DNA of 64,000 bases from Chryseobacterium cucumeris (GTDB lineage: Bacteria > Bacteroidota > Bacteroidia > Flavobacteriales > Weeksellaceae): contig NZ_LUVZ01000047.1 in the NCBI RefSeq assembly GCF_001593385.1, forward strand, positions 1 to 64,000, written 5' to 3'. The notes beneath the pieces are model-generated. The model made no database searches, had not been told where the DNA came from, and was given only the letters and a program-made list of their open reading frames with translations. Shown piece by piece: positions 1 through 64,000 of this stretch; the stretch's first letter is position 1, and the number at the start of each line of letters is the position of its first letter. The position numbers and the translations under genes are program-made.

Positions 1-60
1 ATGTTGTGCTAATTCAAGTACGCCTAGCTTGTTTTTGATAATTTTTTGTTGTGTTGTCAT
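1..60 (-). CDS. IS481-like transposase, N-terminal 20 codons only (runs off the window)
   Basis: The reading frame begins with ATG at position 60 and runs leftwards out of the window. The visible peptide begins MTTQQKIIKNKLGVLELAQ, which I recognise as the usual start of flavobacterial IS481-family DDE transposases, ahead of their helix-turn-helix. Only 20 residues are visible, so neither the catalytic core nor the intactness of the element can be judged. It lies next to an inverted repeat (61-117) and 20 bp from the stop of the neighbouring nuclease-like gene. Confidence 0.6.
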   Translation of the reverse strand, partial: MTTQQKIIKNKLGVLELAQH

Positions 61-120
61 AATACTTAATCTGTTTTAAAGTTATTTAATTTGATTATAA
101 CTGTCAGATTAAGTATTGAC
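61..120. repeat. Inverted repeat at the end of the IS481-like element
   Basis: AATACTTAATCTG at 61-73 is the exact reverse complement of CAGATTAAGTATT at 105-117, so a 13-bp perfect inverted repeat with a 31-nt loop sits directly before the transposase start. The outer arm, read on the minus strand, begins GTCAATACTTAATCTGAC, which looks like a terminal inverted repeat. The inner arm probably overlaps the transposase promoter. The outer border of the element is inferred to lie near 120. Confidence 0.5.
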
Positions 121-139
121 TAATTCATATAAATAGATA

Positions 140-958
140 TTAAAGTTTGCTCTCTTTATAGGTTCTGATGTTCCTTATTTTACTGTTAAAGCTGATTCCA
201 ATTCCATAAATGTCAGGATTATCAATTCTAAACTTTTCTGCATAATCTTTAACTAAAATTTGGTCTAAAGCTTCTTGAGAATCATCAGAATCCTCTGAAA
301 ATTTGAATTCCATTATATATATTTTACGACTAAATCGTATAACTGCATCTATCCTTCCAATATTTGTTGATTCCTCCGGAACAATATCAAATCCAAGTAG
401 TTTCAAAATCAAAAAGACATTTGCATGATAATAGCCTTCTGTCTGTTTAACAATCTCGTAAGAAACGTTTGCAAAAATGGATTTTAGATCAGTAATGAAA
501 TCGTCTATATTGTGTTTTATTAATTGATATCTCAACTTTTGATATAGTAAAACATTTTCATCCTCTAGATCATAAATTTCAATGGCATATTCAAAAGCTG
601 ATAAGATCTTTTCTATATACATCACAAAGCTGGAAATAATCCAATCGGTATCTTCACCGTCATAAAGGCTATCTACAAGATGCCTGTCTCCATTAATGTC
701 ATCAATAAATCTTTGTAAATAAAAAAGTAAGTTTTGCGGTGTAGCAAATCTATGAGGTATTAATTGTTCGAAGTTGAGATTTTCCTCAATATTGGAATGA
801 ATATTATTCAGAAAATTAAGAATTTCATCTCCCTTTGGAAGCCTATAAATCCCAAATTCTCTCTGTTCGTTTACTGCCCTGTAAAAATCAGTGAACTCAA
901 AAATATTATACGTGAAAAATTTATGTAGATACTGCTCTACCCTTTCAATTTTTGTCAT
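140..958 (-). CDS. PD-(D/E)XK nuclease-superfamily protein (DUF1703-like), no AAA domain
   Basis: 272 residues. The last 110 match the PD-(D/E)XK domain normally fused behind an AAA-ATPase-like domain (PF08011 type): a YYHANVFLILKLLGFD helix, then GRIDAV with D204, then IMEFKF with E217 and K219, and Q233 in ALDQI. These are the expected metal-binding and catalytic positions. The N-terminal 160 residues are mostly helical and contain no Walker A motif, so the usual ATPase half is missing. It is the last gene of the minus-strand cassette, 31 bp after the HEPN-like gene and next to an IS end. Nuclease activity is inferred; members of this family are often uncharacterised. Confidence 0.7.
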   Translation of the reverse strand: MTKIERVEQYLHKFFTYNIFEFTDFYRAVNEQREFGIYRLPKGDEILNFLNNIHSNIEENLNFEQLIPHRFATPQNLLFYLQRFIDDINGDRHLVDSLYDGEDTDWIISSFVMYIEKILSAFEYAIEIYDLEDENVLLYQKLRYQLIKHNIDDFITDLKSIFANVSYEIVKQTEGYYHANVFLILKLLGFDIVPEESTNIGRIDAVIRFSRKIYIMEFKFSEDSDDSQEALDQILVKDYAEKFRIDNPDIYGIGISFNSKIRNIRTYKESKL

Positions 959-989
959 TGGTTTATTAGCTTATTAGTAGATTTAGATT

Positions 990-2129
990 TTACCAGTCCA
1001 TATTTGCTGCATTGTCAAAGATTCCCTGCAAATGATCACAAAATTTTTCCATTGTGTCATTATCATGCATAGCAGATTCATACATCCCATTGCTTGCATA
1101 AGGTAAAATTGTGACCAACCCATGGCCTTGTGTATAGGTGAGAGCCGGTTTTAAATTGGAGCTATTTACATCAGAGATAAAAGATTCTATCAAACCTATC
1201 ACTTCATGGTCTTTAAATTCCAGTGTACCTCTAAAAGAAAACCTATTTTTGGTCTTATTGAAATCCATTCTTACAGGTACAGCACCTGCACCGGAATGAA
1301 AATAGAATGCATTACCTTCTTTTCCAAATGCACCGTGAGCCACAAAGTTCCTAACTTGATTTCTAATTAAAAGTAATTCATCATAATATTCTTTTAGCTT
1401 ATCGTCAGATATGACCGTATTAAATTTAGTTTTCCATTCAGCATCAATTAATTTTGTAACCTCCTCACCTGTTTTTATCTTTTGTGTAATGACCGCAAGA
1501 TGAATGAACAAATGTTCTGTCCAGCTAAAAAAGGATTCAATTGTAGAAATTGCTAGCCATCTGACATTTGGTCTTACTTTATGATATTCTTTCGAGGCAA
1601 GTATCAAATGATTATCTTTCCAAATACTTTCCTTCGATAATTTACTTAGTTTTTTATTTGCTGCTTTATAAAGCTTCAAAAAATAATTAAACCTTTCAAA
1701 TAAATATCCATTGTTATTTACAATATTTATTGCAGAATTCCTGATAGCCTCTTCAGCTAAATAATTAAAGTATGGTCTGGAGGATTTTATAGCGCCATTA
1801 ATTTTCTTAGTAATGATTCGAGCATCCTCTTCATCTTCTTTATTTTGAATAAAAACACCCACTCCCATTTTCCTATGCTCAATTAAAAATGCTTTTCCAT
1901 TGAAATCAATTGGAATAGACCAAGCAAGCTTCTCGAATCTTCCTGCATCTCTGAAACCTAATAAATTTACAAATAAAAAATAAACTAAGTAGTAATCATG
2001 AATCTCTCTTCCTGCATCACTTCTTTCAGCAAAAAATAAAAGTTCTTCGTTTGCTTTTGTATTTACATCGACTGGCTTTATGGGAGATAAAATCTTTAAG
2101 GCATTTTCTTTATATTTTTCAATATCCAT
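990..2129 (-). CDS. Protein with a HEPN-like R-x4-H motif
   Basis: 379 residues, soluble, no signal peptide. I do not recognise the whole protein. Residues 245-270 read YYDELLLIRNQVRNFVAHG, in which R260 and H265 form an R-x4-H pair and R256-N precedes it. This matches the catalytic motif of HEPN ribonucleases found in abortive-infection and toxin systems. The helices before it (about 190-225) suit the HEPN four-helix bundle. The N-terminal half (about 40-110) has no motif I can name. Neighbours on both sides encode PD-(D/E)XK-type proteins on the same strand with short gaps (31 and 46 bp), which suggests co-transcription. RNase function is inferred from one short motif. Confidence 0.55.
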   Translation of the reverse strand: MDIEKYKENALKILSPIKPVDVNTKANEELLFFAERSDAGREIHDYYLVYFLFVNLLGFRDAGRFEKLAWSIPIDFNGKAFLIEHRKMGVGVFIQNKEDEEDARIITKKINGAIKSSRPYFNYLAEEAIRNSAINIVNNNGYLFERFNYFLKLYKAANKKLSKLSKESIWKDNHLILASKEYHKVRPNVRWLAISTIESFFSWTEHLFIHLAVITQKIKTGEEVTKLIDAEWKTKFNTVISDDKLKEYYDELLLIRNQVRNFVAHGAFGKEGNAFYFHSGAGAVPVRMDFNKTKNRFSFRGTLEFKDHEVIGLIESFISDVNSSNLKPALTYTQGHGLVTILPYASNGMYESAMHDNDTMEKFCDHLQGIFDNAANMDW

Positions 2130-2175
2130 ACTCTATTTTATGTGTAGTTAAGTATTTTCAGCTTTCTGCGATTTT

Positions 2176-3255
2176 TTATTCTATTGCTACATTTATATAA
2201 TCAAATTCAAGTTTCAAATTCTGTTTTAAATATTCGATATATTTTATATCATTATCGTTTGCCGGGTACTGTCCCACGATAATATGCTTCCTAGGTCTTT
2301 CATCTCTATCATTGAGTGAATAAAGTAATATCTGCCCCAGTGCTTCCTTTACGCATTGAGAAGCATATGATGATGATTTGACCTCATAAAAAGAAACATA
2401 ATCCGGCTGGATGAGTTTTACATCAATGAAATTCTCCTCAATTAGAACATTTTTCCTACCATACGTGTCGGAGAGTAATTTTACTAATGCTTCCTGAATT
2501 TTGTTATGCTTCTGCTGTGCCACGTATGAAGCTCCTCCCTTTCTTACCTGCGTTTCAATATTTCTCGATCCTGTCGCCCTCCTCTTTGTCCTCATTTCTT
2601 TTATTCGAATGGTTCTTCCTGCAATTTCAATTTTATCATCTTCAGTACCAAACTCGTCGTATAACTTTCTCATAAAACTATATACATCAAGATCTGCCGG
2701 TTTATTCAACATCATTACATTCTGAATGTCTGAAATTTTGGTATTACGATCTGCTTTTAGACCAAAAAAATGTGCTATTTTAAGCAAAACATCACGTTTA
2801 AATATTGGGATAAGCCTTTCATTAGAGTACAAAAACGCGACTTTCCATTTAAACAGGTCAGGTAAAAGGATATTATCAATCAGATCAAATTTCCCGCATT
2901 CCGAAAATTTTATAATATTAATCAGGTCATTTCTAGTATTCTCAAATGCAGTTTTTCTACTAACCCCATATGCCTTCAGCCAGGAATATTTTTCATCATT
3001 TTTATAGTTTTTTGGTCTTTTAGTTAAATCTTTCCTTTCATATATTCCGAATTTAATAGAAGTCATTCCTTTAATGCTTCCAAGTATTCTCGTTCTTGTT
3101 TCTATCCACTGACAAAATGTGTCTTTATTTCCAAGCCCTACATATTCTTCCAAAGTCATATCTAAGACATTTTCAACAGTCCATCTTGCTAAAAAGAGAT
3201 CAAGAAGTTCTTTACATTCCTCTATGTTCATGTTTCTAATTTTAAAATAATGCAT
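2176..3255 (-). CDS. McrB-N-like domain fused to a PD-(D/E)XK nuclease-like domain
   Basis: 359 residues. Residues 25-95 read TVENVLDMTLEEYVGLGNKD, then FCQWIE, LGSIKGMTSIKFGIY and YSWLKAYG. This resembles the N-terminal sensor domain seen in front of McrB-type AAA proteins. The C-terminal 110 residues contain QPDYVSFYEVKSSS (D285, E291, K293) and EALGQILLYS (Q308), the D..ExK plus Q signature of PD-(D/E)XK nucleases. A basic stretch (KEMRTKRR, 219-226) links the halves. The start at 3255 gives MHYFKIRNMN; M9 is an alternative. The TraB-like gene ends 4 bp upstream, so the two are probably translated together. A restriction-type role is inferred. Confidence 0.6.
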   Translation of the reverse strand: MHYFKIRNMNIEECKELLDLFLARWTVENVLDMTLEEYVGLGNKDTFCQWIETRTRILGSIKGMTSIKFGIYERKDLTKRPKNYKNDEKYSWLKAYGVSRKTAFENTRNDLINIIKFSECGKFDLIDNILLPDLFKWKVAFLYSNERLIPIFKRDVLLKIAHFFGLKADRNTKISDIQNVMMLNKPADLDVYSFMRKLYDEFGTEDDKIEIAGRTIRIKEMRTKRRATGSRNIETQVRKGGASYVAQQKHNKIQEALVKLLSDTYGRKNVLIEENFIDVKLIQPDYVSFYEVKSSSYASQCVKEALGQILLYSLNDRDERPRKHIIVGQYPANDNDIKYIEYLKQNLKLEFDYINVAIE

Positions 3256-3259
3256 CGCT

Positions 3260-3895
3260 TTAAAACCTAAGAACGTTCCAATCTAAAGTTATATCTTTGT
3301 TTTTATTTAATTTTTCTACCTTATTAATTATTGATTTTCGATGGGCAACGCCACACATAAACACTGCCTTGTCAAATTGGTTGGTTTTACAGTATGAATA
3401 AATATTGTCAAGCATCTCATCTTCGTACAAATCAATAGAATTGATTGCATCTTTGTTTAATGCGGTATCACTTAAAATAATGTTTTCCAATTTGCGCATA
3501 TCTTCCTGAAGCTGTATACTTACATCACTATTAAGGAACTGAAAACCATATTTTGCCGATAATACATTAAAGTTTTCTATTTTTCTTTGTAACTCTATAT
3601 TTTGAGTTGCTATTTCATATTTTTCATTAAATACGTCGGACATTCCACTATCCAGCACAGGAACATATTTAAAGGTAGATTTGTACTGATATTTTTGGAT
3701 TGCTTCGATCTCAAGTTTATTATGCAAAATCCCAAAGTCGGAAAATAAATGTTCTTGATTGTTCGAATAAGTTTCTCTTAAGGCTTCTAAAAAAATAACT
3801 TCAGGATGTATTTGTTCAACTATTTTACAAAGTTCATCAGCATTACACTGTCCATTTTGTTTATGTGTGGTACTGATGTAAATAATTTCATACAT
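3260..3895 (-). CDS. TraB/TIKI-like hypothetical protein
   Basis: 211 residues from the ATG at 3895; the frame extends three codons further to a TTG. It opens with YIISTTHKQNG-type sequence (YIISTTH-like at residues 5-11) and a PEVIFLEA strand, and ends with a FMCGVAHRKSI strand. This pattern, a His after the first strand, a Glu in the second and a late GxAHR, is typical of the TraB/PrgY/TIKI fold, whose members include metal-dependent proteases and many uncharacterised bacterial proteins. No signal peptide or membrane segment is seen. It lies 4 bp ahead of the McrB-N-like nuclease gene on the same strand. The function here is unknown. Confidence 0.5.
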   Translation of the reverse strand: MYEIIYISTTHKQNGQCNADELCKIVEQIHPEVIFLEALRETYSNNQEHLFSDFGILHNKLEIEAIQKYQYKSTFKYVPVLDSGMSDVFNEKYEIATQNIELQRKIENFNVLSAKYGFQFLNSDVSIQLQEDMRKLENIILSDTALNKDAINSIDLYEDEMLDNIYSYCKTNQFDKAVFMCGVAHRKSIINKVEKLNKNKDITLDWNVLRF

Positions 3896-4050
3896 ATTCT
3901 CCAAGGTTATAATAATGTAAATTATATTCTAATTAATAAAAAAAGGCCTCGAATGTCTCGAAGCACTAAACAGCTACTACTTATGAAAGCTATTGCCAAC
4001 AAAAAGTTAATTTAAAAGAAACTATTTCAAAATATCAGAATTTGATTTGT

Positions 4051-4287
4051 TTACTTAGAATTCAACAGATTACTGTAAAGATCATTATCAATTGTATATC
4101 CTAAATCTTCAAAATGTTTTACATAGTTTTTCGCAGTATCAATTGTATGCATATTCACTTCTGGAAATTTCTTTTGTATTTCTGCAACATTCATTGTAAT
4201 GTCGTTTTCATAATCTCCCGAAATTCCGATAAAGAATTGGCAGATTTTATTCTTGTTGTCTCTAACGACAATATCATAATTTGGCAT
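4051..4287 (-). CDS. Small hypothetical protein, 78 residues
   Basis: Starts MPNYDIVVRDNKNKI at 4287 and ends LLNSK. It is soluble and acidic, with a predicted beta strand followed by helices (AEIQKKFPEVN, TAKNYVKHFEDLGY). I recognise no family. It lies in the same orientation between the TraB-like gene (155 bp downstream) and the PIN gene (129 bp upstream), so it may belong to the cassette. Its codon use and start position look like a real gene, but no function can be given. Confidence 0.5.
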   Translation of the reverse strand: MPNYDIVVRDNKNKICQFFIGISGDYENDITMNVAEIQKKFPEVNMHTIDTAKNYVKHFEDLGYTIDNDLYSNLLNSK

Positions 4288-4416
4288 ATGGATATTTTTT
4301 TAGTTATATATCAAACTTAAGAAATATTATAATAAGTCAATTACGGTTTTCCGTAAAAGAGAAAATGTTTAACATGAATTTTTTAAAAATCACAGTTTAG
4401 CCGAAGGCAAGAATCT

Positions 4417-5368
4417 TTATTGTTCCAAGCCTAGTAACGCAAGAAAATCGGTCAACTTTATAGCCTTACCGTCAAAACCACACTTATTGAAAGAATCAAT
4501 TATATTTTGATCTTCTGTTACTAAAACAACATCCTCACCCTGTGGATTATAAAGAGTTCCAAATATTAAAGAAATATCTAGGATAGTATTCCAGCGTTTA
4601 TCTTTCAAATCACTAATTGCAATAACTCCGTTTCCGATGTTGTCCAATAATAATTCATTCATTACAAGAGCCGGACAAAAATCTTTCATGAACTTAACAA
4701 CCGTTCGAAAAAACCCTTCATCCTTTTGATAGGTTTCTTTTACATTAAAATATGCTCGATCAATCATACTTTGTGCAACTAAAAATGACAATTCCCCTTT
4801 TCTCAAACTAGCCAAAAATTTTCGCCTTTGTTCTCTCTTGACTTTGCCTTCAAAGTAAGCCCAATCCACATTTCCTTCATTGATAGATTTGATGTAGTTT
4901 TCGTAGTTTTGTCTAATCATCTCTTTTTCAAAATCTAATTGATTGCCAACCGCTTCAATGGCATCATCAATATTATCTTCAGGTGTAATTGGATCATTTC
5001 CTGCAAGTTTTTGTGCTAGTGTTATCGTTTGGGAATACATTTTCAGAAAATTTTCTTCTTTTCCAAAAAGATAGTTCCCTAGAATTACATCCATTGGCGG
5101 AGTAAATTTAACGTGTAAATTATTGTTTGTTTTTTCGGTAGACAAGTTAACTAATAGTGTCAGACCTTTTCTACATTCATCTTTTTCAATTGGATGAGCA
5201 TCATTATAATGATTTATAAGTTCCATTGCTGGAATTATAGGAAATGTTATAATTATTGATTTATCTTTAGCTGCCTCGATTATTTCTTTTTGTAATGAAT
5301 CAATTTCCTCTGGGGGTTTTATCTCTAATCAAGTTTCGATAAATGTTTGTATCTAGTATAATTTTCAT
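4417..5368 (-). pseudogene. PIN-domain protein gene split by a one-base frameshift
   Basis: The intact downstream frame (4417-5226, starting MELINHYNDAH) lacks a PIN N-terminus. That N-terminus is present just upstream in another frame: ATG at 5368 gives MKIILDTNIYRNLIRD, with the first catalytic Asp of a PIN nuclease. The span of 952 nt is one more than a multiple of three. Removing one base at the G5T4 run (5312-5320) joins the two as ...RDKPPEEIDSLQKEIIEAA, and the joined frame then runs through the M at 5226 to the stop, about 317 residues in total. The C-terminal region has ILDISLIFGTLYNP and VVLVTEDQNIID, which suit a PIN fold. It may be a decayed gene, a switchable gene or a base error. 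Confidence 0.7.
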
Positions 5369-6191
5369 AGTATATTAATTGTTTTGTTAATTCTAAAATT
5401 ACAAAATATTACTTTATAACGAGCATACAATGAAAGCATTAAATAAGTGGAGAAGAAGTTATCTTTTACTAATTTACCAAACCTGCTAAAGAAGAACAAC
5501 ATCACTTGGCATTTACTTAAGAATATTAGTATTCCAAACAAAAATTACCTAAAATTTGTATTGAATAAATGTTGATGAAGCCAAAAATTTAGTTAAGATC
5601 AGAACTGTCATCTGAATTTAAATAACAGAAAATGAATTTATCCATTAAATAAATCATAACTTTTATTAATTCAGATTTAAATAATACTTTGTATCCGTTA
5701 AAAATTTGTTTTTGAGAAAACATACCTTCTTTTGCCAAAGAAAAAACAGTGTAAATAAAATCTGAACAGTTTTTTCTCTCTAATTTAAAAATAAACTTAG
5801 AAAAATCCATCTCAAATAATTTTGAAGATGGATTTTTGTTTTAAATATTAAAATTTACATAAAAAAAAACTATAAACCTATGAGTAGTATTTTCTGTTTT
5901 AAGAAAATACATAACTTTCATTAGATTATCTATTAATATCAAACTATTAATTAAATCTTCATTAAACAGTAAAAATAGTTGAAGCCAACTAAGATCTAAA
6001 TATATCTATTTGATTATTACATTTACCAAAAAAAAATTATATTGCAAAAAACTTTACCACTGTAAGTGATTAAAAGTTAAAATTGGAATTACCAATTCTT
6101 GTTTAATTTGGCTAAAAACGGATTAAATCATTGACAAAAATATTTTTATAGAAGCTCGTCAAGGTCAGATGACAGGATTATTTAATTCTAC
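5369..6191. other. AT-rich region without a convincing gene
   Basis: About 820 bases, very AT-rich. One open minus-strand frame (5589-5810, 73 residues starting MDFSKFIFKLERKN) is possible. Its start codon lies inside a hairpin (AAATCCATCT at 5803-5812 pairing with AGATGGATTT at 5826-5835), so I do not count it as a gene with confidence. The rest holds no frame, RNA gene or repeat that I can recognise. It separates the defence-like cassette from the 57-bp repeat. Confidence 0.4.
5589..5810 (-). CDS. Doubtful 73-residue hypothetical protein
   Basis: Open frame MDFSKFIFKLERKNCSDF with a hydrophobic helix (LIKVMIYLMDKFIFCYL) near the C-terminus. No family is recognised. The ATG is buried in the right arm of a hairpin with a following T-run on the minus strand, which looks more like a terminator than a leader. 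Listed only because no other gene occupies the region. Confidence 0.2.
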   Translation of the reverse strand: MDFSKFIFKLERKNCSDFIYTVFSLAKEGMFSQKQIFNGYKVLFKSELIKVMIYLMDKFIFCYLNSDDSSDLN

Positions 6192-6248
6192 AATTCTTTC
6201 TAAATCTCCCACCAAATGTTTCGATATATCTTCGGTTATGGGTACAAA
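6192..6248 (+). repeat. 57-bp direct repeat, left copy
   Basis: The 57 bases from AATTCTTTCTAAATC to TTATGGGTACAAA recur at 31581-31637 in the same orientation with three mismatches. Each copy is followed within 7 bases by a hairpin with a T-rich tail. Read on the minus strand, both copies keep an open frame with VPITE and ISKHLV, followed shortly by a stop. An integrase remnant begins 95 bp to the right. The pair could be attachment-site copies or two relics of one gene end. Confidence 0.6.
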
Positions 6249-6254
6249 TTCATT

Positions 6255-6294
6255 GCAAACCCTCATCCACAAAGGGTTTGCAGTTTTATATTTT
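6255..6294 (+). terminator. Rho-independent terminator-like hairpin
   Basis: GCAAACCC (6255-6262) pairs with GGGTTTGC (6274-6281) around an 11-base loop and is followed by AGTTTTATATTTTT. It stands directly after the left 57-bp repeat. The gene it would serve is not evident. Confidence 0.55.
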
Positions 6295-6342
6295 TAATTT
6301 TCCTTGAGCGTTAAATTTTAACCGTGTAAAAATTCGTGTAAA

Positions 6343-6581
6343 ATGAAAACGTATCACTCCCCCTTAAAAGTATATCCTATGTCGTGGGATAAAAGAAATG
6401 CTACCAACTTAAAAAAGATTGGGAAATAAGGTACATTTACTTCTGTGATGAATATCCACAAGGTAAAATTATCAGATTCAAAGGTATAAATCACTGTAAA
6501 TCCCTTTCTGAAAAGCAGGATCACACTAGAATGTTAATGGAAAATGAAATTCTAGCACTATCTTGTAGAATTAATGATTGA
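6343..6581 (+). pseudogene. Tyrosine-recombinase (phage/ICE integrase) N-terminal remnant
   Basis: The ATG at 6343 gives MKTYHSPLKVYPMSWDKRNA and stops after 28 codons. One base out of frame, the sequence continues KKDWEIRYIYFCDEYPQGK, then IIRFKGINHCKSLSEKQDH and ends at TGA 6579-6581. The pattern DW..RY.FyD....yP.GK..r.KG.N..k...er resembles the arm-binding N-terminal domain of flavobacterial site-specific integrases. The catalytic domain (R..H..R..Y) is absent. It therefore marks a past integration event beside the 57-bp repeat. Confidence 0.55.
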
Positions 6582-6584
6582 CGT

Positions 6585-7015
6585 TTATGCAGGTGATAAT
6601 CTGTGGGATTTTAAATAAAGGGCAGTACGGTTCAGATAGGGAAAAAGAAGAATCAGCAACAGAAATGCTGCCAGTAGCCATATCATCATTTCATAATAAT
6701 CCATGGCAAAACTTACATGATTCTGGACATTCATTCTTCCCACCAACAGTTTATTGGAAGCCTTTACAGCATGGTCTTCAAGCATTCCTCCGGCCGAAAG
6801 CTTAGAGCCTGTTTATGAACAAAGTCTTTTACAAAAGGATCCACAGCACTCAAGTGATCCTGAAAAGCATTGTAATGACTGCTCTTTTCATAAAGTTCAA
6901 AAAAATTGATCAGCGCTATACTGATACAAAATTCAAAATATCGTATTGCCGTTGCCGAAGAGCCGATGGACGCCGGAACTAATGATATGATAAAAATAAT
7001 AGATGCTTACCAAAC
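6585..7015 (-). pseudogene. C-terminal remnant of an EmrB-type MFS transporter
   Basis: On the minus strand, from about 7015, the frame reads ATAIRYFEFCISIALINFFE, then HYNAFQDHL and VDPFVKDFVHKQ. After a one-base shift it continues GGMLEDHAVKAS and SFAMDYYEMM, ending in PYLNRTALYLKSHRLSPA. This is collinear with the last ~140 residues of the intact transporter at 26535-28124 (...RSRRLSPA) but clearly diverged, so it is a paralogue and not a recent copy. Everything upstream of these residues is missing. It lies just inside the left 57-bp repeat. Confidence 0.75.
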
Positions 7016-7045
7016 CTTTTCATGATCTTTATCAAGCCTCATTAA

Positions 7046-7071
7046 AATAAAAGAGTTTTTTATCTTTTATT
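7046..7071. promoter_or_regulatory. Inverted repeat, candidate operator of the Rrf2 regulator
   Basis: AATAAAAGA (7046-7054) and TCTTTTATT (7063-7071) form a perfect 9-bp inverted repeat with an 8-bp spacer, a usual architecture for a dimeric Rrf2 protein. A TATATTTG -7 box follows at 7085-7092, so a bound regulator would overlap the promoter of its own gene. The left half-site recurs upstream of 7601 and 9302. Confidence 0.55.
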
Positions 7072-7084
7072 AAAAATAAATTTA

Positions 7085-7092
7085 TATATTTG
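7085..7092 (+). promoter_or_regulatory. -7 box of the rrf2 promoter
   Basis: TATATTTG matches the Bacteroidetes TAnnTTTG -7 consensus. It ends 19 bases before the ATG at 7112. No clear TTTG -33 element is visible at the expected distance, which may reflect the overlapping operator. Confidence 0.5.
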
Positions 7093-7111
7093 CCCTATAA
7101 AATCAGTTACA

Positions 7112-7543
7112 ATGTTTTCCAAAACCTGCGAGTATGCTTTAAGAGCTTTAATTTATATTGCCCAGCAGTCTAAAAATGACAGCAGGGTCGGAATTAAAGA
7201 CATTTCAAAGAGCATTAATTCTCCTGAGCATTTTATCGCGAAAATCCTTCAGGATCTGAGCAGAAAAGGATTTGTACAATCTGCAAAGGGACCGAATGGA
7301 GGTTTCTATATGGATGAGAAAAACCTGGGCACCAATATTGCTGATATTGTTAGGGAAATTGACGGTGATAAACTGTTTTCCGGATGCGGACTCGGGCTCG
7401 ATCAATGCTCTGAAATTCATCCCTGTCCTCTCCATAACCAGTTTAAAAGTATCAGACAGGATCTTCGCATTATGCTTGAAACATCCAAAGTACAAATGTT
7501 TGTAGATAACCTGGATTTAAAATTGACCTACCTTAAGGCATAA
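7112..7543 (+). CDS. Rrf2-family regulator with three-cysteine Fe-S motif (NsrR/IscR-like)
   Basis: 143 residues with an N-terminal winged helix-turn-helix (MFSKTCEYALRALIYIA, then DISKSINSPEHFIAKILQDL and a GPNGGF wing). C92, C99 and C105 (spacing x6, x5) form the cluster-binding motif of Fe-S Rrf2 proteins such as NsrR and IscR. Genes for NO reductase and ScdA follow on the same strand, so the most likely role is NO-responsive control of this cluster. That role is inferred from context. It is preceded by an inverted repeat that may be its own operator. Confidence 0.8.
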   Translation: MFSKTCEYALRALIYIAQQSKNDSRVGIKDISKSINSPEHFIAKILQDLSRKGFVQSAKGPNGGFYMDEKNLGTNIADIVREIDGDKLFSGCGLGLDQCSEIHPCPLHNQFKSIRQDLRIMLETSKVQMFVDNLDLKLTYLKA

Positions 7544-7556
7544 AAAAATTTAAATC

Positions 7557-7584
7557 AATAAAAGATAAAAAGGTATTAATATAT
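7557..7584 (+). promoter_or_regulatory. Promoter/operator-like block shared with scdA
   Basis: AATAAAAGATAAAAAGGTAT (from 7557), preceded by AAAAAAATTTAAA, is nearly identical to the block at 9276 upstream of scdA and shares its first nine bases with the inverted repeat upstream of rrf2. It ends about 20 bases before the start at 7601. It is probably a regulator-binding site or a shared promoter of the NO cluster. Confidence 0.5.
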
Positions 7585-7600
7585 TAAATAATCCAAAAAA

Positions 7601-8062
7601 ATGAAACTCTATCTTAAAAACCCTGTTATACTCATGTTATTCTGCCTTATGGCAGGAATGTTTATAACAGTAAGCTTTGTAGAAACTCCTCTGAAGTTTC
7701 AGGTAGAGGGAATAACACTTTCAACAGCTTTGGGGTTGGGGAAACTGATGTTCGGAATCTCTACAAAAATACAGGCCCTATTTCTGACCCTGATTCTGAT
7801 CTTCATGACAATCAGCCAGAGCCACTATACAAAATTGGATTTTACAATCACCATTGTTTTACTTTCTATCCTGGTCTTAGAACAGTTTTGGATGCTTCCG
7901 GTTTTAGATGAACGGGCAGATCTCATTTCGTCCGGTAAGCCACTGGCTCCTACTCCGCTGCATGATTATTTTATTTATGCCGAAACAGCAAAAGCCATCA
8001 TTCTGATCCTGGCTGTTGTATTACAATTTAGAACCCAACCCAATGAAAACAGATCCTATTGA
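7601..8062 (+). CDS. Four-helix membrane protein of the NO cluster
   Basis: 153 residues with hydrophobic segments at about 8-25, 60-75, 82-100 and 130-145. A conserved-looking periplasmic stretch reads SFVETPLKFQVEGITLSTAL. I have seen this pattern in Bacteroidetes proteins encoded beside NO reductase, but I know no experimentally assigned function. Its end overlaps the start of the methyltransferase gene by 20 bp, and a promoter/operator-like block precedes it, so it probably begins a transcription unit. A role in NO respiration or detoxification is inferred from context alone. Confidence 0.6.
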   Translation: MKLYLKNPVILMLFCLMAGMFITVSFVETPLKFQVEGITLSTALGLGKLMFGISTKIQALFLTLILIFMTISQSHYTKLDFTITIVLLSILVLEQFWMLPVLDERADLISSGKPLAPTPLHDYFIYAETAKAIILILAVVLQFRTQPNENRSY

Positions 8063-8819
8063 AAAAATGTCCGCCCACTGGCTGCTGGCCAAGATCGGTA
8101 AAAAAGTCCTTCGTCCGGGAGGTTTAGCGCTTACCCTAGAGATGCTGGCTATGCTGAATATTACCCCCGATGATCGTGTAGTCGAATTTGCTCCGGGTCT
8201 TGGTTTTACCGCAAAACTCACTCTGGAAAAAAATCCGGCATCTTATATAGGCATTGATGCCGAACAGGAGTCTGTAAACCTGTTGAAAAAGAATTTCAAA
8301 CATACTTCTGCACAATTTCAACTGGGAAATGCGGCACAGAGTTCACTAGCTGATCAATCCGCCGATAAAGTATATGGTGAAGCTATGCTGAGCATGCATG
8401 CCGATCACAGAAAATCTGAGATTATTCAGAAAGCTTCAAGAATCCTGAGACCTAAGGGCTTTTATGCCATCCATGAGCTGGCCCTCGCTCCTGACAGTCT
8501 GGATGAAAATGTAAAATTACAGATTCAGAAGGAGCTCGCTTTAACCCTGAAGGTAAATACCCGCCCACTCACCATTCCTGAATGGACTCATTTACTGGAA
8601 AAAGAGGGATTTAAGGTTTTAAAAACAGAAACAGCACCGATGCACCTGTTGGAAATTAAAAGAATAATCAGCGATGAAGGCTTTTCCGGATTCCTGAAAA
8701 TCGCGGGAAATGTAGTCATGCAGCCTAAAATCCGTTGCAGGATAATGCAAATGAGAAAAACATTCAAAAAATTTGAGAACAACCTTTGTGCGGTGTCCAT
8801 TCTTGCACAAAAAGTATAA
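8043..8819 (+). CDS. SAM-dependent methyltransferase, class I
   Basis: 258 residues from the ATG at 8043, chosen over an earlier in-frame ATG at 8016 because MKTDPIEKMSAHWLLAKIG is the more typical start. The fold signature VVEFAPGLGFTAKL (motif I, glycine-rich SAM loop) is followed by YIGIDAE (acidic ribose-binding strand) and LRPKGFYAIHELAL (motif III/IV). The substrate cannot be read from sequence. It is co-oriented with, and overlaps, the membrane protein gene. Such methyltransferases recur in flavobacterial NO clusters, possibly for a small-molecule or quinone-like substrate, but that is speculation. Confidence 0.7.
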   Translation: MKTDPIEKMSAHWLLAKIGKKVLRPGGLALTLEMLAMLNITPDDRVVEFAPGLGFTAKLTLEKNPASYIGIDAEQESVNLLKKNFKHTSAQFQLGNAAQSSLADQSADKVYGEAMLSMHADHRKSEIIQKASRILRPKGFYAIHELALAPDSLDENVKLQIQKELALTLKVNTRPLTIPEWTHLLEKEGFKVLKTETAPMHLLEIKRIISDEGFSGFLKIAGNVVMQPKIRCRIMQMRKTFKKFENNLCAVSILAQKV

Positions 8820-8835
8820 ATCATTATCAATTATT

Positions 8836-9258
8836 ATGAAAGCACAACTTATAAATATAGCAATGATTTTGAGCGTATTAGCAATAAACTTATCATGCTC
8901 TGACAAAAGCGGAACAACTCCTATACCAGTACCTGGACCTTCCACAGGACAGGCGCCGTCTCAACCTGTCAGTACCCTCGAACCGGCTGTTGCCCCAAAC
9001 ACTTCCGGTGATCCCGGCCTTACATTGATTAAAAGAGCTGATTGCCTTGCCTGTCATAAAATAGATGCCAAATTAATCGGGCCTTCTTACCAGGATGTAG
9101 CTGTAAAATACACCGAAAAAGATATTGATCAGCTGGCTCAGAAAATCATTGACGGAGGAAAAGGCAACTGGGGGGATATTCCGATGACGCCTCATGAAGG
9201 ATTAAGCAAAGACGACGCTCAACAGATGGTAAAGTACATTCTTTCGCTCAAAAAGTAA
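8836..9258 (+). CDS. Cytochrome c lipoprotein (class I, c551-like)
   Basis: 140 residues from the ATG at 8836. A lipoprotein signal ends at the lipobox AINLSC, followed by a Pro/Thr/Ser-rich linker. The heme motif is CLACH, and the distal ligand is probably the Met of IPMTPHEG, giving His/Met coordination as in small c551-type electron carriers. The C-terminal helix ends VKYILSLKK. It is anchored in the outer or inner membrane, facing the periplasm. A periplasmic electron carrier beside NorB is plausible, although this NorB is of the quinol type, so its partner may be another enzyme. Confidence 0.8.
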   Translation: MKAQLINIAMILSVLAINLSCSDKSGTTPIPVPGPSTGQAPSQPVSTLEPAVAPNTSGDPGLTLIKRADCLACHKIDAKLIGPSYQDVAVKYTEKDIDQLAQKIIDGGKGNWGDIPMTPHEGLSKDDAQQMVKYILSLKK

Positions 9259-9275
9259 TCAAAAAAATTTAAAAT

Positions 9276-9300
9276 AATAAAAGACAAAAAAGTATTATAT
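9276..9300 (+). promoter_or_regulatory. Promoter/operator-like block upstream of scdA
   Basis: AATAAAAGACAAAAAAGTAT begins at 9276 and ends a few bases before the scdA start. It matches the block at 7557 except for two bases and is likewise preceded by an AAAAAAATTTAAA run. The shared layout suggests common regulation of the two transcription starts. Confidence 0.5.
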
Positions 9301-9301
9301 T

Positions 9302-10027
9302 ATGAATACAAGAACAGATTTAATAGGAAATATGGTAGCAGAAGACTTCAGAACCGCTGCTATCTTTAAAAGACACGGAATCGATTTCTGCTGCAAAGGC
9401 GGAAGAACGATAGAAGAGGCCTGCAGCAACAAGAAACTCGATCCTGAAAAAATTTATGCAGAACTGGAGGCAATCCCAAAAAACGAAGGCTCTTCCATCG
9501 ATTTCAACAGCTGGCCACTGGACCTTCTGGCAGATTATATTGAGAAAACGCACCATCGTTATGTAGAAGAGAAAACTCCTGTCTTGCAGGCCTTCCTGGA
9601 TAAACTATGTAAAGTTCACGGGGGCAGGCATCCTGAATTATTCGAGATCAACACCTTATTTAATGAATCAGCCCACGACCTGGCCGCTCATATGAAAAAA
9701 GAAGAGCTTATTCTGTTTCCTTTTGTAAGAAATATGATTAAAGCTAAAATATCAGGCAGCCATCTGTCACAACCAGCGTTCGGCACCGTGGAAAACCCGG
9801 TGAATATGATGCAGCATGAGCATACTGTGGAAGGAGAACGCTTCAGAAAAATAGCGGAGATCACAGATGAATATCTTCCCCCTGCCGATGCCTGCAACAC
9901 ATACAAAGTAGCCTTTGCCATGCTCCAGGATTTTGAAAATGATCTGCACAAGCATATTCATCTGGAAAACAATATTCTTTTCCCAAAGGCCATTCAGCTG
10001 GAAAAAGAATTTACTGTTGAATCTTAA
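9302..10027 (+). CDS. scdA: Di-iron Fe-S cluster repair protein ScdA/RIC/YtfE
   Basis: 241 residues. The N-terminal ScdA_N domain contains FKRHGIDFCCKGGRTIEEAC with the characteristic CC pair. The hemerythrin-like four-helix domain supplies the di-iron ligands: HHRYVEEK, HGGRHPELFE, HMKKEELILFP, MQHEHTVE and HKHIHLENNILFP. Known homologues restore Fe-S clusters damaged by NO or oxidants. It has its own operator-like block upstream and ends 12 bp before norB, so it probably shares a transcript with it. Length matches the family. Confidence 0.92.
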   Translation: MNTRTDLIGNMVAEDFRTAAIFKRHGIDFCCKGGRTIEEACSNKKLDPEKIYAELEAIPKNEGSSIDFNSWPLDLLADYIEKTHHRYVEEKTPVLQAFLDKLCKVHGGRHPELFEINTLFNESAHDLAAHMKKEELILFPFVRNMIKAKISGSHLSQPAFGTVENPVNMMQHEHTVEGERFRKIAEITDEYLPPADACNTYKVAFAMLQDFENDLHKHIHLENNILFPKAIQLEKEFTVES

Positions 10028-10039
10028 AAACTTCTCCGA

Positions 10040-12283
10040 ATGACACCTAAAAAACTTTGGATAGGACTTGCTATTGTGATGATTGCCTCATTTGCAGTTC
10101 TTATATTTTACGGAACCGAAATCTATAGAAAAGTTCCTCCGATTCCGGATCAAATAGTAAGTGCGGACGGTACAGTGATTGCCACGGGGCAGGACATTAA
10201 AGATGGTCAGAATGTATGGCAGTCTATTGGAGGACAGACCGTGGGAAGCATCTGGGGACATGGCGCTTATATTGCCCCTGACTGGACTGCCGATTATCTT
10301 CATCGGGAAGCGGTTCTTCTGCTTGACGAACTGGCCAAAAAGGAAGGTAAGACATACAAAGAACTTCCTGATGATGAACAGGCAAAGTATCAGGTACTGC
10401 TGAAAAAGGAGCTCCGTACCAATACTTTCAATAAAAATAAAAATGAGATCGTCTTTTCTCCTGAAAGAGCAAAAGTACAAAAGCAACTTTCTCAATACTA
10501 CTCCAGATTATTCATGAATGATCCTTCCATGTCGGAACTGCGTGATCAGTATGCCATTCCCAAAAATACCATCAAAGATCGCGGAAGGATGGCCAGAATG
10601 AATGCCTTTTTTGCATGGAGTACCTGGGTTTGCATCACAGAAAGACCCGGAGATGATGTCACCTATACCAACAACTGGCCTCATGATGAGGCTGTAGGAA
10701 ATGTTCCACCTCCATCGCTTCACCTGTGGTCAGGATTCAGTGTATTGTTACTGTTGGCTTGTGTTGGACTTCTGGTATTTTATCACGCAAGGAATAAAGA
10801 GGAAGAAATCAACGAAGCGCTTCCTCTTGAAGATCCTCTGCGGAATATGAAGCCTACTCCATCTATGAAAGCTACTTTAAAATATATCTGGGTGGTTGCC
10901 TTACTAATCCTAGTTCAGATGCTTGCCGGAGTCATTACAGCCCATTATGGAGTCGAAGGAAGTGGTTTCTACGGCATTCCTTTAGATCAGTTTCTTCCTC
11001 AATCTGTTTCCAGAAGCTGGCATGTCCAACTGGCAATATTCTGGATTGCTACCTCATGGCTGGCTACGGGATTGTATATAGCACCAGCGGTTTCAGGATA
11101 TGAGCCCAAATATCAGAAATTGGGTGTCAATGTATTGTTTGGAGCGTTACTGATCGTTGTGTTAGGATCTTTAACCGGGCAATGGCTGGGAGTGATGCAA
11201 AAATTAGGGTTGGTAGATAACTTTTTATGGGGACATCAGGGATATGAGTATGTAGAACTGGGGAGAATCTGGCAGATTTTATTGCTGATCGGGCTGATTC
11301 TCTGGCTGATTTTGATGGTAAGAGCATTACTTCCTGCTTTAAGACGTAAAGACGGAGACCGCCACTTACTCCTTTTGTTTACTCTTTCTTCTGTAGCAAT
11401 TGCCATGTTCTATGGCGCCGGTCTGATGTATGGAAGGCAAACTCATATGGCTATTGCCGAATATTGGAGATGGTGGGTTGTACACCTTTGGGTAGAAGGT
11501 TTCTTTGAAGTTTTTGCTACCGTAGTGGCGGCATTCTTATTTACAAGATTGGGATTATTACGCCTGAAATCCGCTACCAATGCCGTATTATTTTCTACTA
11601 TTATTTTCCTTGGCGGAGGTATTTTAGGTACTTTCCATCACCTGTATTTCAGCGCTACGCCTACTGCTGTGCTTGCTTTGGGGGCTACCTTCAGTGCATT
11701 GGAAATTGTACCTCTTGTCCTGATTGGTTATGAAGCCTATCAGAATTATCAGCTCAGCAAATCTACAAAATGGATTCAGGCTTACAAATGGCCAATATAT
11801 TGTTTTATCGCCATGTGCTTCTGGAATTTCCTAGGAGCAGGAATCTTCGGATTTGCCATCAATCCTCCGATTGCCCTGTATTATATCCAAGGATTAAACA
11901 CAACGGCCGTTCATGGCCATGCTGCCCTGTTCGGCGTATATGGAATTTTAGGAATCGGATTAATGATGTTTGTCCTCAGAGGTCTGTACCCGGACCGCCA
12001 ATGGAATGACAAATTAATTGGTTGGGCTTTCTGGCTGACCAATATCGGATTATTGGTTATGGTGACGATAAGCCTTCTTCCTATAGGTATTATGCAATCG
12101 GTAGCCTCTATTAAAGAAGGATACTGGTATGCCCGTTCCGCAGAATTTATGCAGACGGATATCATGCATTTCTTAAGATGGATGCGGGTTCCCGGGGATA
12201 TTTTACTAGCTGCCGGAGAATTTTTGCTGGTTGTTTTTATCATCGGGTTAAAATTCGGCTGGTCACTGAAAGAAAAACGATAA
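10040..12283 (+). CDS. norB: Quinol-dependent nitric oxide reductase (qNor)
   Basis: 747 residues, the length of single-subunit quinol NORs. The N-terminal periplasmic extension (about 35-220) carries GGQTVGSIWGHGAYIAPDWT and replaces the NorC cytochrome; it has no CxxCH. The core has about 12 further membrane helices. HLWVEGFFE provides the FeB histidine and glutamates, GTFHHLYF the other two FeB histidines, and HGHAALFG heme ligands. It reduces NO to N2O using quinol in the inner membrane. It follows scdA by 12 bp and is followed by a terminator hairpin. Together with ScdA and the Rrf2 protein it forms a NO detoxification set. Confidence 0.95.
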   Translation: MTPKKLWIGLAIVMIASFAVLIFYGTEIYRKVPPIPDQIVSADGTVIATGQDIKDGQNVWQSIGGQTVGSIWGHGAYIAPDWTADYLHREAVLLLDELAKKEGKTYKELPDDEQAKYQVLLKKELRTNTFNKNKNEIVFSPERAKVQKQLSQYYSRLFMNDPSMSELRDQYAIPKNTIKDRGRMARMNAFFAWSTWVCITERPGDDVTYTNNWPHDEAVGNVPPPSLHLWSGFSVLLLLACVGLLVFYHARNKEEEINEALPLEDPLRNMKPTPSMKATLKYIWVVALLILVQMLAGVITAHYGVEGSGFYGIPLDQFLPQSVSRSWHVQLAIFWIATSWLATGLYIAPAVSGYEPKYQKLGVNVLFGALLIVVLGSLTGQWLGVMQKLGLVDNFLWGHQGYEYVELGRIWQILLLIGLILWLILMVRALLPALRRKDGDRHLLLLFTLSSVAIAMFYGAGLMYGRQTHMAIAEYWRWWVVHLWVEGFFEVFATVVAAFLFTRLGLLRLKSATNAVLFSTIIFLGGGILGTFHHLYFSATPTAVLALGATFSALEIVPLVLIGYEAYQNYQLSKSTKWIQAYKWPIYCFIAMCFWNFLGAGIFGFAINPPIALYYIQGLNTTAVHGHAALFGVYGILGIGLMMFVLRGLYPDRQWNDKLIGWAFWLTNIGLLVMVTISLLPIGIMQSVASIKEGYWYARSAEFMQTDIMHFLRWMRVPGDILLAAGEFLLVVFIIGLKFGWSLKEKR

Positions 12284-12298
12284 TATAATCTTTACTTT

Positions 12299-12345
12299 AA
12301 ACCTCATAAGTTTCTGAAATCTATGAGGTTTAGTTTTCTTTTTTA
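12299..12345 (+). terminator. Terminator after norB
   Basis: AAACCTCATA (12299-12308) pairs with TATGAGGTTT (12322-12331) and is followed by AGTTTTCTTTTTTATTTTA. It separates norB from the hemerythrin gene, which may be partly read through or have its own start. Confidence 0.65.
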
Positions 12346-12361
12346 TTTTAATTAAAAAATC

Positions 12362-12814
12362 ATGAAACGTAACCAAAATATAATTCTTCTTTCACGGGAT
12401 CATCATTTCGGATTGCTTTGCAGCTGGAAAATCAGACAAGGACTGAAGAAGGAAATTGAAACGGACAGAATTAAAAAGTATATTCTTCACTTCTGGCACA
12501 ATTATCTGGAAGAACATTTCAGAGAAGAAGAACAGATCCTTTGTGCTTATCTTGAGGATGAATATACTGAACGCATCCGGTCAGAACATGCTCAGATAAA
12601 GGTACTGGCTTCTCAAATCGAACACTCGGAAGATACCCGTCTGCTTTCTGATTTTGCGGAACTTCTTGAACAACATATCCGTTTTGAAGAACGGAACTGG
12701 TTTCCCCATTTGGAGGAAAAACTTAACAATGCTGTTCTGAACTGGATCGGAAAAGAACTGGATCATATTCACCCTGAGAAAAAAGAGGTGTATGCTGATG
12801 AGTTCTGGAAATAA
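12362..12814 (+). CDS. Hemerythrin-domain protein
   Basis: 150 residues forming a four-helix hemerythrin-like fold. Candidate iron ligands are in RDHHFGLLC, FWHNYLEEHFREEE, SEHAQI and LEQHIRFEERNWFP. It has no signal peptide, so it is probably cytoplasmic. Similar proteins are often controlled with NO reductase and may bind NO, O2 or repair iron centres. It begins 78 bp after norB, with a terminator hairpin in between. Confidence 0.8.
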   Translation: MKRNQNIILLSRDHHFGLLCSWKIRQGLKKEIETDRIKKYILHFWHNYLEEHFREEEQILCAYLEDEYTERIRSEHAQIKVLASQIEHSEDTRLLSDFAELLEQHIRFEERNWFPHLEEKLNNAVLNWIGKELDHIHPEKKEVYADEFWK

Positions 12815-12889
12815 CTTCTATTAATATTATATCTTTAAACTATAATTCCGGAAAAAGTTTTAAAGCAGTATGGATGCATTATTGAGGTA

Positions 12890-13640
12890 ATGGTATTTAT
12901 TTGAACTGCTTTCTAAAAGTGATGGGTGAGACCCAGCGCTTTTTGTAAAAAAACGGATAAAATAGGCATCATCCTTGTAATTCAGATTATAGCAATTTCT
13001 TTACGGTAATTGAGATGTGAGCCAGAAACCTTTTACTTTCAAGAATAATATGATTTTTTATAATTTCATTGGGAGTTTCCTTACTGACAAATCCTATTTT
13101 TTACTTAAGTTTTTAAGAGTAATGAAAAGCAGGTCTGCATAATCAGCAACTGTATGGAGTTCTTTGCTTCTCGATCAGCTTACTGAACTTTCTCAAAAAC
13201 TGTACATTTGCCTGCTGCTCAACATCAACCAATTGATGCCGCTCCTTTCAAATTCTTGTAGATTTCAATATAATCATTTTTAAAAGTATTCACAACACTT
13301 CCTCCGTATTTGAATCTTCAAGCTCCATTTCAGACTAGATTTCCCCTATGATCCTTTGGATGTCAGCAGACTGCTCTTGATTCAAATTAATAGATGGGAT
13401 TTCAAAGACATTATTGTATAATATTCCATCACAGGCTACTTCCTGGTCATGGATTTCTACACAGTAAAAGTCTTTATTAAAATTCATGAGTTGCCCTCCA
13501 ATTGTTTCGAAAGGTTTTAATACCACATTTGGATTGATAAATAACAACGAATCAGTTTGCATTTATATTTCTTGAAAATCAACCTGTATGATAGCATTTT
13601 CAGGAATAAAAAGAATTTTGATATGATCAGCCTATGGCTG
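12890..13640 (-). pseudogene. Decayed AraC-family regulator
   Basis: Read on the minus strand, 13640-13562 gives PENAIIQVDFQEI followed by a stop. The frame from 13562 to 13335 then reads MQTDSLLFINPNVVLKPFE and FYCVEIHDQEVACDGILYNN, the N-terminal sensor part of a common flavobacterial AraC-type regulator. Further downstream, near 12900-13010 and with frame breaks, ELQG is followed by FYKKRWVSPITFRKQF, the end of an AraC DNA-binding domain (usual form F.k..G.sP..fRk). Multiple stops and shifts show that it is dead. The middle, around 13020-13330, is too eroded to read. Confidence 0.65.
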
Positions 13641-13747
13641 TCAATAATTGGTCTCCTAAAAATGATTGCTAAATTCTACGTTGCCAAATTGTTTGTAAGA
13701 AAATTCTTTGATCATTTAATAGCTAAAAAACAATGGTAATTATAATT

Positions 13748-13962
13748 CCCAAAAATTGAGTCTTCCGTTACTCTCGTTAATTCTTCCAAGGATTTCATTC
13801 CTCTGTACGAGTTTCCTTTTAAATTTAATTTTGGAAACCATACCGAAACGATATAATGTTTAAGCATGTTGCTACAATTTCGCTCCGTACGCCACTTTTT
13901 CCAGGCAAACCAACTCGGAAGGCAAATTCTCCTGATTCGTCATAAAACCCGCATGTTTGCAT
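13748..13962 (-). pseudogene. C-terminal remnant of glutaminase (GlsA-like)
   Basis: From the ATG at 13962 the minus strand reads [20 protein letters not shown], then GKSGV. After a shift it continues [20 protein letters not shown] and ends near DSIF. Glutaminases end with CGMYD.aGefA.rVGlPaKSGVgGGI..., a serine-active-site region and SP.Ld..GNS..G, so the match is specific. The catalytic GGI segment is corrupted and the N-terminal two thirds are missing. It lies beside the AraC remnant in a stretch of decayed DNA. Confidence 0.6.
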
Positions 13963-14011
13963 AAATTATTTGTTTAATTTACACACTTTTAAGAAAAGAA
14001 AACAGACATTA

Positions 14012-15262
14012 TTAGCTTTTAATATCATATGAATATACATTATAGGGTATAATTCTCCTAGCTAAGTTTTGCGAAGCCCAACATCCTAATAATACTGGAA
14101 AGAATAACACATATCCGTTAGGTGCTAGATTACACACCAGGAAAAGTGCAGTTAAAGGAGCATAAATAGATGCTGATAAAGTAGCGGCAGCCCCAACCAA
14201 CACAAAATTTACATAAATTAAAGATGTTCCAAAAAAAGTATTGCAAAAAAGAGCAAAGGTAAGTCCCAAGAATGCACCTGCAACAATACTAGGCGCAAAA
14301 ACACCACCATCTCCTCCAGCGCCAAGAGTTAGAGCAGAAGCTAATGGTTTTAATAAAATTAGAAAAAGAAGAAAAAGAAAGGAGTAACTCTTGGGATGGT
14401 TGAGAATTTCCGATAATGAATGATAACTATCGCCATACAAAAACGGAAAACAAAATATTAGCCCACCTACAATTAAAGCTCCTAAATTTACCCTCAAAAA
14501 ATTATTGGAAATTCCTGAAAAAAAATCTTTAATCTTAATAACTAAAACTGTAAAATAAACAGATAAAACACCTCCTAATAAACTTAAGATTACAAAAAAC
14601 GGAAGCGCAGTCCATTTCCATCCAGTAATTTCAAAAGAGAGTAATGGTTCACTTTTTATAAAACAAAGAAAAATAGCGGAAATGATAGCAGATGCAGTAC
14701 AGCTTATAAAAAGTGTTTTATTAAACTTTCTTGCAATTACTTCCATAGCAAAAAGCCACCCAGCAATTGGACTTCCAAATAAAATACTTACCCCAGCAAC
14801 AACCCCAGCACTAATAAGTTCCAATTTATAAATATTTGCAGAAAAATGTTTTTCGTATATCGTATTTCCTAGAGTTGCTGTTGCAACGACCGTAGATACT
14901 TCAATTCCTGTGGAACCGCCGAAGATTACAGTAAGAAATCCATTAAAATAATGTGATGGAATCTTGAAAAGAGGTAGATGATTTTTTCTTTGATCAAGAG
15001 TTTTGTAAATTTCGGTGATTCCTTTATTTTTTCTATTCAAAAAAAAGTATTTTCTTAAAAAGTAGATTGCTGTAATCCCAATCGTTGGCAGAAAAATAAA
15101 AATTAAGGTATTTTCTTCTTCTGCAAAATGAAATATGAGCTTTTGAAAATATTCAGTAATTAACTTTAATGAGTATCCTAGAAAAGAAGCGCAGATACTT
15201 ATTATGATAGAAATTAAAATTAATCTGAAATAATGGTGTCTTTGTATGCTTTTTCTTTTCAT
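14012..15262 (-). CDS. ClC-type chloride channel/transporter
   Basis: 416 residues from the ATG at 15262; two more codons lead to a TTG. About ten hydrophobic segments are present. ClC signatures appear as GGSTGIEVSTV (in place of GREGPxV, with the gating-type Glu kept), LFGSPIAGWLFAMEV (GxxxAPLxGxxFxxE region) and LGAGGDGGVFAPSIVAGAFLG (GxFxP filter region). The central serine filter (GSGIP) is not obvious. No CBS domains follow. It is the last gene of a minus-strand run that begins with the Crp/Fnr regulator, 67 bp after the DUF488 gene. It may exchange chloride or another anion for protons. Confidence 0.85.
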   Translation of the reverse strand: MKRKSIQRHHYFRLILISIIISICASFLGYSLKLITEYFQKLIFHFAEEENTLIFIFLPTIGITAIYFLRKYFFLNRKNKGITEIYKTLDQRKNHLPLFKIPSHYFNGFLTVIFGGSTGIEVSTVVATATLGNTIYEKHFSANIYKLELISAGVVAGVSILFGSPIAGWLFAMEVIARKFNKTLFISCTASAIISAIFLCFIKSEPLLSFEITGWKWTALPFFVILSLLGGVLSVYFTVLVIKIKDFFSGISNNFLRVNLGALIVGGLIFCFPFLYGDSYHSLSEILNHPKSYSFLFLLFLILLKPLASALTLGAGGDGGVFAPSIVAGAFLGLTFALFCNTFFGTSLIYVNFVLVGAAATLSASIYAPLTALFLVCNLAPNGYVLFFPVLLGCWASQNLARRIIPYNVYSYDIKS

Positions 15263-15328
15263 TACCAATATAAATTCAATTTTTTCACAAAATTAGGTGC
15301 TGGATAGATGGATTCAAAAAGAAATCTA

Positions 15329-15697
15329 TCATATTTTATCATTTAAAATCAAATTTTCTAAATATTTTTTTAAAATCAAAGGATGGCAATGCTGCTCATC
15401 TTTAGCACCATAGACCAAAGTGATGATATCTTGTTTTTTATTTCGATTTAGAAATTCTTTTCCGGGATCTTTTTCTTTGAGCTCGATTTCGTATTTTTCT
15501 GAAAAGCTCTTCCAAAGTTTTGGATCGTGATGAAACCACTTTCGGAGTTCCGTGGAAGGAGCAAGCTCTTTATTCCATTCCTCTATATGGGCATTTTCTC
15601 TAGAGATTCCTCGAGGCCATAACCTATCAACTAATACACGGTATCCATCTGTAGGGGAATAAGTTTCATAGATTCTTTTAATTTTATTTTCATTCAA
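15329..15697 (-). CDS. DUF488 family protein
   Basis: 122 residues; the only suitable start is TTG at 15697. Family hallmarks are YRVLVDRLWPRGISRENA, LAPSTELRKWFHHDPKLW and DIITLVYGAKDEQHCHPLIL, the last resembling the conserved D..N-H..v...yl. region. Members are small soluble proteins of unknown function, sometimes linked to nitrite or oxidative stress genes. It is co-oriented with the cbb3-like genes upstream and ClC downstream. Confidence 0.8.
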   Translation of the reverse strand: MNENKIKRIYETYSPTDGYRVLVDRLWPRGISRENAHIEEWNKELAPSTELRKWFHHDPKLWKSFSEKYEIELKEKDPGKEFLNRNKKQDIITLVYGAKDEQHCHPLILKKYLENLILNDKI

Positions 15698-15782
15698 TGT
15701 ATTATTAATGTTAGGTAGATTTTAAAATTATCATAAAATTTCTTTCTTGAGAAGACTAATAAAATTGGACAAATACAATTAT

Positions 15783-16184
15783 CTAAAGACTAAAATTTGT
15801 AACAATATAAAAAGCGGCCCAAGCTATAAATACCAAAGCAATAACCCAAACCCAAACTGGAATCGTTCGTGGATTTTCACTTCCTTTTATAATGAAACTT
15901 TGATTTCTACCTGTATCATATGCATTGAGCATTAATGGCAATGTCCCGTTGACAGTTTCATTGTCAGATAACCCCTCCATATGAATAATCGGTCCATTGC
16001 GCACATTAAAATGTATGATTTTCAGACCTTCTTTATTATCAAATCTGCTAATAATTTTTAAAGTATGTTCTCCGTCCGACAATTTCGTAGTATCGAGATT
16101 GAAAACAATAGGAGTCTGAAGTTCTGCAATAGGATTCGATTCCTCATCTATATATATAAAGACTATGGCATTATGTTTAGACAT
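15783..16184 (-). CDS. Tail-anchored Ig-like protein linked to the cbb3-like oxidase
   Basis: 133 residues. The N-terminal 100 residues look like an all-beta, Ig-like domain (IAELQTPIVFNLDTTKLSDG, HTLKIISRFDNKEGLKIIHF), followed by one membrane helix near the C-terminus (VWVWVIALVFIAWAAFYIV). It has no signal peptide. It starts 10 bp after the 86-residue gene, so the two are probably one transcript with the oxidase subunits. It may be an accessory or assembly subunit; that is inferred only from position. Confidence 0.6.
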   Translation of the reverse strand: MSKHNAIVFIYIDEESNPIAELQTPIVFNLDTTKLSDGEHTLKIISRFDNKEGLKIIHFNVRNGPIIHMEGLSDNETVNGTLPLMLNAYDTGRNQSFIIKGSENPRTIPVWVWVIALVFIAWAAFYIVTNFSL

Positions 16185-16194
16185 TTTCTAAGAT

Positions 16195-16455
16195 TTAAAA
16201 ATCCAATATATTATTTTTGATATGCTTTTTGTTATTCTCGTTTGGTTTGATTAAAAATTTGAAAGAATAAAAAAATGTTCCTAGGGTAATTATTGCAATA
16301 ATTATTACAATAGCCCAATCCCAGTTTGATTCCGGGCCAGTACCATGTGTAAAATCCTGTGTTATTTTGGGTTGCTGAAGCTTACACGCATCGCAAGCCT
16401 GAAAATATCCAGTCCAAAAGACAAAAACAGGAAATATAAGCTTTAATTTTTTCAT
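16195..16455 (-). CDS. Small membrane protein linked to the cbb3-like oxidase
   Basis: 86 residues with an N-terminal hydrophobic signal (LIFPVFVFWTGYFQA), a CDACKLQQP segment and one membrane helix (WAIVIIIAIITLGTFFYSFKFLI). The CxxC pair lies just after the signal. No family with a known role is recognised. It is sandwiched between the two-heme cytochrome and the Ig-like protein on the same strand. Its upstream region is made of ATTTT repeats. Confidence 0.6.
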   Translation of the reverse strand: MKKLKLIFPVFVFWTGYFQACDACKLQQPKITQDFTHGTGPESNWDWAIVIIIAIITLGTFFYSFKFLIKPNENNKKHIKNNILDF

Positions 16456-16495
16456 TTTATTTTATTTTATTTTATTTTATTTTATTTTATTTTAT
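16454..16495. repeat. (ATTTT)8 microsatellite over the translation start of the 86-residue gene
   Basis: Eight tandem ATTTT units plus two bases run from 16454 to 16495. On the coding (minus) strand they read AAAAT and cover the stop of the two-heme cytochrome gene (16482) and the entire gap up to the ATG at 16455. A change in unit number would alter spacing in steps of five bases and could change the end of the upstream protein. Confidence 0.85.
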
Positions 16496-17477
16496 CCATG
16501 ATTATTTTTATTTCCTCAACTGTTACTTTCTTCCCATTATTTCCCCAGCTTGTCCTTTCATGGTTAATGAGAGCAGTCACATCTTCAGGTTTGAAATTAG
16601 CATTGGTTCCTACCGCTGGCATTTCTCCAAATTGAGGAGCCAGACCATTATATCCTTTCATAATAATCGTAACATAGAGTTCCAGATTATCTCCTAACAC
16701 TACTTTGTCGCCTTTCAATGGTGGAAATGCTCCTGGAACTCCTTCCCCAGTTGCTTGGTGACAGGTAGCGCAATTGGCTATGAATAAAGCTTCTCCATCA
16801 GGAAGATTATCTCCTCCTGCATTTCCTTCAGCTTTTTTCTCTTCTTTTTTGTATAGAAATTCTCTTGCAGGAATACTCTTTGGAAGTTCGGTCTGTTTAA
16901 GACTGAGAAGATATGCAACAAGATCACTGGCATCTTTTGATGGAACAATTTTTCCTTTAATTCCTTTTTTAAATGCATCAGGAAGACTTATTTCCTTATC
17001 TCCAGGATCAAGCTGATCTTTAACTATAAATAGCCATTTATAAGAAGGCATTATAGATTGAGGAACTACAGCTCTGGGATTGAACAGATGAGAGTATTGC
17101 CAATCTTTACTGGATTGCCGGGCTCCAATATTGGTAAGGTCGGGACCTGTTCTTTCTGTTCCCATGAGGGTAGCAGTATTCTGAAAAAGATTGATCCTTT
17201 TGTTTCTGGCATAATCTACAGCCAGGCTTGGACGGTTACCGAATACCTGATCCATGTCTACATTACGAACCTGCTGGGTATGACATGCTACGCAGCCTTC
17301 ACGGATATAAATTGATTTCCCACGGCTTTCTTCTTCTGTAAATGGTTTACTTCCTTGTAAAGGTTGATATACTTTTTGGTTATTCAACGCAGGAAATATG
17401 CATATAAATAGGGTCAGAAAAAGGAAAAACGCCAATGCTGAGGAAAAAAGTTTCTTATGGTCACTAAAAAAATCCAT
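16482..17477 (-). CDS. Two-heme cytochrome c: CcoO-like domain plus class I cytochrome c
   Basis: 331 residues with one N-terminal membrane anchor (residues 10-30). The first domain is CcoO-like: heme motif CVACH at 62-66, SIYIREGC in front, RTGPDLTNIG, and axial Met in SIMPSYKW (M143). The second, after a Lys/Glu-rich linker, is a class I cytochrome c with CATCH at 236-240 and a GLAPQFGEMPAVG axial region. A standard CcoO has one heme, so this is a CcoO/CcoP-like fusion. Its ATG overlaps the stop of the catalytic subunit by one base (TAATG), which suggests translational coupling and one complex. Confidence 0.85.
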   Translation of the reverse strand: MDFFSDHKKLFSSALAFFLFLTLFICIFPALNNQKVYQPLQGSKPFTEEESRGKSIYIREGCVACHTQQVRNVDMDQVFGNRPSLAVDYARNKRINLFQNTATLMGTERTGPDLTNIGARQSSKDWQYSHLFNPRAVVPQSIMPSYKWLFIVKDQLDPGDKEISLPDAFKKGIKGKIVPSKDASDLVAYLLSLKQTELPKSIPAREFLYKKEEKKAEGNAGGDNLPDGEALFIANCATCHQATGEGVPGAFPPLKGDKVVLGDNLELYVTIIMKGYNGLAPQFGEMPAVGTNANFKPEDVTALINHERTSWGNNGKKVTVEEIKIIMDKIK

Positions 17478-19210
17478 TATGCTTTTACTTGTTTATTGTG
17501 AATGATTTCTAAAATATCGCCTGGTGTCTGAGGTAGTTTTATTTCTTTTTTGGGCTTTATCATTCTGTAAAAATTATATGCGAAGATGATATGTGACAAC
17601 CACATCATTGTTCCTCCGATTGCTCTCCACAACCAAAAGGGTATCATATGTACAACCCCTTCAATAAATGGTTTCTTCTCAATCCACATCACTCCTTTTT
17701 CTGTAGAACCTATCATTAATGAAACGGTATATACTAAAACACCAACCAAAGCTAACCAAAAATGTAATCCTACAGTAATACTTGGTGGTTCATAAGAAGT
17801 AAGTCTCGGTACTAAGGTATAAGTGAAAGACCATAGCATGAACGTAATAATCCCATACATCGTTAAATGCGAATGGGCTACTGTAAAATCAGTAAAATGC
17901 CATAATAAGTTGGTTGTTCTAAACGCCTCTGCTGTACCTTGTAGTGAGCCTGTAAAATAAAAAATAATAGAAACTACATAAAAAGGTAACACATAGCTCA
18001 ATTTAAGGCGATGCCAAGATCCTCGAATAGTCATCATAAAATTAATGCTCCCTGCAGCTACGGGAATCACCATTCCCACGCTCGCAACAATAGCAATGGT
18101 TTGCATCCACCAAGGAATGGCACTAAAAATAAAGTGATGAGTTCCAATAAGAGTATAAAATAAAATCTGTGTCCAAAACGCAAGTATACTCAAACTATAA
18201 GAATACACCGGACTGTTCAACTCTTGTGGAAGAAAATAATACATTAATCCCAAATTGAAAAACATAAACCACATCCCCACTCCCTGATGCATAAAATAAC
18301 CCTGCGTTATGGTTTCTCCCAAACCGTCTTGCCAAAATGGAAGATAAGCAACCACCAATATGACTACAACAAACATCATAGCCGAGACTACATACCAATT
18401 GGAAACATAGATTTCTTCTGTTTTTCGGAACGCGATCGTATTGATATGATTATAAATACTAATTATAATTCCTGTAGCAAAAAGTAACATAACTGGCCAG
18501 ATATATTCCCTGTACTCTCCGCCACTATTATTGATTCCCGCCATTAAGCAAACGCTACCAAGAAATACAGCAGAATTCATTAATATTAAAGTCACATATC
18601 CTATCTTAAGATTGAAAATTTTTGTATTTCCCACCCTTGGAATGACATAATATGAGAAACCTACCATTGCCATAGATGCCCATCCCCAAAAAACCATATT
18701 GGTATGTACGGGTCTAAGCCTTCCGAAACTCAACCAGCTGATATGGTCAGCATCCGGAGCGACAAATTTTATTCCAAGATATTCACCAACCGTGGTTCCC
18801 ATAAAAAGCCAGAATACACTAGTGCCAAGAAACCAAAGGATTAATTTTTTTTCCTCATCCGGAATTTTAATATTCCTTCCCTCCTCTCTTTTGGTTTGCA
18901 GAAAACGGATTTCATGAATTTCATTTGCTTGGTCTATTAACCCACGCGGGTCTTTTACTTGCTTATTTGCGGAAAGTTCGTTTCCTGAAAGTTGGAATTC
19001 AAGTTCTTTTTTTCGTTCCTCCAACGCAGAAATTTCGCCTGGCTGCAGATGACTCAGATGCTCATATATCCTTTTAAGTTCTTTTTTTTTCAATGTATCA
19101 GAAATCATCCGATTTACTCTTATTAAAATAAGAATAAGTGCAAAAATGATGGGAATCAAAAAAAGAACAATTGTAATTTGTAAACCAGGCTCATTAAGAA
19201 GTTCGTTCAT
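17477..19210 (-). CDS. cbb3-like heme-copper oxidase catalytic subunit, variant
   Basis: 577 residues from the ATG at 19210; seven more codons lead to a TTG. One N-terminal helix (about 10-33) is followed by a long charged segment (34-123) that normal CcoN lacks. The core has about 12 helices. Ligands by alignment: low-spin heme H169 (RPVHTNMV), CuB H308 (YFMHQGVG) and H358/H359 (IGTHHF), heme histidines H446/H448 (VAHSH). Y352, six before the HH pair, matches the cross-linked Tyr of cbb3. The conserved Glu of TFEGP is Gln here (Q424). It probably reduces O2, or perhaps NO, at the inner membrane. Confidence 0.85.
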   Translation of the reverse strand: MNELLNEPGLQITIVLFLIPIIFALILILIRVNRMISDTLKKKELKRIYEHLSHLQPGEISALEERKKELEFQLSGNELSANKQVKDPRGLIDQANEIHEIRFLQTKREEGRNIKIPDEEKKLILWFLGTSVFWLFMGTTVGEYLGIKFVAPDADHISWLSFGRLRPVHTNMVFWGWASMAMVGFSYYVIPRVGNTKIFNLKIGYVTLILMNSAVFLGSVCLMAGINNSGGEYREYIWPVMLLFATGIIISIYNHINTIAFRKTEEIYVSNWYVVSAMMFVVVILVVAYLPFWQDGLGETITQGYFMHQGVGMWFMFFNLGLMYYFLPQELNSPVYSYSLSILAFWTQILFYTLIGTHHFIFSAIPWWMQTIAIVASVGMVIPVAAGSINFMMTIRGSWHRLKLSYVLPFYVVSIIFYFTGSLQGTAEAFRTTNLLWHFTDFTVAHSHLTMYGIITFMLWSFTYTLVPRLTSYEPPSITVGLHFWLALVGVLVYTVSLMIGSTEKGVMWIEKKPFIEGVVHMIPFWLWRAIGGTMMWLSHIIFAYNFYRMIKPKKEIKLPQTPGDILEIIHNKQVKA

Positions 19211-19272
19211 AGTATAAGTTTTAAGAAACAACTTTATTTACTTAAAACTACTTTGAATGCTTAATTTTCTAT

Positions 19273-19288
19273 TATGATTGAAATCACA
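19273..19288. promoter_or_regulatory. Candidate Crp/Fnr-type binding site
   Basis: On the minus strand the sequence reads TGTGATTTCAATCATA, close to the TGTGA-N6-TCACA consensus. It lies between the Crp/Fnr gene and the oxidase gene, 63 bases before the latter's ATG. It could be bound by the regulator encoded just upstream. Confidence 0.4.
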
Positions 19289-19302
19289 ACTGGTTAGTTT
19301 AT

Positions 19303-19902
19303 TTAATAGTAAATTAATCCTTTTTTTATCTTCAGCAGATTATTTTTTTCCATTAATTTAATAGTTCGTATAACAGTTTCTACACGCAATCCGGTTAGAT
19401 TTGCCATCTGTTGGCGGGTTAACGGAACAATATATTCGGAATTTAAACCATTTTCTATGCAATAGATATTCTTAAAATAATTCATTAAAGTTTTAAGTCT
19501 CGTAGTAGGGTCATTAGAAAATATATGTTGAGACATGATCATTTTATAATATAACCTGCGTGAAAGGCTTTTGTTAATTTCTATCGCATATTTAGGATAT
19601 TCAGTCAACAGTTTAAAAAAATCTTTGGAAGAAATCTGTATAATATCACAATCTGTTAAGGCTATGGCATTAGTTGGATACTTTTCATTAATAAATAATA
19701 AGACTTCGCCAAATCCTTGTGGTGCATTGATAATATTCTGAATGAATTCTTTTCCATCTTCACTGTAATTATTAAGCTTGACCGTTCCTGATATAATTTG
19801 AAAATAACTCTTACAGGTTGAATTTTCCTCATAGATAAAATCTCCACTACTATACTGCGTGATATTGTAATTATAATCTTTTATATGTTTTTCAGAAATC
19901 AT
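19303..19902 (-). CDS. Crp/Fnr family regulator
   Basis: 199 residues. An N-terminal cyclic-nucleotide-type beta barrel (YSSGDFIYEENSTCKSYFQI, SGTVKLNNYSEDGKEFI) is followed by a dimer helix and a C-terminal winged helix-turn-helix (LTRQQMANLTGLRVETVIRT). The cysteine pattern of oxygen-sensing FNR is absent: only isolated Cys residues are seen (for example C30). The signal is therefore not readable. It precedes the cbb3-like genes by 92 bp on the same strand, with a Crp/Fnr-like site in the gap, so control of that run is likely. Confidence 0.85.
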   Translation of the reverse strand: MISEKHIKDYNYNITQYSSGDFIYEENSTCKSYFQIISGTVKLNNYSEDGKEFIQNIINAPQGFGEVLLFINEKYPTNAIALTDCDIIQISSKDFFKLLTEYPKYAIEINKSLSRRLYYKMIMSQHIFSNDPTTRLKTLMNYFKNIYCIENGLNSEYIVPLTRQQMANLTGLRVETVIRTIKLMEKNNLLKIKKGLIYY

Positions 19903-19949
19903 TTCTATTAATCGTAATTTATTAAATTTATAATACTATTGAATGATTT

Positions 19950-20834
19950 TTAATACTTATTATAATATTGCTTTCGGAAGGCCTCGGGGGTAAATGATGT
20001 ATATTTTTTAAAAAATTTTACAAAGTAAGACGGGTCTGAATAATTTAATGCTTCAGCAATATTTGTAATTGATAAATCAAAATTCACCAAAAGTCTTTTA
20101 GCTTCCAGAATAATCCTATTTCTAATAATTTCACCAGCTGATAGGTTAATTTGTTGCTTACATATAAAGTTCAATTGGTTAGGTGTTATATTTAGAGAAG
20201 TTGCATAATCTTTGGGTAATTTATATTGATGAAAATTAGTTTCTAAAATCTCTATAAACTGCTTTAATATTAAAGAATTATAATTCGTGTCAATAAATAT
20301 AGTTTTGGAGATAGTATCTTTTCCAGCAAGTGCACAAATTTGAAGTATTAAGGATGCAATCATTATTTGTGACCAAGATTGAATGTCTGTCATTTCTTCA
20401 ATAATATCTTCAAAACAAACTTTCAACTTACGTTGGTTTTCCTTTGAAATATTTACCATCTGGTCACTTTCAAATAAATTAAAAAATGGAAATTGATCAA
20501 TTAACGAAGAATTGATCTTCAACTGATCAAAAAAAGTAGTGGAAAAATTAATTACATAACCTTCTGCATTTTCATCCAATCTCCAACTATGAACCTGTCC
20601 CGGACGCATAAAAAAAATCTTTTCTGGAGCAACGTCGTATGTTTTGAAGTCGATTAAATTTTCACCATATCCTTTTACAAAATAGGTAACATGATAAAAA
20701 GAATGGCGATGAACTTTTGTTGTTCCAGGATTTTGATCTAAAAATTCTGAAAATCTATCAATGGTAAATACTTCATTAATTGAATTACACGTCGACAGAC
20801 CTTCAATTTCAAATGTTGGATAAACCTCCTTCAT
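19950..20834 (-). CDS. AraC-family transcriptional regulator
   Basis: 294 residues. The N-terminal cupin-like sensor (KVHRHSFYHVTYFVKG, KIFFMRPGQVHSW) is followed by a C-terminal double helix-turn-helix (YATSLNITPNQLNFICKQQ and ITNIAEALNYSDPSYFVKFF). It is divergent from ccoNO across 98 bp that contain a 38-bp near-palindrome. The arrangement suggests control of the cbb3 operon and/or autoregulation. The ligand is unknown. Confidence 0.85.
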   Translation of the reverse strand: MKEVYPTFEIEGLSTCNSINEVFTIDRFSEFLDQNPGTTKVHRHSFYHVTYFVKGYGENLIDFKTYDVAPEKIFFMRPGQVHSWRLDENAEGYVINFSTTFFDQLKINSSLIDQFPFFNLFESDQMVNISKENQRKLKVCFEDIIEEMTDIQSWSQIMIASLILQICALAGKDTISKTIFIDTNYNSLILKQFIEILETNFHQYKLPKDYATSLNITPNQLNFICKQQINLSAGEIIRNRIILEAKRLLVNFDLSITNIAEALNYSDPSYFVKFFKKYTSFTPEAFRKQYYNKY

Positions 20835-20853
20835 ACTTTATTGCTGTAATATT

Positions 20854-20891
20854 TTAATCATCATAAAAATAGCTATTTTTTCGATGATTAA
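20854..20891. promoter_or_regulatory. 38-bp near-perfect palindrome between araC-type gene and ccoNO
   Basis: TTAATCATC (20854-20862) matches GATGATTAA (20883-20891), and between them lies the perfect 16-bp palindrome AAAAATAGCTATTTTT (20865-20880). Only the two-base junctions break full symmetry. It lies 19 bp from the AraC-type start and 41 bp from the ccoNO start, so it is placed as an operator for both directions. Confidence 0.6.
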
Positions 20892-20918
20892 CACCATAAA
20901 TAAATGATAGTGGTATAT

Positions 20919-20926
20919 TAACTTTG
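20919..20926 (+). promoter_or_regulatory. -7 box close to the ccoNO start
   Basis: TAACTTTG matches the TAnnTTTG -7 consensus and ends 6 bases before the ATG at 20933. If used, the transcript would begin at or next to the start codon, giving a leaderless or nearly leaderless mRNA. Confidence 0.4.
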
Positions 20927-20932
20927 AACATA

Positions 20933-23194
20933 ATGGAAACACAGAAATTTTACTATGATAACACCATAGTACGTGCATTTTTATATGCAACAATAGTTTT
21001 TGCCTTAATAGGATTCGTCTTTGGACTGACTGCGGCTCTGCTTTTGTTTTACCCTGAACTGCCTGAATTCATTTTTGGGACAGATGACCAATCTATCCAT
21101 ATCTTGAGAGACGGAGGTATCCAAGCATTGATAGATACTAATGGAGCCTTCGGATTTGGTAGAATAAGAATGTTGCATACAAATACTGTAATCTTTGCAT
21201 TTGTTTGTAACAGCTTTTTTATTGGGGTATACTACTCTGTACCTCGCCTTTTAAAAACAGAAATGTTTAACAAAACATTAAGTTGGATTCATTTTTGGAC
21301 GTGGCAGTTAATGGTCGTAGTAACCTTTATTACTTTCTTCATGGGAATCAATACATCAAAGGAATATGCGGAACATGAATGGCCAATCGACATACTTCTT
21401 ACTTTTTCATGGGTAATTTTTGGACTTAATATGTTCGGAACCATCACAAAAAGAAGAGTTAGACATCTATATGTTGCAATTTGGTTTTATTTGGGAACTT
21501 GGATTGCAGTAGCAATGCTTTACATATTCAATAACCTTGAAGTTCCCTTATCATTTACGGGGTGGAAATCATATTCTGCGTATGCTGGAGTAAAAGATGC
21601 TATTGTACAATGGTGGTATGGTCACAACGCAGTTGCATTTATTTTAACCACTCCAATTTTGGGATTAATGTATTATTTTCTTCCAAAAGCAGCCGAACGG
21701 CCTGTTTTTTCGTATAAGCTCTCAATTATTCATTTCTGGTCGTTAATTTTTGTGTATATCTGGGCAGGACCACATCATCTTCAATATACAGCAATACCAG
21801 CATGGGCACAAGCTGTAGGTACTGGTTTTTCAATTATGCTGATTGCCCCATCATGGGGAGGAATGCTGAATGGACTATTGACTCTGAGAGGATCTTGGGA
21901 TAAAGTACGAGAAAATCCTATTTTAAAATTCTTTGTCGTTGCAGTTACTTGTTATGGTATGGCAACTTTTGAGGGACCACTACTGGCGACTAAAAACATC
22001 AACAAAATTGGTCACTTTACCGATTGGGTGATAGGTCATGTTCACCTTGGAGCATTAGGATGGAATGGTTTTATGGCTTTTGGAATGATCTACTACCTTA
22101 TTCCAATCCTATGGAGAACAAAAATATGGTCTGTTAAGCTGGCGAACTGGCATTTCTGGTTGGGAACTTTGGGAATTATTTTCTACGCAGTACCAATGTA
22201 TATTTCAGGATTTACACAAGGATTAATGTGGAAACAATTTAACCCAGACGGGACATTATTATGGAAGAACTGGTTAGATACAGTAACAGCAATTATCCCT
22301 TATTTTAAAATGAGATTTTTAGGTGGGTTATTTTACTTTTCAGGTGCTATCTTAATGGTCATTAACCTTGCGGCTACTATTAGAAAAGGCTCTTTCCAAA
22401 AAGAAGTACCGGCAGAAGCACCAGCCTTAGCTAATATTAATAATAAAAGAAAAGAAGGAGAAGGTATACATCTTTGGTTGGAAAGATTGCCCGTCTTATT
22501 CACAGTGCTATCTTTTATTGCAGTCTCAGTTGGAGGGGCTGTAGAAATTATACCAACTTTAATGCTTAAACAAAATGTACCGACAATTTCAGCTGTAAAA
22601 CCATATTCTCCTTTAGAATTAGAAGGTAGAGATTTATACATCCGCGAAGGCTGTAATGCCTGTCACTCTCAAATTGTAAGACCATTCCGAGATGAGATTG
22701 TAAGATTTAACGGCAAAAACGGCCAGTATTCTAAGGCAGGGGAATTTGTTTATGACAGACCATTCCTTTGGGGGTCAAAAAGAACAGGGCCAGATTTACA
22801 TAGAGAAGGTGGTAAAAACCCAAGTTCTTGGCATTATAAACATATGTATAATCCTAGGTCCACATCGGCCGGTTCTATTATGCCTCGTTATCCATGGCTA
22901 ATAGCCAATAATTTAGACCGATCTAAAATGATCGATAAGCTAAAATTCATGAAAAATACATTTGATGTACCTTACACAAAAGCCCAAATTGATTCAGCTG
23001 ATAAATGGGCCGACAATCAGGCATCTATAATAGTGAAAGACATTTTTTCGGAGGCTACAGACTTGAAAGAAGCCTACGCCAAAAGGCCACAAGGTGAACT
23101 AGAAAAGAAAGAAATTATAGCCCTTATAGCCTATCTGCAAAGATTAGGTACAGATATAAAAACAAGCGATATAAAAACAGCTGGTAACAATTAA
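20933..23194 (+). CDS. ccoNO: cbb3-type cytochrome c oxidase, fused subunits I and II
   Basis: 753 residues from the ATG at 20933; a TTG lies three codons earlier. The CcoN part (about 1-480) has MLHTNTVIFAF (low-spin heme His), WWYGHNAVAF (CuB His), YIWAGPHHLQY (cross-link Tyr and CuB His pair), TFEGPLL and WVIGHVHLGALGW. The CcoO part begins after about 520 with an anchor helix, then GRDLYIREGCNACHSQIVRP (heme c) and SIMPRYPW (axial Met). It reduces O2 to water at the inner membrane with high affinity. It is followed by ccoQ and ccoG; no ccoP gene is present here. CcoN-CcoO fusion is usual in Bacteroidetes. Confidence 0.95.
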   Translation: METQKFYYDNTIVRAFLYATIVFALIGFVFGLTAALLLFYPELPEFIFGTDDQSIHILRDGGIQALIDTNGAFGFGRIRMLHTNTVIFAFVCNSFFIGVYYSVPRLLKTEMFNKTLSWIHFWTWQLMVVVTFITFFMGINTSKEYAEHEWPIDILLTFSWVIFGLNMFGTITKRRVRHLYVAIWFYLGTWIAVAMLYIFNNLEVPLSFTGWKSYSAYAGVKDAIVQWWYGHNAVAFILTTPILGLMYYFLPKAAERPVFSYKLSIIHFWSLIFVYIWAGPHHLQYTAIPAWAQAVGTGFSIMLIAPSWGGMLNGLLTLRGSWDKVRENPILKFFVVAVTCYGMATFEGPLLATKNINKIGHFTDWVIGHVHLGALGWNGFMAFGMIYYLIPILWRTKIWSVKLANWHFWLGTLGIIFYAVPMYISGFTQGLMWKQFNPDGTLLWKNWLDTVTAIIPYFKMRFLGGLFYFSGAILMVINLAATIRKGSFQKEVPAEAPALANINNKRKEGEGIHLWLERLPVLFTVLSFIAVSVGGAVEIIPTLMLKQNVPTISAVKPYSPLELEGRDLYIREGCNACHSQIVRPFRDEIVRFNGKNGQYSKAGEFVYDRPFLWGSKRTGPDLHREGGKNPSSWHYKHMYNPRSTSAGSIMPRYPWLIANNLDRSKMIDKLKFMKNTFDVPYTKAQIDSADKWADNQASIIVKDIFSEATDLKEAYAKRPQGELEKKEIIALIAYLQRLGTDIKTSDIKTAGNN

Positions 23195-23205
23195 ATATAC
23201 ATGAA

Positions 23206-23382
23206 ATGATTCCTCAAAACTTTAAAGACATTTTAGCAAATACTGATTATGCAGGATTTTATCAAACGTTATCCATGATTATTTTTTTATTATTTTTCGT
23301 TATTCTCATACTTTATGTTTTCACAAGACCAAAAAAATTCTATCATGAAGCAGAGCGTGCTCCCCTCCGTGATGATCAATAA
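23206..23382 (+). CDS. ccoQ: CcoQ-like small subunit
   Basis: 58 residues beginning MIPQNFKDILANTDYAGF at 23206, with one membrane helix (MIIFLLFFVILILYVF) and then TRPKKFYHEAERAPL and DDQ at the end. The short length, single helix and position between ccoNO (11 bp upstream) and ccoG fit the CcoQ/FixQ subunit, which stabilises the oxidase. Normally ccoP would follow, but ccoG does. Confidence 0.8.
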   Translation: MIPQNFKDILANTDYAGFYQTLSMIIFLLFFVILILYVFTRPKKFYHEAERAPLRDDQ

Positions 23383-23412
23383 AAATTACAATTTATATAT
23401 ACTAACACTGAA

Positions 23413-24870
23413 ATGTCAGAAATAAATGAAGAAGTCGTTCGCGGCGGACAGGGGCAAGTTTTAAACCCTGAGACCTATAGAGATTCTATAGGAACAATGG
23501 AACAATCAGGGAAGAGAAAATGGGTTTTTCCCAAAAAACCAAAGGGTAAATACACTAATTACAGAGATTTAGTAAGTTATACTCTTTTGATTATATACTT
23601 TGTCATTCCATTTATTAAAATTAATGGAAACCCTTTCTTTTTGTTAAATGTCATTAATGGAGAATATTTTATTGCGGGGCAACCTTTCTATCCGCAGGAT
23701 TTTTTTATTCTTACCCTAGGTGCTATTGCTTCTCTTATTTTCATTATTGTTTTTACTATTGCCTTTGGAAGAATTTTTTGTGGTTGGATATGCCCTCAAA
23801 CAATTTTTATGGAATCGGTCTTTCGAAAAATAGAGTTTTGGATTGAGGGTGATCGCAATAAACAAATGAGACTTGAACGCCAGGAGTGGAATACTGAAAA
23901 AATTTGGAAAAGGACTCTAAAGTGGTCTATTTATATTATCATTTCTCTCATCATCACTCACGTTATGTTTATGTATATTGTTGGTTACGAAAAAGTGTTT
24001 AAAATTATCTCAGAAGGACCATTTGAGAACATCACCAACTTTATTGTTATGATTCTTTTTACAGCCACTTTTTATTTTGTATTTGCATGGTTTCGAGAGC
24101 AGGTTTGCACACTGGTTTGTCCATATGGAAGGTTACAAGGTGTACTAATTGATAAGGAAACTATTAATGTATTTTATGATTTCAAAAGAGGTGAAAACCG
24201 CTCTAAATGGAGAAATGGGGAAGACAGAAAAGTTACAGGAAAAGGTGATTGTATCGATTGTTATCAATGTGTTTCAGTTTGTCCTACCGGAATCGATATT
24301 AGAGACGGACAGCAATTGGAATGCGTAAATTGTACTGCATGCATAGATGCATGTGACGAAATAATGGAAAAAGTAGGTTTGCCCAAAGGTTTGATCAGAT
24401 ACGCATCAGAAAGAGAGATTGAGACCGGGACTCCTTATAAGTTTACTAGCAGAATGAAAGGTTTTGCAGCAATTCTGATATTGCTGATCGGGTTCCTTGG
24501 ATTCCTTCTGTCAAGTAGAGGTGATATGGAAGCGAAGTTTATCAAACCTGCAGGTAGTACATTTTTTGTAAGAGAAGGAAAAATTATCAATACGTATAAT
24601 TACACATTTCTCAATAAGACAAATAATAAAAAAATTGTTACTATAAAAGTTATCGAACCGGCACATGCTGAAATTAATTATAGTGCTTCTAGTAAAATAG
24701 TCGTAGATCGTGATAAAATATCAAAAGGAACCATCAACATCAGCTTTCCAGAATCACAAATGAATCTTTCCAAACAGAATATTACTATAGGTGTATATGA
24801 TTTAAATGGGAAGTTAATTGATTCTTATCAGACTTACTTTGAAGGGCCATTTAAATTACAAATACCTTAA
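23413..24870 (+). CDS. ccoG: Cytochrome c oxidase accessory protein CcoG
   Basis: 485 residues. Membrane helices at about 60-80, 110-130 and 170-195 carry cysteine motifs FCGWICPQT and VCTLVCPYG. A ferredoxin-like region has CIDCYQCVSVCPTGIDI and CVNCTACIDACD, ligands for two 4Fe-4S clusters. A C-terminal FixG-type Ig-like domain follows the last helix (about 355-375). The family is linked to copper delivery to cbb3 oxidase (RdxA/FixG). It begins 30 bp after ccoQ and is followed by a terminator. Confidence 0.93.
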   Translation: MSEINEEVVRGGQGQVLNPETYRDSIGTMEQSGKRKWVFPKKPKGKYTNYRDLVSYTLLIIYFVIPFIKINGNPFFLLNVINGEYFIAGQPFYPQDFFILTLGAIASLIFIIVFTIAFGRIFCGWICPQTIFMESVFRKIEFWIEGDRNKQMRLERQEWNTEKIWKRTLKWSIYIIISLIITHVMFMYIVGYEKVFKIISEGPFENITNFIVMILFTATFYFVFAWFREQVCTLVCPYGRLQGVLIDKETINVFYDFKRGENRSKWRNGEDRKVTGKGDCIDCYQCVSVCPTGIDIRDGQQLECVNCTACIDACDEIMEKVGLPKGLIRYASEREIETGTPYKFTSRMKGFAAILILLIGFLGFLLSSRGDMEAKFIKPAGSTFFVREGKIINTYNYTFLNKTNNKKIVTIKVIEPAHAEINYSASSKIVVDRDKISKGTINISFPESQMNLSKQNITIGVYDLNGKLIDSYQTYFEGPFKLQIP

Positions 24871-24937
24871 AAGTCATCATAGCAAACACAGCTAATATTA
24901 AAAGTGTTTTAAACTATAGCTTTAGTTATTAATTTAT

Positions 24938-24990
24938 CACCTATTCAGACATACATTTAAAAAGATGAAACTGGATAGGTGCTCTTTTTT
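24938..24990 (+). terminator. Terminator of the ccoNOQG operon
   Basis: CACCTATTCAG (24938-24948) pairs with CTGGATAGGTG (24971-24981, one G-T pair) and is followed by CTCTTTTTT. Confidence 0.7.
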
Positions 24991-25724
24991 AATAAACTAC
25001 ATTAATTTAGTTTAAAATGTTTCAACAACTTGATGTAATTGTCAGATTGAACAAATCGTATTTTCTCAACATAAAAAAACTTGTTTTAATCACAATATTC
25101 CATACTCATCAACAAAGAATTAGATACTTTTTTTAAGATAAAACATATTCGCATTGTTTATAACTGTTAAATTACAATTCTTTACCAGACAACCTGTTCA
25201 GTAATTTGTTTTAAAGAATCAAGACTATTGTTCAGTGTACAAATTTATTTGTGTTTTGTCATAAACGAAAAAGAAATTTTGATCATTGTTTCGATTGATA
25301 ATGAAAAAATAAAAGTCAAAAGAATTAATACGCAAATAGAATTTTGATATAATAGCAGAATCTAGATCTTTATGCAAGATCGTGATTGAAAAGTCAAAAT
25401 TTTGTTTACAATATCTACAAACTATTGTTTCAAAGGTCAAAGACTTGATGGAAGATGAAAATCCGTTTTTACGAACAAAAACACAAGAAAATTGATTCAT
25501 ATAAAAACTATAACCTGTCTTCTTATATGCCTGTTTACTATCTTAGATTTTTTTTGAAAAGTAGCCCATAGTAATCCACCGAAAAAATAATAAAAGCTAT
25601 TCTAAAAATTTCTTAAGCTATTAAAGGCTCAAAATATAGAATAACTCTTAATTTATTCACTTTCGGTCATAAGATTGTATTACGTAATCTTATGATTAAT
25701 TTTAATTAATTTGTTGAAAATTAA
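24991..25724. other. AT-rich gap without a convincing gene
   Basis: About 730 bases between the ccoG terminator and the pump operon. One minus-strand frame (25225-25500, 91 residues, starting MNQFSCVFVRKN) is open. It has no recognised family and no clear promoter, so it may be chance or a decayed gene. A short dyad (CATAAGATT/AATCTTATG) occurs at 25666-25694. I see no RNA gene or repeat array. Confidence 0.4.
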
Positions 25725-26090
25725 TCATAAGTGATAAAATATTTTATTATTATTTATTCCAAAAACATAATTTCCGAATTTCTCTATTCCTTTTCTAATT
25801 TTCTTGAACAATTCCGAGAATTCAATAATGTTTTCATCTACGCGAATTGAAGTAGTTATTCCTTTTATATTGTTATTTGGATTTGATATTGCAAAAACAT
25901 AAATTATTTCAGAATTATCGTCATAACATTTATATATTTTATCAACTTTGAACCCAGAAGCTGGAATTTCAGAACCTTCTGTTTTAATATTTTGTATTAA
26001 ATTTAAATATTCCGTTAGTTCATTTTGTAAAAGATACCCACTGTCTAGGAGTTCTGATATAGTTTCACTAAAAATTCTTATTTCCTCCAT
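25725..26090 (-). CDS. Hypothetical protein at the end of the pump operon
   Basis: 121 residues, soluble, starting MEEIRIFSETISELLDSG. Predicted helices at the N-terminus are followed by beta strands (IYKCYDDNSEIIYVFAI, IKGITTSIRVDENII). No family is recognised. It begins 13 bp after the lipoprotein gene on the same strand, so it is likely the last gene of the efflux operon, or a separate pair with that lipoprotein. Confidence 0.5.
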   Translation of the reverse strand: MEEIRIFSETISELLDSGYLLQNELTEYLNLIQNIKTEGSEIPASGFKVDKIYKCYDDNSEIIYVFAISNPNNNIKGITTSIRVDENIIEFSELFKKIRKGIEKFGNYVFGINNNKIFYHL

Positions 26091-26103
26091 ACTTGTTTTA
26101 TTC

Positions 26104-26511
26104 TTAGTCCCAGGTGCCTTGCATCGAAATACTTAAACTATCGTTTTCAATTTCCATATCAATAGGGAAAACAATTTTATAGTCATCCATATCAATATCA
26201 CACCTTCCAATATATCCTGAAATCCCGCCCCAAAGCTCCAGGTGGTAATTTTTCCCGTATAGGTTCATGCTTGGCGAAGGATACATTTTTAGAGTTGCCG
26301 GCAATGGTAATGTACTTGGATATTCTTCAGTTTGCGCAATCGACTCTGGTAAATCATCAGAAAAAGCTTTTATATACAGCTTTTGTTCGGGTAAATTCTT
26401 TGAATATTCAAGAAGCTTCACTGTTTTCAGATGAAAAGTATTGTCATCATTATTACAGGAAAAAAGACCATTTAATATCAAAAGAATAATTAATATATGT
26501 TTTAATTTCAT
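26104..26511 (-). CDS. Hypothetical lipoprotein
   Basis: 135 residues. A lipoprotein signal ends at LFSC, followed by NNDDN, a typical export-type start. The rest is probably all-beta (KLYIKAFSDDLPESIAQ, YHLELWGGISGYIGRCDI, LSISMQGTWD). No family is recognised. It lies 23 bp after the MFS transporter gene and 13 bp before another small gene, all on the minus strand. Confidence 0.6.
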   Translation of the reverse strand: MKLKHILIILLILNGLFSCNNDDNTFHLKTVKLLEYSKNLPEQKLYIKAFSDDLPESIAQTEEYPSTLPLPATLKMYPSPSMNLYGKNYHLELWGGISGYIGRCDIDMDDYKIVFPIDMEIENDSLSISMQGTWD

Positions 26512-26534
26512 AATATAAGTATTGATTAAAAAGT

Positions 26535-28124
26535 TTAAGCCGGTGAAAGTCTTCGGGATCTAAGATATACACGAGTCCTATTAACATACGGGAATATTGC
26601 AATAAGTACCATAATGATTAATAAGAAAATAGCCATCATCTCATAATAATCCATAGCAAAACGGATCTGTGTTTGCATAGTAAGATTTTTAATAAGTAAT
26701 TTCTCAGAAGCTTTAGAAGATATTCCCTCCAGCATACCTTTGGTACTAAGTTTTGTATTTTGCTTATGCAAAAAGTTTTTTACCATAGGATCTATTTTTG
26801 TTAAATGATCCTGAAAAGCATTATAATGCATACTTTTTCTGAAAAGCTCGAAATAATTTATAATAGCAATACTTACAGCATAACCAAAATACCTTATAGC
26901 TAATGCAGCAGCAGCAGCAGATGGACCTAACGAGACTGGTACAGAGGCAATAATATAAACAATTGTGGGTACCATAATAAAACCTACACCCATTCCCTGA
27001 AGAAATAATGGTAGAAAATAATTAAATTCATCAGCTTGTATATCAAAAAGATAATACATCCTTACGTGGAAAACAAACAATAAACAAAATCCTAATAACC
27101 AAATATTTCTGATTCTTTTTTTCTGCAGAATCATCGCAGCAGAAATAATAACTCCAGCTATTATCCCTAAAATATTAAAAACATTCATGTAAGAGAGGTA
27201 AAAAGGATCAAACTTCAATACTCCCGTGAAATAGCTATTGGTAATACCTGACGCAAACCGACAGATATACATAACAAAAAGCACAACTAAACCTACTTTA
27301 CAATTTCGATAAGAAAAAATACGTAAATTGATATAGGGTCGCTTCAATGATTTCTGACGAAATATAGAAATAATTAACAGAATTATTATAGCTAATACAC
27401 TACCGGAAATCCTGACATCATCAAGCCAATAGTACTCTTGTCCAAATATGGTAATATAACCTATAAGTGACAGAATAGCACTGTACATTACAAAGCTTTG
27501 CCAATCCAATTTGTATAAAGGAAATTTAACGTGTAACCGAAAAGAATTCATTCCTGTTATTATAAACAGTAAACCCGGAAAGAAGGAGAATATTGCAGAC
27601 TTAAAAACGATGTTAAAGTTGTAAGAATCTATTAATTCCGCGGTAACCAAATTGTTGAAAGGCAAAGCACAGAGCAAAGTTCCAAAAAATACTGAAAAAC
27701 CAATTTCTCTCGCACGTTCACTTTTCAACCTTGTAAACATTAAAGATAAAGAGATATTCACATTGGATGCAAACAACATTCCTTGTATAAACCTTACGGG
27801 AAATAATATATAAACATCTTTTGTAATGTAACATACCAAACAAGCAAGCATTTGCAGAGTAGTAAAAATTATAAAATATTCTTTCGCAGCTAGAAAAGTA
27901 AAGAACCTTCTTTCCAGAGAATAAAATCCTACGTATCCGGCGTAAAAAAGAGCTACTGCAAACTGCATATCTGCGGGTTCACTTCCATAATAGCCTGCTG
28001 CTGCATTGATGTTAGCTAGAGGAAGAAAGAAAATCACAATTCCAGGTAGGGTCATACTGAAAAGTACTATTTTCACCATCCAGTCAGGAATCCAAGATTT
28101 AAATATTGGGATTGCTGTCTTCAT
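26535..28124 (-). CDS. EmrB-type MFS multidrug transporter (DHA2)
   Basis: 529 residues with about 14 hydrophobic segments, the number expected of DHA2-family proton-driven exporters. Loop motif A is weakly kept (YAGYVGFYSLERRFF). The C-terminus ends NRTRVYLRSRRLSPA, which is closely mirrored in the remnant at 6585. It is translated from the base after the adaptor gene's stop (28124/28125), in an adaptor-transporter pair typical of EmrAB, with a TolC-like gene upstream. It probably exports a drug or metabolite across both membranes; the substrate is unknown. Confidence 0.88.
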   Translation of the reverse strand: MKTAIPIFKSWIPDWMVKIVLFSMTLPGIVIFFLPLANINAAAGYYGSEPADMQFAVALFYAGYVGFYSLERRFFTFLAAKEYFIIFTTLQMLACLVCYITKDVYILFPVRFIQGMLFASNVNISLSLMFTRLKSERAREIGFSVFFGTLLCALPFNNLVTAELIDSYNFNIVFKSAIFSFFPGLLFIITGMNSFRLHVKFPLYKLDWQSFVMYSAILSLIGYITIFGQEYYWLDDVRISGSVLAIIILLIISIFRQKSLKRPYINLRIFSYRNCKVGLVVLFVMYICRFASGITNSYFTGVLKFDPFYLSYMNVFNILGIIAGVIISAAMILQKKRIRNIWLLGFCLLFVFHVRMYYLFDIQADEFNYFLPLFLQGMGVGFIMVPTIVYIIASVPVSLGPSAAAAALAIRYFGYAVSIAIINYFELFRKSMHYNAFQDHLTKIDPMVKNFLHKQNTKLSTKGMLEGISSKASEKLLIKNLTMQTQIRFAMDYYEMMAIFLLIIMVLIAIFPYVNRTRVYLRSRRLSPA

Positions 28125-29183
28125 TTAACTATGCTTTTTAGACGCGAATACGTTAACATTCATACCTACCTTTAAAACATCTATTTCTTTCCTCGAACCA
28201 TCTACTCGTATTCTTATGGGTATACGTTGAACAATTTTAACATAATTACCTGTAGAGTTATCAGGTGGGAGTAACGAGAAACTAGAACCCGTAGCAGGTG
28301 AAAGAGAAATAATAGTTCCTTTAAACTCTTTATTAGGATATGCATCTGCGATAATTTTTACTTCATCACCTATTCTCATATCTTTAATTTGAGTTTCTTT
28401 ATAGTTTGCAACGACCCATTTATCTGTATCGTCATTTACAATAAAAGCAAGAGTTTCTCCTGCATCAATCATTTGACCCACTTCAACTGTACGTCTTCCC
28501 ATTCTGCCATTATAAGGAGCTGTAATATACGTATAAGTAACATCTAATTTATGTCTATTTAGCAATGATTTCAACCTTTGAATTTCAGCTTTTACAACAT
28601 TTCTTTCTGCGCGAATATCTTCTATTTTTGAAACTGATGCAGCGTAGTTTTCTTGAGATGATCTATATTCACTTTTATCTACATCAAGTTGTGCCTGAAC
28701 TTTTTCGACTTGTTGTTTAGTAGCAGATTCTTCATTATATAGTTTCAGATATCTATCATAATCCAATCCTTGTTTCCATACCTTCGCTTTATTTGCAGCA
28801 ATCTGTGCTTGAGAAGAAGAAGCTTCATTTTCCAATGTATTAATTGTACTTCCTAAAACGACAAGCTGAGCCTCAGCTTTTGCAAGAGATGCTTGCGTTT
28901 GTTCTTGTTGAAGAACATATTCTCTATTATCAATCACCAAAATTGTGTCTCCCTTTTTTACGTTTTGATTTTCTTCAAACTTAACATCAACTATAAAGCC
29001 TCCAGCCCTAGAAATAACAGGATTAACATACTCTTGTATTTGTGCATCATTTGTTTGCTCATATTTATAATAATCCATTAAGGATCCTCCCCCCCAAACT
29101 ATAAGCCCCAAAAGAATTAAACTTGCAATCCACCCTGTAATTTTAGTAACAAATCTATCAGTTACCGTATATTTTTTTTTCAT
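28125..29183 (-). CDS. EmrA/HlyD-type membrane fusion protein
   Basis: 352 residues with one N-terminal membrane helix (WIASLILLGLIVWGG). The biotinyl-lipoyl half-motifs VNPVISRAGGFIVDVKFEEN and TYITAPYNGRMGRRTVEVGQ flank a long coiled-coil hairpin (about 85-205). The C-terminal beta barrel includes VVANYKETQIKDMRIGDEV. It bridges the inner-membrane MFS pump and the outer-membrane channel. It lies 3 bp after the TolC-like gene and abuts the transporter gene. Confidence 0.92.
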   Translation of the reverse strand: MKKKYTVTDRFVTKITGWIASLILLGLIVWGGGSLMDYYKYEQTNDAQIQEYVNPVISRAGGFIVDVKFEENQNVKKGDTILVIDNREYVLQQEQTQASLAKAEAQLVVLGSTINTLENEASSSQAQIAANKAKVWKQGLDYDRYLKLYNEESATKQQVEKVQAQLDVDKSEYRSSQENYAASVSKIEDIRAERNVVKAEIQRLKSLLNRHKLDVTYTYITAPYNGRMGRRTVEVGQMIDAGETLAFIVNDDTDKWVVANYKETQIKDMRIGDEVKIIADAYPNKEFKGTIISLSPATGSSFSLLPPDNSTGNYVKIVQRIPIRIRVDGSRKEIDVLKVGMNVNVFASKKHS

Positions 29184-29186
29184 GAT

Positions 29187-30527
29187 TTATAAAATACCTA
29201 TAATGTTTTGTAGTAAGTAATATTTGTTCTGTGCCATTATTTTTGCTGCTTCAAGCTCGAACTTTGTCTGTAGAAGCTGTACATCTGCATCTAACAAATC
29301 TGTAATTAAAGAAGTCTGATTAAAGTAAGTATTTTTAATAATTCTTGCATTTTCTTTCGCATGAGCCTGATTAGCCTCAGCAACTTTTATCTGTTCTAAA
29401 GCCTCCTGATACCTCAGGTAAGCTTCTTTTACTTGTTGTCTTACCTTATCTTCGGTATTTTTATAACTTTCTTCTTCTTTTTCAAACTCTATTTTGGCAG
29501 CTCTTACCTTATGGGTATTATGATAAAAAGATGATAAATTGAAAGATGCTCTTAACCCTATTACCCCCAAAGAATACCAATATGGATTGTAAGGAAATAA
29601 GAAAATTTGTGGATTTGCATAATAAAATTCTCCATACATTCCAATTTTGGGTCTTACATTAGCTTTAATTTGATCTATTTTTATTTTACTGAGCTCTGTT
29701 TTGTGTTCTGAAATGTGATAATCAAATGAATGTTCTAAGGCCGTTTTTAAATATTCTTCGTAGGAGGTGGTATTGTTCCAAATGTAAGCCGGTTCGTCTG
29801 GAACTACAATTTGTTCGTCAGGAGCTCCCATAATAATATTCAGTTTTTGAGTAGCAATAAGAATATCATTTTCTATCGTAATTAATGCCATTTCACGTCT
29901 GGAGAGCTCAAGCTCTATTCTCAAAACGTCACTCTTTAGTACAACACCGTTTTTTAATAAGCTACGTATTTCTTTCAGCTGTTTTTTTTGGTCTTCAATA
30001 TCCTCTTTTATAAGTTTTCTGAAAATTAATATTTTTTGTAAGTCTAAATACAAAGCAGCCGTCTTGTAGTGAATATCAGAAACAGTTTGCTCTCTGTTAA
30101 TTTCAGAAATCTCGTGAAGTATTTTTTCTTCTTTAATTTGTAGATTAAGTTTATTTCCATTATAGAGATTAAGATAAAAATCAGCACCTGCTCTGTAGAG
30201 TGTATGTATTACTTCATGTTGACTTGGTTTTGAAAATAAGCCATTTTCATAAATCGGTATATTGCTTGCTTTTTCTGCACTTCCTTTTATCTGCACTTCG
30301 GGAAGCCGCTCCGCTCTAAGATCTTTTACTTCTTCAGCAGAAATACCCACTTCCAAATGTTTTATTTTAATATCGCGACTGTGTTCCTCTGCTTTGTTCC
30401 AAGCGTCTTTTAGTGAGAGTTTTAATGTGTCTGCATTCCAAACAGAACTCTGGGCCCAAGTCGAAAAAGTTATTCCAAACATTAGAAATCCAGTGAGATA
30501 ATTTTTCATTGAAAATTTTAGAATCAT
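29187..30527 (-). CDS. TolC-like outer-membrane efflux protein
   Basis: 446 residues. A signal peptide is best explained by starting at M7 (30509, MKNYLTGFLMFGITFSTWAQ). Two repeats of the outer-membrane-factor fold are visible: LSLKDAWNKAEEHSRDIKI near the start and long alpha-helical segments such as KVRQQVKEAYLRYQEALEQI near the end. It forms the exit duct of the efflux system. It is the first gene of the minus-strand operon and is divergent from an AraC-type regulator. Confidence 0.88.
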   Translation of the reverse strand: MILKFSMKNYLTGFLMFGITFSTWAQSSVWNADTLKLSLKDAWNKAEEHSRDIKIKHLEVGISAEEVKDLRAERLPEVQIKGSAEKASNIPIYENGLFSKPSQHEVIHTLYRAGADFYLNLYNGNKLNLQIKEEKILHEISEINREQTVSDIHYKTAALYLDLQKILIFRKLIKEDIEDQKKQLKEIRSLLKNGVVLKSDVLRIELELSRREMALITIENDILIATQKLNIIMGAPDEQIVVPDEPAYIWNNTTSYEEYLKTALEHSFDYHISEHKTELSKIKIDQIKANVRPKIGMYGEFYYANPQIFLFPYNPYWYSLGVIGLRASFNLSSFYHNTHKVRAAKIEFEKEEESYKNTEDKVRQQVKEAYLRYQEALEQIKVAEANQAHAKENARIIKNTYFNQTSLITDLLDADVQLLQTKFELEAAKIMAQNKYYLLQNIIGIL

Positions 30528-30607
30528 TGTATTGCAAATCTACATCCTTTACATAAAAAAAATTTATCGACAATAGTCATTCTTTTCATGATTCCGGCCA
30601 AATTCAT

Positions 30608-30615
30608 TATCTTTG
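30608..30615 (+). promoter_or_regulatory. -7 box of the araC-type gene
   Basis: TATCTTTG fits the TAnnTTTG consensus and lies 23 bases before the ATG at 30639. Because it lies downstream of the earlier in-frame ATG at 30588, it supports 30639 as the true start. Confidence 0.5.
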
Positions 30616-30638
30616 TTTTCAATAAATACAACATTAGT

Positions 30639-31430
30639 ATGGGATTAATTAATTCACTACCAGATATTGATAAGAACGATAAAAGTGTATTTGTAATGCA
30701 TGAAAAATCTGAAAAATTGATCCCGGTTCATAGACATACCAAAGGACAACTTAGTTATGTTGAAGGAGGTATCGCTTATATTACTATAAATAATCGGACA
30801 TATGTTGTTCCCGCAAGACATTTCTTCTGGATTCCGCAGGGTTTGGAACATATTTTACAAATTGGTCATTCTGCAACAGTATTACGATCATTATATTTCT
30901 TTGCTCATGACGATTTGTCTGATCCTTTTTTCAGTCGTCTTGGTATTTATCCTGCCACAGAACTTTTAATACAAATGATCAAGTATACTGAAATATGGGA
31001 TGAGAGACATGTAATATCTACTGATGAAAATTTTGAATTTTTAGTAGCATTAAAAAAAATTCTACCCAAAACCCATCAACAACCCTTGCCCATTATTCTT
31101 CCTGCCACCAAAAACAAGATGACTAGGAATATTGTTTCTTATCTTGAATGTACAATAGAAGAAAAACACAGTCTTGCTAGTATAAGTAAAAAATTTGGAT
31201 TGAGTGAACGCTCTCTATCGCGTCTTTTTAAAACAGATTTGGATATTTCTTTTCTCCAATACTTAAAAACTTTAAGAATTATTAAGGCCATTGAACTTCT
31301 TCTTAATACAAATAAGTCCATTAATGAAATTGCATATAACGTGGGTTATAATTCTGTAAGCTCATTTAGTGATACTTTCCGCGAATTTACCAGATCGAGA
31401 CCTTCAGATTTAAGGAAATTAAATAATTGA
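30639..31430 (+). CDS. AraC-family regulator of the efflux operon
   Basis: 263 residues from the ATG at 30639. A cupin-type sensor (LIPVHRHTKGQLSYVEGG, ARHFFWIPQGLEHIL) precedes the AraC double helix-turn-helix (LASISKKFGLSERSLSRLF and INEIAYNVGYNSVSSFSDTF). It is divergent from the tolC-like gene, which suggests it controls the EmrAB-TolC operon in response to a substrate. Regulators of this cupin/AraC type commonly sit next to efflux genes. Confidence 0.85.
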   Translation: MGLINSLPDIDKNDKSVFVMHEKSEKLIPVHRHTKGQLSYVEGGIAYITINNRTYVVPARHFFWIPQGLEHILQIGHSATVLRSLYFFAHDDLSDPFFSRLGIYPATELLIQMIKYTEIWDERHVISTDENFEFLVALKKILPKTHQQPLPIILPATKNKMTRNIVSYLECTIEEKHSLASISKKFGLSERSLSRLFKTDLDISFLQYLKTLRIIKAIELLLNTNKSINEIAYNVGYNSVSSFSDTFREFTRSRPSDLRKLNN

Positions 31431-31580
31431 AATACTATACCTGAAAAATATTCAAAAATAAAAATATTTCAACGGACAGTACCCTGCAAATAATTAAATT
31501 TTAATAAGACATTTTTAGCATACTCAATATATTAACTAATTCTTCTTTTTTTGGGAGTATTTTCCAGGTAATATTTCAGA

Positions 31581-31637
31581 AATTCTTTCCAAATCTTCCA
31601 CCAAATGTTTCGATATTTCTTCGGTTATGGGTACAAA
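31581..31637 (+). repeat. 57-bp direct repeat, right copy
   Basis: Matches 6192-6248 in 54 of 57 positions and in the same orientation. It is followed at once by a hairpin with a T-tail, as in the left copy. Bases on either side of the copies are unrelated. The distance between copies is about 25.4 kb. Confidence 0.6.
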
Positions 31638-31678
31638 AAACCTCTGAAATCATTTGATTTTCAGAGGTTTTTATTTAT
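31638..31678 (+). terminator. Terminator-like hairpin after the right repeat
   Basis: AAACCTCTGAAA (31638-31649) pairs with TTTCAGAGGTTT (31659-31670), followed by TTATTTATAT. It lies 26 bases after the end of the convergent surface-protein gene and can act in either direction. Confidence 0.65.
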
Positions 31679-31703
31679 ATATTATACTCAATAAAATACT
31701 GCA

Positions 31704-33011
31704 CTAAGTACCATAATATACAATAGTCATTGATCCCTGAGTTATTCTAAAAGTTCTGGTATAAAGTCCTGTAACCTTAACAACATCTCCAACATTAAAA
31801 AACTGTGTTCCCGCCAGATTATGCCCTACATCTGTTGTTCCATCCCCATGCCCCGAAAGACTATATGTAAACGCAGTACCGTTTTTAAAGAGCTCTGTTT
31901 TAGCAGATCCTCCTGTTGGGGAGTTCATGGAGATGTCATATTTTACAAAAACTGAAAAATTATAATATCCTGCTTTATTTATGGTAAAATTGCCACTACT
32001 ATAGGTTACATTGGCGGTATTATTTTTATTAATCGTAAAAGCTACTAAATAAGGAGTATTTGCTGTCTGATTAGCAGATGTATTAGCAAAACCTACTGTA
32101 GCAATAGTAGGGATATTCAGGTTGCTTCCATCTACCAGATAGCCGTTAGCATCAGTCCCTAGTACCCCGATATCTTTGTATTTCTCAAGACGAACCGTTC
32201 CGTCATCTGCCACCTGTAATAATTCTTTATTCGTATTATCATTAATCTCCAGGGCTTTGGTTGCACTAGTAGTCCCTTTACTAAGAACATCAAGCGTTGC
32301 GCTTGGAGTAGGCGTCCCAACCCCTACACTCCCGGTGGAAGTGGCAGTCATTCTTACCGTATTGTTGGTAATCAGGCTCAGATCATTTGCTGTAGTGGTT
32401 CCCAAATAACCTGACCCACTTCCAATGTACGTTTTCAGGTTGATTGTACCATTGGTGTGATTCAATCCGAAAGAGCCATCAGGTGTACTGATCGTCAATT
32501 TGGTATCCGGTGAAGATGTACCCACACCAACGCGGTTGTTAGCGGCATCTACTGAAAAGGTTGTGTTATCTACTGAAAAAGCATTGGTAGCTGTTCCGGT
32601 AAATGCTAATGTATTACCTGCCTGCGAAACGGTACGGTTACCGGTAAGGGTACCATCCGCATTGTAAATATTAGCAGCTATTGAATTGGTTGGATTATGA
32701 AGTTTTACCCACGCTGTTCCATTATAATAATAGTAACCAACAGTATCAATATTGATAGCATTTCCCGTTTGTGATCCGGTAGCAATACTGTTTACGTACA
32801 CTAAGGTTGAAACAGGAACTCCAGTCATACTCTGGGCTCTCTGCCGATCTAAACGGGTAATTAAAACACCATCCACATTGGTAGAAACACCTGTAGCATT
32901 CTTGGCAGTAATATCAAATGTAGCAGCAGGAGTGGTCGTGTTAACACCTACTTGCGAATACATTTTACAAAAAGTAAATAATAAAGCCAAGGGTAGTAAT
33001 TTTTTTCTCAT
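31704..33011 (-). CDS. Secreted surface protein with C1q-like C-terminal domain
   Basis: 435 residues. The signal peptide ends CKMYSQ, followed by VGVNTTTPAATFDI, the usual start of flavobacterial fibre or adhesin-like surface proteins. Repeats of the form RVGVGTSSPDTKLTI and VGVGTPTPSATLDVL occur in the middle, with DGTLTGNRTVSQAGNTL. The last ~140 residues form a probable beta-sandwich resembling a C1q/TNF-like domain (TPYLVAFTINKNNTANV, AGYYNFSVFVKYD). It is paralogous to the protein at 33879. The function on the surface is unknown. Confidence 0.75.
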   Translation of the reverse strand: MRKKLLPLALLFTFCKMYSQVGVNTTTPAATFDITAKNATGVSTNVDGVLITRLDRQRAQSMTGVPVSTLVYVNSIATGSQTGNAINIDTVGYYYYNGTAWVKLHNPTNSIAANIYNADGTLTGNRTVSQAGNTLAFTGTATNAFSVDNTTFSVDAANNRVGVGTSSPDTKLTISTPDGSFGLNHTNGTINLKTYIGSGSGYLGTTTANDLSLITNNTVRMTATSTGSVGVGTPTPSATLDVLSKGTTSATKALEINDNTNKELLQVADDGTVRLEKYKDIGVLGTDANGYLVDGSNLNIPTIATVGFANTSANQTANTPYLVAFTINKNNTANVTYSSGNFTINKAGYYNFSVFVKYDISMNSPTGGSAKTELFKNGTAFTYSLSGHGDGTTDVGHNLAGTQFFNVGDVVKVTGLYTRTFRITQGSMTIVYYGT

Positions 33012-33221
33012 AAAATTGGTTTTAAATGATTCGTAACCAAAATTAAGTACAAACCAACATTCAGATTAAAATTACCAATACATCACAAATACATCAAGAG
33101 CATATCGAACATACATCACTACACATAAACACCTGTAAATCAAAAGACAAAAACCTTCACATTTAAATATTTCAACAATTAATGATTTACTAACAATTAA
33201 CCATATCCTAGTAAAAATTTA
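33012..33221. other. Leader region of the surface-protein gene
   Basis: About 210 AT-rich bases upstream of the start at 33011. I see no gene. It presumably holds the promoter. Confidence 0.4.
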
Positions 33222-33445
33222 TGTTACATTTACTCCAAAAAGCTTTCTTACTAAAGCTGTAATTCCCATCGCACAATTCCCCAGAAACAAATCCTCAATA
33301 CCGCTATTGTAATACCGGAACCACCGACTCTGCCAGAAACTATCCCTAAAAACATTAAAAATATAATTGAAAATCCATACTATAAATACACCATTTTTTA
33401 AGAGAAGCCCAAAGAGAAACAGTAAACAGCAATAAGACTTTTATA
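33222..33445 (-). pseudogene. Decayed duplicate of the 3' end of the VIT1/CCC1 gene
   Basis: From GTTACATTTACTCCAAAAA onward, this stretch aligns along its length with the 3' end of the gene at 35403 (TTACATTGACTCCAAAAATA), including CCCCAGAAACAAATCCTCAA and CATTAAAAATATAATTGAAA, with small deletions and stops. It covers about the last 70 codons. The rest of the gene is absent. This points to a duplication that included the neighbouring surface-protein gene. Confidence 0.8.
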
Positions 33446-33471
33446 AAAACAAGTTATTAACATAAAGCTGG

Positions 33472-33693
33472 TTAAAATTTAAATTCTTCAATTTCTAATT
33501 CATAATAAGTATATCCTGCTATATCAGGCTGTAATTTTGATTTTCTAACCTTGCCGCTCACCATTACTTCTGTATTTTCACGGGAAGCTTGAAGGTGGGT
33601 TACAAATATAATATACTGATACTTCATTAACAGTTCCCGGAGTGTGAATATTAACGAAGGATGTTCGGGAACTGAAAGCTCATATTCCAACAC
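33472..33693 (-). CDS. Small hypothetical protein, possibly a remnant
   Basis: 73 residues, starting with GTG at 33693 (no in-frame ATG precedes the stop). The sequence LEYELSVPEHPSLIFTLREL and HLQASRENTEVMVSGKVRKS is plausible as protein. The frame continues a few residues upstream of the start before a stop. I recognise no family. Given the decayed duplicate next to it, this may also be a fragment. Confidence 0.25.
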   Translation of the reverse strand: MLEYELSVPEHPSLIFTLRELLMKYQYIIFVTHLQASRENTEVMVSGKVRKSKLQPDIAGYTYYELEIEEFKF

Positions 33694-33787
33694 AAATACA
33701 CGCCATCCTTACAAAAAAAACTACTTCAGCTGGCATTTTTTCATACAATGCAGTATTTATACGTAATCATAAGACCTAAAATAAAAA

Positions 33788-33795
33788 TAAATTTG
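33788..33795 (+). promoter_or_regulatory. -7 box of the second surface-protein gene
   Basis: TAAATTTG matches TAnnTTTG. The predicted leader is about 77 bases long before the ATG at 33879. Confidence 0.45.
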
Positions 33796-33878
33796 TGGCT
33801 TAGTTCATCATTTTTTATTAAAATCATTTATTTTAAAATACAAACACCAACAAAATAAAAACTAAAATAAACTTAAAT

Positions 33879-35276
33879 ATGAAAATTAAACGTTTTTATT
33901 CTCTGATCACGTTATGCAGTACAATCGTAATTACACATGCACAGGTAGGGATTAACACCGCCAACCCACAGGCAACTTTAGATGTTGTAGGAAGTACAAA
34001 CACCAATATGAGGGATGGTATTCTTCCTCCCAGAGTTTCCAAGCAACAATTAGCATCAAAAGACTTCGGAACTTATGGTATTGATCAGAAAGGGGCTATT
34101 GTTTATATCACAGACGTTACTTCACCCACCGGTACGACGCCGAGTATAGCAGAAGTTGGCAGCATTGACAGCATCGGATATTATTATTTTACCGGATTTC
34201 AATGGGTTCCTTTTGCCATGAATCTTTACAATACAGACGGAAGTCTTTCAGGTAACAGAGTTGTGACTCAAAACTCCAATACTCTGACATTTACAACCAC
34301 CGCCAACAATGGCTTCTCTATTGACGGTACTACATTCTCTGTAGATGGAGCCAATCACAGAGTCGGATTGGGAACAAGCTCTCCTGAAACAAGATTCCAT
34401 GTAGTGTCCACCACTCCAGTTTCAAACCGATACAATCTGATTGATGCTACTGCAGGAACCAACCAATACGGAATTGTTACTTTAAGAAACACTTCTGCTT
34501 TGGCCGCAGGAAATTTTTCATTGCTTGGTTTTACCAATAACGGACCTTCTTCAGGAGGCGGAAACTGGGCATTAGGATCTGTAAGAACGGGTTCAACACT
34601 CACCAATGGTTCGGAAGAAGATTTTTACATTGGAAATTCTACCGGAGGCGGTTTGATTGAAAGAATGAGAATCAATCCCATATCAGGAAATGTAGGAATC
34701 GGAACATCTTCAGCAACCAATAAACTCCACATTAATGCTACTAACCCAATAAGACTGGAAGGGTTACAGACTTCTTCAGGAACTGCGGGAAGCTTAACCG
34801 TGAACAGTACAGGTGTTGTACAATTACAAAACTCATCAAGCATCAGCGCTGCAAGAGGTACCGGAATAGTAGTCATTACAACAAACAATACTTTTGTAAA
34901 TACAGCAACATCAGCAAAAACTTTTGATAATCTCAGTGAAATGACGGGTAATACTTTTACTGCTTCTGCAACAGGATTATATAAGGTTGATTTTGTAATT
35001 AATTATCCTCAAAGAGGAGCAACAGAAGATGGTGGAGACGGGTATTTAGGATATGCCCAGATTAGTCTGAACGGGATTCAGCAGTCATTTACCAATACTA
35101 AAGTTTCCCTGCCTGAAGCATCCGGAGCACCCTCATTTGTTACGTGCACAAATACTACATTACTAAAAATGAATGCAGGTCAGGTTCTTTCATTTCAGGC
35201 ACTTACTTTCGGATCAACACCCAATTCAACCAATATTATAGCTCCGTTTACAATCAACGTCGTTCGTATTGATTAA
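33879..35276 (+). CDS. Secreted surface protein, paralogue of 31704-33011
   Basis: 465 residues. The signal peptide ends VITHAQ, followed by VGINTANPQATLDVVGS. It shares the layout of its paralogue: GVLI/GILPPRVSKQQL segment, SIGYYYFTGFQWV, DGSLSGNRVVTQNSNTL, repeats such as HRVGLGTSSPETRFHV and GNVGIGTSSATNKLHI, and a C-terminal beta-sandwich (TGLYKVDFVINYPQRG). The C-terminal domains have diverged strongly. It is convergent with the VIT1-type gene, with two hairpin terminators between. Confidence 0.75.
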   Translation: MKIKRFYSLITLCSTIVITHAQVGINTANPQATLDVVGSTNTNMRDGILPPRVSKQQLASKDFGTYGIDQKGAIVYITDVTSPTGTTPSIAEVGSIDSIGYYYFTGFQWVPFAMNLYNTDGSLSGNRVVTQNSNTLTFTTTANNGFSIDGTTFSVDGANHRVGLGTSSPETRFHVVSTTPVSNRYNLIDATAGTNQYGIVTLRNTSALAAGNFSLLGFTNNGPSSGGGNWALGSVRTGSTLTNGSEEDFYIGNSTGGGLIERMRINPISGNVGIGTSSATNKLHINATNPIRLEGLQTSSGTAGSLTVNSTGVVQLQNSSSISAARGTGIVVITTNNTFVNTATSAKTFDNLSEMTGNTFTASATGLYKVDFVINYPQRGATEDGGDGYLGYAQISLNGIQQSFTNTKVSLPEASGAPSFVTCTNTTLLKMNAGQVLSFQALTFGSTPNSTNIIAPFTINVVRID

Positions 35277-35285
35277 TCCATTGAA

Positions 35286-35313
35286 AAAAGGTAAAAGTTC
35301 CCATTTACCTTTT
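35286..35313 (+). terminator. Terminator after the surface-protein gene
   Basis: AAAAGGTAAA (35286-35295) pairs with TTTACCTTTT (35304-35313). Confidence 0.6.
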
Positions 35314-35345
35314 CAGGCAAAATTCTATCAACACAAATAGAAAAA

Positions 35346-35382
35346 GACCACTTGCAAAACACAGGTGGTCATATTTTTATTT
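35346..35382. terminator. Second hairpin between convergent genes
   Basis: GACCACTTG (35346-35354) pairs with CAGGTGGTC (35362-35370, one G-T pair), with A-rich sequence on the left and T-rich sequence on the right, so it can serve both converging genes. Confidence 0.6.
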
Positions 35383-35402
35383 AAATAATCTGTTTTTAGT
35401 CT

Positions 35403-36098
35403 TTACGTTACATTGACTCCAAAAATATGCCCCACAAATGCTGTAATTCCCATCGCCACGGTTCCCCAGAAACAAATCCTCAATACAGCTATTTTAATAC
35501 TGGAACCTCCTGCTCTGGCAGAGATTGCCCCTAAAAGCATTAAAAATATAATTGAAAAGCCATATTGGAAATACACCATTTCTTTAAGAGGAGCCAAAAG
35601 AGACACCAAAAATGGCAATAAGGCTCCCACCGCAAATGAGCCGAATGAAGCCATTGCTGCTACCAAAGGTTTAGCCTGCGTTATTTCATTAATTCCGAGT
35701 TCATCACGGGCATGTGCTCCCAAAGCATCGTGCTCTGTAAGTTCAATAGCTACCTGCATGGCTGTTTCTTTAGTACAGCCTCTTTTTTCATATACTTTGG
35801 CCAATTCTCTGAGCTCTATTTCGGGTATTTCTTCAAGCTCGCGTTTTTCACGGAGTAAATCTGCTTTTTCTGTATCCTCCTGAGAACTTACAGAAACATA
35901 TTCACCCGCTGCCATAGACATTGCCCCGGCAATCATCCCTGCTAATGCAGCAAGAATAATGATATGACGCTCCGGCTCTGCAGCCGCAACTCCTATAACG
36001 ATACTTGTAGTAGATAACAAACCGTCATTCGCGCCCAATACCGCTGCACGAAGCCAGCCTACTCTGTTTACATAATGTTTCTCCAGTGGATGATGCAT
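35403..36098 (-). CDS. VIT1/CCC1 family transporter
   Basis: 231 residues with about five membrane helices. It begins MHHPLEKHYVNRVGWLRAAVLGANDGLLSTTS, which is typical of the family, and has AGMIAGAMSMAAGEYVSVSS. The central loop is rich in Glu (EKRELEEIPEIELRELAKVY) and resembles the metal-binding domain of CCC1/VIT1 iron or manganese exporters. It probably moves Fe2+ or Mn2+ across the inner membrane. A truncated duplicate of its 3' end lies at 33222. Confidence 0.9.
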   Translation of the reverse strand: MHHPLEKHYVNRVGWLRAAVLGANDGLLSTTSIVIGVAAAEPERHIIILAALAGMIAGAMSMAAGEYVSVSSQEDTEKADLLREKRELEEIPEIELRELAKVYEKRGCTKETAMQVAIELTEHDALGAHARDELGINEITQAKPLVAAMASFGSFAVGALLPFLVSLLAPLKEMVYFQYGFSIIFLMLLGAISARAGGSSIKIAVLRICFWGTVAMGITAFVGHIFGVNVT

Positions 36099-36269
36099 AA
36101 CTTTTATTTTGGTGGTAGGTTAAAGTTACCCAATATTTCATCAAGAATCATTTTAAATTATATTCATTCTTATAGGGATGGTTTTCTTCCGTGACAGTAT
36201 GTAATACGCTATAAATCAAAATATACCGTTATAAAGCATCACCATTCTGTTCAGAAAATCCTATTTTCT

Positions 36270-36277
36270 TATCTTTG
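36270..36277 (+). promoter_or_regulatory. -7 box of lgt
   Basis: TATCTTTG fits the TAnnTTTG consensus and ends only 5 bases before the ATG at 36283, implying a leaderless or very short-leader transcript. Confidence 0.45.
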
Positions 36278-36282
36278 CGGCA

Positions 36283-37119
36283 ATGAATTTATTATACATC
36301 AACTGGGATATTAATCCCGAAATCGTCAATATCTTAGGACTTCCCATAAAATATTACGGATTATTATTCCTTGCGGGACTTGTTTTATCACTCAATATTT
36401 TAAAAAGAATTTATAAAAAAGAAGGTCTCAGCACTCAGGCACATGAGGCTTTATTCTCCTATGCCCTGATCGGAATTCTGGTAGGTGCAAGACTGGGACA
36501 CTGCCTTTTTTACGATTTTGATTATTATTCACAGCACCCGCTTGAAATCTTTTTACCAATTCAGAAAGGGCCGGATGGAGTCTACCATTTTACAGGATTT
36601 GCAGGTCTTGCCAGTCATGGTGGCGGTATAGGTCTGGTCATTATGCTTCTCATCTATGCAAGAAAATACTCTATCCCGTTCATGACGGTTCTGGATGCTA
36701 TAGCAATTGTACTTCCGTTGGGTGGTACTTTCATCAGACTGGCTAATCTTATGAATTCTGAAATTATAGGAATTCCTACTGATGTTCCATGGGCTTTTAT
36801 ATTCCGTCAGGTGGATGATCTTCCGAGACATCCTGCCCAGCTTTATGAGGCCATCTCTTATTTTATTATTTTCCTTGCGGTGTATTTTACTTATAAGAAG
36901 AATATTTTTAAGATCGGAAAAGGATTTTATTTTGGAATCAGTATTCTGCTGATCTTCATTATGAGAATCCTGATTGAGTTTATCAAGGTGGATCAGGTAG
37001 AATTTGAGCACGGAATGATTTTGAATATGGGACAGCTACTGAGTATTCCGTTTGTTCTTCTTGGATTATTCTTTATCATCAAAAGTATATTGGAGAAAAG
37101 AAAGATTAAAACCACTTAA
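36283..37119 (+). CDS. lgt: Prolipoprotein diacylglyceryl transferase
   Basis: 278 residues with seven probable membrane helices. Lgt hallmarks are YYGLLFLAGL, the signature GARLGHCLFYD, TGFAGLASHGGGIG, and the LGGTFIRLANLMNSEIIG and RHPAQLYEA motifs. It transfers diacylglycerol from phosphatidylglycerol to the lipobox cysteine of prolipoproteins, the first step for the many lipoproteins encoded here. It has its own promoter-like box and a strong terminator. Confidence 0.96.
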   Translation: MNLLYINWDINPEIVNILGLPIKYYGLLFLAGLVLSLNILKRIYKKEGLSTQAHEALFSYALIGILVGARLGHCLFYDFDYYSQHPLEIFLPIQKGPDGVYHFTGFAGLASHGGGIGLVIMLLIYARKYSIPFMTVLDAIAIVLPLGGTFIRLANLMNSEIIGIPTDVPWAFIFRQVDDLPRHPAQLYEAISYFIIFLAVYFTYKKNIFKIGKGFYFGISILLIFIMRILIEFIKVDQVEFEHGMILNMGQLLSIPFVLLGLFFIIKSILEKRKIKTT

Positions 37120-37142
37120 TTTTCTTATTTCTTTTACCATAA

Positions 37143-37182
37143 AAAAACTCACTGAAAGCTGTTTTTCAGTGAGTTTTTTTTT
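37143..37182. terminator. Terminator between lgt and the SDR gene
   Basis: AAACTCACTGAAA (37145-37157) pairs with TTTTTCAGTGAGTTT (37162-37176), followed by TTTTTT. Confidence 0.8.
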
Positions 37183-37201
37183 GAATAGATTTTACAATAT
37201 G

Positions 37202-37957
37202 CTATCTTGTTGTGTATCCACCGTTAGCAAATATGGTCTGCCCGGTAATCCACCAGCCTTCTGTTACCAGGAATTCTACCAGCGGAGCGATGTCTTTAAT
37301 ATCGGTAAGACCTCCCAATGCGGATGCAGACTTATGATAAGCGACCGCATCGTCGGTTTCCTGTCCGTAGAAAAAAGGAGTATCCATAGGACCTGGCGCT
37401 ACTGCCGTTACAGAGATACCTCTTGCTCCAAATTCCTTGGAAGCCGCTCTTGTAAAATGCTCTACCGGTGCTTTTGCTCCTGCATACGTAGAATACAATC
37501 CTGTGTACGCTGCCAGCAATGAAGTAACAATCGTACAGATTTTTCCGTGATTGTTTAGTTTTTTACCCGCTTCCTGTAAAAAGAAATACGCAGATTTCGA
37601 GTTTACATTGAACATGGTGTCATATTCAGCCTCCGTCGTTTCGGAAAATGGCTTTTTAAGTACCATCCCTACAGTATTGATTGCAATATCAATTCCTCCG
37701 AAGCGGGAAATAGTTTCGTCAAAAAACTTCGTGATATGATCTACTTTGGTAAGATCTCCCTGAAATAAAAATGCTTCAGCTCCTAAAGCCTGCACTTCAG
37801 CCAGTGTTTTTTCGCTTTCGGCTTTTGAACTTTCGCTGTTGTAATGGATGGCCAGCTTTGCCCCCTTGGATGCAAAATCTCTGCTTAAGAGTCCTCCTAA
37901 ATTTTTACCTCCTCCGGCAATTAAAACAACTTTTCCTTGTACATTTTGTGTTGACAT
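37202..37957 (-). CDS. Short-chain dehydrogenase/reductase
   Basis: 251 residues from the ATG at 37957 (MSTQNVQGKVVLIAGGG); an earlier frame start at 38014 would add an unlikely tail. The Rossmann motif is AGGGKNLGG, with NTVG later, catalytic Ser in TIVTSLLAAYTG and the YAGAK (Y..xK) pair. The proline-glycine region AVAPGPMDTPFF follows. It is a NAD(P)-dependent oxidoreductase of unknown substrate. It is convergent with lgt. Confidence 0.9.
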   Translation of the reverse strand: MSTQNVQGKVVLIAGGGKNLGGLLSRDFASKGAKLAIHYNSESSKAESEKTLAEVQALGAEAFLFQGDLTKVDHITKFFDETISRFGGIDIAINTVGMVLKKPFSETTEAEYDTMFNVNSKSAYFFLQEAGKKLNNHGKICTIVTSLLAAYTGLYSTYAGAKAPVEHFTRAASKEFGARGISVTAVAPGPMDTPFFYGQETDDAVAYHKSASALGGLTDIKDIAPLVEFLVTEGWWITGQTIFANGGYTTR

Positions 37958-38014
37958 GTTTTTATATTTAAATGTTAATGAGACAAAGATCAATAATAAA
38001 AACCGCCTCAACAT

Positions 38015-38388
38015 GGTGAAATTTTCGGGAATTTCTATTTATTATTTTTAAACCAAAAGAAAAATGTTTATTATTTTATGTAAACAATAGTTTTTAATAG
38101 AATGTTATTTACCAACCAGATACGCTTTGGCACATGCCATTTCTGTTAAACACTTTTGTATAATTCACAAACACGCATCAATTTTAGGCATAACATTTGA
38201 TACCTTCCTCCCGTATCACGCACCACCACTTCATTTTTAATATATTTTTTTATAATCCTCAGGTTTCTGAGGATTTTTTTATACAATTATCACAACTTAC
38301 TTTACACTCTTCCTACAGATAGAAAGTATCACTTAAAACCATTTCTGATAATCAATCATTTAAATCCTGATTATTCATTTTATTGTTG
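38015..38388. other. Intergenic region with an orphan terminator hairpin
   Basis: About 370 bases upstream of the cold-shock promoter. No open frame of note. A strong hairpin, AATCCTCAG (38254-38262) with CTGAGGATT (38267-38275) and a T7 tail, terminates something on the plus strand. The transcript it ends is not evident, so a small RNA starting within about 38100-38250 is possible. Confidence 0.35.
38254..38282 (+). terminator. Orphan Rho-independent terminator
   Basis: Nine-base perfect stem with a four-base loop followed by seven T residues. No gene ends within 240 bases upstream on the plus strand. Confidence 0.7.
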
Positions 38389-38396
38389 TATATTTG
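38389..38396 (+). promoter_or_regulatory. -7 box of the cold-shock gene
   Basis: TATATTTG matches the TAnnTTTG consensus. Its use would give a leader of about 240 bases before the ATG at 38643, which resembles the long structured leaders of cold-shock mRNAs. Confidence 0.5.
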
Positions 38397-38642
38397 CATA
38401 TTATAAACCAAGTCTTTACTTTGTTTTCTGTAACGACCCGAATATTTTTTATTCAGTCTTTGCCTTTTGAGCAGCCATCTTTTTAACTTTTATTCTTCTA
38501 TTAAAGAACAATACTTGTCGGAATTTTAAAGCTCTGTATGATTGGGATTATCCAGGACAGAAAACATAGCCAGGCTTTATAGGGGTCTAACAGACCAGTT
38601 TGAACTCATTAATTTATAGAAACTAAATACTAAAAATAATTT

Positions 38643-39065
38643 ATGGCAGATTCTTTTTCTAAAAAGGAAAATTTCAAGAAAAAAATTCAAAAGCAAAAAG
38701 AAAAGGCGCTAAGACGCGAAGAACGTAAAACGAACAACAACAAAGGAGCAGAAGATGTCTTCATGTATGTAGACGAATTCGGAAGATTAACATCTACTCC
38801 ACCTGAACAAAGACAGGAAGTAAATCTTGATGACATTCAATTGGGTGCTGCACCTATCATTGAGGAAGATCCAAGAAAAACAGGAATTGTTACTTTCCTG
38901 AGCGAAAAAGGATATGGTTTCATTACGGAAGATAATTCCAAAGAAAACATTTTCTTCCACAATAACAACTGTGCAGAGCCGGTGAAAAAAGGAAATAAGG
39001 TATCTTTTGAAAAAGAGAAATCTCCTAAAGGATTTTCTGCTGTTGAAATTCAGCTTGTTAAATAA
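38643..39065 (+). CDS. Cold-shock domain protein with a long basic N-terminal extension
   Basis: 140 residues. The C-terminal 65 form a cold-shock domain: TGIVTFLSEKGYGFITE (RNP1-like KGYGFI) and NIFFHNNNC (RNP2-like). The N-terminal 75 residues are highly charged (SKKENFKKKIQKQKEKALRR), then MYVDEFGRLTSTPPEQ. Such extended CSD proteins are common in Bacteroidetes. It binds RNA or single-stranded DNA. It is preceded by a probable long leader and followed by a strong terminator. Confidence 0.88.
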   Translation: MADSFSKKENFKKKIQKQKEKALRREERKTNNNKGAEDVFMYVDEFGRLTSTPPEQRQEVNLDDIQLGAAPIIEEDPRKTGIVTFLSEKGYGFITEDNSKENIFFHNNNCAEPVKKGNKVSFEKEKSPKGFSAVEIQLVK

Positions 39066-39120
39066 TATGTACTTATAAAGTGTTTCTGCCCTGAAAGCAG
39101 ATTCATTTTAAACCATATAC

Positions 39121-39154
39121 AAAGAGACTGCCCGCTGGGACAGTCTCTTTTTTT
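39121..39154 (+). terminator. Terminator of the cold-shock gene
   Basis: AAAGAGACTG (39121-39130) pairs with CAGTCTCTTT (39141-39150), followed by TTTT. Confidence 0.8.
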
Positions 39155-39263
39155 AGGGACATATAAAAAAAGTTAACTCAACTTATAAAAGTTAGATTGT
39201 ATGCAAGATCCTGGAATTATTTCAATTATCATTACGGGAATCCGTAGAATCCTATAAAACATA

Positions 39264-39292
39264 AAAGAAGCTGCCTAAAGAGACAGCTTCCT
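39264..39292 (-). terminator. Terminator of the RND operon
   Basis: GAAGCTG (39267-39273) pairs with CAGCTTC (39284-39290). On the minus strand, T-rich sequence follows. It lies 22 bases beyond the stop of the outer-membrane factor. Confidence 0.6.
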
Positions 39293-39313
39293 TCATCGTA
39301 AAAAAAGTAAAAA

Positions 39314-40765
39314 TTAATCCAGTTTCCCTCCCAGTGCTTTAAACAGCAGGACGTTATTTCTGGTATTCTGATGCTGAAACTGCAGTAAATCCAGTTCAGC
39401 AGTTAATTTGCTCTTCTGAGAATTGATCAGTTCAAAATAATTAGCATATCCTGTGAGATACAGATCGTTGGAAACCTCAACACCACGATCAAGGAAACCT
39501 ACTTCTTCCGATTTCAGTTTCAGAACACGTTCATAGATCTTGGTCTGTTTCAGAATCGACTGAAGTTCATTAAAAGCTGTTGTGATACTTTTCTGATAGT
39601 TTAAAAAAGCGATTTCCTGCTCTTTGCTGGCTACCTTAAATTCATATTTAAGCTGCCCTTTATTGAAAACAGGAACCATTAATCCTCCCAACAGCTGCCC
39701 GGCAAGGGAACTTGGTTTGAAAAATGTTTCCACAGAAAAAGAATTCAATCCGAAACCTGCTCCCAGATCAATTTTAGGATAAAAAGCAGCTCTTGCTGCC
39801 TTCGCATCAGCCTGAGAAGCTTCCAGAACATAATAATTGGCAGCAACATCCGGTCTGGAATGAATCACATTTTCTACATTAATGGTTTTATTCAAGACTT
39901 CCATATTGGTAGGCATCAGTATTTTTCCGCGTTTTACCTCTCCACCGTAGCTTCCTGTTAAAGTAGTGATTGCCTGTTCTACCGTAACAATTTCTACTCT
40001 GATATGTTCAATCTCTGCCAGCCAGTTGTTATTCTGAGCTTTGAACTGCTGAACTGCCAATTCCGTGGCTTTTCCCACTTCACGCTGAGCCAGAACAATT
40101 TCAAAGGCTCTTTGCTGAAGTTTATAGTTTTTCTGATAAATCGCAAGACGGTTATCTAAAGCAACCAGCTGATAATAGAGATTCGCAATATCCGTGAAAA
40201 GCTCTACTTGCAGCAACCTCAATCCTTCCGTTGAAGCAAGATATTTCTTCTGAGCAGCAATCTTTTTATTTTTCAGCTTTCCCCAGGCGTCAATTTCCCA
40301 GCTGCTTCTTGCTCCCAGCCAGTAATTTGGAGTAAAATCCCGGTTAATTTTCTGATTTTCCGTAATATTAGGGGAAAGATTGGTATCATAGTTTCCAACG
40401 CCTTCCATTGTATATTTTCCGTAGTGGTCACCGGAAGCCTGTACTCCCACTTCAAGAGATGGCAATAGATCCATCTTTGACCTTTGAAGGAAACTGTTGG
40501 CAATCTCCACTCTTTGCTGGGCAATCTGAAAATCAGGATTAGCCTGAACTACTTTATCGAAAAGTTCAAGCAGGTTTGGATCTGTAAAATAAGCTTTCAG
40601 GTTGATCTGCTGGAATTCATCCGGAGATTTATTTTTATCAGTTTTAAGAATCTCTTCAGGTAATTCCTGAGCTTTTTTCAACTCCGTTACTTTGGGAACA
40701 GCACACGAAACCAGGGTCAGTGACGCTATTCCATACAATATATTTCTATGATTTAATCTTTTCAT
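39314..40765 (-). CDS. RND efflux outer-membrane lipoprotein (OprM/NodT type)
   Basis: 483 residues from the ATG at 40765, which overlaps the end of the RND gene by 20 bp. A lipoprotein signal ends at TLVSC. The body has the two outer-membrane-factor repeats, with QQRVEIANSFLQRSKMDLLP and SWEIDAWGKLKNKKIAAQ, and GANYFELINSQKS-like sequence near the end (TGYANYFELINSQKS). It forms the outer-membrane channel for the pump. It is the last gene of the operon. Confidence 0.92.
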   Translation of the reverse strand: MKRLNHRNILYGIASLTLVSCAVPKVTELKKAQELPEEILKTDKNKSPDEFQQINLKAYFTDPNLLELFDKVVQANPDFQIAQQRVEIANSFLQRSKMDLLPSLEVGVQASGDHYGKYTMEGVGNYDTNLSPNITENQKINRDFTPNYWLGARSSWEIDAWGKLKNKKIAAQKKYLASTEGLRLLQVELFTDIANLYYQLVALDNRLAIYQKNYKLQQRAFEIVLAQREVGKATELAVQQFKAQNNNWLAEIEHIRVEIVTVEQAITTLTGSYGGEVKRGKILMPTNMEVLNKTINVENVIHSRPDVAANYYVLEASQADAKAARAAFYPKIDLGAGFGLNSFSVETFFKPSSLAGQLLGGLMVPVFNKGQLKYEFKVASKEQEIAFLNYQKSITTAFNELQSILKQTKIYERVLKLKSEEVGFLDRGVEVSNDLYLTGYANYFELINSQKSKLTAELDLLQFQHQNTRNNVLLFKALGGKLD

Positions 40766-43700
40766 CTTTCTTCTTATTTTCAAGTTTTGCAAAGAATATA
40801 TACAGTCCCGGAATCACGACCAGTCCGAAGATCGTTCCTATCAGCATTCCTCCTGCTGCTGCCGTACCGATAGAACGGTTACCGATGGCTCCGGCTCCTG
40901 ATGCAATACATAGAGGAATAAGCCCTGCTACAAATGCAAAAGAAGTCATCAGAATCGGCCTCAGACGTTGCCTTGCGCCTTCAATAGCTGCCGGAACAAT
41001 ATCAAATCCCTGTTTGTTTCTTGCTACCGCAAATTCTACGATCAGGATGGCATTTTTTGCCAGAAGACCGATCAGCATGACTAATGCTACCTGTGCATAA
41101 ATATTATTATCCAGCCCTGCAGCCACCAATGCAATGTAAGATCCGAAAATTCCTGTCGGAAGACTTAATAATACAGGCATCGGAAGAAGGAAGCTTTCAT
41201 ATTGTGCTGCTAATAAAAGATACACAAATAAAAGACAGATCGCGAAGATATAAACGGTTTGGTTGCCTGATAAGATTTCTTCTCTTGTCATCCCCGACCA
41301 TTCAATATCGAATCCTCTTGGCAGGGTTTCTTTGGCTACACGTTCTACCGCTTCAATGGCATCTCCGGAACTGTAACCGTCCGCGGGCTCTCCGTTGATC
41401 ATCGCAGACATATACATATTGTACCTTGTCAGTACTTCAGGGCCATATACCTTCTCAATAGTGATGAAAGTTGAGAAAGGAACCATTTCACCTTTATCAT
41501 TTTTTAGATATAAATTCAGAATGCTTTCCGGGGTATCTCTGTGTTCCGGACTCGCCTGGACCATTACTTTATACATCTGACTGAAGCGGATAAAGTTCGT
41601 GGCATAATAAGATCCCAACATGGTCTGTAGGGTAGACATGGCGTTGTCTACCGATACTCCTTTCTTTGCTGCCATATCATAATCTACATTGATCATGTAT
41701 TGCGGGAAAGTAGCATCAAAGCTGGTAAAGTTGTTCTGCAGTTCAGGAGCTTCGTTTAATTTCTTAACAAAATCCTTCGTGATCTTATCTGTATTTTCAA
41801 TCGTTCCTCCGGTTCTGTCCAGCAGACGCAATTCAAAACCGCTGGTATTACCGAACCCCGGAACCGTTGGTGGTGCAAAAATTTCAATCTGTGCATCTGC
41901 AATGCTTTTTGTTTTGTCTGAAAGTTCTGAGATCAGATCATTCACTGAAATACTCCTTTCTTTCCAGTCTTTAAGGTTAATCATCGCCATTCCGTAAGAA
42001 GAACCTGCAATTTCTGTTACGATGCTGTACCCTGCAAGGGTGGTCACGTTTTCCACTCCTTTGATCTTCTTGGCAATAACGGTAACTTCATCCAGTACTT
42101 TTTCTGTTCTTTCTACTGTTGCTCCCTGTGGAGTCGTTACACTTACATACACCATTCCTTGGTCTTCCATTGGAATAAATCCGGTCGGCAGGAATTTGCT
42201 GGTCACGAAAGTAAGTCCGACAAATAAAAACAGCAGTCCGAAAGTTACCGTAGTTCTTGTAGCAAATTTTGATAAAATACCTACATAACCATTCGTCAGT
42301 CTTTCAAAACCGGTATTGAAGCTCTGGAAAGCCCTGTCGATGATCGTTTTCTTCTTATTGTGGTCATGAGGTTTTAAAATAATAGCACAAAGTGCCGGAG
42401 TAAGTGTCAATGCATTCACCCCAGAAATCACGATACTGATGGCCAGCGTTAATGAAAACTGACGGTAAAATACACCCACCGGGCCATCCAGGAAAGCTAC
42501 AGGAATAAATACAGCAGACATTACGATCGTAATCGCTACTACAGCTCCTGCAATTTCTTTAGTGGCACTGATGGTGGCATCCATCGCATTCATTCCTTCT
42601 TCCATTTTCACGTGAACGGCTTCAACGACGACAATGGCATTATCAACCACAATTCCGATGGCCAGAACCAATGCAAACAATGTTAAAAGGTTCACAGAGA
42701 AATCCAGCATATTCATGAACGCAAAAGTTCCTACCAATGCTACCGGTACAGCCAGTACAGGAATTAATGTGGAACGCCAGTCCTGAAGGAAGATAAATAC
42801 TACAATTCCTACCAGAATAAAGGCTTCAATAAGGGTTGTCAGTACTGCACTGATGGAAGCATCCAGGAATCGGGAAACATCATAAGCCATGTTATACTCC
42901 ATTCCGGGAGGGAAAGAGGTAACTTTTAATTCTTCCATTTTTGCTTTTACGCTTTCGATCACTTCGGAAGCATTGGAACCGGGACGTTGTTTCATCATAA
43001 TCGACGCAGAAGGTCTTCCGTCTGTTTTGGAAACCATTCCGTAGTTCATGGCTCCGAATTCCACTTTAGCAATGTCTTTAAGCTTTAAAATAGTTCCATC
43101 CACGTCAGATCTGATAGGAACTTCTTCATATTGCTTAGGCTCAAAAAACTTTCCCTTATATTTGATTACATACTGAAGCTGACTGGAGGTTTTACCAGAG
43201 GTTTCACCTACTTTTCCAGGCGCAGCGGAAATATTCTGTTTTTGCAGGGAAGTGATTACCTCATCTGCTGAAATATTATAAGCTGCCATTTTCTGAGGAT
43301 CCAGCCATACTCTCATGGAGTACTCTTTCTGCCCCATAATTTCAGCACGCCCTACTCCATCAATACGTTTCAGCTCCTGAAGGACGTTGATATCCGTAAA
43401 GTTATAAATGAACTGTTCATCTTGGCTCGGATCTGCACTGGTGATGTTAAGGTACATCAGCATACTGTTCACCTCTTTTTCAGTAGTTACTCCGGCTCTG
43501 ATTACTTCTTCAGGAAGTTCATCAAGAATAGTCGTTACCCTGTTCTGAACGTTTACTGCAGCCACATCAGGATCTGTTCCTACTTCAAAGAACACCTGAA
43601 TAAGGGTAAGACCGTCATTTGAGGTTACCGTGGACATGTACGTCATCCCCGGCACTCCATTGATCGCACGTTCCAAAGGCAGCGCTACCGCATTGGCAGA

Positions 43701-43868
43701 CACTTCGGCATTCGCTCCTGTATATTTTGCTGTAACGGTTACTGAAGGCGGTACAATATCGGGAAACTGAGTGATTGGCATTTTCAGCAACGCCATAATT
43801 CCCAGCAATACAAATAATATGGAAATAACCAACGAAAGAACCTTTCGTCTTATAAACATTTCTACCAT
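40746..43868 (-). CDS. RND efflux pump, HAE1 family (AcrB-like)
   Basis: 1040 residues, the usual length. Twelve membrane helices are arranged 1+5 and 1+5 with two large periplasmic loops. The first TM is followed by MPITQFPDIVPPSVTVTAKY, with the family signatures GLTLIQVFFEVGTDPD in the first loop, LALVLAIGIVVDNAIVVVEA with the proton-relay Asp pair, and LVMLIGLLAKNAILIVEFA. It exports hydrophobic drugs or metabolites using the proton gradient. It is the middle gene of an adaptor-pump-channel operon. Confidence 0.95.
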   Translation of the reverse strand: MVEMFIRRKVLSLVISILFVLLGIMALLKMPITQFPDIVPPSVTVTAKYTGANAEVSANAVALPLERAINGVPGMTYMSTVTSNDGLTLIQVFFEVGTDPDVAAVNVQNRVTTILDELPEEVIRAGVTTEKEVNSMLMYLNITSADPSQDEQFIYNFTDINVLQELKRIDGVGRAEIMGQKEYSMRVWLDPQKMAAYNISADEVITSLQKQNISAAPGKVGETSGKTSSQLQYVIKYKGKFFEPKQYEEVPIRSDVDGTILKLKDIAKVEFGAMNYGMVSKTDGRPSASIMMKQRPGSNASEVIESVKAKMEELKVTSFPPGMEYNMAYDVSRFLDASISAVLTTLIEAFILVGIVVFIFLQDWRSTLIPVLAVPVALVGTFAFMNMLDFSVNLLTLFALVLAIGIVVDNAIVVVEAVHVKMEEGMNAMDATISATKEIAGAVVAITIVMSAVFIPVAFLDGPVGVFYRQFSLTLAISIVISGVNALTLTPALCAIILKPHDHNKKKTIIDRAFQSFNTGFERLTNGYVGILSKFATRTTVTFGLLFLFVGLTFVTSKFLPTGFIPMEDQGMVYVSVTTPQGATVERTEKVLDEVTVIAKKIKGVENVTTLAGYSIVTEIAGSSYGMAMINLKDWKERSISVNDLISELSDKTKSIADAQIEIFAPPTVPGFGNTSGFELRLLDRTGGTIENTDKITKDFVKKLNEAPELQNNFTSFDATFPQYMINVDYDMAAKKGVSVDNAMSTLQTMLGSYYATNFIRFSQMYKVMVQASPEHRDTPESILNLYLKNDKGEMVPFSTFITIEKVYGPEVLTRYNMYMSAMINGEPADGYSSGDAIEAVERVAKETLPRGFDIEWSGMTREEILSGNQTVYIFAICLLFVYLLLAAQYESFLLPMPVLLSLPTGIFGSYIALVAAGLDNNIYAQVALVMLIGLLAKNAILIVEFAVARNKQGFDIVPAAIEGARQRLRPILMTSFAFVAGLIPLCIASGAGAIGNRSIGTAAAGGMLIGTIFGLVVIPGLYIFFAKLENKKKDEKIKS

Positions 43869-43896
43869 AGTTAGTTGATTTAAAGATTATGAAAGG

Positions 43897-44985
43897 TTAA
43901 TACTTCTTTTTGATTTTGATAATATCACCATCTTTCAAAGACTGAGTCCCTTCATAAATGATTAAATCTCCCTTTTTAAGACCGCTTTCTACCATATAAG
44001 AATCTCTTAAAGTAGTTCCGATCTTAATGTTGGTCATTTTCACTTTATTCTGTTTATCTACCACAAAAACATAGGTTTTATCCTGAATGGAAAAGGTAGA
44101 TTTTTGTGGAATAAGGATCGCATTATTCTGTTGCTCAGAAATGATAAGTTTCCCGGAAGTACCGTGTTTGATCAAACGGTCCGGATTCGGGAAAAGCACT
44201 TTATAACGAATAGAACCTGTGGTTCTGTCTATTTCTCCTTCTGCTGTTTTCAAAGCTCCGTTGAACTGATAATTAACTCCATTAGGCAACGTCAATTCAA
44301 TTTTTTGATGATTTCCGATCTTATCATTAGCTAAAAGCTCAAAATATAAGTTTTCAGGAATGGAGAAATAGGCATACACTTCGTTCAGTTGGGACAGTGT
44401 GGTTAACAATGTTCCATTTTCCACCAAACTTCCGTCTTTATGGGGAATTACATCAATTACTCCATCAAAAGGTGCTGTAATTCTTGTAAAGCTTATTTTC
44501 TGAAGAACGGTTCTTTTTTCTGCATCGGCAAAGGCATGTTTTGCTTTTGCAGAAGATAGTTTAGCCTTTACCATTTCCAGTTCGTTGTTTGCAACAAATT
44601 TTTTAGCATGAAGACTCTGAATCTGCTTCAATTCTACTTCTGCAATACGAACATCTGCTTCAGTCTGTTTTAAAGCTGCATTTGCTTTCAGGAGTTCCAT
44701 CTGAAGTTCGGCATCATTAATTTTAAATAAAGCCTGTCCCTGATGGACAAATTGTCCCTCATTTACATAAATATGCTGTATAATACCTCCGATTCTGGAG
44801 CGCATTTCAACATTTTTTTTAGCCTGGATATCAGTAACAAACTGGTTGCTCACCAAGGTGTCTTTTTCCTTGATTTCCAGCACGGGAACTTCTTTGTCTT
44901 TCTGATTGTCTTTTTGCTTGTCTTTACTGCATGACACAGCGAATAATGTTGCAAGAATGCAAATTATTACGTTTTTAAAATACAT
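43897..44985 (-). CDS. RND periplasmic adaptor lipoprotein (MFP)
   Basis: 362 residues. A lipoprotein signal ends at FAVSC, followed by SKDKQKDNQKDKE. Lipoyl halves (RIGGIIQHIYVNEGQFVHQG and FTRITAPFDGVIDVIPH) flank a coiled-coil hairpin (AALKQTEADVRIAEVELK), then a beta barrel and the membrane-proximal domain. It links the RND pump to the outer-membrane channel. It is 28 bp upstream of the pump gene. Confidence 0.93.
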   Translation of the reverse strand: MYFKNVIICILATLFAVSCSKDKQKDNQKDKEVPVLEIKEKDTLVSNQFVTDIQAKKNVEMRSRIGGIIQHIYVNEGQFVHQGQALFKINDAELQMELLKANAALKQTEADVRIAEVELKQIQSLHAKKFVANNELEMVKAKLSSAKAKHAFADAEKRTVLQKISFTRITAPFDGVIDVIPHKDGSLVENGTLLTTLSQLNEVYAYFSIPENLYFELLANDKIGNHQKIELTLPNGVNYQFNGALKTAEGEIDRTTGSIRYKVLFPNPDRLIKHGTSGKLIISEQQNNAILIPQKSTFSIQDKTYVFVVDKQNKVKMTNIKIGTTLRDSYMVESGLKKGDLIIYEGTQSLKDGDIIKIKKKY

Positions 44986-45045
44986 TTTTAAATGTTTAAG
45001 TTATAAGATTTCCGTAAAAATGATTTGGTATTCAGAAACTTAAAC

Positions 45046-45378
45046 CTAGTACAGCTGGAGGAGATGGAGAAAAGATTTAACGCCACAAATAATAGAAATT
45101 GCGATCTCAGGAAGCGTAACTTTGGGAATAGCTTTTAAAATTCCTGAAAAATCTGCAATGGCAGTATCGTTTTTTTTGACAGAATGTTTTACAATTTTGG
45201 CAGCCGCAGGCAATGCATGCGTATTCATATCTGCCTCTTCGTAAACATCCAGAACATGAATGTTGGTTACAGGAGGAACATGAGGGATATTTCTCAATGA
45301 TTTTTCCGCCCAATTCGAATTGAAAAGGGAAAAAACCAGTATGATATAGAATAAGAAAAATGACCTCAGACTTGCCAT
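45046..45378 (-). CDS. Hypothetical exported protein
   Basis: 110 residues beginning with a signal-like hydrophobic segment (FFLFYIILVFSLFNSNWA). The rest, including IPHVPPVTNIHVLDVYEEAD and a hydrophobic end, has no recognised family. It lies 60 bp ahead of the adaptor gene on the same strand, so it could be the first gene of the operon or chance coding in the leader. Another open minus-strand frame overlaps it, which lowers confidence. Confidence 0.35.
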   Translation of the reverse strand: MASLRSFFLFYIILVFSLFNSNWAEKSLRNIPHVPPVTNIHVLDVYEEADMNTHALPAAAKIVKHSVKKNDTAIADFSGILKAIPKVTLPEIAISIICGVKSFLHLLQLY

Positions 45379-45637
45379 GTCAACCAGAACACATTAGTTT
45401 TTAAGTAAAAAACGATAGTTTGGCAAAATTAGGAATTTTTACCGGAAGATCCCGCCATTGAACTGTTAAAAAAACTTAAACAATGGATGAATAATCTTAT
45501 TTATTTGTATTGTCATTCCGTAGGAATCTAATTGGAATCGTAAAAGTTTCGGCTAAAGCCAGTGGAATTTGGGTTATCGTTTTTAAACGGGCTCCCTTCA
45601 TCTAAGCTCAGGATGATAAACCGTTTCTATTGAATAT

Positions 45638-46090
45638 CTAGAACAGTTTACTCAATATTCTGAAACGATAATCAAAGATATGTTCCAGTTTCTTTTTCAC
45701 GAAAAGATCGTGGACAATTTCTCCTAAAAACCCCATGGGAAGTTCATAGTCTATAGTATCCTTCATCAATACGCCTTCTTCATTGGAAATAAATTCATGA
45801 TAGTGGTTCCATAGTTTGTACGGACCTTTTTTCTGAAAATCAATGAAACTTTTCTGAAAATCTACGTGGGTGATCTCCGTCTGCCACTTCATTTTGATAC
45901 CGAATAATGGAGAAACATAATAATCGATGAGCATTCCTTCAAAGATTTCATCATCTTCCATTTCCGTTAATACGACGAAGCCCATATCCTTCGGAGTAAT
46001 TTCTGAAAGATTGTTTGCGGAGGAAAAGAACTTCCAGGCGGTTTCTATATCACAATTGAGCTGTTGTTCACGGAAAAGAGTATGCTTCAT
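45638..46090 (-). CDS. SRPBCC-family protein
   Basis: 150 residues with the START/Bet v1-like pattern: FREQQLNCDIETAWKFFSSANNLSEITP at the start, GFVVLTEMEDDEIFEG, then YHEFISNEEGVLMKDTIDYELPMG and a long C-terminal helix. It is a small soluble ligand-binding protein; homologues are often annotated as cell-division inhibitor-like. The ligand is unknown. It is convergent with nothing and lies 51 bp beyond the L,D-transpeptidase-like gene start. Confidence 0.8.
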   Translation of the reverse strand: MKHTLFREQQLNCDIETAWKFFSSANNLSEITPKDMGFVVLTEMEDDEIFEGMLIDYYVSPLFGIKMKWQTEITHVDFQKSFIDFQKKGPYKLWNHYHEFISNEEGVLMKDTIDYELPMGFLGEIVHDLFVKKKLEHIFDYRFRILSKLF

Positions 46091-46141
46091 AAGACCGGAT
46101 CAGTTTATCTGATTGTTGTCAAACAAATGTATGACAAAGAT

Positions 46142-46789
46142 TTAATTATAGATCCACATCAGTACTGGTTTTCCCGATTTCTGAATCATCGGATCAATTT
46201 CTTTCATGGCATTGTTGGAAACAGTCGGGCAGCCCCATCCTTCGGGAGATCCGTCAGGAAACACTTCCTCATCGCTCATAAGATCCCAGGAATGAAAGAC
46301 AATATATCTTTTTAAAGCATTGCTGTTGGTTTCTTCAAGGCCGTTCATAAGGTATTTTATATTGATTCCCCAATCGCTGTAGCCTCTTCCTTCCAATTTA
46401 TACTTTCCTAAAGATGAAAGGTGGCTTCCATCTTCATTGCTGAAACCCGGATTGGCTTTAGAATTATCTTTACTCCAGGAATTGGAACCGCAACCATGCC
46501 CTACCAGATATTTTTTAGTAATCTTATTATTCTTAAAATCCCAGACAAAAAAACGGTTAACGCCGGAGTGAAGGCTCATATCAATGAGAATACAGAAATC
46601 TTTGCTGAGGTTCTTTGAAGCACAGAATTTCAGGGCTTCTTCTGCTTTTATTTTTAATTTAGAAAAATCAGCTTCAGGTTTCTTTTCTGCAACTACTGAT
46701 GTTTCTACCGTTCTTATTGTATTATTTCTCCTTTCCTGAGAACATGAACAGATCCAAAAGATGGTGAAAAACCAAAAAACCTTTTTCAT
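46142..46789 (-). CDS. L,D-transpeptidase-like lipoprotein (YkuD_2 type)
   Basis: 215 residues. A lipoprotein signal ends at WICSC. The catalytic region has YIVFHSWDL (His), then SPEGWGCPTVSN with the Gly-Cys nucleophile, as in the murein L,D-transpeptidase catalytic domain family of Bacteroidetes. LIDMSLHSGVNRFFVWDF is the typical first strand of that fold. It probably acts on peptidoglycan in the periplasm. It follows the DUF2459 gene by 3 bp, so they are co-transcribed. Confidence 0.85.
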   Translation of the reverse strand: MKKVFWFFTIFWICSCSQERRNNTIRTVETSVVAEKKPEADFSKLKIKAEEALKFCASKNLSKDFCILIDMSLHSGVNRFFVWDFKNNKITKKYLVGHGCGSNSWSKDNSKANPGFSNEDGSHLSSLGKYKLEGRGYSDWGINIKYLMNGLEETNSNALKRYIVFHSWDLMSDEEVFPDGSPEGWGCPTVSNNAMKEIDPMIQKSGKPVLMWIYN

Positions 46790-46792
46790 ATT

Positions 46793-47476
46793 TTATTTAT
46801 AATGCTGAAAGATTCCGAAATCAGAAGGAGTCCAAAGTGCGGCTTTTTGCCCTGCTGCCTTCAAAGCGTTATTTGACCAGGTGTTGCAGGTATACAGAAA
46901 GCTGTAAGTCCCTTTTGCATCATAAAAAGCATCGTTATCACCGTAAACAGCATTGGTAGGGATCAGCATAAAATTTCTGTTCTCATCTCTGTCAAATTTA
47001 TCTTCCACATATTTCACCAGATTTTCATACTGACTTCTGCTAATCATAATCATTTTACAGTCATCGCCTTCTTTCATCGTATTATAATAAGTACAGTGCA
47101 TAGCTGAATCACTTAGCCAGAATGCAGCCTTTATAGCTGTTGAAAATTTCAGGTCTGCCCACGTAGGTGTATCAAGATAAAAACCTTTATCCCCCCATCC
47201 TATCCCTATATACTGATAGTCTGTTCTTTTTGATTTTGTATTGGCAAAAGGAATTTTCCGGCTCCAGTCCTGCAAATCGTTTTTCACAGGCATTACAATA
47301 TCGGTATGCACTCCGTTGGTATAAATGTAGATTGGAATTTCTTTCTTTTGTCCGTCATCTTTTGCGGAAACAGGAATATAGGGAATCAACAACCCAAGGA
47401 TGACATAAATAATCACAATCCCTAAAATAATTCCTATCACTTTCAGGAGATACATAAATATTGTTTTCACAGTCAT
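46793..47476 (-). CDS. DUF2459 (TIGR02117) family membrane protein
   Basis: 227 residues with one N-terminal membrane helix (VIGIILGIVIIYVILGLLI). The conserved features are YTNGVHTDIVMPV, YIGIGWGDKGFYLDTPTW and CNTWSNNALKAAG, which identify the DUF2459 family. The C..N-H-like residues give it the look of a cysteine-hydrolase fold. No function is established. It is 3 bp upstream of the L,D-transpeptidase-like gene, so a cell-wall role is possible. Confidence 0.85.
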   Translation of the reverse strand: MTVKTIFMYLLKVIGIILGIVIIYVILGLLIPYIPVSAKDDGQKKEIPIYIYTNGVHTDIVMPVKNDLQDWSRKIPFANTKSKRTDYQYIGIGWGDKGFYLDTPTWADLKFSTAIKAAFWLSDSAMHCTYYNTMKEGDDCKMIMISRSQYENLVKYVEDKFDRDENRNFMLIPTNAVYGDNDAFYDAKGTYSFLYTCNTWSNNALKAAGQKAALWTPSDFGIFQHYK

Positions 47477-47568
47477 GTTTTTTAATAAAATTTAATCTTT
47501 AATTTTTAGTAAAAGTATTTGTTTTAATCGAAAAATTAGCTATATTTAGTTACGAAATATTCACAAAT

Positions 47569-47649
47569 ATGCGTAAAAATACTAAATCCCAAAAAAGGTT
47601 TAAAGTAAGAGTAAAAACTGCTCCTAAAAGAATACAAAAAAGACGTTGA
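47569..47649 (+). CDS. Very basic 26-residue protein
   Basis: ATG at 47569, stop TGA at 47647-47649. The peptide starts MRKNTKSQKRFKVRVKTAPK and ends in IQKRR, with 13 Lys/Arg among 26 residues. A TATATTTA box (47541-47548) lies 20 bases upstream and a strong terminator begins at the stop codon, so it is packaged as a single-gene unit. Composition resembles a ribosomal or nucleic-acid-binding peptide such as the Thx class. I do not recognise it by name. It lies in a gap of about 360 bp between larger genes. Confidence 0.55.
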   Translation: MRKNTKSQKRFKVRVKTAPKRIQKRR

Positions 47650-47692
47650 TTTTCGGTGAGATTCTGATCTCCTGAAAATCAATTTTTCTTTA
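47646..47692 (+). terminator. Terminator of the 26-residue gene
   Basis: TTGATTTTC (47646-47654) pairs with GAAAATCAA (47674-47682), followed by TTTTTCTTTAT. The stem includes the stop codon. Confidence 0.75.
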
Positions 47693-47836
47693 TAGGAAAG
47701 GCTTTTTAAGAAACTTATTAATGTAAATCTTCACCTCCTTAAAGCGAAAAATTTAAGGAATGGTCGACCATCAGCTCTGGTTTGGAACTTCAAAAAATTC
47801 CAAAAGAGGGATTGTCACCAAAAGTTCAGAGAAAAC

Positions 47837-48775
47837 TCAGTCAGAAGATTTCTGTAAAAACTCAATATTTCTTTTGAGTCCTGTAAATTTAGTACGTTTT
47901 ACGGGAGACTTTCTAAAGATTTCTGAGAAAATTTCCTGAGTAAGTTCCTTCCATTCTCCTTTTTTGAAGTTTTTCAACGCTTCATTGGGTTGGAAGCGGC
48001 TCTGTTTGTTAGGCGCTGAGAACCTGTTCCAGGGACAAACATCCTGACAGATATCGCAGCCAAACATCCAGTCTTCCATTTTATCTTTAAAATAATCCGG
48101 GATTTCGCTTTTGAGTTCTATGGTTGCATAGGAAATGCAGCGGCTTCCATCTATAATTTTTTCAGAAACAATGGCATCTGTAGGACAGGCATCGATACAT
48201 TTTCTGCAGCTTCCACAATGATCTGTAGTGGCGTGGTCAGGAATCAGCTCCAGATCGCAGATGATTTCGGCCAGAAAATAAAAAGAACCGCTTTGTTTGG
48301 TAATGAGGTTGGCATTTTTCCCTACCCAGCCTATTCCTGATTTTTTAGCCCACGCTCTTTCCAAAACCGGCGCAGAATCTACAAAGACACGAAATCCAAA
48401 TTCCCCTATTTCTTCCTGCAGCTCTGCAACCATTTCACGGAGTATTTCTTTGATTACTTCATGATAGTCTTCTGCATAAGCATATTTTGAGATTTTAAAG
48501 TTCTCCAGCGTTGAAATTTTTTCTTCAGGAAAGTAATTGTAAGAAAGTGAAATCACAGATTTTGAACCTTCTACCAATAGTCTCGGATCAAGTCTTTTGT
48601 CGAAATGATTTTCCATATACTTCATTTCGCCGTTATAATTATTCTTCAGCCATTTTTCAAGATGAGGAGCTTCTTCCTCGAGAAAATCAGCTTTGGAAAT
48701 GCCACAACTCTGGAATCCAAAACTTTTTGCCTTGGACTTTATGAGTTGGGAATATTTTTCGGCACCAGCATTCAT
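47837..48775 (-). CDS. queG: Epoxyqueuosine reductase
   Basis: 312 residues from the ATG at 48775; a GTG lies three codons earlier. QueG features are [14 protein letters not shown] near the start, the catalytic Asp region [20 protein letters not shown], and two 4Fe-4S motifs: [12 protein letters not shown] and [12 protein letters not shown]. It performs the last step of queuosine formation in tRNA using cobalamin. No C-terminal HEAT-repeat domain is present, as in many bacteria. Confidence 0.94.
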
Positions 48776-48920
48776 TAATTTCACACTGCAAAATTAAGAT
48801 TATTTTATCAATCTTCAGATTTATGCCAAAGTACCTCCCACGAATGGTTCTTTCTGAAAAAATTATGTTTTAATTAGGATTTTTTTCAAAAAAAAAATAC
48901 GTAATTTCGTTTCTAATTTA

Positions 48921-49238
48921 ATGTTTAAACCAACAACTATGTCTTTAATAGAAGTAATACAATCAGGAAACTATGAATTAATCGACGTTCGTGAGCCAAT
49001 GGAGCTTGAAATGGACGGTAATATAGATGGTGCTAAGAATATTCCTTTAGGTGAAGTAGAAGACAGACAGGATGAGATCCTATCTATTGAAAAGCCTGTT
49101 ATCTTATTCTGCAGAAGCGGAAACAGAAGCGGAAAAGCATTGGATTATCTTAACGCTCAAGGATTAAAGGACGGTTATAACGGCGGAGGCTGGGCTGAGC
49201 TGAAGGCTGTTCTGGAAGCAAATCAGGGAACTTTTTAA
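48921..49238 (+). CDS. Single-domain rhodanese-like protein
   Basis: 105 residues (99 from the M at 48939). YELIDVREPMELEMDG and ILFCRSGNRSGKAL show the rhodanese fold with the catalytic Cys in the CRSGNRSG loop. It probably transfers sulfur in the cytoplasm; the acceptor is unknown. The HD protein follows 27 bp later on the same strand. Confidence 0.9.
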   Translation: MFKPTTMSLIEVIQSGNYELIDVREPMELEMDGNIDGAKNIPLGEVEDRQDEILSIEKPVILFCRSGNRSGKALDYLNAQGLKDGYNGGGWAELKAVLEANQGTF

Positions 49239-49265
49239 AAGTTCCTTTTTTTATATCTTATTTCT

Positions 49266-49886
49266 ATGAATCTGAAAAACTATTTTGAAACGCTTTGTTC
49301 TTCTTTCACCGAAAACAAACAGCTGATCGACAGTCTGTGGAACGAAGTTGAAACCAGATATTCTGAAAAAGGCAGACACTACCACAATCTTCTTCATCTT
49401 GAAAATATGTTCAGTGAACTCGAAGCTGTGAAAAGCGATATTTCAGATTTTACAGCCATTTCTTTCTCCGTGTTTTACCATGACGTTATCTACGATGCTT
49501 CTTCTAAGTCTAATGAGGAAAAAAGTGCGGCCAAAACAGAAAAAAGGCTTGGAGAACTTCATTTGAACAAAGACAGAATTTCACTCATTTCTGCGCAGAT
49601 TCTAGCAACAAAATCACATCATCAATCCGATAATGAAGACACCAATTATCTGCTTGATGCCGATCTTTCTGTATTGGGTAAAGATTTTAAAACTTATTTA
49701 GAATATACTCAGAATATCAGAAAAGAGTATTCTATTTATCCTGACTTCCTTTATAAACCGGGACGAAAAAAAGTGCTCAAACATTTCCTTGAACTTGAAA
49801 GTATCTTTAAAACAGAATATTTTAAGGAAAGATATGAAGCCCGGGCAAAGGAAAATATTGCTGCCGAGCTTCAGTTATTGAAATAA
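49266..49886 (+). CDS. HD-type metal-dependent phosphohydrolase-like protein
   Basis: 206 residues. RHYHNLLHLENMFSEL (first His) and FSVFYHDVIYDASSKSNEEKSA (HD pair) match the predicted HD hydrolase family COG4339, with LLDADLSVLG as the late Asp. It is soluble; the substrate is unknown. It follows the rhodanese gene and ends before a hairpin terminator. Confidence 0.85.
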   Translation: MNLKNYFETLCSSFTENKQLIDSLWNEVETRYSEKGRHYHNLLHLENMFSELEAVKSDISDFTAISFSVFYHDVIYDASSKSNEEKSAAKTEKRLGELHLNKDRISLISAQILATKSHHQSDNEDTNYLLDADLSVLGKDFKTYLEYTQNIRKEYSIYPDFLYKPGRKKVLKHFLELESIFKTEYFKERYEARAKENIAAELQLLK

Positions 49887-49908
49887 AAATAGATCAATCT
49901 GTTGATTT

Positions 49909-49939
49909 AACAAAGACACCCGTTAACAGGTGTCTTGTT
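49909..49939. terminator. Hairpin between convergent genes
   Basis: GACACC (49915-49920) pairs with GGTGTC (49929-49934), with flanking AACAA and TTGTT extending the stem across mismatches. It lies between the HD gene and the hydrolase gene. Confidence 0.55.
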
Positions 49940-49950
49940 GATATTGTATA

Positions 49951-50721
49951 TTAGAAATAATTGCTGATAAATCCGGCCGCTTTCTCCAATACAGGCTCAG
50001 GCACTTCTTTATGCGGTGTATGGCCTATACCGGGAATGATATATTTTTCTGCACTTCCACCGACCTGAGTAACTGTTTTTTCTACCTGATCCAATGTGCC
50101 ATATTCATCGGCTTCTCCCTGAATAAATAACAATGGAGCTGTAATATCTTTCAGGAAATACTCTATATTCCAGGTTCTGTAATCATCCCGTGTCCAGGTT
50201 TCTGTCCAGGCTCTGAAAAGCATTTCTACTTTATCACCATGATATTTCTGCAAACGTTCCGGAAGATTGGTCGTTTTGTAAGCTTCCCATGCGTCGTAAA
50301 CTCCTTTTAAAGTTGTTTCTTCTACAAAAATATGACCAGCTTCACAGATAACGGCTTTTATTCTTTCGGGATATTTTGCAGCGGTGATCAAAGCAATTGT
50401 TCCCCCATCACTGTGCCCGAACAGGACAACGTTATCAATATTCATTTCAGTCAATACATCATTCAACAGATCTGCTTCCAGTTCCATATAATGTATCGGC
50501 CTCTCATGAGTAAGCATAGGAAACGATTTCCCATAGCCTAAACGGTCATAAGCAAGAGTATTGCATTGTGTGATCTCAGCCAGCTTAGCCGGAAAATCTC
50601 TCCAGAGCTGCACAGATCCTAATGAATCATGCAGAAAAACAATCGTAGGCCTGTCTCGAAGTTGATTATTGTGTTCGATATATAATTTTTGTCCCTTTAC
50701 ATCAATTATTCTTCCCTCCAT
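49951..50721 (-). CDS. Alpha/beta hydrolase
   Basis: 256 residues. TIVFLHDSLGSVQLWRDFP (oxyanion strand), the nucleophile elbow VVLFGHSDGGTIAL with Ser, GEADEYGTL (acid) and GIGHTPHKE (His) form a typical catalytic triad. No signal peptide. It follows the nitronate monooxygenase gene by 14 bp on the same strand. The substrate is unknown. Confidence 0.9.
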   Translation of the reverse strand: MEGRIIDVKGQKLYIEHNNQLRDRPTIVFLHDSLGSVQLWRDFPAKLAEITQCNTLAYDRLGYGKSFPMLTHERPIHYMELEADLLNDVLTEMNIDNVVLFGHSDGGTIALITAAKYPERIKAVICEAGHIFVEETTLKGVYDAWEAYKTTNLPERLQKYHGDKVEMLFRAWTETWTRDDYRTWNIEYFLKDITAPLLFIQGEADEYGTLDQVEKTVTQVGGSAEKYIIPGIGHTPHKEVPEPVLEKAAGFISNYF

Positions 50722-50735
50722 CGAATATGATCATA

Positions 50736-51725
50736 TTAAAAAACCGGCATTTTCGTTTCTTCAAATTCTTTTAAAAGATGGCTGAAAACAGTTTCCACGG
50801 GAAGAATTTCATCAATTAAAGCAGAAACCTGGCCTATTTCAAGTTCTCCCTCTTCCATATCTCCTTCAAACATCCCTTTTTTTGCTCTGGCTCTTCCCAG
50901 CGATGCGATTAAAGCATCTTTGTTTCTTCCGTTCACATAAATATCTTCCAGCTCATTGAAGAATTTATTTTTAACCATTCTTACAGGAGCCAGTTCTTTC
51001 AACGTAAGGTGTGTATCTCCTTCCTGGAGTTCTGTAATTTTCTTTTTCCAGTTTTCATGGGCGCTAGCTTCGTGGGTAGCAGCAAAACGGGACCCGATTT
51101 GTACACCGTCCGCACCAAGAATCATTGCAGCCTTAATTTGTGAACCTAAAGCAATTCCTCCGGCAGCGATTAACGGTTTAGAAATATGTTTCTTTACATT
51201 CGGAATAAGACAGAATGTGGTGGTTTCATCTCTTCCGTTGTGGCCTCCTGCTTCGAAACCTTCTGCAACAACAGCATCTACTCCTGCGTCTTCGCATTTT
51301 ACAGCAAATTTAGTAGAAGAGACTACGTGAGCAACCTTTATTCCTTCTTTCTGAAGGGTTTCCGTATAGGTTTTCGGGTTACCGGCTGATGTAAATACAA
51401 TTTTCACTCCTTCTTCAAGGATGATCTGAATGATTTCATCAATATTAGGATATAACATCGGTACATTTACCCCGAATGGCTTATCTGTCGCCAGTTTACA
51501 TTTCCGGATATTTTCTCTCAGGATATCAGGATACATACTTCCTGCTCCTATTATTCCTAATCCTCCACAGTTAGAAACTGCAGAAGCAAGTCTCCATCCT
51601 GAATGCCAGATCATGCCTGCCTGGATAATTGGATATTTAATATTAAAAAGGTGTGAAATTCTATTGTGTGTAGCCTCCATGTCATGAAGTTTTTTTGCAG
51701 CGTTAAAATCTATAAAATTGCTCAT
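50736..51725 (-). CDS. Nitronate monooxygenase / FMN-dependent 2-nitropropane dioxygenase family
   Basis: 329 residues from the ATG at 51725 (MSNFIDFNAAK); an ATG at 51680 is an alternative. Family features are KYPIIQAGMIWHSGWRLASA, GGLGIIGAGSM, VVAEGFEAGGHNGRDE and PLIAAGGIALGSQIKAAMILGADGVQIGSRF (FMN-phosphate binding). It probably oxidises nitronates; a FabK-like enoyl reductase is less likely. It precedes the hydrolase gene. Confidence 0.88.
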   Translation of the reverse strand: MSNFIDFNAAKKLHDMEATHNRISHLFNIKYPIIQAGMIWHSGWRLASAVSNCGGLGIIGAGSMYPDILRENIRKCKLATDKPFGVNVPMLYPNIDEIIQIILEEGVKIVFTSAGNPKTYTETLQKEGIKVAHVVSSTKFAVKCEDAGVDAVVAEGFEAGGHNGRDETTTFCLIPNVKKHISKPLIAAGGIALGSQIKAAMILGADGVQIGSRFAATHEASAHENWKKKITELQEGDTHLTLKELAPVRMVKNKFFNELEDIYVNGRNKDALIASLGRARAKKGMFEGDMEEGELEIGQVSALIDEILPVETVFSHLLKEFEETKMPVF

Positions 51726-51810
51726 GTGTAAAAATAATAAAAACAACTGTTTTCCGGGAAAAATATGTCAATATTTTCTATCATAGCTTATTATTCTTTA
51801 AAGCTTATTA

Positions 51811-51840
51811 TAAAAAAAACCTTCAGAAATTCTGAAGGTT
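51811..51840 (-). terminator. Terminator after the SurA-like gene
   Basis: AACCTTCAGAA (51819-51829) pairs with TTCTGAAGGTT (51830-51840). On the minus strand it is followed by T8, 7 bases after the stop codon. Confidence 0.8.
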
Positions 51841-51846
51841 TTGATT

Positions 51847-53214
51847 TTATTTTGTTAAGGATTGTTTCTTCCAGTTAGACTTAAAGTTACAGGTATCGTA
51901 ACGTCCGTCAATTGAAATAAAGGTTGTCGGTAACTTTGAGTTGACAAACTTTTCAACCATTTCACTTTTCTTTTTATTCAGCGCCATCTGCTTGATTCTG
52001 CTGAAATCTGTTTCCAGAGTAATCTGGTGAGAAGGAATCACATCTTCAACTTTGATGATCTTGATTTGTTTTCTCTTATTCTCTTCGTCTTCAAAAGCAG
52101 TAGTGATATCACCTTTGTTTAATCCTGCCAATTCGTAACTGATTGTTCCAGGGATACTTTCTCTTTCAATTTTATCAGAGCCATCAGCTCCAGGAATGAT
52201 CCCAGCATTGAATTTTGTTCTTTTATCGTCAGAGAATTTAAAAGCAGCATCTTTAAACGTCATTTTACCATCAACGATAAGACCTCTTATACTGTCTAAT
52301 TTTGCTTTTGCTGTTTTGATCTCATCATCAGTAGGTACTGCTTTTAACAAGATATGTCTCGCATCATATACTTTACCAGATCTTTTCACTAACTGAATAA
52401 TATGGAATCCGAATTCAGATTCAATAGGATCTGAAATTTCATTTTCCTGAAGGTTCAATGCTGCAGCTTCAAATGGCTTTACCATCTGTCCTTTATTGAT
52501 ATTTTTATATAATCCTCCATTAGCGGCAGATCCTTCATCTTCAGAATAGATTCTTGCCTGGCTTTCAAAAGTTTCCCCTCCGATAATATCCTGCTTGATT
52601 TTTTTCAACCTGTTGATAAGCTCTTGTTTGTGAGCTTCTGTAAGTGACGGGTAGATCATAATCTGAGCTAAAGTAACTTCATCTTTTACCTGTGGCAGCT
52701 GTGTTTTATACATATTGTAAAAATCAGTTACCTCATTAGGAGTTACGTCCGCTTTATCAGTTATTCTCTGGTACTTTGCCTGTCCGTAATACTGGTCTGT
52801 ATCAATTTTTTCAATAGCATTTTTCAGTTCATAAGCATTTCTGAACTTATAAGCTGCAAGCATTGTTTTTTCATCCGGAAATTGAGAAAGCATCTGACGG
52901 TATTTTGCATTAGCCTGTTCTTTGATTGCTGCAGAACGATTTTCAATTAAGGTATCTTTTTTTGCTTCGTATACAAGAAGCTTATTGCTGATAAGGTTTT
53001 CCAGGAACTCACATTTGTCTGTGTTGGCAGCTCCCTGTTGTTTACCATAATTCATCTGCTCGATTACATCAGATTCCAATACAATCTCATCCCCGATAAC
53101 AGCTGCAATACCATCCACCAAATCTCCTTGTTTTAGCTGGGCATTCATCATATTTGAAGAGAATATCATGATGAAAATCCCAAGAAGAAAAGTGATTTTT
53201 AGTTTATTTGTCAT
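51847..53214 (-). CDS. SurA-like periplasmic peptidyl-prolyl isomerase
   Basis: 455 residues with a signal peptide ending SNMMNAQ. A SurA_N-like helical region (DGIAAVIGDEIVLESDVIEQ) is followed by two parvulin domains (TLAQIMIYPSLTEAHKQELI and FGFHIIQLVKRSGKVYDARHILLKA). It helps fold outer-membrane proteins in the periplasm. It is the last gene of the minus-strand group that includes the PfkB, GldD and MutY genes. Confidence 0.9.
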   Translation of the reverse strand: MTNKLKITFLLGIFIMIFSSNMMNAQLKQGDLVDGIAAVIGDEIVLESDVIEQMNYGKQQGAANTDKCEFLENLISNKLLVYEAKKDTLIENRSAAIKEQANAKYRQMLSQFPDEKTMLAAYKFRNAYELKNAIEKIDTDQYYGQAKYQRITDKADVTPNEVTDFYNMYKTQLPQVKDEVTLAQIMIYPSLTEAHKQELINRLKKIKQDIIGGETFESQARIYSEDEGSAANGGLYKNINKGQMVKPFEAAALNLQENEISDPIESEFGFHIIQLVKRSGKVYDARHILLKAVPTDDEIKTAKAKLDSIRGLIVDGKMTFKDAAFKFSDDKRTKFNAGIIPGADGSDKIERESIPGTISYELAGLNKGDITTAFEDEENKRKQIKIIKVEDVIPSHQITLETDFSRIKQMALNKKKSEMVEKFVNSKLPTTFISIDGRYDTCNFKSNWKKQSLTK

Positions 53215-53300
53215 TTTACTATTTTAACAAGTTGCAAATTTAGAATTCTTAACGAATTTCACTCAATTTTTTATTATAAATATTTCTTAAAAAGACTTAT

Positions 53301-54224
53301 TTACTGCAGTTCAACATCAAATGTCGTTAATTCTTTGAATTGTCTCAATCTGCTGAACATATCTGCTTCGTTTACTTCTTCTATTCTTTCTGTTCCGAAT
53401 TTCTCTACGGTGAATGAAGCCATTGCAGATCCTACGATAAGAGCAGATTTCATCGTTTCGAAATCAATTTTTCCTTTTTTAGCAAGATATGCCGCAAAAC
53501 CTCCTGCAAAAGTATCTCCAGCTCCTGTCGGATCGAAAACATCTTCCAGTGGAAGTGCCGGGATAGCAAATACTTTATTATCATGGAAAAGTAGAGCTCC
53601 GTGCTCTCCTTTTTTAATGATCACATATTCAGGACCCATTGTGTGGATCTTTTTAGCTGCTTTCACTAAAGAATATTCTCCCGAAAGCTGTCTTGCCTCT
53701 TCATCATTGATGGTAATAACATCTGTTTTAGCAATCATATCCATTAAGATATCCCATGCAGAATCCATCCAGAAGTTCATGGTATCAAGGATAACCAGCT
53801 TAGGACGGTTGTTCATTTTTTCAAGTACAGATAACTGAACTCCAGGGTGTAGGTTTCCAAGTAGTAAAATTTCGGCATCCTGCATTGAATCCGGGATTTT
53901 CGGATCAAAGTTCTCCAACACGTTTACTTCTGTAGCCAAAGTATCTCTTGTATTCAGATCGTTGTGGTATTTTCCGGACCAGAAGAATGTTTTTCCTTCT
54001 TTCACAATTTCAATTCCTTCGATGTTTACCTCTCTGTTTGTGAACATATCAAGATGTTCCTGTGGAAAGTCTCCTCCTACTACAGAAACAATTCCGGATT
54101 TAACGCCTAAAATTGATGAAGTGATCCCGATATAAGTGGCTGCACCTCCTAAAATTTTGTCCGTTTTACCAAATGGTGTTTCAATTGCATCAAATGCAAC
54201 ACTTCCTACAACTAAAAGTTTCAT
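53301..54224 (-). CDS. PfkB-family sugar/nucleoside kinase
   Basis: 307 residues. VVGSVAFDAIETPFG at the start, GGAATYIGITSSILG, and the PfkB second signature DPTGAGDTFAGGFAAYLA with the catalytic Asp. The substrate, a ribose- or adenosine-like compound, cannot be read. It lies 86 bp upstream of the SurA-like gene and 27 bp after gldD. Confidence 0.9.
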   Translation of the reverse strand: MKLLVVGSVAFDAIETPFGKTDKILGGAATYIGITSSILGVKSGIVSVVGGDFPQEHLDMFTNREVNIEGIEIVKEGKTFFWSGKYHNDLNTRDTLATEVNVLENFDPKIPDSMQDAEILLLGNLHPGVQLSVLEKMNNRPKLVILDTMNFWMDSAWDILMDMIAKTDVITINDEEARQLSGEYSLVKAAKKIHTMGPEYVIIKKGEHGALLFHDNKVFAIPALPLEDVFDPTGAGDTFAGGFAAYLAKKGKIDFETMKSALIVGSAMASFTVEKFGTERIEEVNEADMFSRLRQFKELTTFDVELQ

Positions 54225-54251
54225 ATATTTTTCAATGTATATTAAAAGTAA

Positions 54252-54809
54252 TTATTTTTTCCATTCAAAAGTGTCCAGCAGATGTTTCATATCATTTTTG
54301 ATATAGTTCACTGCAGGCGCAAGAGAGTCCGGTTTCGGTCTCGTATTAAAGTATAAGTAAGCAGTCACGAAGTGTTTCGTACTGTCTGTAATGTAAAACT
54401 GAAGATTGGAAGCACTCTGCCCTTTCAATTCATAGAAGTTCCCATATACTTTCTTTTCAGGGTATTCAAAGGATTTTGTATCTATGGAACTGGCTTTGAT
54501 GGTATGTTCATATACCATTTTTTCAGCTTCCTTAATATGGTCAGCAAAGTCGTTTTGTATAGGGTAATAGGTAATGAAAAGCTTAGCTTTCATTTTTGGA
54601 TAGTTCAGATAGAACCAACAAGGTTTCTTCGCTGGAGCAATCGAAGCAAAGTCCGAATACTCAAAGGTATAGGCGCAATCGTTTTCAAACTTCTGGTATT
54701 TCGGTGCGGGATATTCAAGACGCAGTTCTCCATAAGGTTTTGGTGAAGGGTCTTTTCCACATGAAATTAAAAGCAGTGATACAAAAATAAAAATGACTTT
54801 TTTAATCAT
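54252..54809 (-). CDS. gldD: Gliding motility lipoprotein GldD
   Basis: 185 residues from the ATG at 54809. A lipoprotein signal ends at LLISC, followed by GKDPSPKPYGELRLEYP, the family's conserved start. CAYTFEYSDFASIAP, KPCWFYLNYPKMKAKLF and ITYYPIQNDF are also characteristic. GldD is one of the proteins needed for gliding and type IX secretion in flavobacteria. It lies between mutY and the PfkB gene; its usual neighbour gldE is not present here. Confidence 0.93.
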   Translation of the reverse strand: MIKKVIFIFVSLLLISCGKDPSPKPYGELRLEYPAPKYQKFENDCAYTFEYSDFASIAPAKKPCWFYLNYPKMKAKLFITYYPIQNDFADHIKEAEKMVYEHTIKASSIDTKSFEYPEKKVYGNFYELKGQSASNLQFYITDSTKHFVTAYLYFNTRPKPDSLAPAVNYIKNDMKHLLDTFEWKK

Positions 54810-54853
54810 TTTGCAAAAGTACAAATTAGATTTCAGATTTCGGAAGACAAATT

Positions 54854-55888
54854 TCAGTCTTTCAGTGCGTTTTGAATGTAAATTTCCAAAGGCTTCGGAA
54901 AGGATTTTTCATGAGAGCTTTCAAGGTCTGTAATCAGGTATTGATTTTCAGCGATAAAATCATTCCATTGTTTTTCTGAAGTAACCTCAACATTCCAAAT
55001 TTCGATGCTTAAATTCTTATGAGTCAGTTTATGGGTAACTGTTTTTGAACCTGTAATGAAGGGTTCCATATCGGAAGGAATAGCTGTGGGAAACTCAAAT
55101 AATTTCTTCCATATGAAGTCATCTGCTCTCTGACGGATCAGAAATTGTCCTTTTCTATGAACAAAATAATAGGTCAAAGCAAGATCTTCTGCTTTTACTT
55201 TTTTCGTTTTTACAGGATAATCTGAAATTTTTTGCATGGAAAATGCCAGACAATCTTCATTTACAGGGCATTCTCCGCACAACGGATTTTTGGGTTTACA
55301 GATTTCCGAGCCGATATCCATCATAGCCTGATTAAAGTCTCCTACATTTTCCGGCATTACCAAGGCGGCCAGTTCAGAAAAATAGGTAAACGCTCTTGAA
55401 TTTGAAATATCGAAGTCATCGGCAAAAAGACGGCTCAAAACGCGGTAGAAATTTCCGTCAACAGCAGGCATTCTTCCACCGAAACAAATGCTTGAAACAG
55501 CTGCTGCAGTATATTTTCCTACTCCTTTCAGTTTTAAAATTTCTTCATATTCGTGAGGAAAGACACCCTGATAATCGTTCATGATCTGCTGGGCCGCTTT
55601 ATGAATATTGATGGCTCTTGAATAATATCCCAATCCTTTCCAATAGAGTAAAACTTCATTTTCTTCAGCTTCCGCCAATGTTTTTACATCGGGAAATCGT
55701 TTAATGAAATTATTATAATGATTCAATCCCTGATTAATTCTCGTCTGTTGAAATACGATTTCACAGATCCAGATTTTGTACGGATCTTTTGTCTGTCTGA
55801 AAGGCAGATCTCTTGCATTATTTTTGTACCACTCCAAAAGCTTGTTTCCTATATGAAGGAACTCTGAACCTGTTCTATTTTTTTCCAA
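54854..55888 (-). CDS. mutY: A/G-specific adenine glycosylase
   Basis: 344 residues; the start is TTG at 55888. IWICEIVFQQTRINQGL carries the catalytic Glu, LKGVGKYTAAAVSSICFG is the helix-hairpin-helix, followed by AVDGNFYRVLSR with the catalytic Asp. CKPKNPLCGECPVNEDCLAF holds the 4Fe-4S cysteines (C-x6-C-x2-C-x5-C). A NUDIX-like 8-oxoG-recognising domain forms the C-terminus. It removes A opposite 8-oxoG in DNA repair. It is 44 bp upstream of gldD. Confidence 0.95.
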   Translation of the reverse strand: MEKNRTGSEFLHIGNKLLEWYKNNARDLPFRQTKDPYKIWICEIVFQQTRINQGLNHYNNFIKRFPDVKTLAEAEENEVLLYWKGLGYYSRAINIHKAAQQIMNDYQGVFPHEYEEILKLKGVGKYTAAAVSSICFGGRMPAVDGNFYRVLSRLFADDFDISNSRAFTYFSELAALVMPENVGDFNQAMMDIGSEICKPKNPLCGECPVNEDCLAFSMQKISDYPVKTKKVKAEDLALTYYFVHRKGQFLIRQRADDFIWKKLFEFPTAIPSDMEPFITGSKTVTHKLTHKNLSIEIWNVEVTSEKQWNDFIAENQYLITDLESSHEKSFPKPLEIYIQNALKD

Positions 55889-56142
55889 AAACCAATCTTA
55901 TTTTAATCATTGAAGAGATGATCTTCTCTTCATCCTGAACATTGTTTCTATGCTGCAAAGATAGGTTTATTTTATTTTTCCTGTTTTTGATGTTGAAGGA
56001 GTTTTTTTGTGAATCTGTTATTGTATAAATTTATTTTTTTTCTCTTATCTCCTCATACTTACTTGAATATCAAAAAAAATATAAACATCATGAAGTTAAA
56101 AAGGATTTCATCAGTTGCTAATCATATTTCATCTATTATAAA

Positions 56143-57084
56143 TTATTTTTTCTTTAGTTCGTGCTGTTCCGAAGAACTTTCCCAAGTAGTATTAGAATTA
56201 AGTTTATATTTATTTATATTAATATGACAACATCCTATAATACTTTGTGTTGTAATTGTTTTGTTTACTAAATCAATATTTTCTGCTAAAATTCCATGCT
56301 GTAAAGGGAAAGATGCTAAAGCAGAAAAATTTCCGTTTTTATCTTGAAGATAATATTCATACAACTTTTCGACGCCTCCCTGATCCCAAACAATTGCAAA
56401 ATCTTCTAAGCCGTCAAAATTAAAATCTTTTACAAAAAAGTTGGTACACGGCAAATCTTGATAAGATGTCCATGAATTTGGTTCATAATGAATCTCCTGT
56501 GATTTGCCGTTCTTTTTATTTGTTACAATAATCCACGCTGAAGTTGGATATTTTTGTTCCTTCTCATTTTTATATTCTTCGGCTTCTAAAATAAATTTAT
56601 ACTTATTTGACAGGTTTTTAAACTCACATGATTTAGTACTTGGCTGACAGGTTTTATTCTTAATGCTTGTTAATTTTTTTTCTATTATAAAAAGGTTGGA
56701 TTCATATGTATTTAATTGGAATGATATAATTCCTTTATTCTTATCAACCCATCTTATAATGTAATAAAAAGATTCTTTTTTATCTCCATACAAAAATATT
56801 TTATCTCCTTTTTCTTTTTTATGATCAATACTAAAAGTGGTATCTTCCATAGGAGTATGATCGTAAATTTTATCTTTATTTATTTCGAAAAATTGATCTC
56901 CATTATTACAATAGTAATATTCATTGTTTTCTTTATTAATGAGATACCATTTACTATTATATAAATCACTGGCAATATTTTCAGAATAACCTTCATTCAT
57001 TTGTTTTTCTTCTTTAGACTGACAGGAGATTATTATAGAAGTAAATAATGTTATGTATGATAATTTATTTATTATATTTTTCAT
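56143..57084 (-). CDS. Lipoprotein, probable immunity protein of the adjacent effector
   Basis: 313 residues. A lipoprotein signal ends at IIISC, followed by QSKEEKQMNEGYSE. The C-terminal half has NFFVKDFNFDGLEDFAIVWD and KLYEYYLQDKNGNFSAL, an FG-GAP-like or XAC2610-like pattern. It begins 3 bp after the stop of the effector gene (57088), so it is co-translated with it. A surface or periplasmic anchor would place it where a peptidoglycan-attacking effector acts, which suggests immunity. This is inferred from position and localisation only. Confidence 0.55.
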   Translation of the reverse strand: MKNIINKLSYITLFTSIIISCQSKEEKQMNEGYSENIASDLYNSKWYLINKENNEYYYCNNGDQFFEINKDKIYDHTPMEDTTFSIDHKKEKGDKIFLYGDKKESFYYIIRWVDKNKGIISFQLNTYESNLFIIEKKLTSIKNKTCQPSTKSCEFKNLSNKYKFILEAEEYKNEKEQKYPTSAWIIVTNKKNGKSQEIHYEPNSWTSYQDLPCTNFFVKDFNFDGLEDFAIVWDQGGVEKLYEYYLQDKNGNFSALASFPLQHGILAENIDLVNKTITTQSIIGCCHININKYKLNSNTTWESSSEQHELKKK

Positions 57085-57087
57085 TCT

Positions 57088-59562
57088 TTAATTATTTTTT
57101 CTTATTTGAGTAACTGTATAAAAATGGCCATTATAAACTGTCTTTCCCTTTAAAGAGTAATTTGTTGGATCGAAATACAAACGATTATCATCACTCGCCC
57201 CTTTATCTTTATTACTCGTACCAACATCGTAAAAAATATAATAACATTTAATACCATCACATTTTCTTCCAACAATAACTACAAAATGATCAGTAGAATG
57301 ATCAGCGTTATTATTAATTTTGTAACCTAATCCATGATCCACTCCCACTTGTACTGGATGTCCTTTTTCCAACTCAGCATCTAGATATAAAACAGCTTCT
57401 TTTGAAATTTGAGTATTAATATCTAACTGTGTATGAGTATTATTTTCTATTGCTATTTGATATAAGTGAGATAATGAAGTAGCTCTAAGTCCACTATTAA
57501 TCAATATATCATCACAAGTCTTTTTACAAGCTACCATTTGTTTATCACGTCCTCCCCACTTAGAGTCAAATTGTGTTTGCCATTTTATTTTATCTCTCAA
57601 ATCAATTTCTGATTTGCCACAGGATAATTCTATTTGATTATTCTTTTGGGAAGTTTCTTCACAGCAATCATGTCCGAACTCTTTTAAAAAATCTTTTTTT
57701 AAATGTAAAGGGCTTTTACCAGATAATTCTTCTTGATAAAATCTAGTATATAACTCCAATGCTTTTTCCATTGTTTCAATAGGTTGTCCATATCTTCCAG
57801 GAGGTAAACTCGCCCATTCATAACTTCCATATTTTTCAGTAGCACCTTGTATATCTCCTTTCATTATCAAATCTAACATACCTGCTCGTTTATGTTTAAA
57901 AAGTACCAGGCAAAATTTATCTTGATTTTCGGGAGAAAAGTCTTTTATTTTATATATAGTTCTTTTCTTTATCATTTCATTATCATTCCAAGTATATCCC
58001 ATTACTTGGTACGCACCTGTTGCCGAACTATATACCTTTTCTCCATTTTTTTTTGTGTACCAAAGAATTTTAATATCAGGGTGAGTAATCATACCTTTGT
58101 TATAAGGTGGGTCAGTGAAATGACTACCTCCAAATAATTTAGTGTAACCACCTTCAAAATCATTGGTAATATAGACAACTTCCATCTTTTTCTTTTCCTT
58201 ATTATATTTTTGAGATTTAATTATTTCTCCCGTACCTTCACCAACTCTAAGCATCCTCATATAAGCTCTTACCCTAGCTTCGCATTCGCACACTTTTTTG
58301 CCAGTTGATTTCCCTTGCACAGGCTGCTTCTGCACCACCACCGCACTCTTCACCTTCTCCACCTGCATCAGGCCTTCCGAATTTACCCCAAATTTCTGAG
58401 ATTCTGCAGAAAGATCTTTGGAGATAATTTCTATAAAATAGTTTTGTGTATAGAAATTCGAATTGCCGATAGGAAAGCCTATTCCTTTTTCAGAACTCAC
58501 TTTTGTAATGATAAATCCTGAGGTATCGTATACATCGGCAGGAATTTTAATCATTGCACTTCTATAAACTTCATGAGTGGATGTGGAATCATATTTCCAG
58601 ATGACATACTGAATGTGTTTTTCCACCATATTCTTGGAGTGAATTCTGACCCTAACTTTATCTCCTACCGCTACTTTGGAAAGCTCTTTTCCTGTATCAT
58701 CAATGAAAACAGCTTCTATAATATTACCTTTAGGATCCGGCTGTTTGGGACCACCTTCTGGTCCGACAAGGAATTTTGGTGTGTGTTTCTCAGGCTGCGG
58801 CTTAGGTTTGGGGTGATTTTGAGGCTGACCTTTATAATCCGGATTGGCTACATCTACATTCACCTGGCTGGCTCCCTGAATTTTCCCGGAGTAGGTAGCC
58901 GTAATATAATATTCATGACTGGCGCCTTCATTTCTGTCACCTTTCATCAGAAACTGATCGGCCATCTGACGAAGGATTTTTTCATCAGACATTAAATGAA
59001 TAGATACTTCCGCAATTCCTTTTTCATTGACGCGAGCCTTGTAGCTGCGGGTGTGACGGTTGTTTTTGTTAATACTGGCATCGTGCCCTTTTCCAGGAGC
59101 GTCATCTTCCCAAAGGTGAAACTCAATTTCTTTATTAAACATCGCAATACAATGAGCCTGTGCAATAAGAGTATCACGGTAGCTGGCTTTATTGACGTCT
59201 TTTGCTCCTCTGTTGAAGAGGACTACTTTATCAATCTTTGGAACTTTGTTGCTGATAGGAACAATTATAAGGCTGTCAGCCAGTTCCTTGGTAACGGGAA
59301 GGCCGGGTAAAATCCCTTTTTTAATTTCATACACCTTCATTTGAAATTCTACTCCCAGCGCTATTTCTCCAAAGTTGTATGTCACTTTTTCACCGGTTTT
59401 TGGTTTTCCGGTGATGTCTTTCCAGCTTCCGTTTTTCTGTTTCTTATAAAGATACCATTCAAAGTCTCCATTCAGTACAAATGAAAGTCCTGAAGGCTTT
59501 ATTTCGTAGGAACATGTTGTTCCAACCCGAGGATTCTGATCCCCGGCAATATTCCCTGTCAT
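57088..59562 (-). CDS. Large effector-like protein: muramidase plus C39-like peptidase
   Basis: 824 residues, no signal peptide. Residues 1-400 are repeated beta-rich modules (NPRVGTTCSYEIKPSGL, KIDKVVLFNRGAKDVN) with a Pro/Lys linker (247-275), a possible carrier or docking region. Residues 425-615 match a lambda-endolysin/GH104-like muramidase: VGEGTGE with E442, LFGGSHFTD, SSATGAYQVMGYTW, DFSPENQDKF and EWASLPPGRYGQP. Residues 660-824 resemble a C39-like cysteine peptidase: TQFDSKWGG, MVACKKTCDD (C679/C683), STDHFVVIVG (H759) and YYIFYDVGT. It lies three genes from tssC, so a T6SS effector that attacks peptidoglycan is likely. Confidence 0.7.
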   Translation of the reverse strand: MTGNIAGDQNPRVGTTCSYEIKPSGLSFVLNGDFEWYLYKKQKNGSWKDITGKPKTGEKVTYNFGEIALGVEFQMKVYEIKKGILPGLPVTKELADSLIIVPISNKVPKIDKVVLFNRGAKDVNKASYRDTLIAQAHCIAMFNKEIEFHLWEDDAPGKGHDASINKNNRHTRSYKARVNEKGIAEVSIHLMSDEKILRQMADQFLMKGDRNEGASHEYYITATYSGKIQGASQVNVDVANPDYKGQPQNHPKPKPQPEKHTPKFLVGPEGGPKQPDPKGNIIEAVFIDDTGKELSKVAVGDKVRVRIHSKNMVEKHIQYVIWKYDSTSTHEVYRSAMIKIPADVYDTSGFIITKVSSEKGIGFPIGNSNFYTQNYFIEIISKDLSAESQKFGVNSEGLMQVEKVKSAVVVQKQPVQGKSTGKKVCECEARVRAYMRMLRVGEGTGEIIKSQKYNKEKKKMEVVYITNDFEGGYTKLFGGSHFTDPPYNKGMITHPDIKILWYTKKNGEKVYSSATGAYQVMGYTWNDNEMIKKRTIYKIKDFSPENQDKFCLVLFKHKRAGMLDLIMKGDIQGATEKYGSYEWASLPPGRYGQPIETMEKALELYTRFYQEELSGKSPLHLKKDFLKEFGHDCCEETSQKNNQIELSCGKSEIDLRDKIKWQTQFDSKWGGRDKQMVACKKTCDDILINSGLRATSLSHLYQIAIENNTHTQLDINTQISKEAVLYLDAELEKGHPVQVGVDHGLGYKINNNADHSTDHFVVIVGRKCDGIKCYYIFYDVGTSNKDKGASDDNRLYFDPTNYSLKGKTVYNGHFYTVTQIRKNN

Positions 59563-59757
59563 GGCTGATAGAATTTAACGAACTCCCAGTCGGAAGCTAT
59601 TTAGACAGGTACTACTTTTCAGATTAAATGGTTGGAGACGATAGAGGGAGATATCCTCATACAGGGTTACATTCTTTTTCATTTTGTCTTTGTGTTTGTT
59701 CAAAAACAAAAGTAAAAAAAATCATGACATAGTGATATAAAAAACTTGAATTTAAAG

Positions 59758-60228
59758 TTAATTTTTCTCAACTGAATATACCGGAGCCGCTTTTAACCAC
59801 TGATACTTAAGGTTTCTGTCTTTGGCTATAAAACGATACCCTTCAAGCTTCTTCAGATACACATACATAGAATCTGTATTTTTGATCTTTAATTTGTATT
59901 GAGATAAAAACAGCATTGGCATATCTACCGTAGAATCTCTTACTGTTTTCAATACTTTTCCGGATTTTACTTTATAGAGATAGAATGATTTTCCGCGGCC
60001 TTTTGAACTGTCTGCCAGTTTTACCTCTGAACTTGCAAGTACGAGTTCACTGCCATCAAAACATTCATCTCTGTTCATGATGTATGCTTTTCCTTCCTGG
60101 CGTTCCTGTGCGAAAAGATCATTTTCGTAAGTGCCTGGACTTTGGTATTTTTTTTCACAACTTATCAAAAGAAGTATTGATAACATTGGTAAACCAATGA
60201 TAAGTTTCTTATTCATATTCAATTTCAT
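59758..60228 (-). CDS. Lipoprotein between tssC and the effector gene
   Basis: 156 residues (152 from the second ATG at 60216). A lipoprotein signal ends at LLLISC, followed by EKKYQSPGTYENDLFAQ. SFYLYKVKSGKVLKTVRDST is a probable beta region. No named family is recognised. Bacteroidetes T6SS loci encode a lipoprotein subunit (TssQ), but I cannot confirm identity. It lies after the tssC terminator and 195 bp before the effector gene, all on the minus strand. Confidence 0.5.
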   Translation of the reverse strand: MKLNMNKKLIIGLPMLSILLLISCEKKYQSPGTYENDLFAQERQEGKAYIMNRDECFDGSELVLASSEVKLADSSKGRGKSFYLYKVKSGKVLKTVRDSTVDMPMLFLSQYKLKIKNTDSMYVYLKKLEGYRFIAKDRNLKYQWLKAAPVYSVEKN

Positions 60229-60244
60229 AGGTGTTGGTTGAAAA

Positions 60245-60272
60245 AAAACCGATGTAATATTGCATCGGTTTT
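60245..60272. terminator. Terminator after tssC
   Basis: AAAACCGATG (60245-60254) pairs with CATCGGTTTT (60263-60272). On the minus strand it is followed by T-rich sequence, 22 bases after the tssC stop. Confidence 0.75.
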
Positions 60273-60294
60273 TGTTATCTAAAGTACGTTTATG

Positions 60295-61656
60295 TTACTC
60301 CTGAGTATATTCTGCATCCCATTCGTTACCATCATCGCCTTTGTGCCCGTCCAATTTAATAACGAAACTTTTTGTAGGGAAATAAGGGGTCATACGGATA
60401 TCCAGCCATACTCTGTCTTTGTTTACTCTATCCTGCTCGAAACGAACAATTTTGAATTTCTCAATCAGCTTGTCCGGTCCTTTGATGTTATCCAGGAATG
60501 TTACAATCTGTCTTCTCAAATCATCCTCATTCTTAGCATTCCAGTTTTCGAAAGCTCTTCTATTAAGGAAATCAAGTAATACTTTAGTTACATAGTCGAA
60601 TACACGAACTACGGAATACGTCTGAAGACCGATGTTGTCTCCTGTAAATAAGGTCTTCGCTGAGAAAGCCATAATTTTTCCGTATTCGTTAACCATTGGT
60701 ACAAGACCCATTTTTTCCAACTGAGAAATTTCACTTTTCTTAAGCTCGAATTTTACAGCGTCTACTTCGTTGATATTACCATGTTTTTTACCTGCTGCTA
60801 CCTGAGACATCAGTGTTTTATGGATTTTTCCTGCTAATGAAGTGGAAGGCGGAAGTTCTACGTTTTCTTCTTCCCCTACTTCTTCAGCTTTACCACGTCC
60901 TACCAGCCAGTTACACGTCATGATAACGTTACTTCTGTGAAGCTCACCTCCTGTAAGATTGGCAGAGTGGAATAAATCTACCACGTCATCCGGCTTATCA
61001 AGGTTAGCGAAGTCTGTAACCATCATTACTTTGTTTTCGTTACAGATTTTTGCCCACTTCTCGATGACCTTGTTTGATCCTAAATATCCAGGTATGGCAA
61101 GGATTGAGTAGTTATCTCTAAGATCAAGACGGTCATAATAATTTTTGAATTCTTCAGAAATAGCATCAATGAACAGAGGATTATCCAGATCGGAAACCTG
61201 CTCAAGGCTTGCATTCACGATACTTACGTTATCCACTTTATCCAATTCCGTATTTTTGTAGAATTGGGCTACTGTTCTGTAGTTGGTTTCCAACATACGA
61301 ACGGCATCCAGTGTATTTTTTAAGTTTTTCTTTAAATTCTCGTCGGCCTGTTGTGCTTTACTTTTGCACGTATCAGCCATTTTATCAGCAGATTCGCTAC
61401 CTTCTAAAAGGTTTACCCAAAGGTTGATCTTCTGAAGAAGTTCTTTTCTTTCTTCTGCTTTATTGCTGTCATTCAGGAAGATTTCTTTTCTTGCCTTTCT
61501 TGTTGGGTTCATATTGGCAATACCGTCTACAACGGATTCAACAAAGCCAAATCCTCCCATTTTATTGAGCTCTGCAAGCGGGTTACCCTTCGGCTGCCCT
61601 GCGTGTTGCTGCTGACCCTGCTGCTGGCTTTCTTGTGCCTGTAATTTGCTATCCAT
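60295..61656 (-). CDS. tssC: T6SS-iii sheath large subunit TssC
   Basis: 453 residues. It starts with a Gln-rich stretch, then GNPLAELNKMGGFGFVESVV. Recognisable TssC features are RLDLRDNYSILAIPGYLGS, RSNVIMTCNWLVGRGKAEE and DIRMTPYFPTKSFVIKLDGH, the last near the C-terminus. It forms the contractile sheath with TssB. It begins 20 bp after tssB and ends before a terminator. Confidence 0.9.
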   Translation of the reverse strand: MDSKLQAQESQQQGQQQHAGQPKGNPLAELNKMGGFGFVESVVDGIANMNPTRKARKEIFLNDSNKAEERKELLQKINLWVNLLEGSESADKMADTCKSKAQQADENLKKNLKNTLDAVRMLETNYRTVAQFYKNTELDKVDNVSIVNASLEQVSDLDNPLFIDAISEEFKNYYDRLDLRDNYSILAIPGYLGSNKVIEKWAKICNENKVMMVTDFANLDKPDDVVDLFHSANLTGGELHRSNVIMTCNWLVGRGKAEEVGEEENVELPPSTSLAGKIHKTLMSQVAAGKKHGNINEVDAVKFELKKSEISQLEKMGLVPMVNEYGKIMAFSAKTLFTGDNIGLQTYSVVRVFDYVTKVLLDFLNRRAFENWNAKNEDDLRRQIVTFLDNIKGPDKLIEKFKIVRFEQDRVNKDRVWLDIRMTPYFPTKSFVIKLDGHKGDDGNEWDAEYTQE

Positions 61657-61676
61657 GATTTAATGTAAGTCTTTAA

Positions 61677-62123
61677 TTATTTTTCAAGTTCTTGTGCCAC
61701 TTCTTTCAATACCTCTATGAACGCCGCTCTTGTCTGATCGTTCTCCAGCATATTGCGCAGAATTTTGTTTGTTTTCAGCTGACGCACTATTTTATTGTAC
61801 TGCTCCTGTTCCATGCTCAATTGCTGCAGATAATCTGACTTCTGAGTAAGGCTTTTAGGGGTAAAGTCTCCAAGGTTTTGAAAACGGAATTCTTCTTCTA
61901 CCACTCCACCATCTTCTGTTTCGTGCTGTACCGATACTGAAGGCTGGAAATGTCTGAAAACGTCTTCCACTGTTTTTAATCCTGTTACGATTTCAGGGGT
62001 ATAAGACTCTTCTGTTGTAAGCTGGCTTACTATCAGTGATTTATTTTCCTGTATTTCCTGAATAGCTTCATTAGCGTCTACTTTTACCTCGTTTCCGCCA
62101 ACACCATAATTAAACATTGCCAT
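61677..62123 (-). CDS. tssB: T6SS-iii sheath small subunit TssB
   Basis: 148 residues from the ATG at 62123 (MAMFNYGVGGNEVKVDANEA), the family's usual start; a longer frame to 62285 adds an unlikely Lys/Phe-rich tail. IVTGLKTVEDVFRHFQPSVS and EEEFRFQNLGDFTPKSLTQ are TssB signatures, followed by LKTNKILRNMLENDQTR. With TssC it builds the contractile sheath. The gene is divergent from a kinase-fold-like protein. Confidence 0.9.
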   Translation of the reverse strand: MAMFNYGVGGNEVKVDANEAIQEIQENKSLIVSQLTTEESYTPEIVTGLKTVEDVFRHFQPSVSVQHETEDGGVVEEEFRFQNLGDFTPKSLTQKSDYLQQLSMEQEQYNKIVRQLKTNKILRNMLENDQTRAAFIEVLKEVAQELEK

Positions 62124-62477
62124 ATTATTGTTATTTTGAGATTTACTATTTTGGTTTGGATCTGTCCTCGAGTAATTTACCGATGAATCAAATAAATTAC
62201 CAATCCAATGTTTAAATTTAAAAAAAAACTGTAACATACAAAATTTTACTAAGATTTTTCTTGGATCATCTAAATTCTTCTGCATTTATTCAACATAAAA
62301 TCACCGTATTACGATATCACTAAGCTATGAAAAAATAAATAAAGTCTTCCAAGAAAAATAAAATAAAATTTTTGTCCGCTTTACTCTTTTAAAAACATGT
62401 CTGATAAATGTTAAAATAAGAATTGCTAAGATTTTACAAAAAATTATTCTTTATATTTAAACAAAGTGAACAGTGTC

Positions 62478-63524
62478 ATGAAAGATGTAAAAATAGCATT
62501 CAGAAAACCGATATTTCCTGTTTCAGAAGCATTACAGCAATATTTGGAAAAATATAACAGAACGACCAAGATTAAGTTTCTGTATGAAGATCTTTTAAGG
62601 TTCAGCGACAGTGTAAGAATTCTGGATAAAGATGACAAAGATACTTTGTGGCTTGGGGTACTGTATTCTGAATATGAGTTTAAAGAAATAGAGGCCAATT
62701 TAAATAAAATCTATACCCTCCTTCATTCTGATGGAGATATTGCTACTTTACCTTATCTGAAAGTTGATACGATCGACTTTTGTACGTTCGGAAATTCTAA
62801 ACCTTTTCGTATTCGGGTGAGAAATATACTTAACGATAATTACACCTATTTTTATATTAAACAGGCAGATGCTTCCCGAATATTCGGGCTTGAACTTGAA
62901 GATCTGCTTTCTCCCAACCGAATAAACTTTCTGGTTTACAAAAACACTTTGATCGAGGAACATATTTTAGGAATTCCCGGAGACGTTTTTATTCAGAAAC
63001 ATTTATCCAACTGCTCCGAACTTGAAAAAGCACAGATTTCCAAAGAATTTGTGAAATTCAATGAGCGTTGCCTTATTGGACTCCTTGGTGATATGCGTTC
63101 TTATAATTATGTGGTGATTCCAATACACGATTTTGATCAGGTTATTTACAGAATCCGTCCTATCGATTTTGATCAGCAAACATATGAGGGAAATCTGAAA
63201 GTTTATCTTCCACAGTATTTCAAAGAAAATAATCAAATGGTGAATATGGTATTGGAAAAGCTAAAGCCAAGTTCCATAGAACAATACCGCAAAGAAGTAC
63301 GTTCACAAATTGTAAAAAGAGTAACGAGCAGTCAAAACAGATTTGATGAACTTATTTCTATTATGAAAAAAGACAATCTTGCACCGGAAGCCAATGTCAT
63401 AGAACTAAGAACAGCTTTACAAAAACTCACCTATGATGTTAATTTCAAATATTGTAAAACCATGGGAGATATTATAGAAACCGGAATAAAGTTTGTGCTC
63501 CGAAACTATAAGAAAGAATATTAA
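62478..63524 (+). CDS. Kinase-fold-like protein divergent from tssBC
   Basis: 348 residues from the ATG at 62478; a GTG lies four codons earlier. I do not recognise the family. The C-terminal half resembles an APH/HipA-like kinase: YFYIKQAD (K128), LIEEHILGIPGD (E160), LLGDMRSYNYVV with D205 and N210 at the D-x4-N spacing, and RIRPIDFDQQTYEG (D230) in the place of the metal-binding DFG Asp. No glycine-rich loop is seen. It is divergent from the T6SS sheath genes and precedes a terminator. A link to T6SS control is conjecture. Confidence 0.45.
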   Translation: MKDVKIAFRKPIFPVSEALQQYLEKYNRTTKIKFLYEDLLRFSDSVRILDKDDKDTLWLGVLYSEYEFKEIEANLNKIYTLLHSDGDIATLPYLKVDTIDFCTFGNSKPFRIRVRNILNDNYTYFYIKQADASRIFGLELEDLLSPNRINFLVYKNTLIEEHILGIPGDVFIQKHLSNCSELEKAQISKEFVKFNERCLIGLLGDMRSYNYVVIPIHDFDQVIYRIRPIDFDQQTYEGNLKVYLPQYFKENNQMVNMVLEKLKPSSIEQYRKEVRSQIVKRVTSSQNRFDELISIMKKDNLAPEANVIELRTALQKLTYDVNFKYCKTMGDIIETGIKFVLRNYKKEY

Positions 63525-63530
63525 AAAAGA

Positions 63531-63562
63531 GAATCCGCTTCGTATTGAATCGGATTCTTTCT
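63531..63562. terminator. Terminator between the kinase-like and M13 genes
   Basis: GAATCCG (63531-63537) pairs with CGGATTC (63551-63557), followed by TTTCTTTT. Confidence 0.65.
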
Positions 63563-63584
63563 TTTCTAACAATTTATGGTAAAA

Positions 63585-64000
63585 TTACCAGATTTTTATT
63601 CTGTCCTGAGGAGCTTTATACATTTTGTCTCCCGGTTTGATATCAAATGCTTTAATGAATGAGTCCTGATTAACCAACGGACCAAATGCTCTGAACATTC
63701 CTGGAGAGTGGGGATCGGTTTTCACCTGGTTGATCATATACTGATCGGTAGCTTTCGTTCTCCAAACCGTTGCCCAGCTCATGAAGAATCTCTGATCCTG
63801 AGTGAATCCGCTGATCTTTCCAGGGTTTCCTTTGTCTTTTAAATACATCTGAAGGGCATCGTAAGCCACTGCTACTCCACCTAAATCACCGATGTTTTCA
63901 CCACTAGTAAATTTACCGTTTACGAAGCTTCCTTTTACAGGTTCGTAAGCACTGTACTGAGCAGCTAACTGACCTACTTTTGCATCAAAGTTTTTACGGT
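63585..64000 (-). CDS. M13-family metallopeptidase, C-terminal part (runs off the window)
   Basis: The last ~138 codons of a neprilysin/PepO-like enzyme. The visible part includes FTSGENIGDLGGVAVAYDAL, which has the E-N-x-x-D zinc-ligand motif (Glu third ligand), MSWATVWRTKATDQYMINQV, DPHSPGMFRAFGPLVNQDSF and the family's terminal KAPQDRIKIW. The HExxH motif lies upstream, outside the window. It is probably secreted and anchored, and cleaves peptides. Confidence 0.88.
   Translation of the reverse strand, partial: RKNFDAKVGQLAAQYSAYEPVKGSFVNGKFTSGENIGDLGGVAVAYDALQMYLKDKGNPGKISGFTQDQRFFMSWATVWRTKATDQYMINQVKTDPHSPGMFRAFGPLVNQDSFIKAFDIKPGDKMYKAPQDRIKIW

Follow-up and report, generated by a model that had tools for sequence, protein, structure and literature searches.

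A 26-codon gene for a half-basic peptide is conserved within Chryseobacterium and in part of the wider family

Introduction

Does a frame of only 26 codons, lying between two longer genes of Chryseobacterium cucumeris, constitute a gene in its own right, and what could its strongly basic product bind? We addressed this question in a stretch of 64,000 nucleotides at the start of contig NZ_LUVZ01000047.1, hereafter the window. The frame occupies 47569..47649 on the forward strand and encodes MRKNTKSQKRFKVRVKTAPKRIQKRR, followed by a TGA stop. Lys and Arg account for 13 of its 26 residues, so that both the coordinates and the composition are exactly those of an earlier sequence-only reading. That reading had further proposed that the frame is an autonomous gene with its own promoter and terminator, and that its product is a ribosome- or nucleic-acid-associated peptide, possibly widespread and unannotated.

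Results

Conservation and coding constraint

A search with the single peptide sequence recovered the frame in all 36 same-genus genomes, that of C. cucumeris included, with one match each at E values from 2e-10 to 1e-5; none of the 23 genomes in a set taken at the level of other orders matched. The reversed peptide, which has the same composition, reached E <= 1 in 4 of 59 genomes, with a best E value of 0.078.

Comparison of synonymous with non-synonymous change revealed the coding constraint that the sequence-only reading had put forward as a check. Across the 70 distinct coding sequences that 80 named loci of Chryseobacterium provide, pN/pS was 0.17 in this frame (pS 0.335, pN 0.058) against 0.42-1.31 in the other five (0.95, 0.80, 0.68, 1.31 and 0.42), and the Jukes-Cantor dN/dS was approximately 0.14, these ratios being pooled over non-independent pairs. 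These loci, the best 80 among 131 relatives, were recovered by matching a pattern derived from the peptide core and are thus uninformative on the invariance of that core. At 79 of them the TGA stop falls at the same position, the exception (L149) being frameshifted near its end. Two alternative frames are wholly stopped and one nearly so, while two antisense frames carry stops in 28 and 7 of the 70 copies.

Purifying selection acts on the protein and is specific to this reading frame. Altogether 103 ORFs of at least 20 aa overlap the 7.5 kb around the gene, a density that would favour reading the frame as a chance product; conservation, however, excludes such an origin, and together with the frame-specific selection and the reversed-peptide control it leaves a chance open reading frame vanishingly improbable.

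One antisense frame (47536-47682) is open in 63 of the 70 distinct copies and has a pN/pS of 0.42, probably as a side effect of the sense codons. It is under weaker constraint than the sense frame, and we do not put it forward as a gene.

An invariant basic core

Residue-level conservation was assessed on peptides collected with no motif selection, which gave 81 distinct sequences from 137 loci, 75 of them with 26 residues. This count used 137 of 141 loci, some genomes being represented twice; L084, L089, L091 and L093 were dropped because no suitable ATG lay close to the predicted position. The peptide alignment and the synonymous codon variation define a core at codons 14-21 (47608..47631, forward strand), which reads R-V-K-T-A-P-K-R here and R-[VI]-K-x-[AP]-P-K-R across the family.

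Six core residues, namely R14, K16, A18, P19, K20 and R21, are invariant in all 75 distinct 26-residue peptides, and position 15 is Val in 73 and Ile in 2. Proline replaces alanine at position 18 in two of the six longer peptide versions. Among the same 75 peptides, Lys and Arg exchange at position 25 (50 Lys, 25 Arg) and also at position 10, and position 12 holds Lys in 69 and Thr in 6; at positions 14, 16, 20 and 21 they never exchange. The codons at fixed residues vary nonetheless: 110 distinct coding sequences use six Arg codons at position 14, four Ala codons at 18 and four Pro codons at 19. Fixed residues with varying codons indicate selection on residue identity, beyond charge alone, and the core is thus likely to make specific contacts rather than contribute bulk charge. 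In addition, hydrophobic residues at 11, 13 and 15 alternate with basic ones at 12, 14 and 16, which suggests an extended strand.

Lys and Arg make up about 48% of residues across the peptide family, and acidic residues occur in 2 of the 81 distinct peptides, one in each. This composition, together with the invariant basic core, would fit the proposed ribosome or nucleic-acid association. A short, highly cationic peptide could also be a secreted or membrane-active, antimicrobial-like product. We consider that reading very improbable, since inspection of the sequence by eye found no signal-like stretch and few hydrophobic residues, and since the core is conserved rather than diversifying (dN/dS 0.14).

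Genomic context

The gene lies between a divergent upstream neighbour encoding a DUF2459 protein (46793..47476, reverse strand; Pfam PF09601, E 5e-67) and a convergent downstream neighbour, the epoxyqueuosine reductase gene queG (47837..48784, reverse strand; Pfam PF08331, E 9e-21). This arrangement recurs elsewhere, with divergent DUF2459 upstream at 80 of 86 loci and convergent queG downstream at 78 of 86. The 86 loci include 59 from the genus and omit 7 that a core-motif filter removed, and because their flanks span only 500 or 1500 bases, neighbours that were missed may sit past the flank. In two genomes (L224 in G113 and L237 in G096) the peptide gene is found on the far side of DUF2459 and convergent with it, a relocation that fits a self-contained unit. 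No ribosomal protein gene was seen adjoining the peptide gene among the neighbours from 45638 to 50721 of the window, and searches of the window returned nothing from Rfam at gathering scores and no tRNA from ARAGORN.

Promoter and 5′ leader

Upstream of the frame, the window carries a -33 element TTTG (47518..47521, forward strand) and, after 19 nt, a -7 element TATATTTA (47541..47548, forward strand), both belonging to a conserved upstream pattern. The promoter-like box that had been noted 20 bases upstream is borne out, as TATATTTA ends 20 nt before the ATG and a -7 box is present in all 99 distinct upstream regions from the genus, against 10.5 expected from block shuffles. In upstream regions from other genera the corresponding figures are 29 of 52 and 6.4. 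The full pattern TT(T)G, 17-21 nt, TAHHTTTR occurs in 89 of 99 distinct genus regions (1.5 expected) and in 16 of 52 other-genus regions (1.3 expected).

The pair TTTG/TANNTTTG is the consensus of the housekeeping sigma factor of the phylum according to a passage of PMC6847099, which also describes the -33 motif as far weaker in evidence than the -7 motif and places the start site of probable promoters 4-5 nt past the -7 element. By this spacing, transcription would begin at about 47553 and leave a short, A-rich 5′ leader (47553..47568, forward strand) without a Shine-Dalgarno sequence. Of 122 distinct upstream regions, 91 have adenine at -3 and 76 have it at -6; both are listed among positive translation determinants of Flavobacterium johnsoniae in the same passage.

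The final base of the -7 element is A in the window and in every match that lies at the usual distance (TAHHTTTA, 18-23 nt from the ATG; 99/99 in the genus, 26/26 in other genera). For F. johnsoniae, PMC6847099 describes in one passage a near-invariant G at this base. The A may be a promoter variant of the whole lineage or a peculiarity of the peptide gene.

Terminator

Folding and covariation identify an intrinsic terminator at 47645..47692 (forward strand), formed by a bulged hairpin and a T-rich run. The terminator claimed earlier, with a 9-bp stem at the stop codon, is therefore present but stronger than described: the hairpin has 17 pairs and one bulge, and its stem starts 2 nt before the stop codon, which it overlaps. 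Its folding energy is -18.7 kcal/mol (z = -6.3), equalled by none of 200 shuffles. When the stretch beginning at the stop-codon position was folded for the 80 named loci, of which L149 is out of frame there, the minimum-energy stem began with the very first base in 76 of them.

Alignment of 37 terminator sequences (that of the window plus 36 from the 80 named loci) gave pairing in 92.6% of cells, with 5 of 15 pairs changed on both sides, and none of the slid registers of this alignment pairs as well. The two pairs beneath the bulge fail to form in 17 and 6 of the 37 sequences. The hairpin is weak or absent at many distant, other-genus loci, and at several of these loci the queG 3′ end is no more than 30 nt away.

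A short inferred transcript that ends in a terminator is also what one would expect of a regulatory leader peptide, or of a small RNA with an incidental frame. No same-strand gene lies close downstream, however, queG being convergent both in the window and at most loci, and the amino acids of this frame are what selection acts on most strongly; we give such a role scarcely any credence. Coding constraint, the gene's own promoter and terminator, and the relocation of the copy, among unchanged neighbours, in two genomes uphold the earlier description of an autonomous gene. The peptide gene is genuine, monocistronic, conserved and self-contained.

Distribution, gain and loss

In a sample of 197 family genomes, 115 had a match to the single sequence at E <= 1, the weakest of these resembling chance; with a profile, 110 matched at E <= 0.1, and they represented 11 of 33 genera. 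Strong profile matches (E <= 2.6e-7) were obtained in 108 of the 197 genomes, with one strong match per genome. The two borderline matches, at E 0.01-0.03, are a frameshifted true copy in G081 and a match in G187 that looks chance-like. All 50 same-genus genomes among those listed match; 67 of the non-matching genomes lie outside the listing, and those non-matching genomes that it includes begin below the genus. The rows from which this profile (A1) was made had passed a motif filter and comprised 31 of 56 distinct peptides, so very divergent relatives may escape it.

Beyond the family the signal fades. The profile matched 47 of 296 genomes in a sample of the order at E <= 0.1, and the only three matches outside the family (E 0.05-0.08) are partial and chance-like; in a sample of the class, the 3 of 295 genomes that matched at E <= 0.01 all belong to the same genus, with the genome of C. 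cucumeris among them. The prediction of a conserved small frame in Chryseobacterium and its relatives is confirmed by the 36 of 36 same-genus and 108 of 197 family genomes. The term widespread, by contrast, applies to Chryseobacterium and part of its family and does not extend to the samples of the order or the class.

A queG tree of 47 rows placed all 22 peptide-bearing rows, among which the frameshifted G081 was scored, in one branch of 32 rows (support 98/97) alongside 10 peptide-less rows. The tree requires seven state changes, three of them forced by starred branches; it is a midpoint-rooted tree of a single gene with weak inner branches. Its simplest reading would be one gain followed by several losses.

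Thirty genomes that lacked a strong match yielded 26 queG loci. DUF2459 adjoins queG at five of them, and no peptide frame lies between the two genes in four; the fifth is G081 (L197), whose copy has a frameshift within the core. A nonsense codon interrupts the copy of G193 (L093) at peptide position 11. Absence beside intact flanking genes, together with the nonsense and frameshift copies, indicates that the gene is dispensable, unlike those of core ribosomal proteins. The disrupted frames of L093, L197 and L149 are possibly decaying copies or sequencing errors.

The four peptide-less pairs bear on a further explanation, in which the peptide would act through its basic core to bind and tune another protein, such as an enzyme, a sigma factor or a membrane complex. 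Many bacterial small proteins act by binding and tuning protein partners, and the fixed core does suggest a specific partner. Yet neither QueG nor the DUF2459 protein seems to need the peptide where their genes adjoin without it, and the near absence of acidic residues, with about half the residues Lys or Arg, points to nucleic acid instead; on balance, we judge a protein partner quite unlikely.

Comparison with known families

Pfam, NCBIfam and PHROGs contain no match to the peptide, and to that extent the gene is unannotated, as had been suggested. PDB chains of at least 20 residues gave no match at E values up to 10, by sequence or by profile. We found no description of the peptide in open-licence papers, a scope that does not prove it undescribed.

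A close analogue in form is bTHX (S31e/Thx, TIGR04560), which has a similarly strongly basic core of 26 positions. The C. cucumeris genome encodes a bTHX above the TIGR04560 cut-off at a different locus (G000:C44:149094-149171), and that gene, like the peptide gene, stands alone and is followed by a hairpin and a T-run. The sequences differ, however: the NCBIfam scan of the peptide returned zero families, with TIGR04560 not among its hits, and a fraction of 0.08 of shuffles scored as well against bTHX, so that the similarity is not clearly beyond composition. Hits to TIGR04560 above its cut-off occur in 15 of the 17 peptide-bearing genomes and in 7 of the 18 that lack it, a difference confounded by kinship and of no evidential weight.

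Several observations concern bTHX itself. The C. cucumeris protein (L253) is 39 residues long, and its C-terminal extension includes acidic residues. Passages of PMC3353972 describe Thx as present in only some bacteria and, within the Bacteroidetes, in all except Capnocytophaga; the model exceeds its cut-off in 22 of 35 genomes here, fewer than the latter passage implies.

A second analogue, bS22 (AURKAIP1/COX24-like; F. johnsoniae 7JIL chain 5), is likewise basic and about 30 residues long. Similarity of the peptide to the bS22 of the same genome is no better than that of shuffles (0.58), and the bS22 gene (G000:C43:38977-39063) is separate from the peptide gene. Because Pfam COX24_C, which exceeded its cut-off in 0 of 35 genomes, is too distant for flavobacterial bS22, we used a bS22 sequence as query. 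It was found in all 28 genomes, whether the peptide was present or absent, which demonstrates that this type of search detects peptides this small. Across these genomes bS22 is 90-100% identical to the one query, and the peptide evolves faster. Judged by their sequences, the peptide belongs to neither bTHX nor bS22.

Some genomes hold bS22 roughly 6-16 kb from queG or the peptide gene, with the peptide present or not (G070, G084, G068, G123, G140, G062, G064, G069, G087 and G079), and in C. cucumeris the bS22 and peptide genes lie on different contigs. The PDB chain 7jil_5 represents one distinct 30-residue sequence that is named both S22 and L38 across five entries. A passage of PMC10618245 describes bS22 as a mini-protein left unannotated in Borrelia. 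It likewise presents bL38, of F. johnsoniae and Borrelia, as a recently recognised bacterial ribosomal protein unannotated as such in Borrelia, the two bL38 sequences being too dissimilar for translated search. On bL38, our comparison consists of the general PDB search by sequence and by profile, which had no match at E up to 10.

Other origins were rejected. The N-terminus of bL35 superficially resembles the peptide in a TKS...KRF string, but the score equals that of shuffles (0.47) and the bL35 of the genome lies elsewhere; the shuffle test rules out descent from bL35. The presence of both bTHX and bS22 in the C. cucumeris genome rules out a substitute for a missing copy of either. A phage origin is unsupported, the 8 pattern matches in viral contigs all being unrelated.

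Discussion

What, then, might the peptide do? Tiny proteins that are buried in rRNA, such as bTHX and bS22, typically have almost no acidic residues and keep their basic ones fixed. This likeness in composition favours an accessory ribosomal role, with other RNA or DNA binding next. We tentatively propose, with somewhat less than even confidence, that the peptide is a lineage-specific, dispensable, RNA-binding accessory mini-protein of the ribosome.

Under this proposal, the housekeeping sigma factor would direct transcription of an mRNA some 140 nt long, which would be translated without a Shine-Dalgarno sequence. The peptide would then lie extended inside a pocket of a structured RNA. Its alternating F-K-V-R-V-K would present a hydrophobic face and, opposite to it, a basic one, while specific contacts would be made by the core R-V-K-x-A-P-K-R. 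The likeliest site would be the ribosome, where the peptide may insert into rRNA and stabilise its fold, as bTHX or bS22 do.

Similarity to the bTHX gene of the same genome in size, composition and lone-gene layout counts for the ribosomal reading. Counting against it are the lack of clear similarity to bTHX, bS22 or bL35 beyond composition, the faster evolution than bS22, the gene losses and the absence of ribosomal neighbours among those seen. The restriction of the -7 box to 29 of 52 other-genus regions and the weak distant hairpins also weigh against the explanation that we favour.

The same composition and invariant basic core would equally suit a non-ribosomal nucleic-acid-binding peptide, for example an RNA chaperone or a nucleoid-associated peptide, and a dispensable, lineage-limited product accords with such a role. 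The strict identity of Arg or Lys at positions 14, 16, 20 and 21, however, points to one specific site rather than general coating, and we regard this alternative as rather unlikely.

The ribosomal proposal can also be taken further: the peptide may be a ribosomal protein with a single origin, in the ancestor of a clade that contains Chryseobacterium within one family; it would sit on most or all ribosomes of these bacteria, would have been overlooked because its gene has 26 codons, and would later have been lost repeatedly, which would leave natural pairs with and without the peptide. We view this fuller scenario as possible but doubtful.

Were the peptide ribosomal, a large bacterial genus would have one more protein in its ribosome, and ribosomes would be seen to both gain and lose lineage-specific mini-proteins. 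Ribosomal or not, it represents a conserved gene that is missing from the family libraries searched. That some genomes lack it while their flanking genes are intact makes for easy comparisons.
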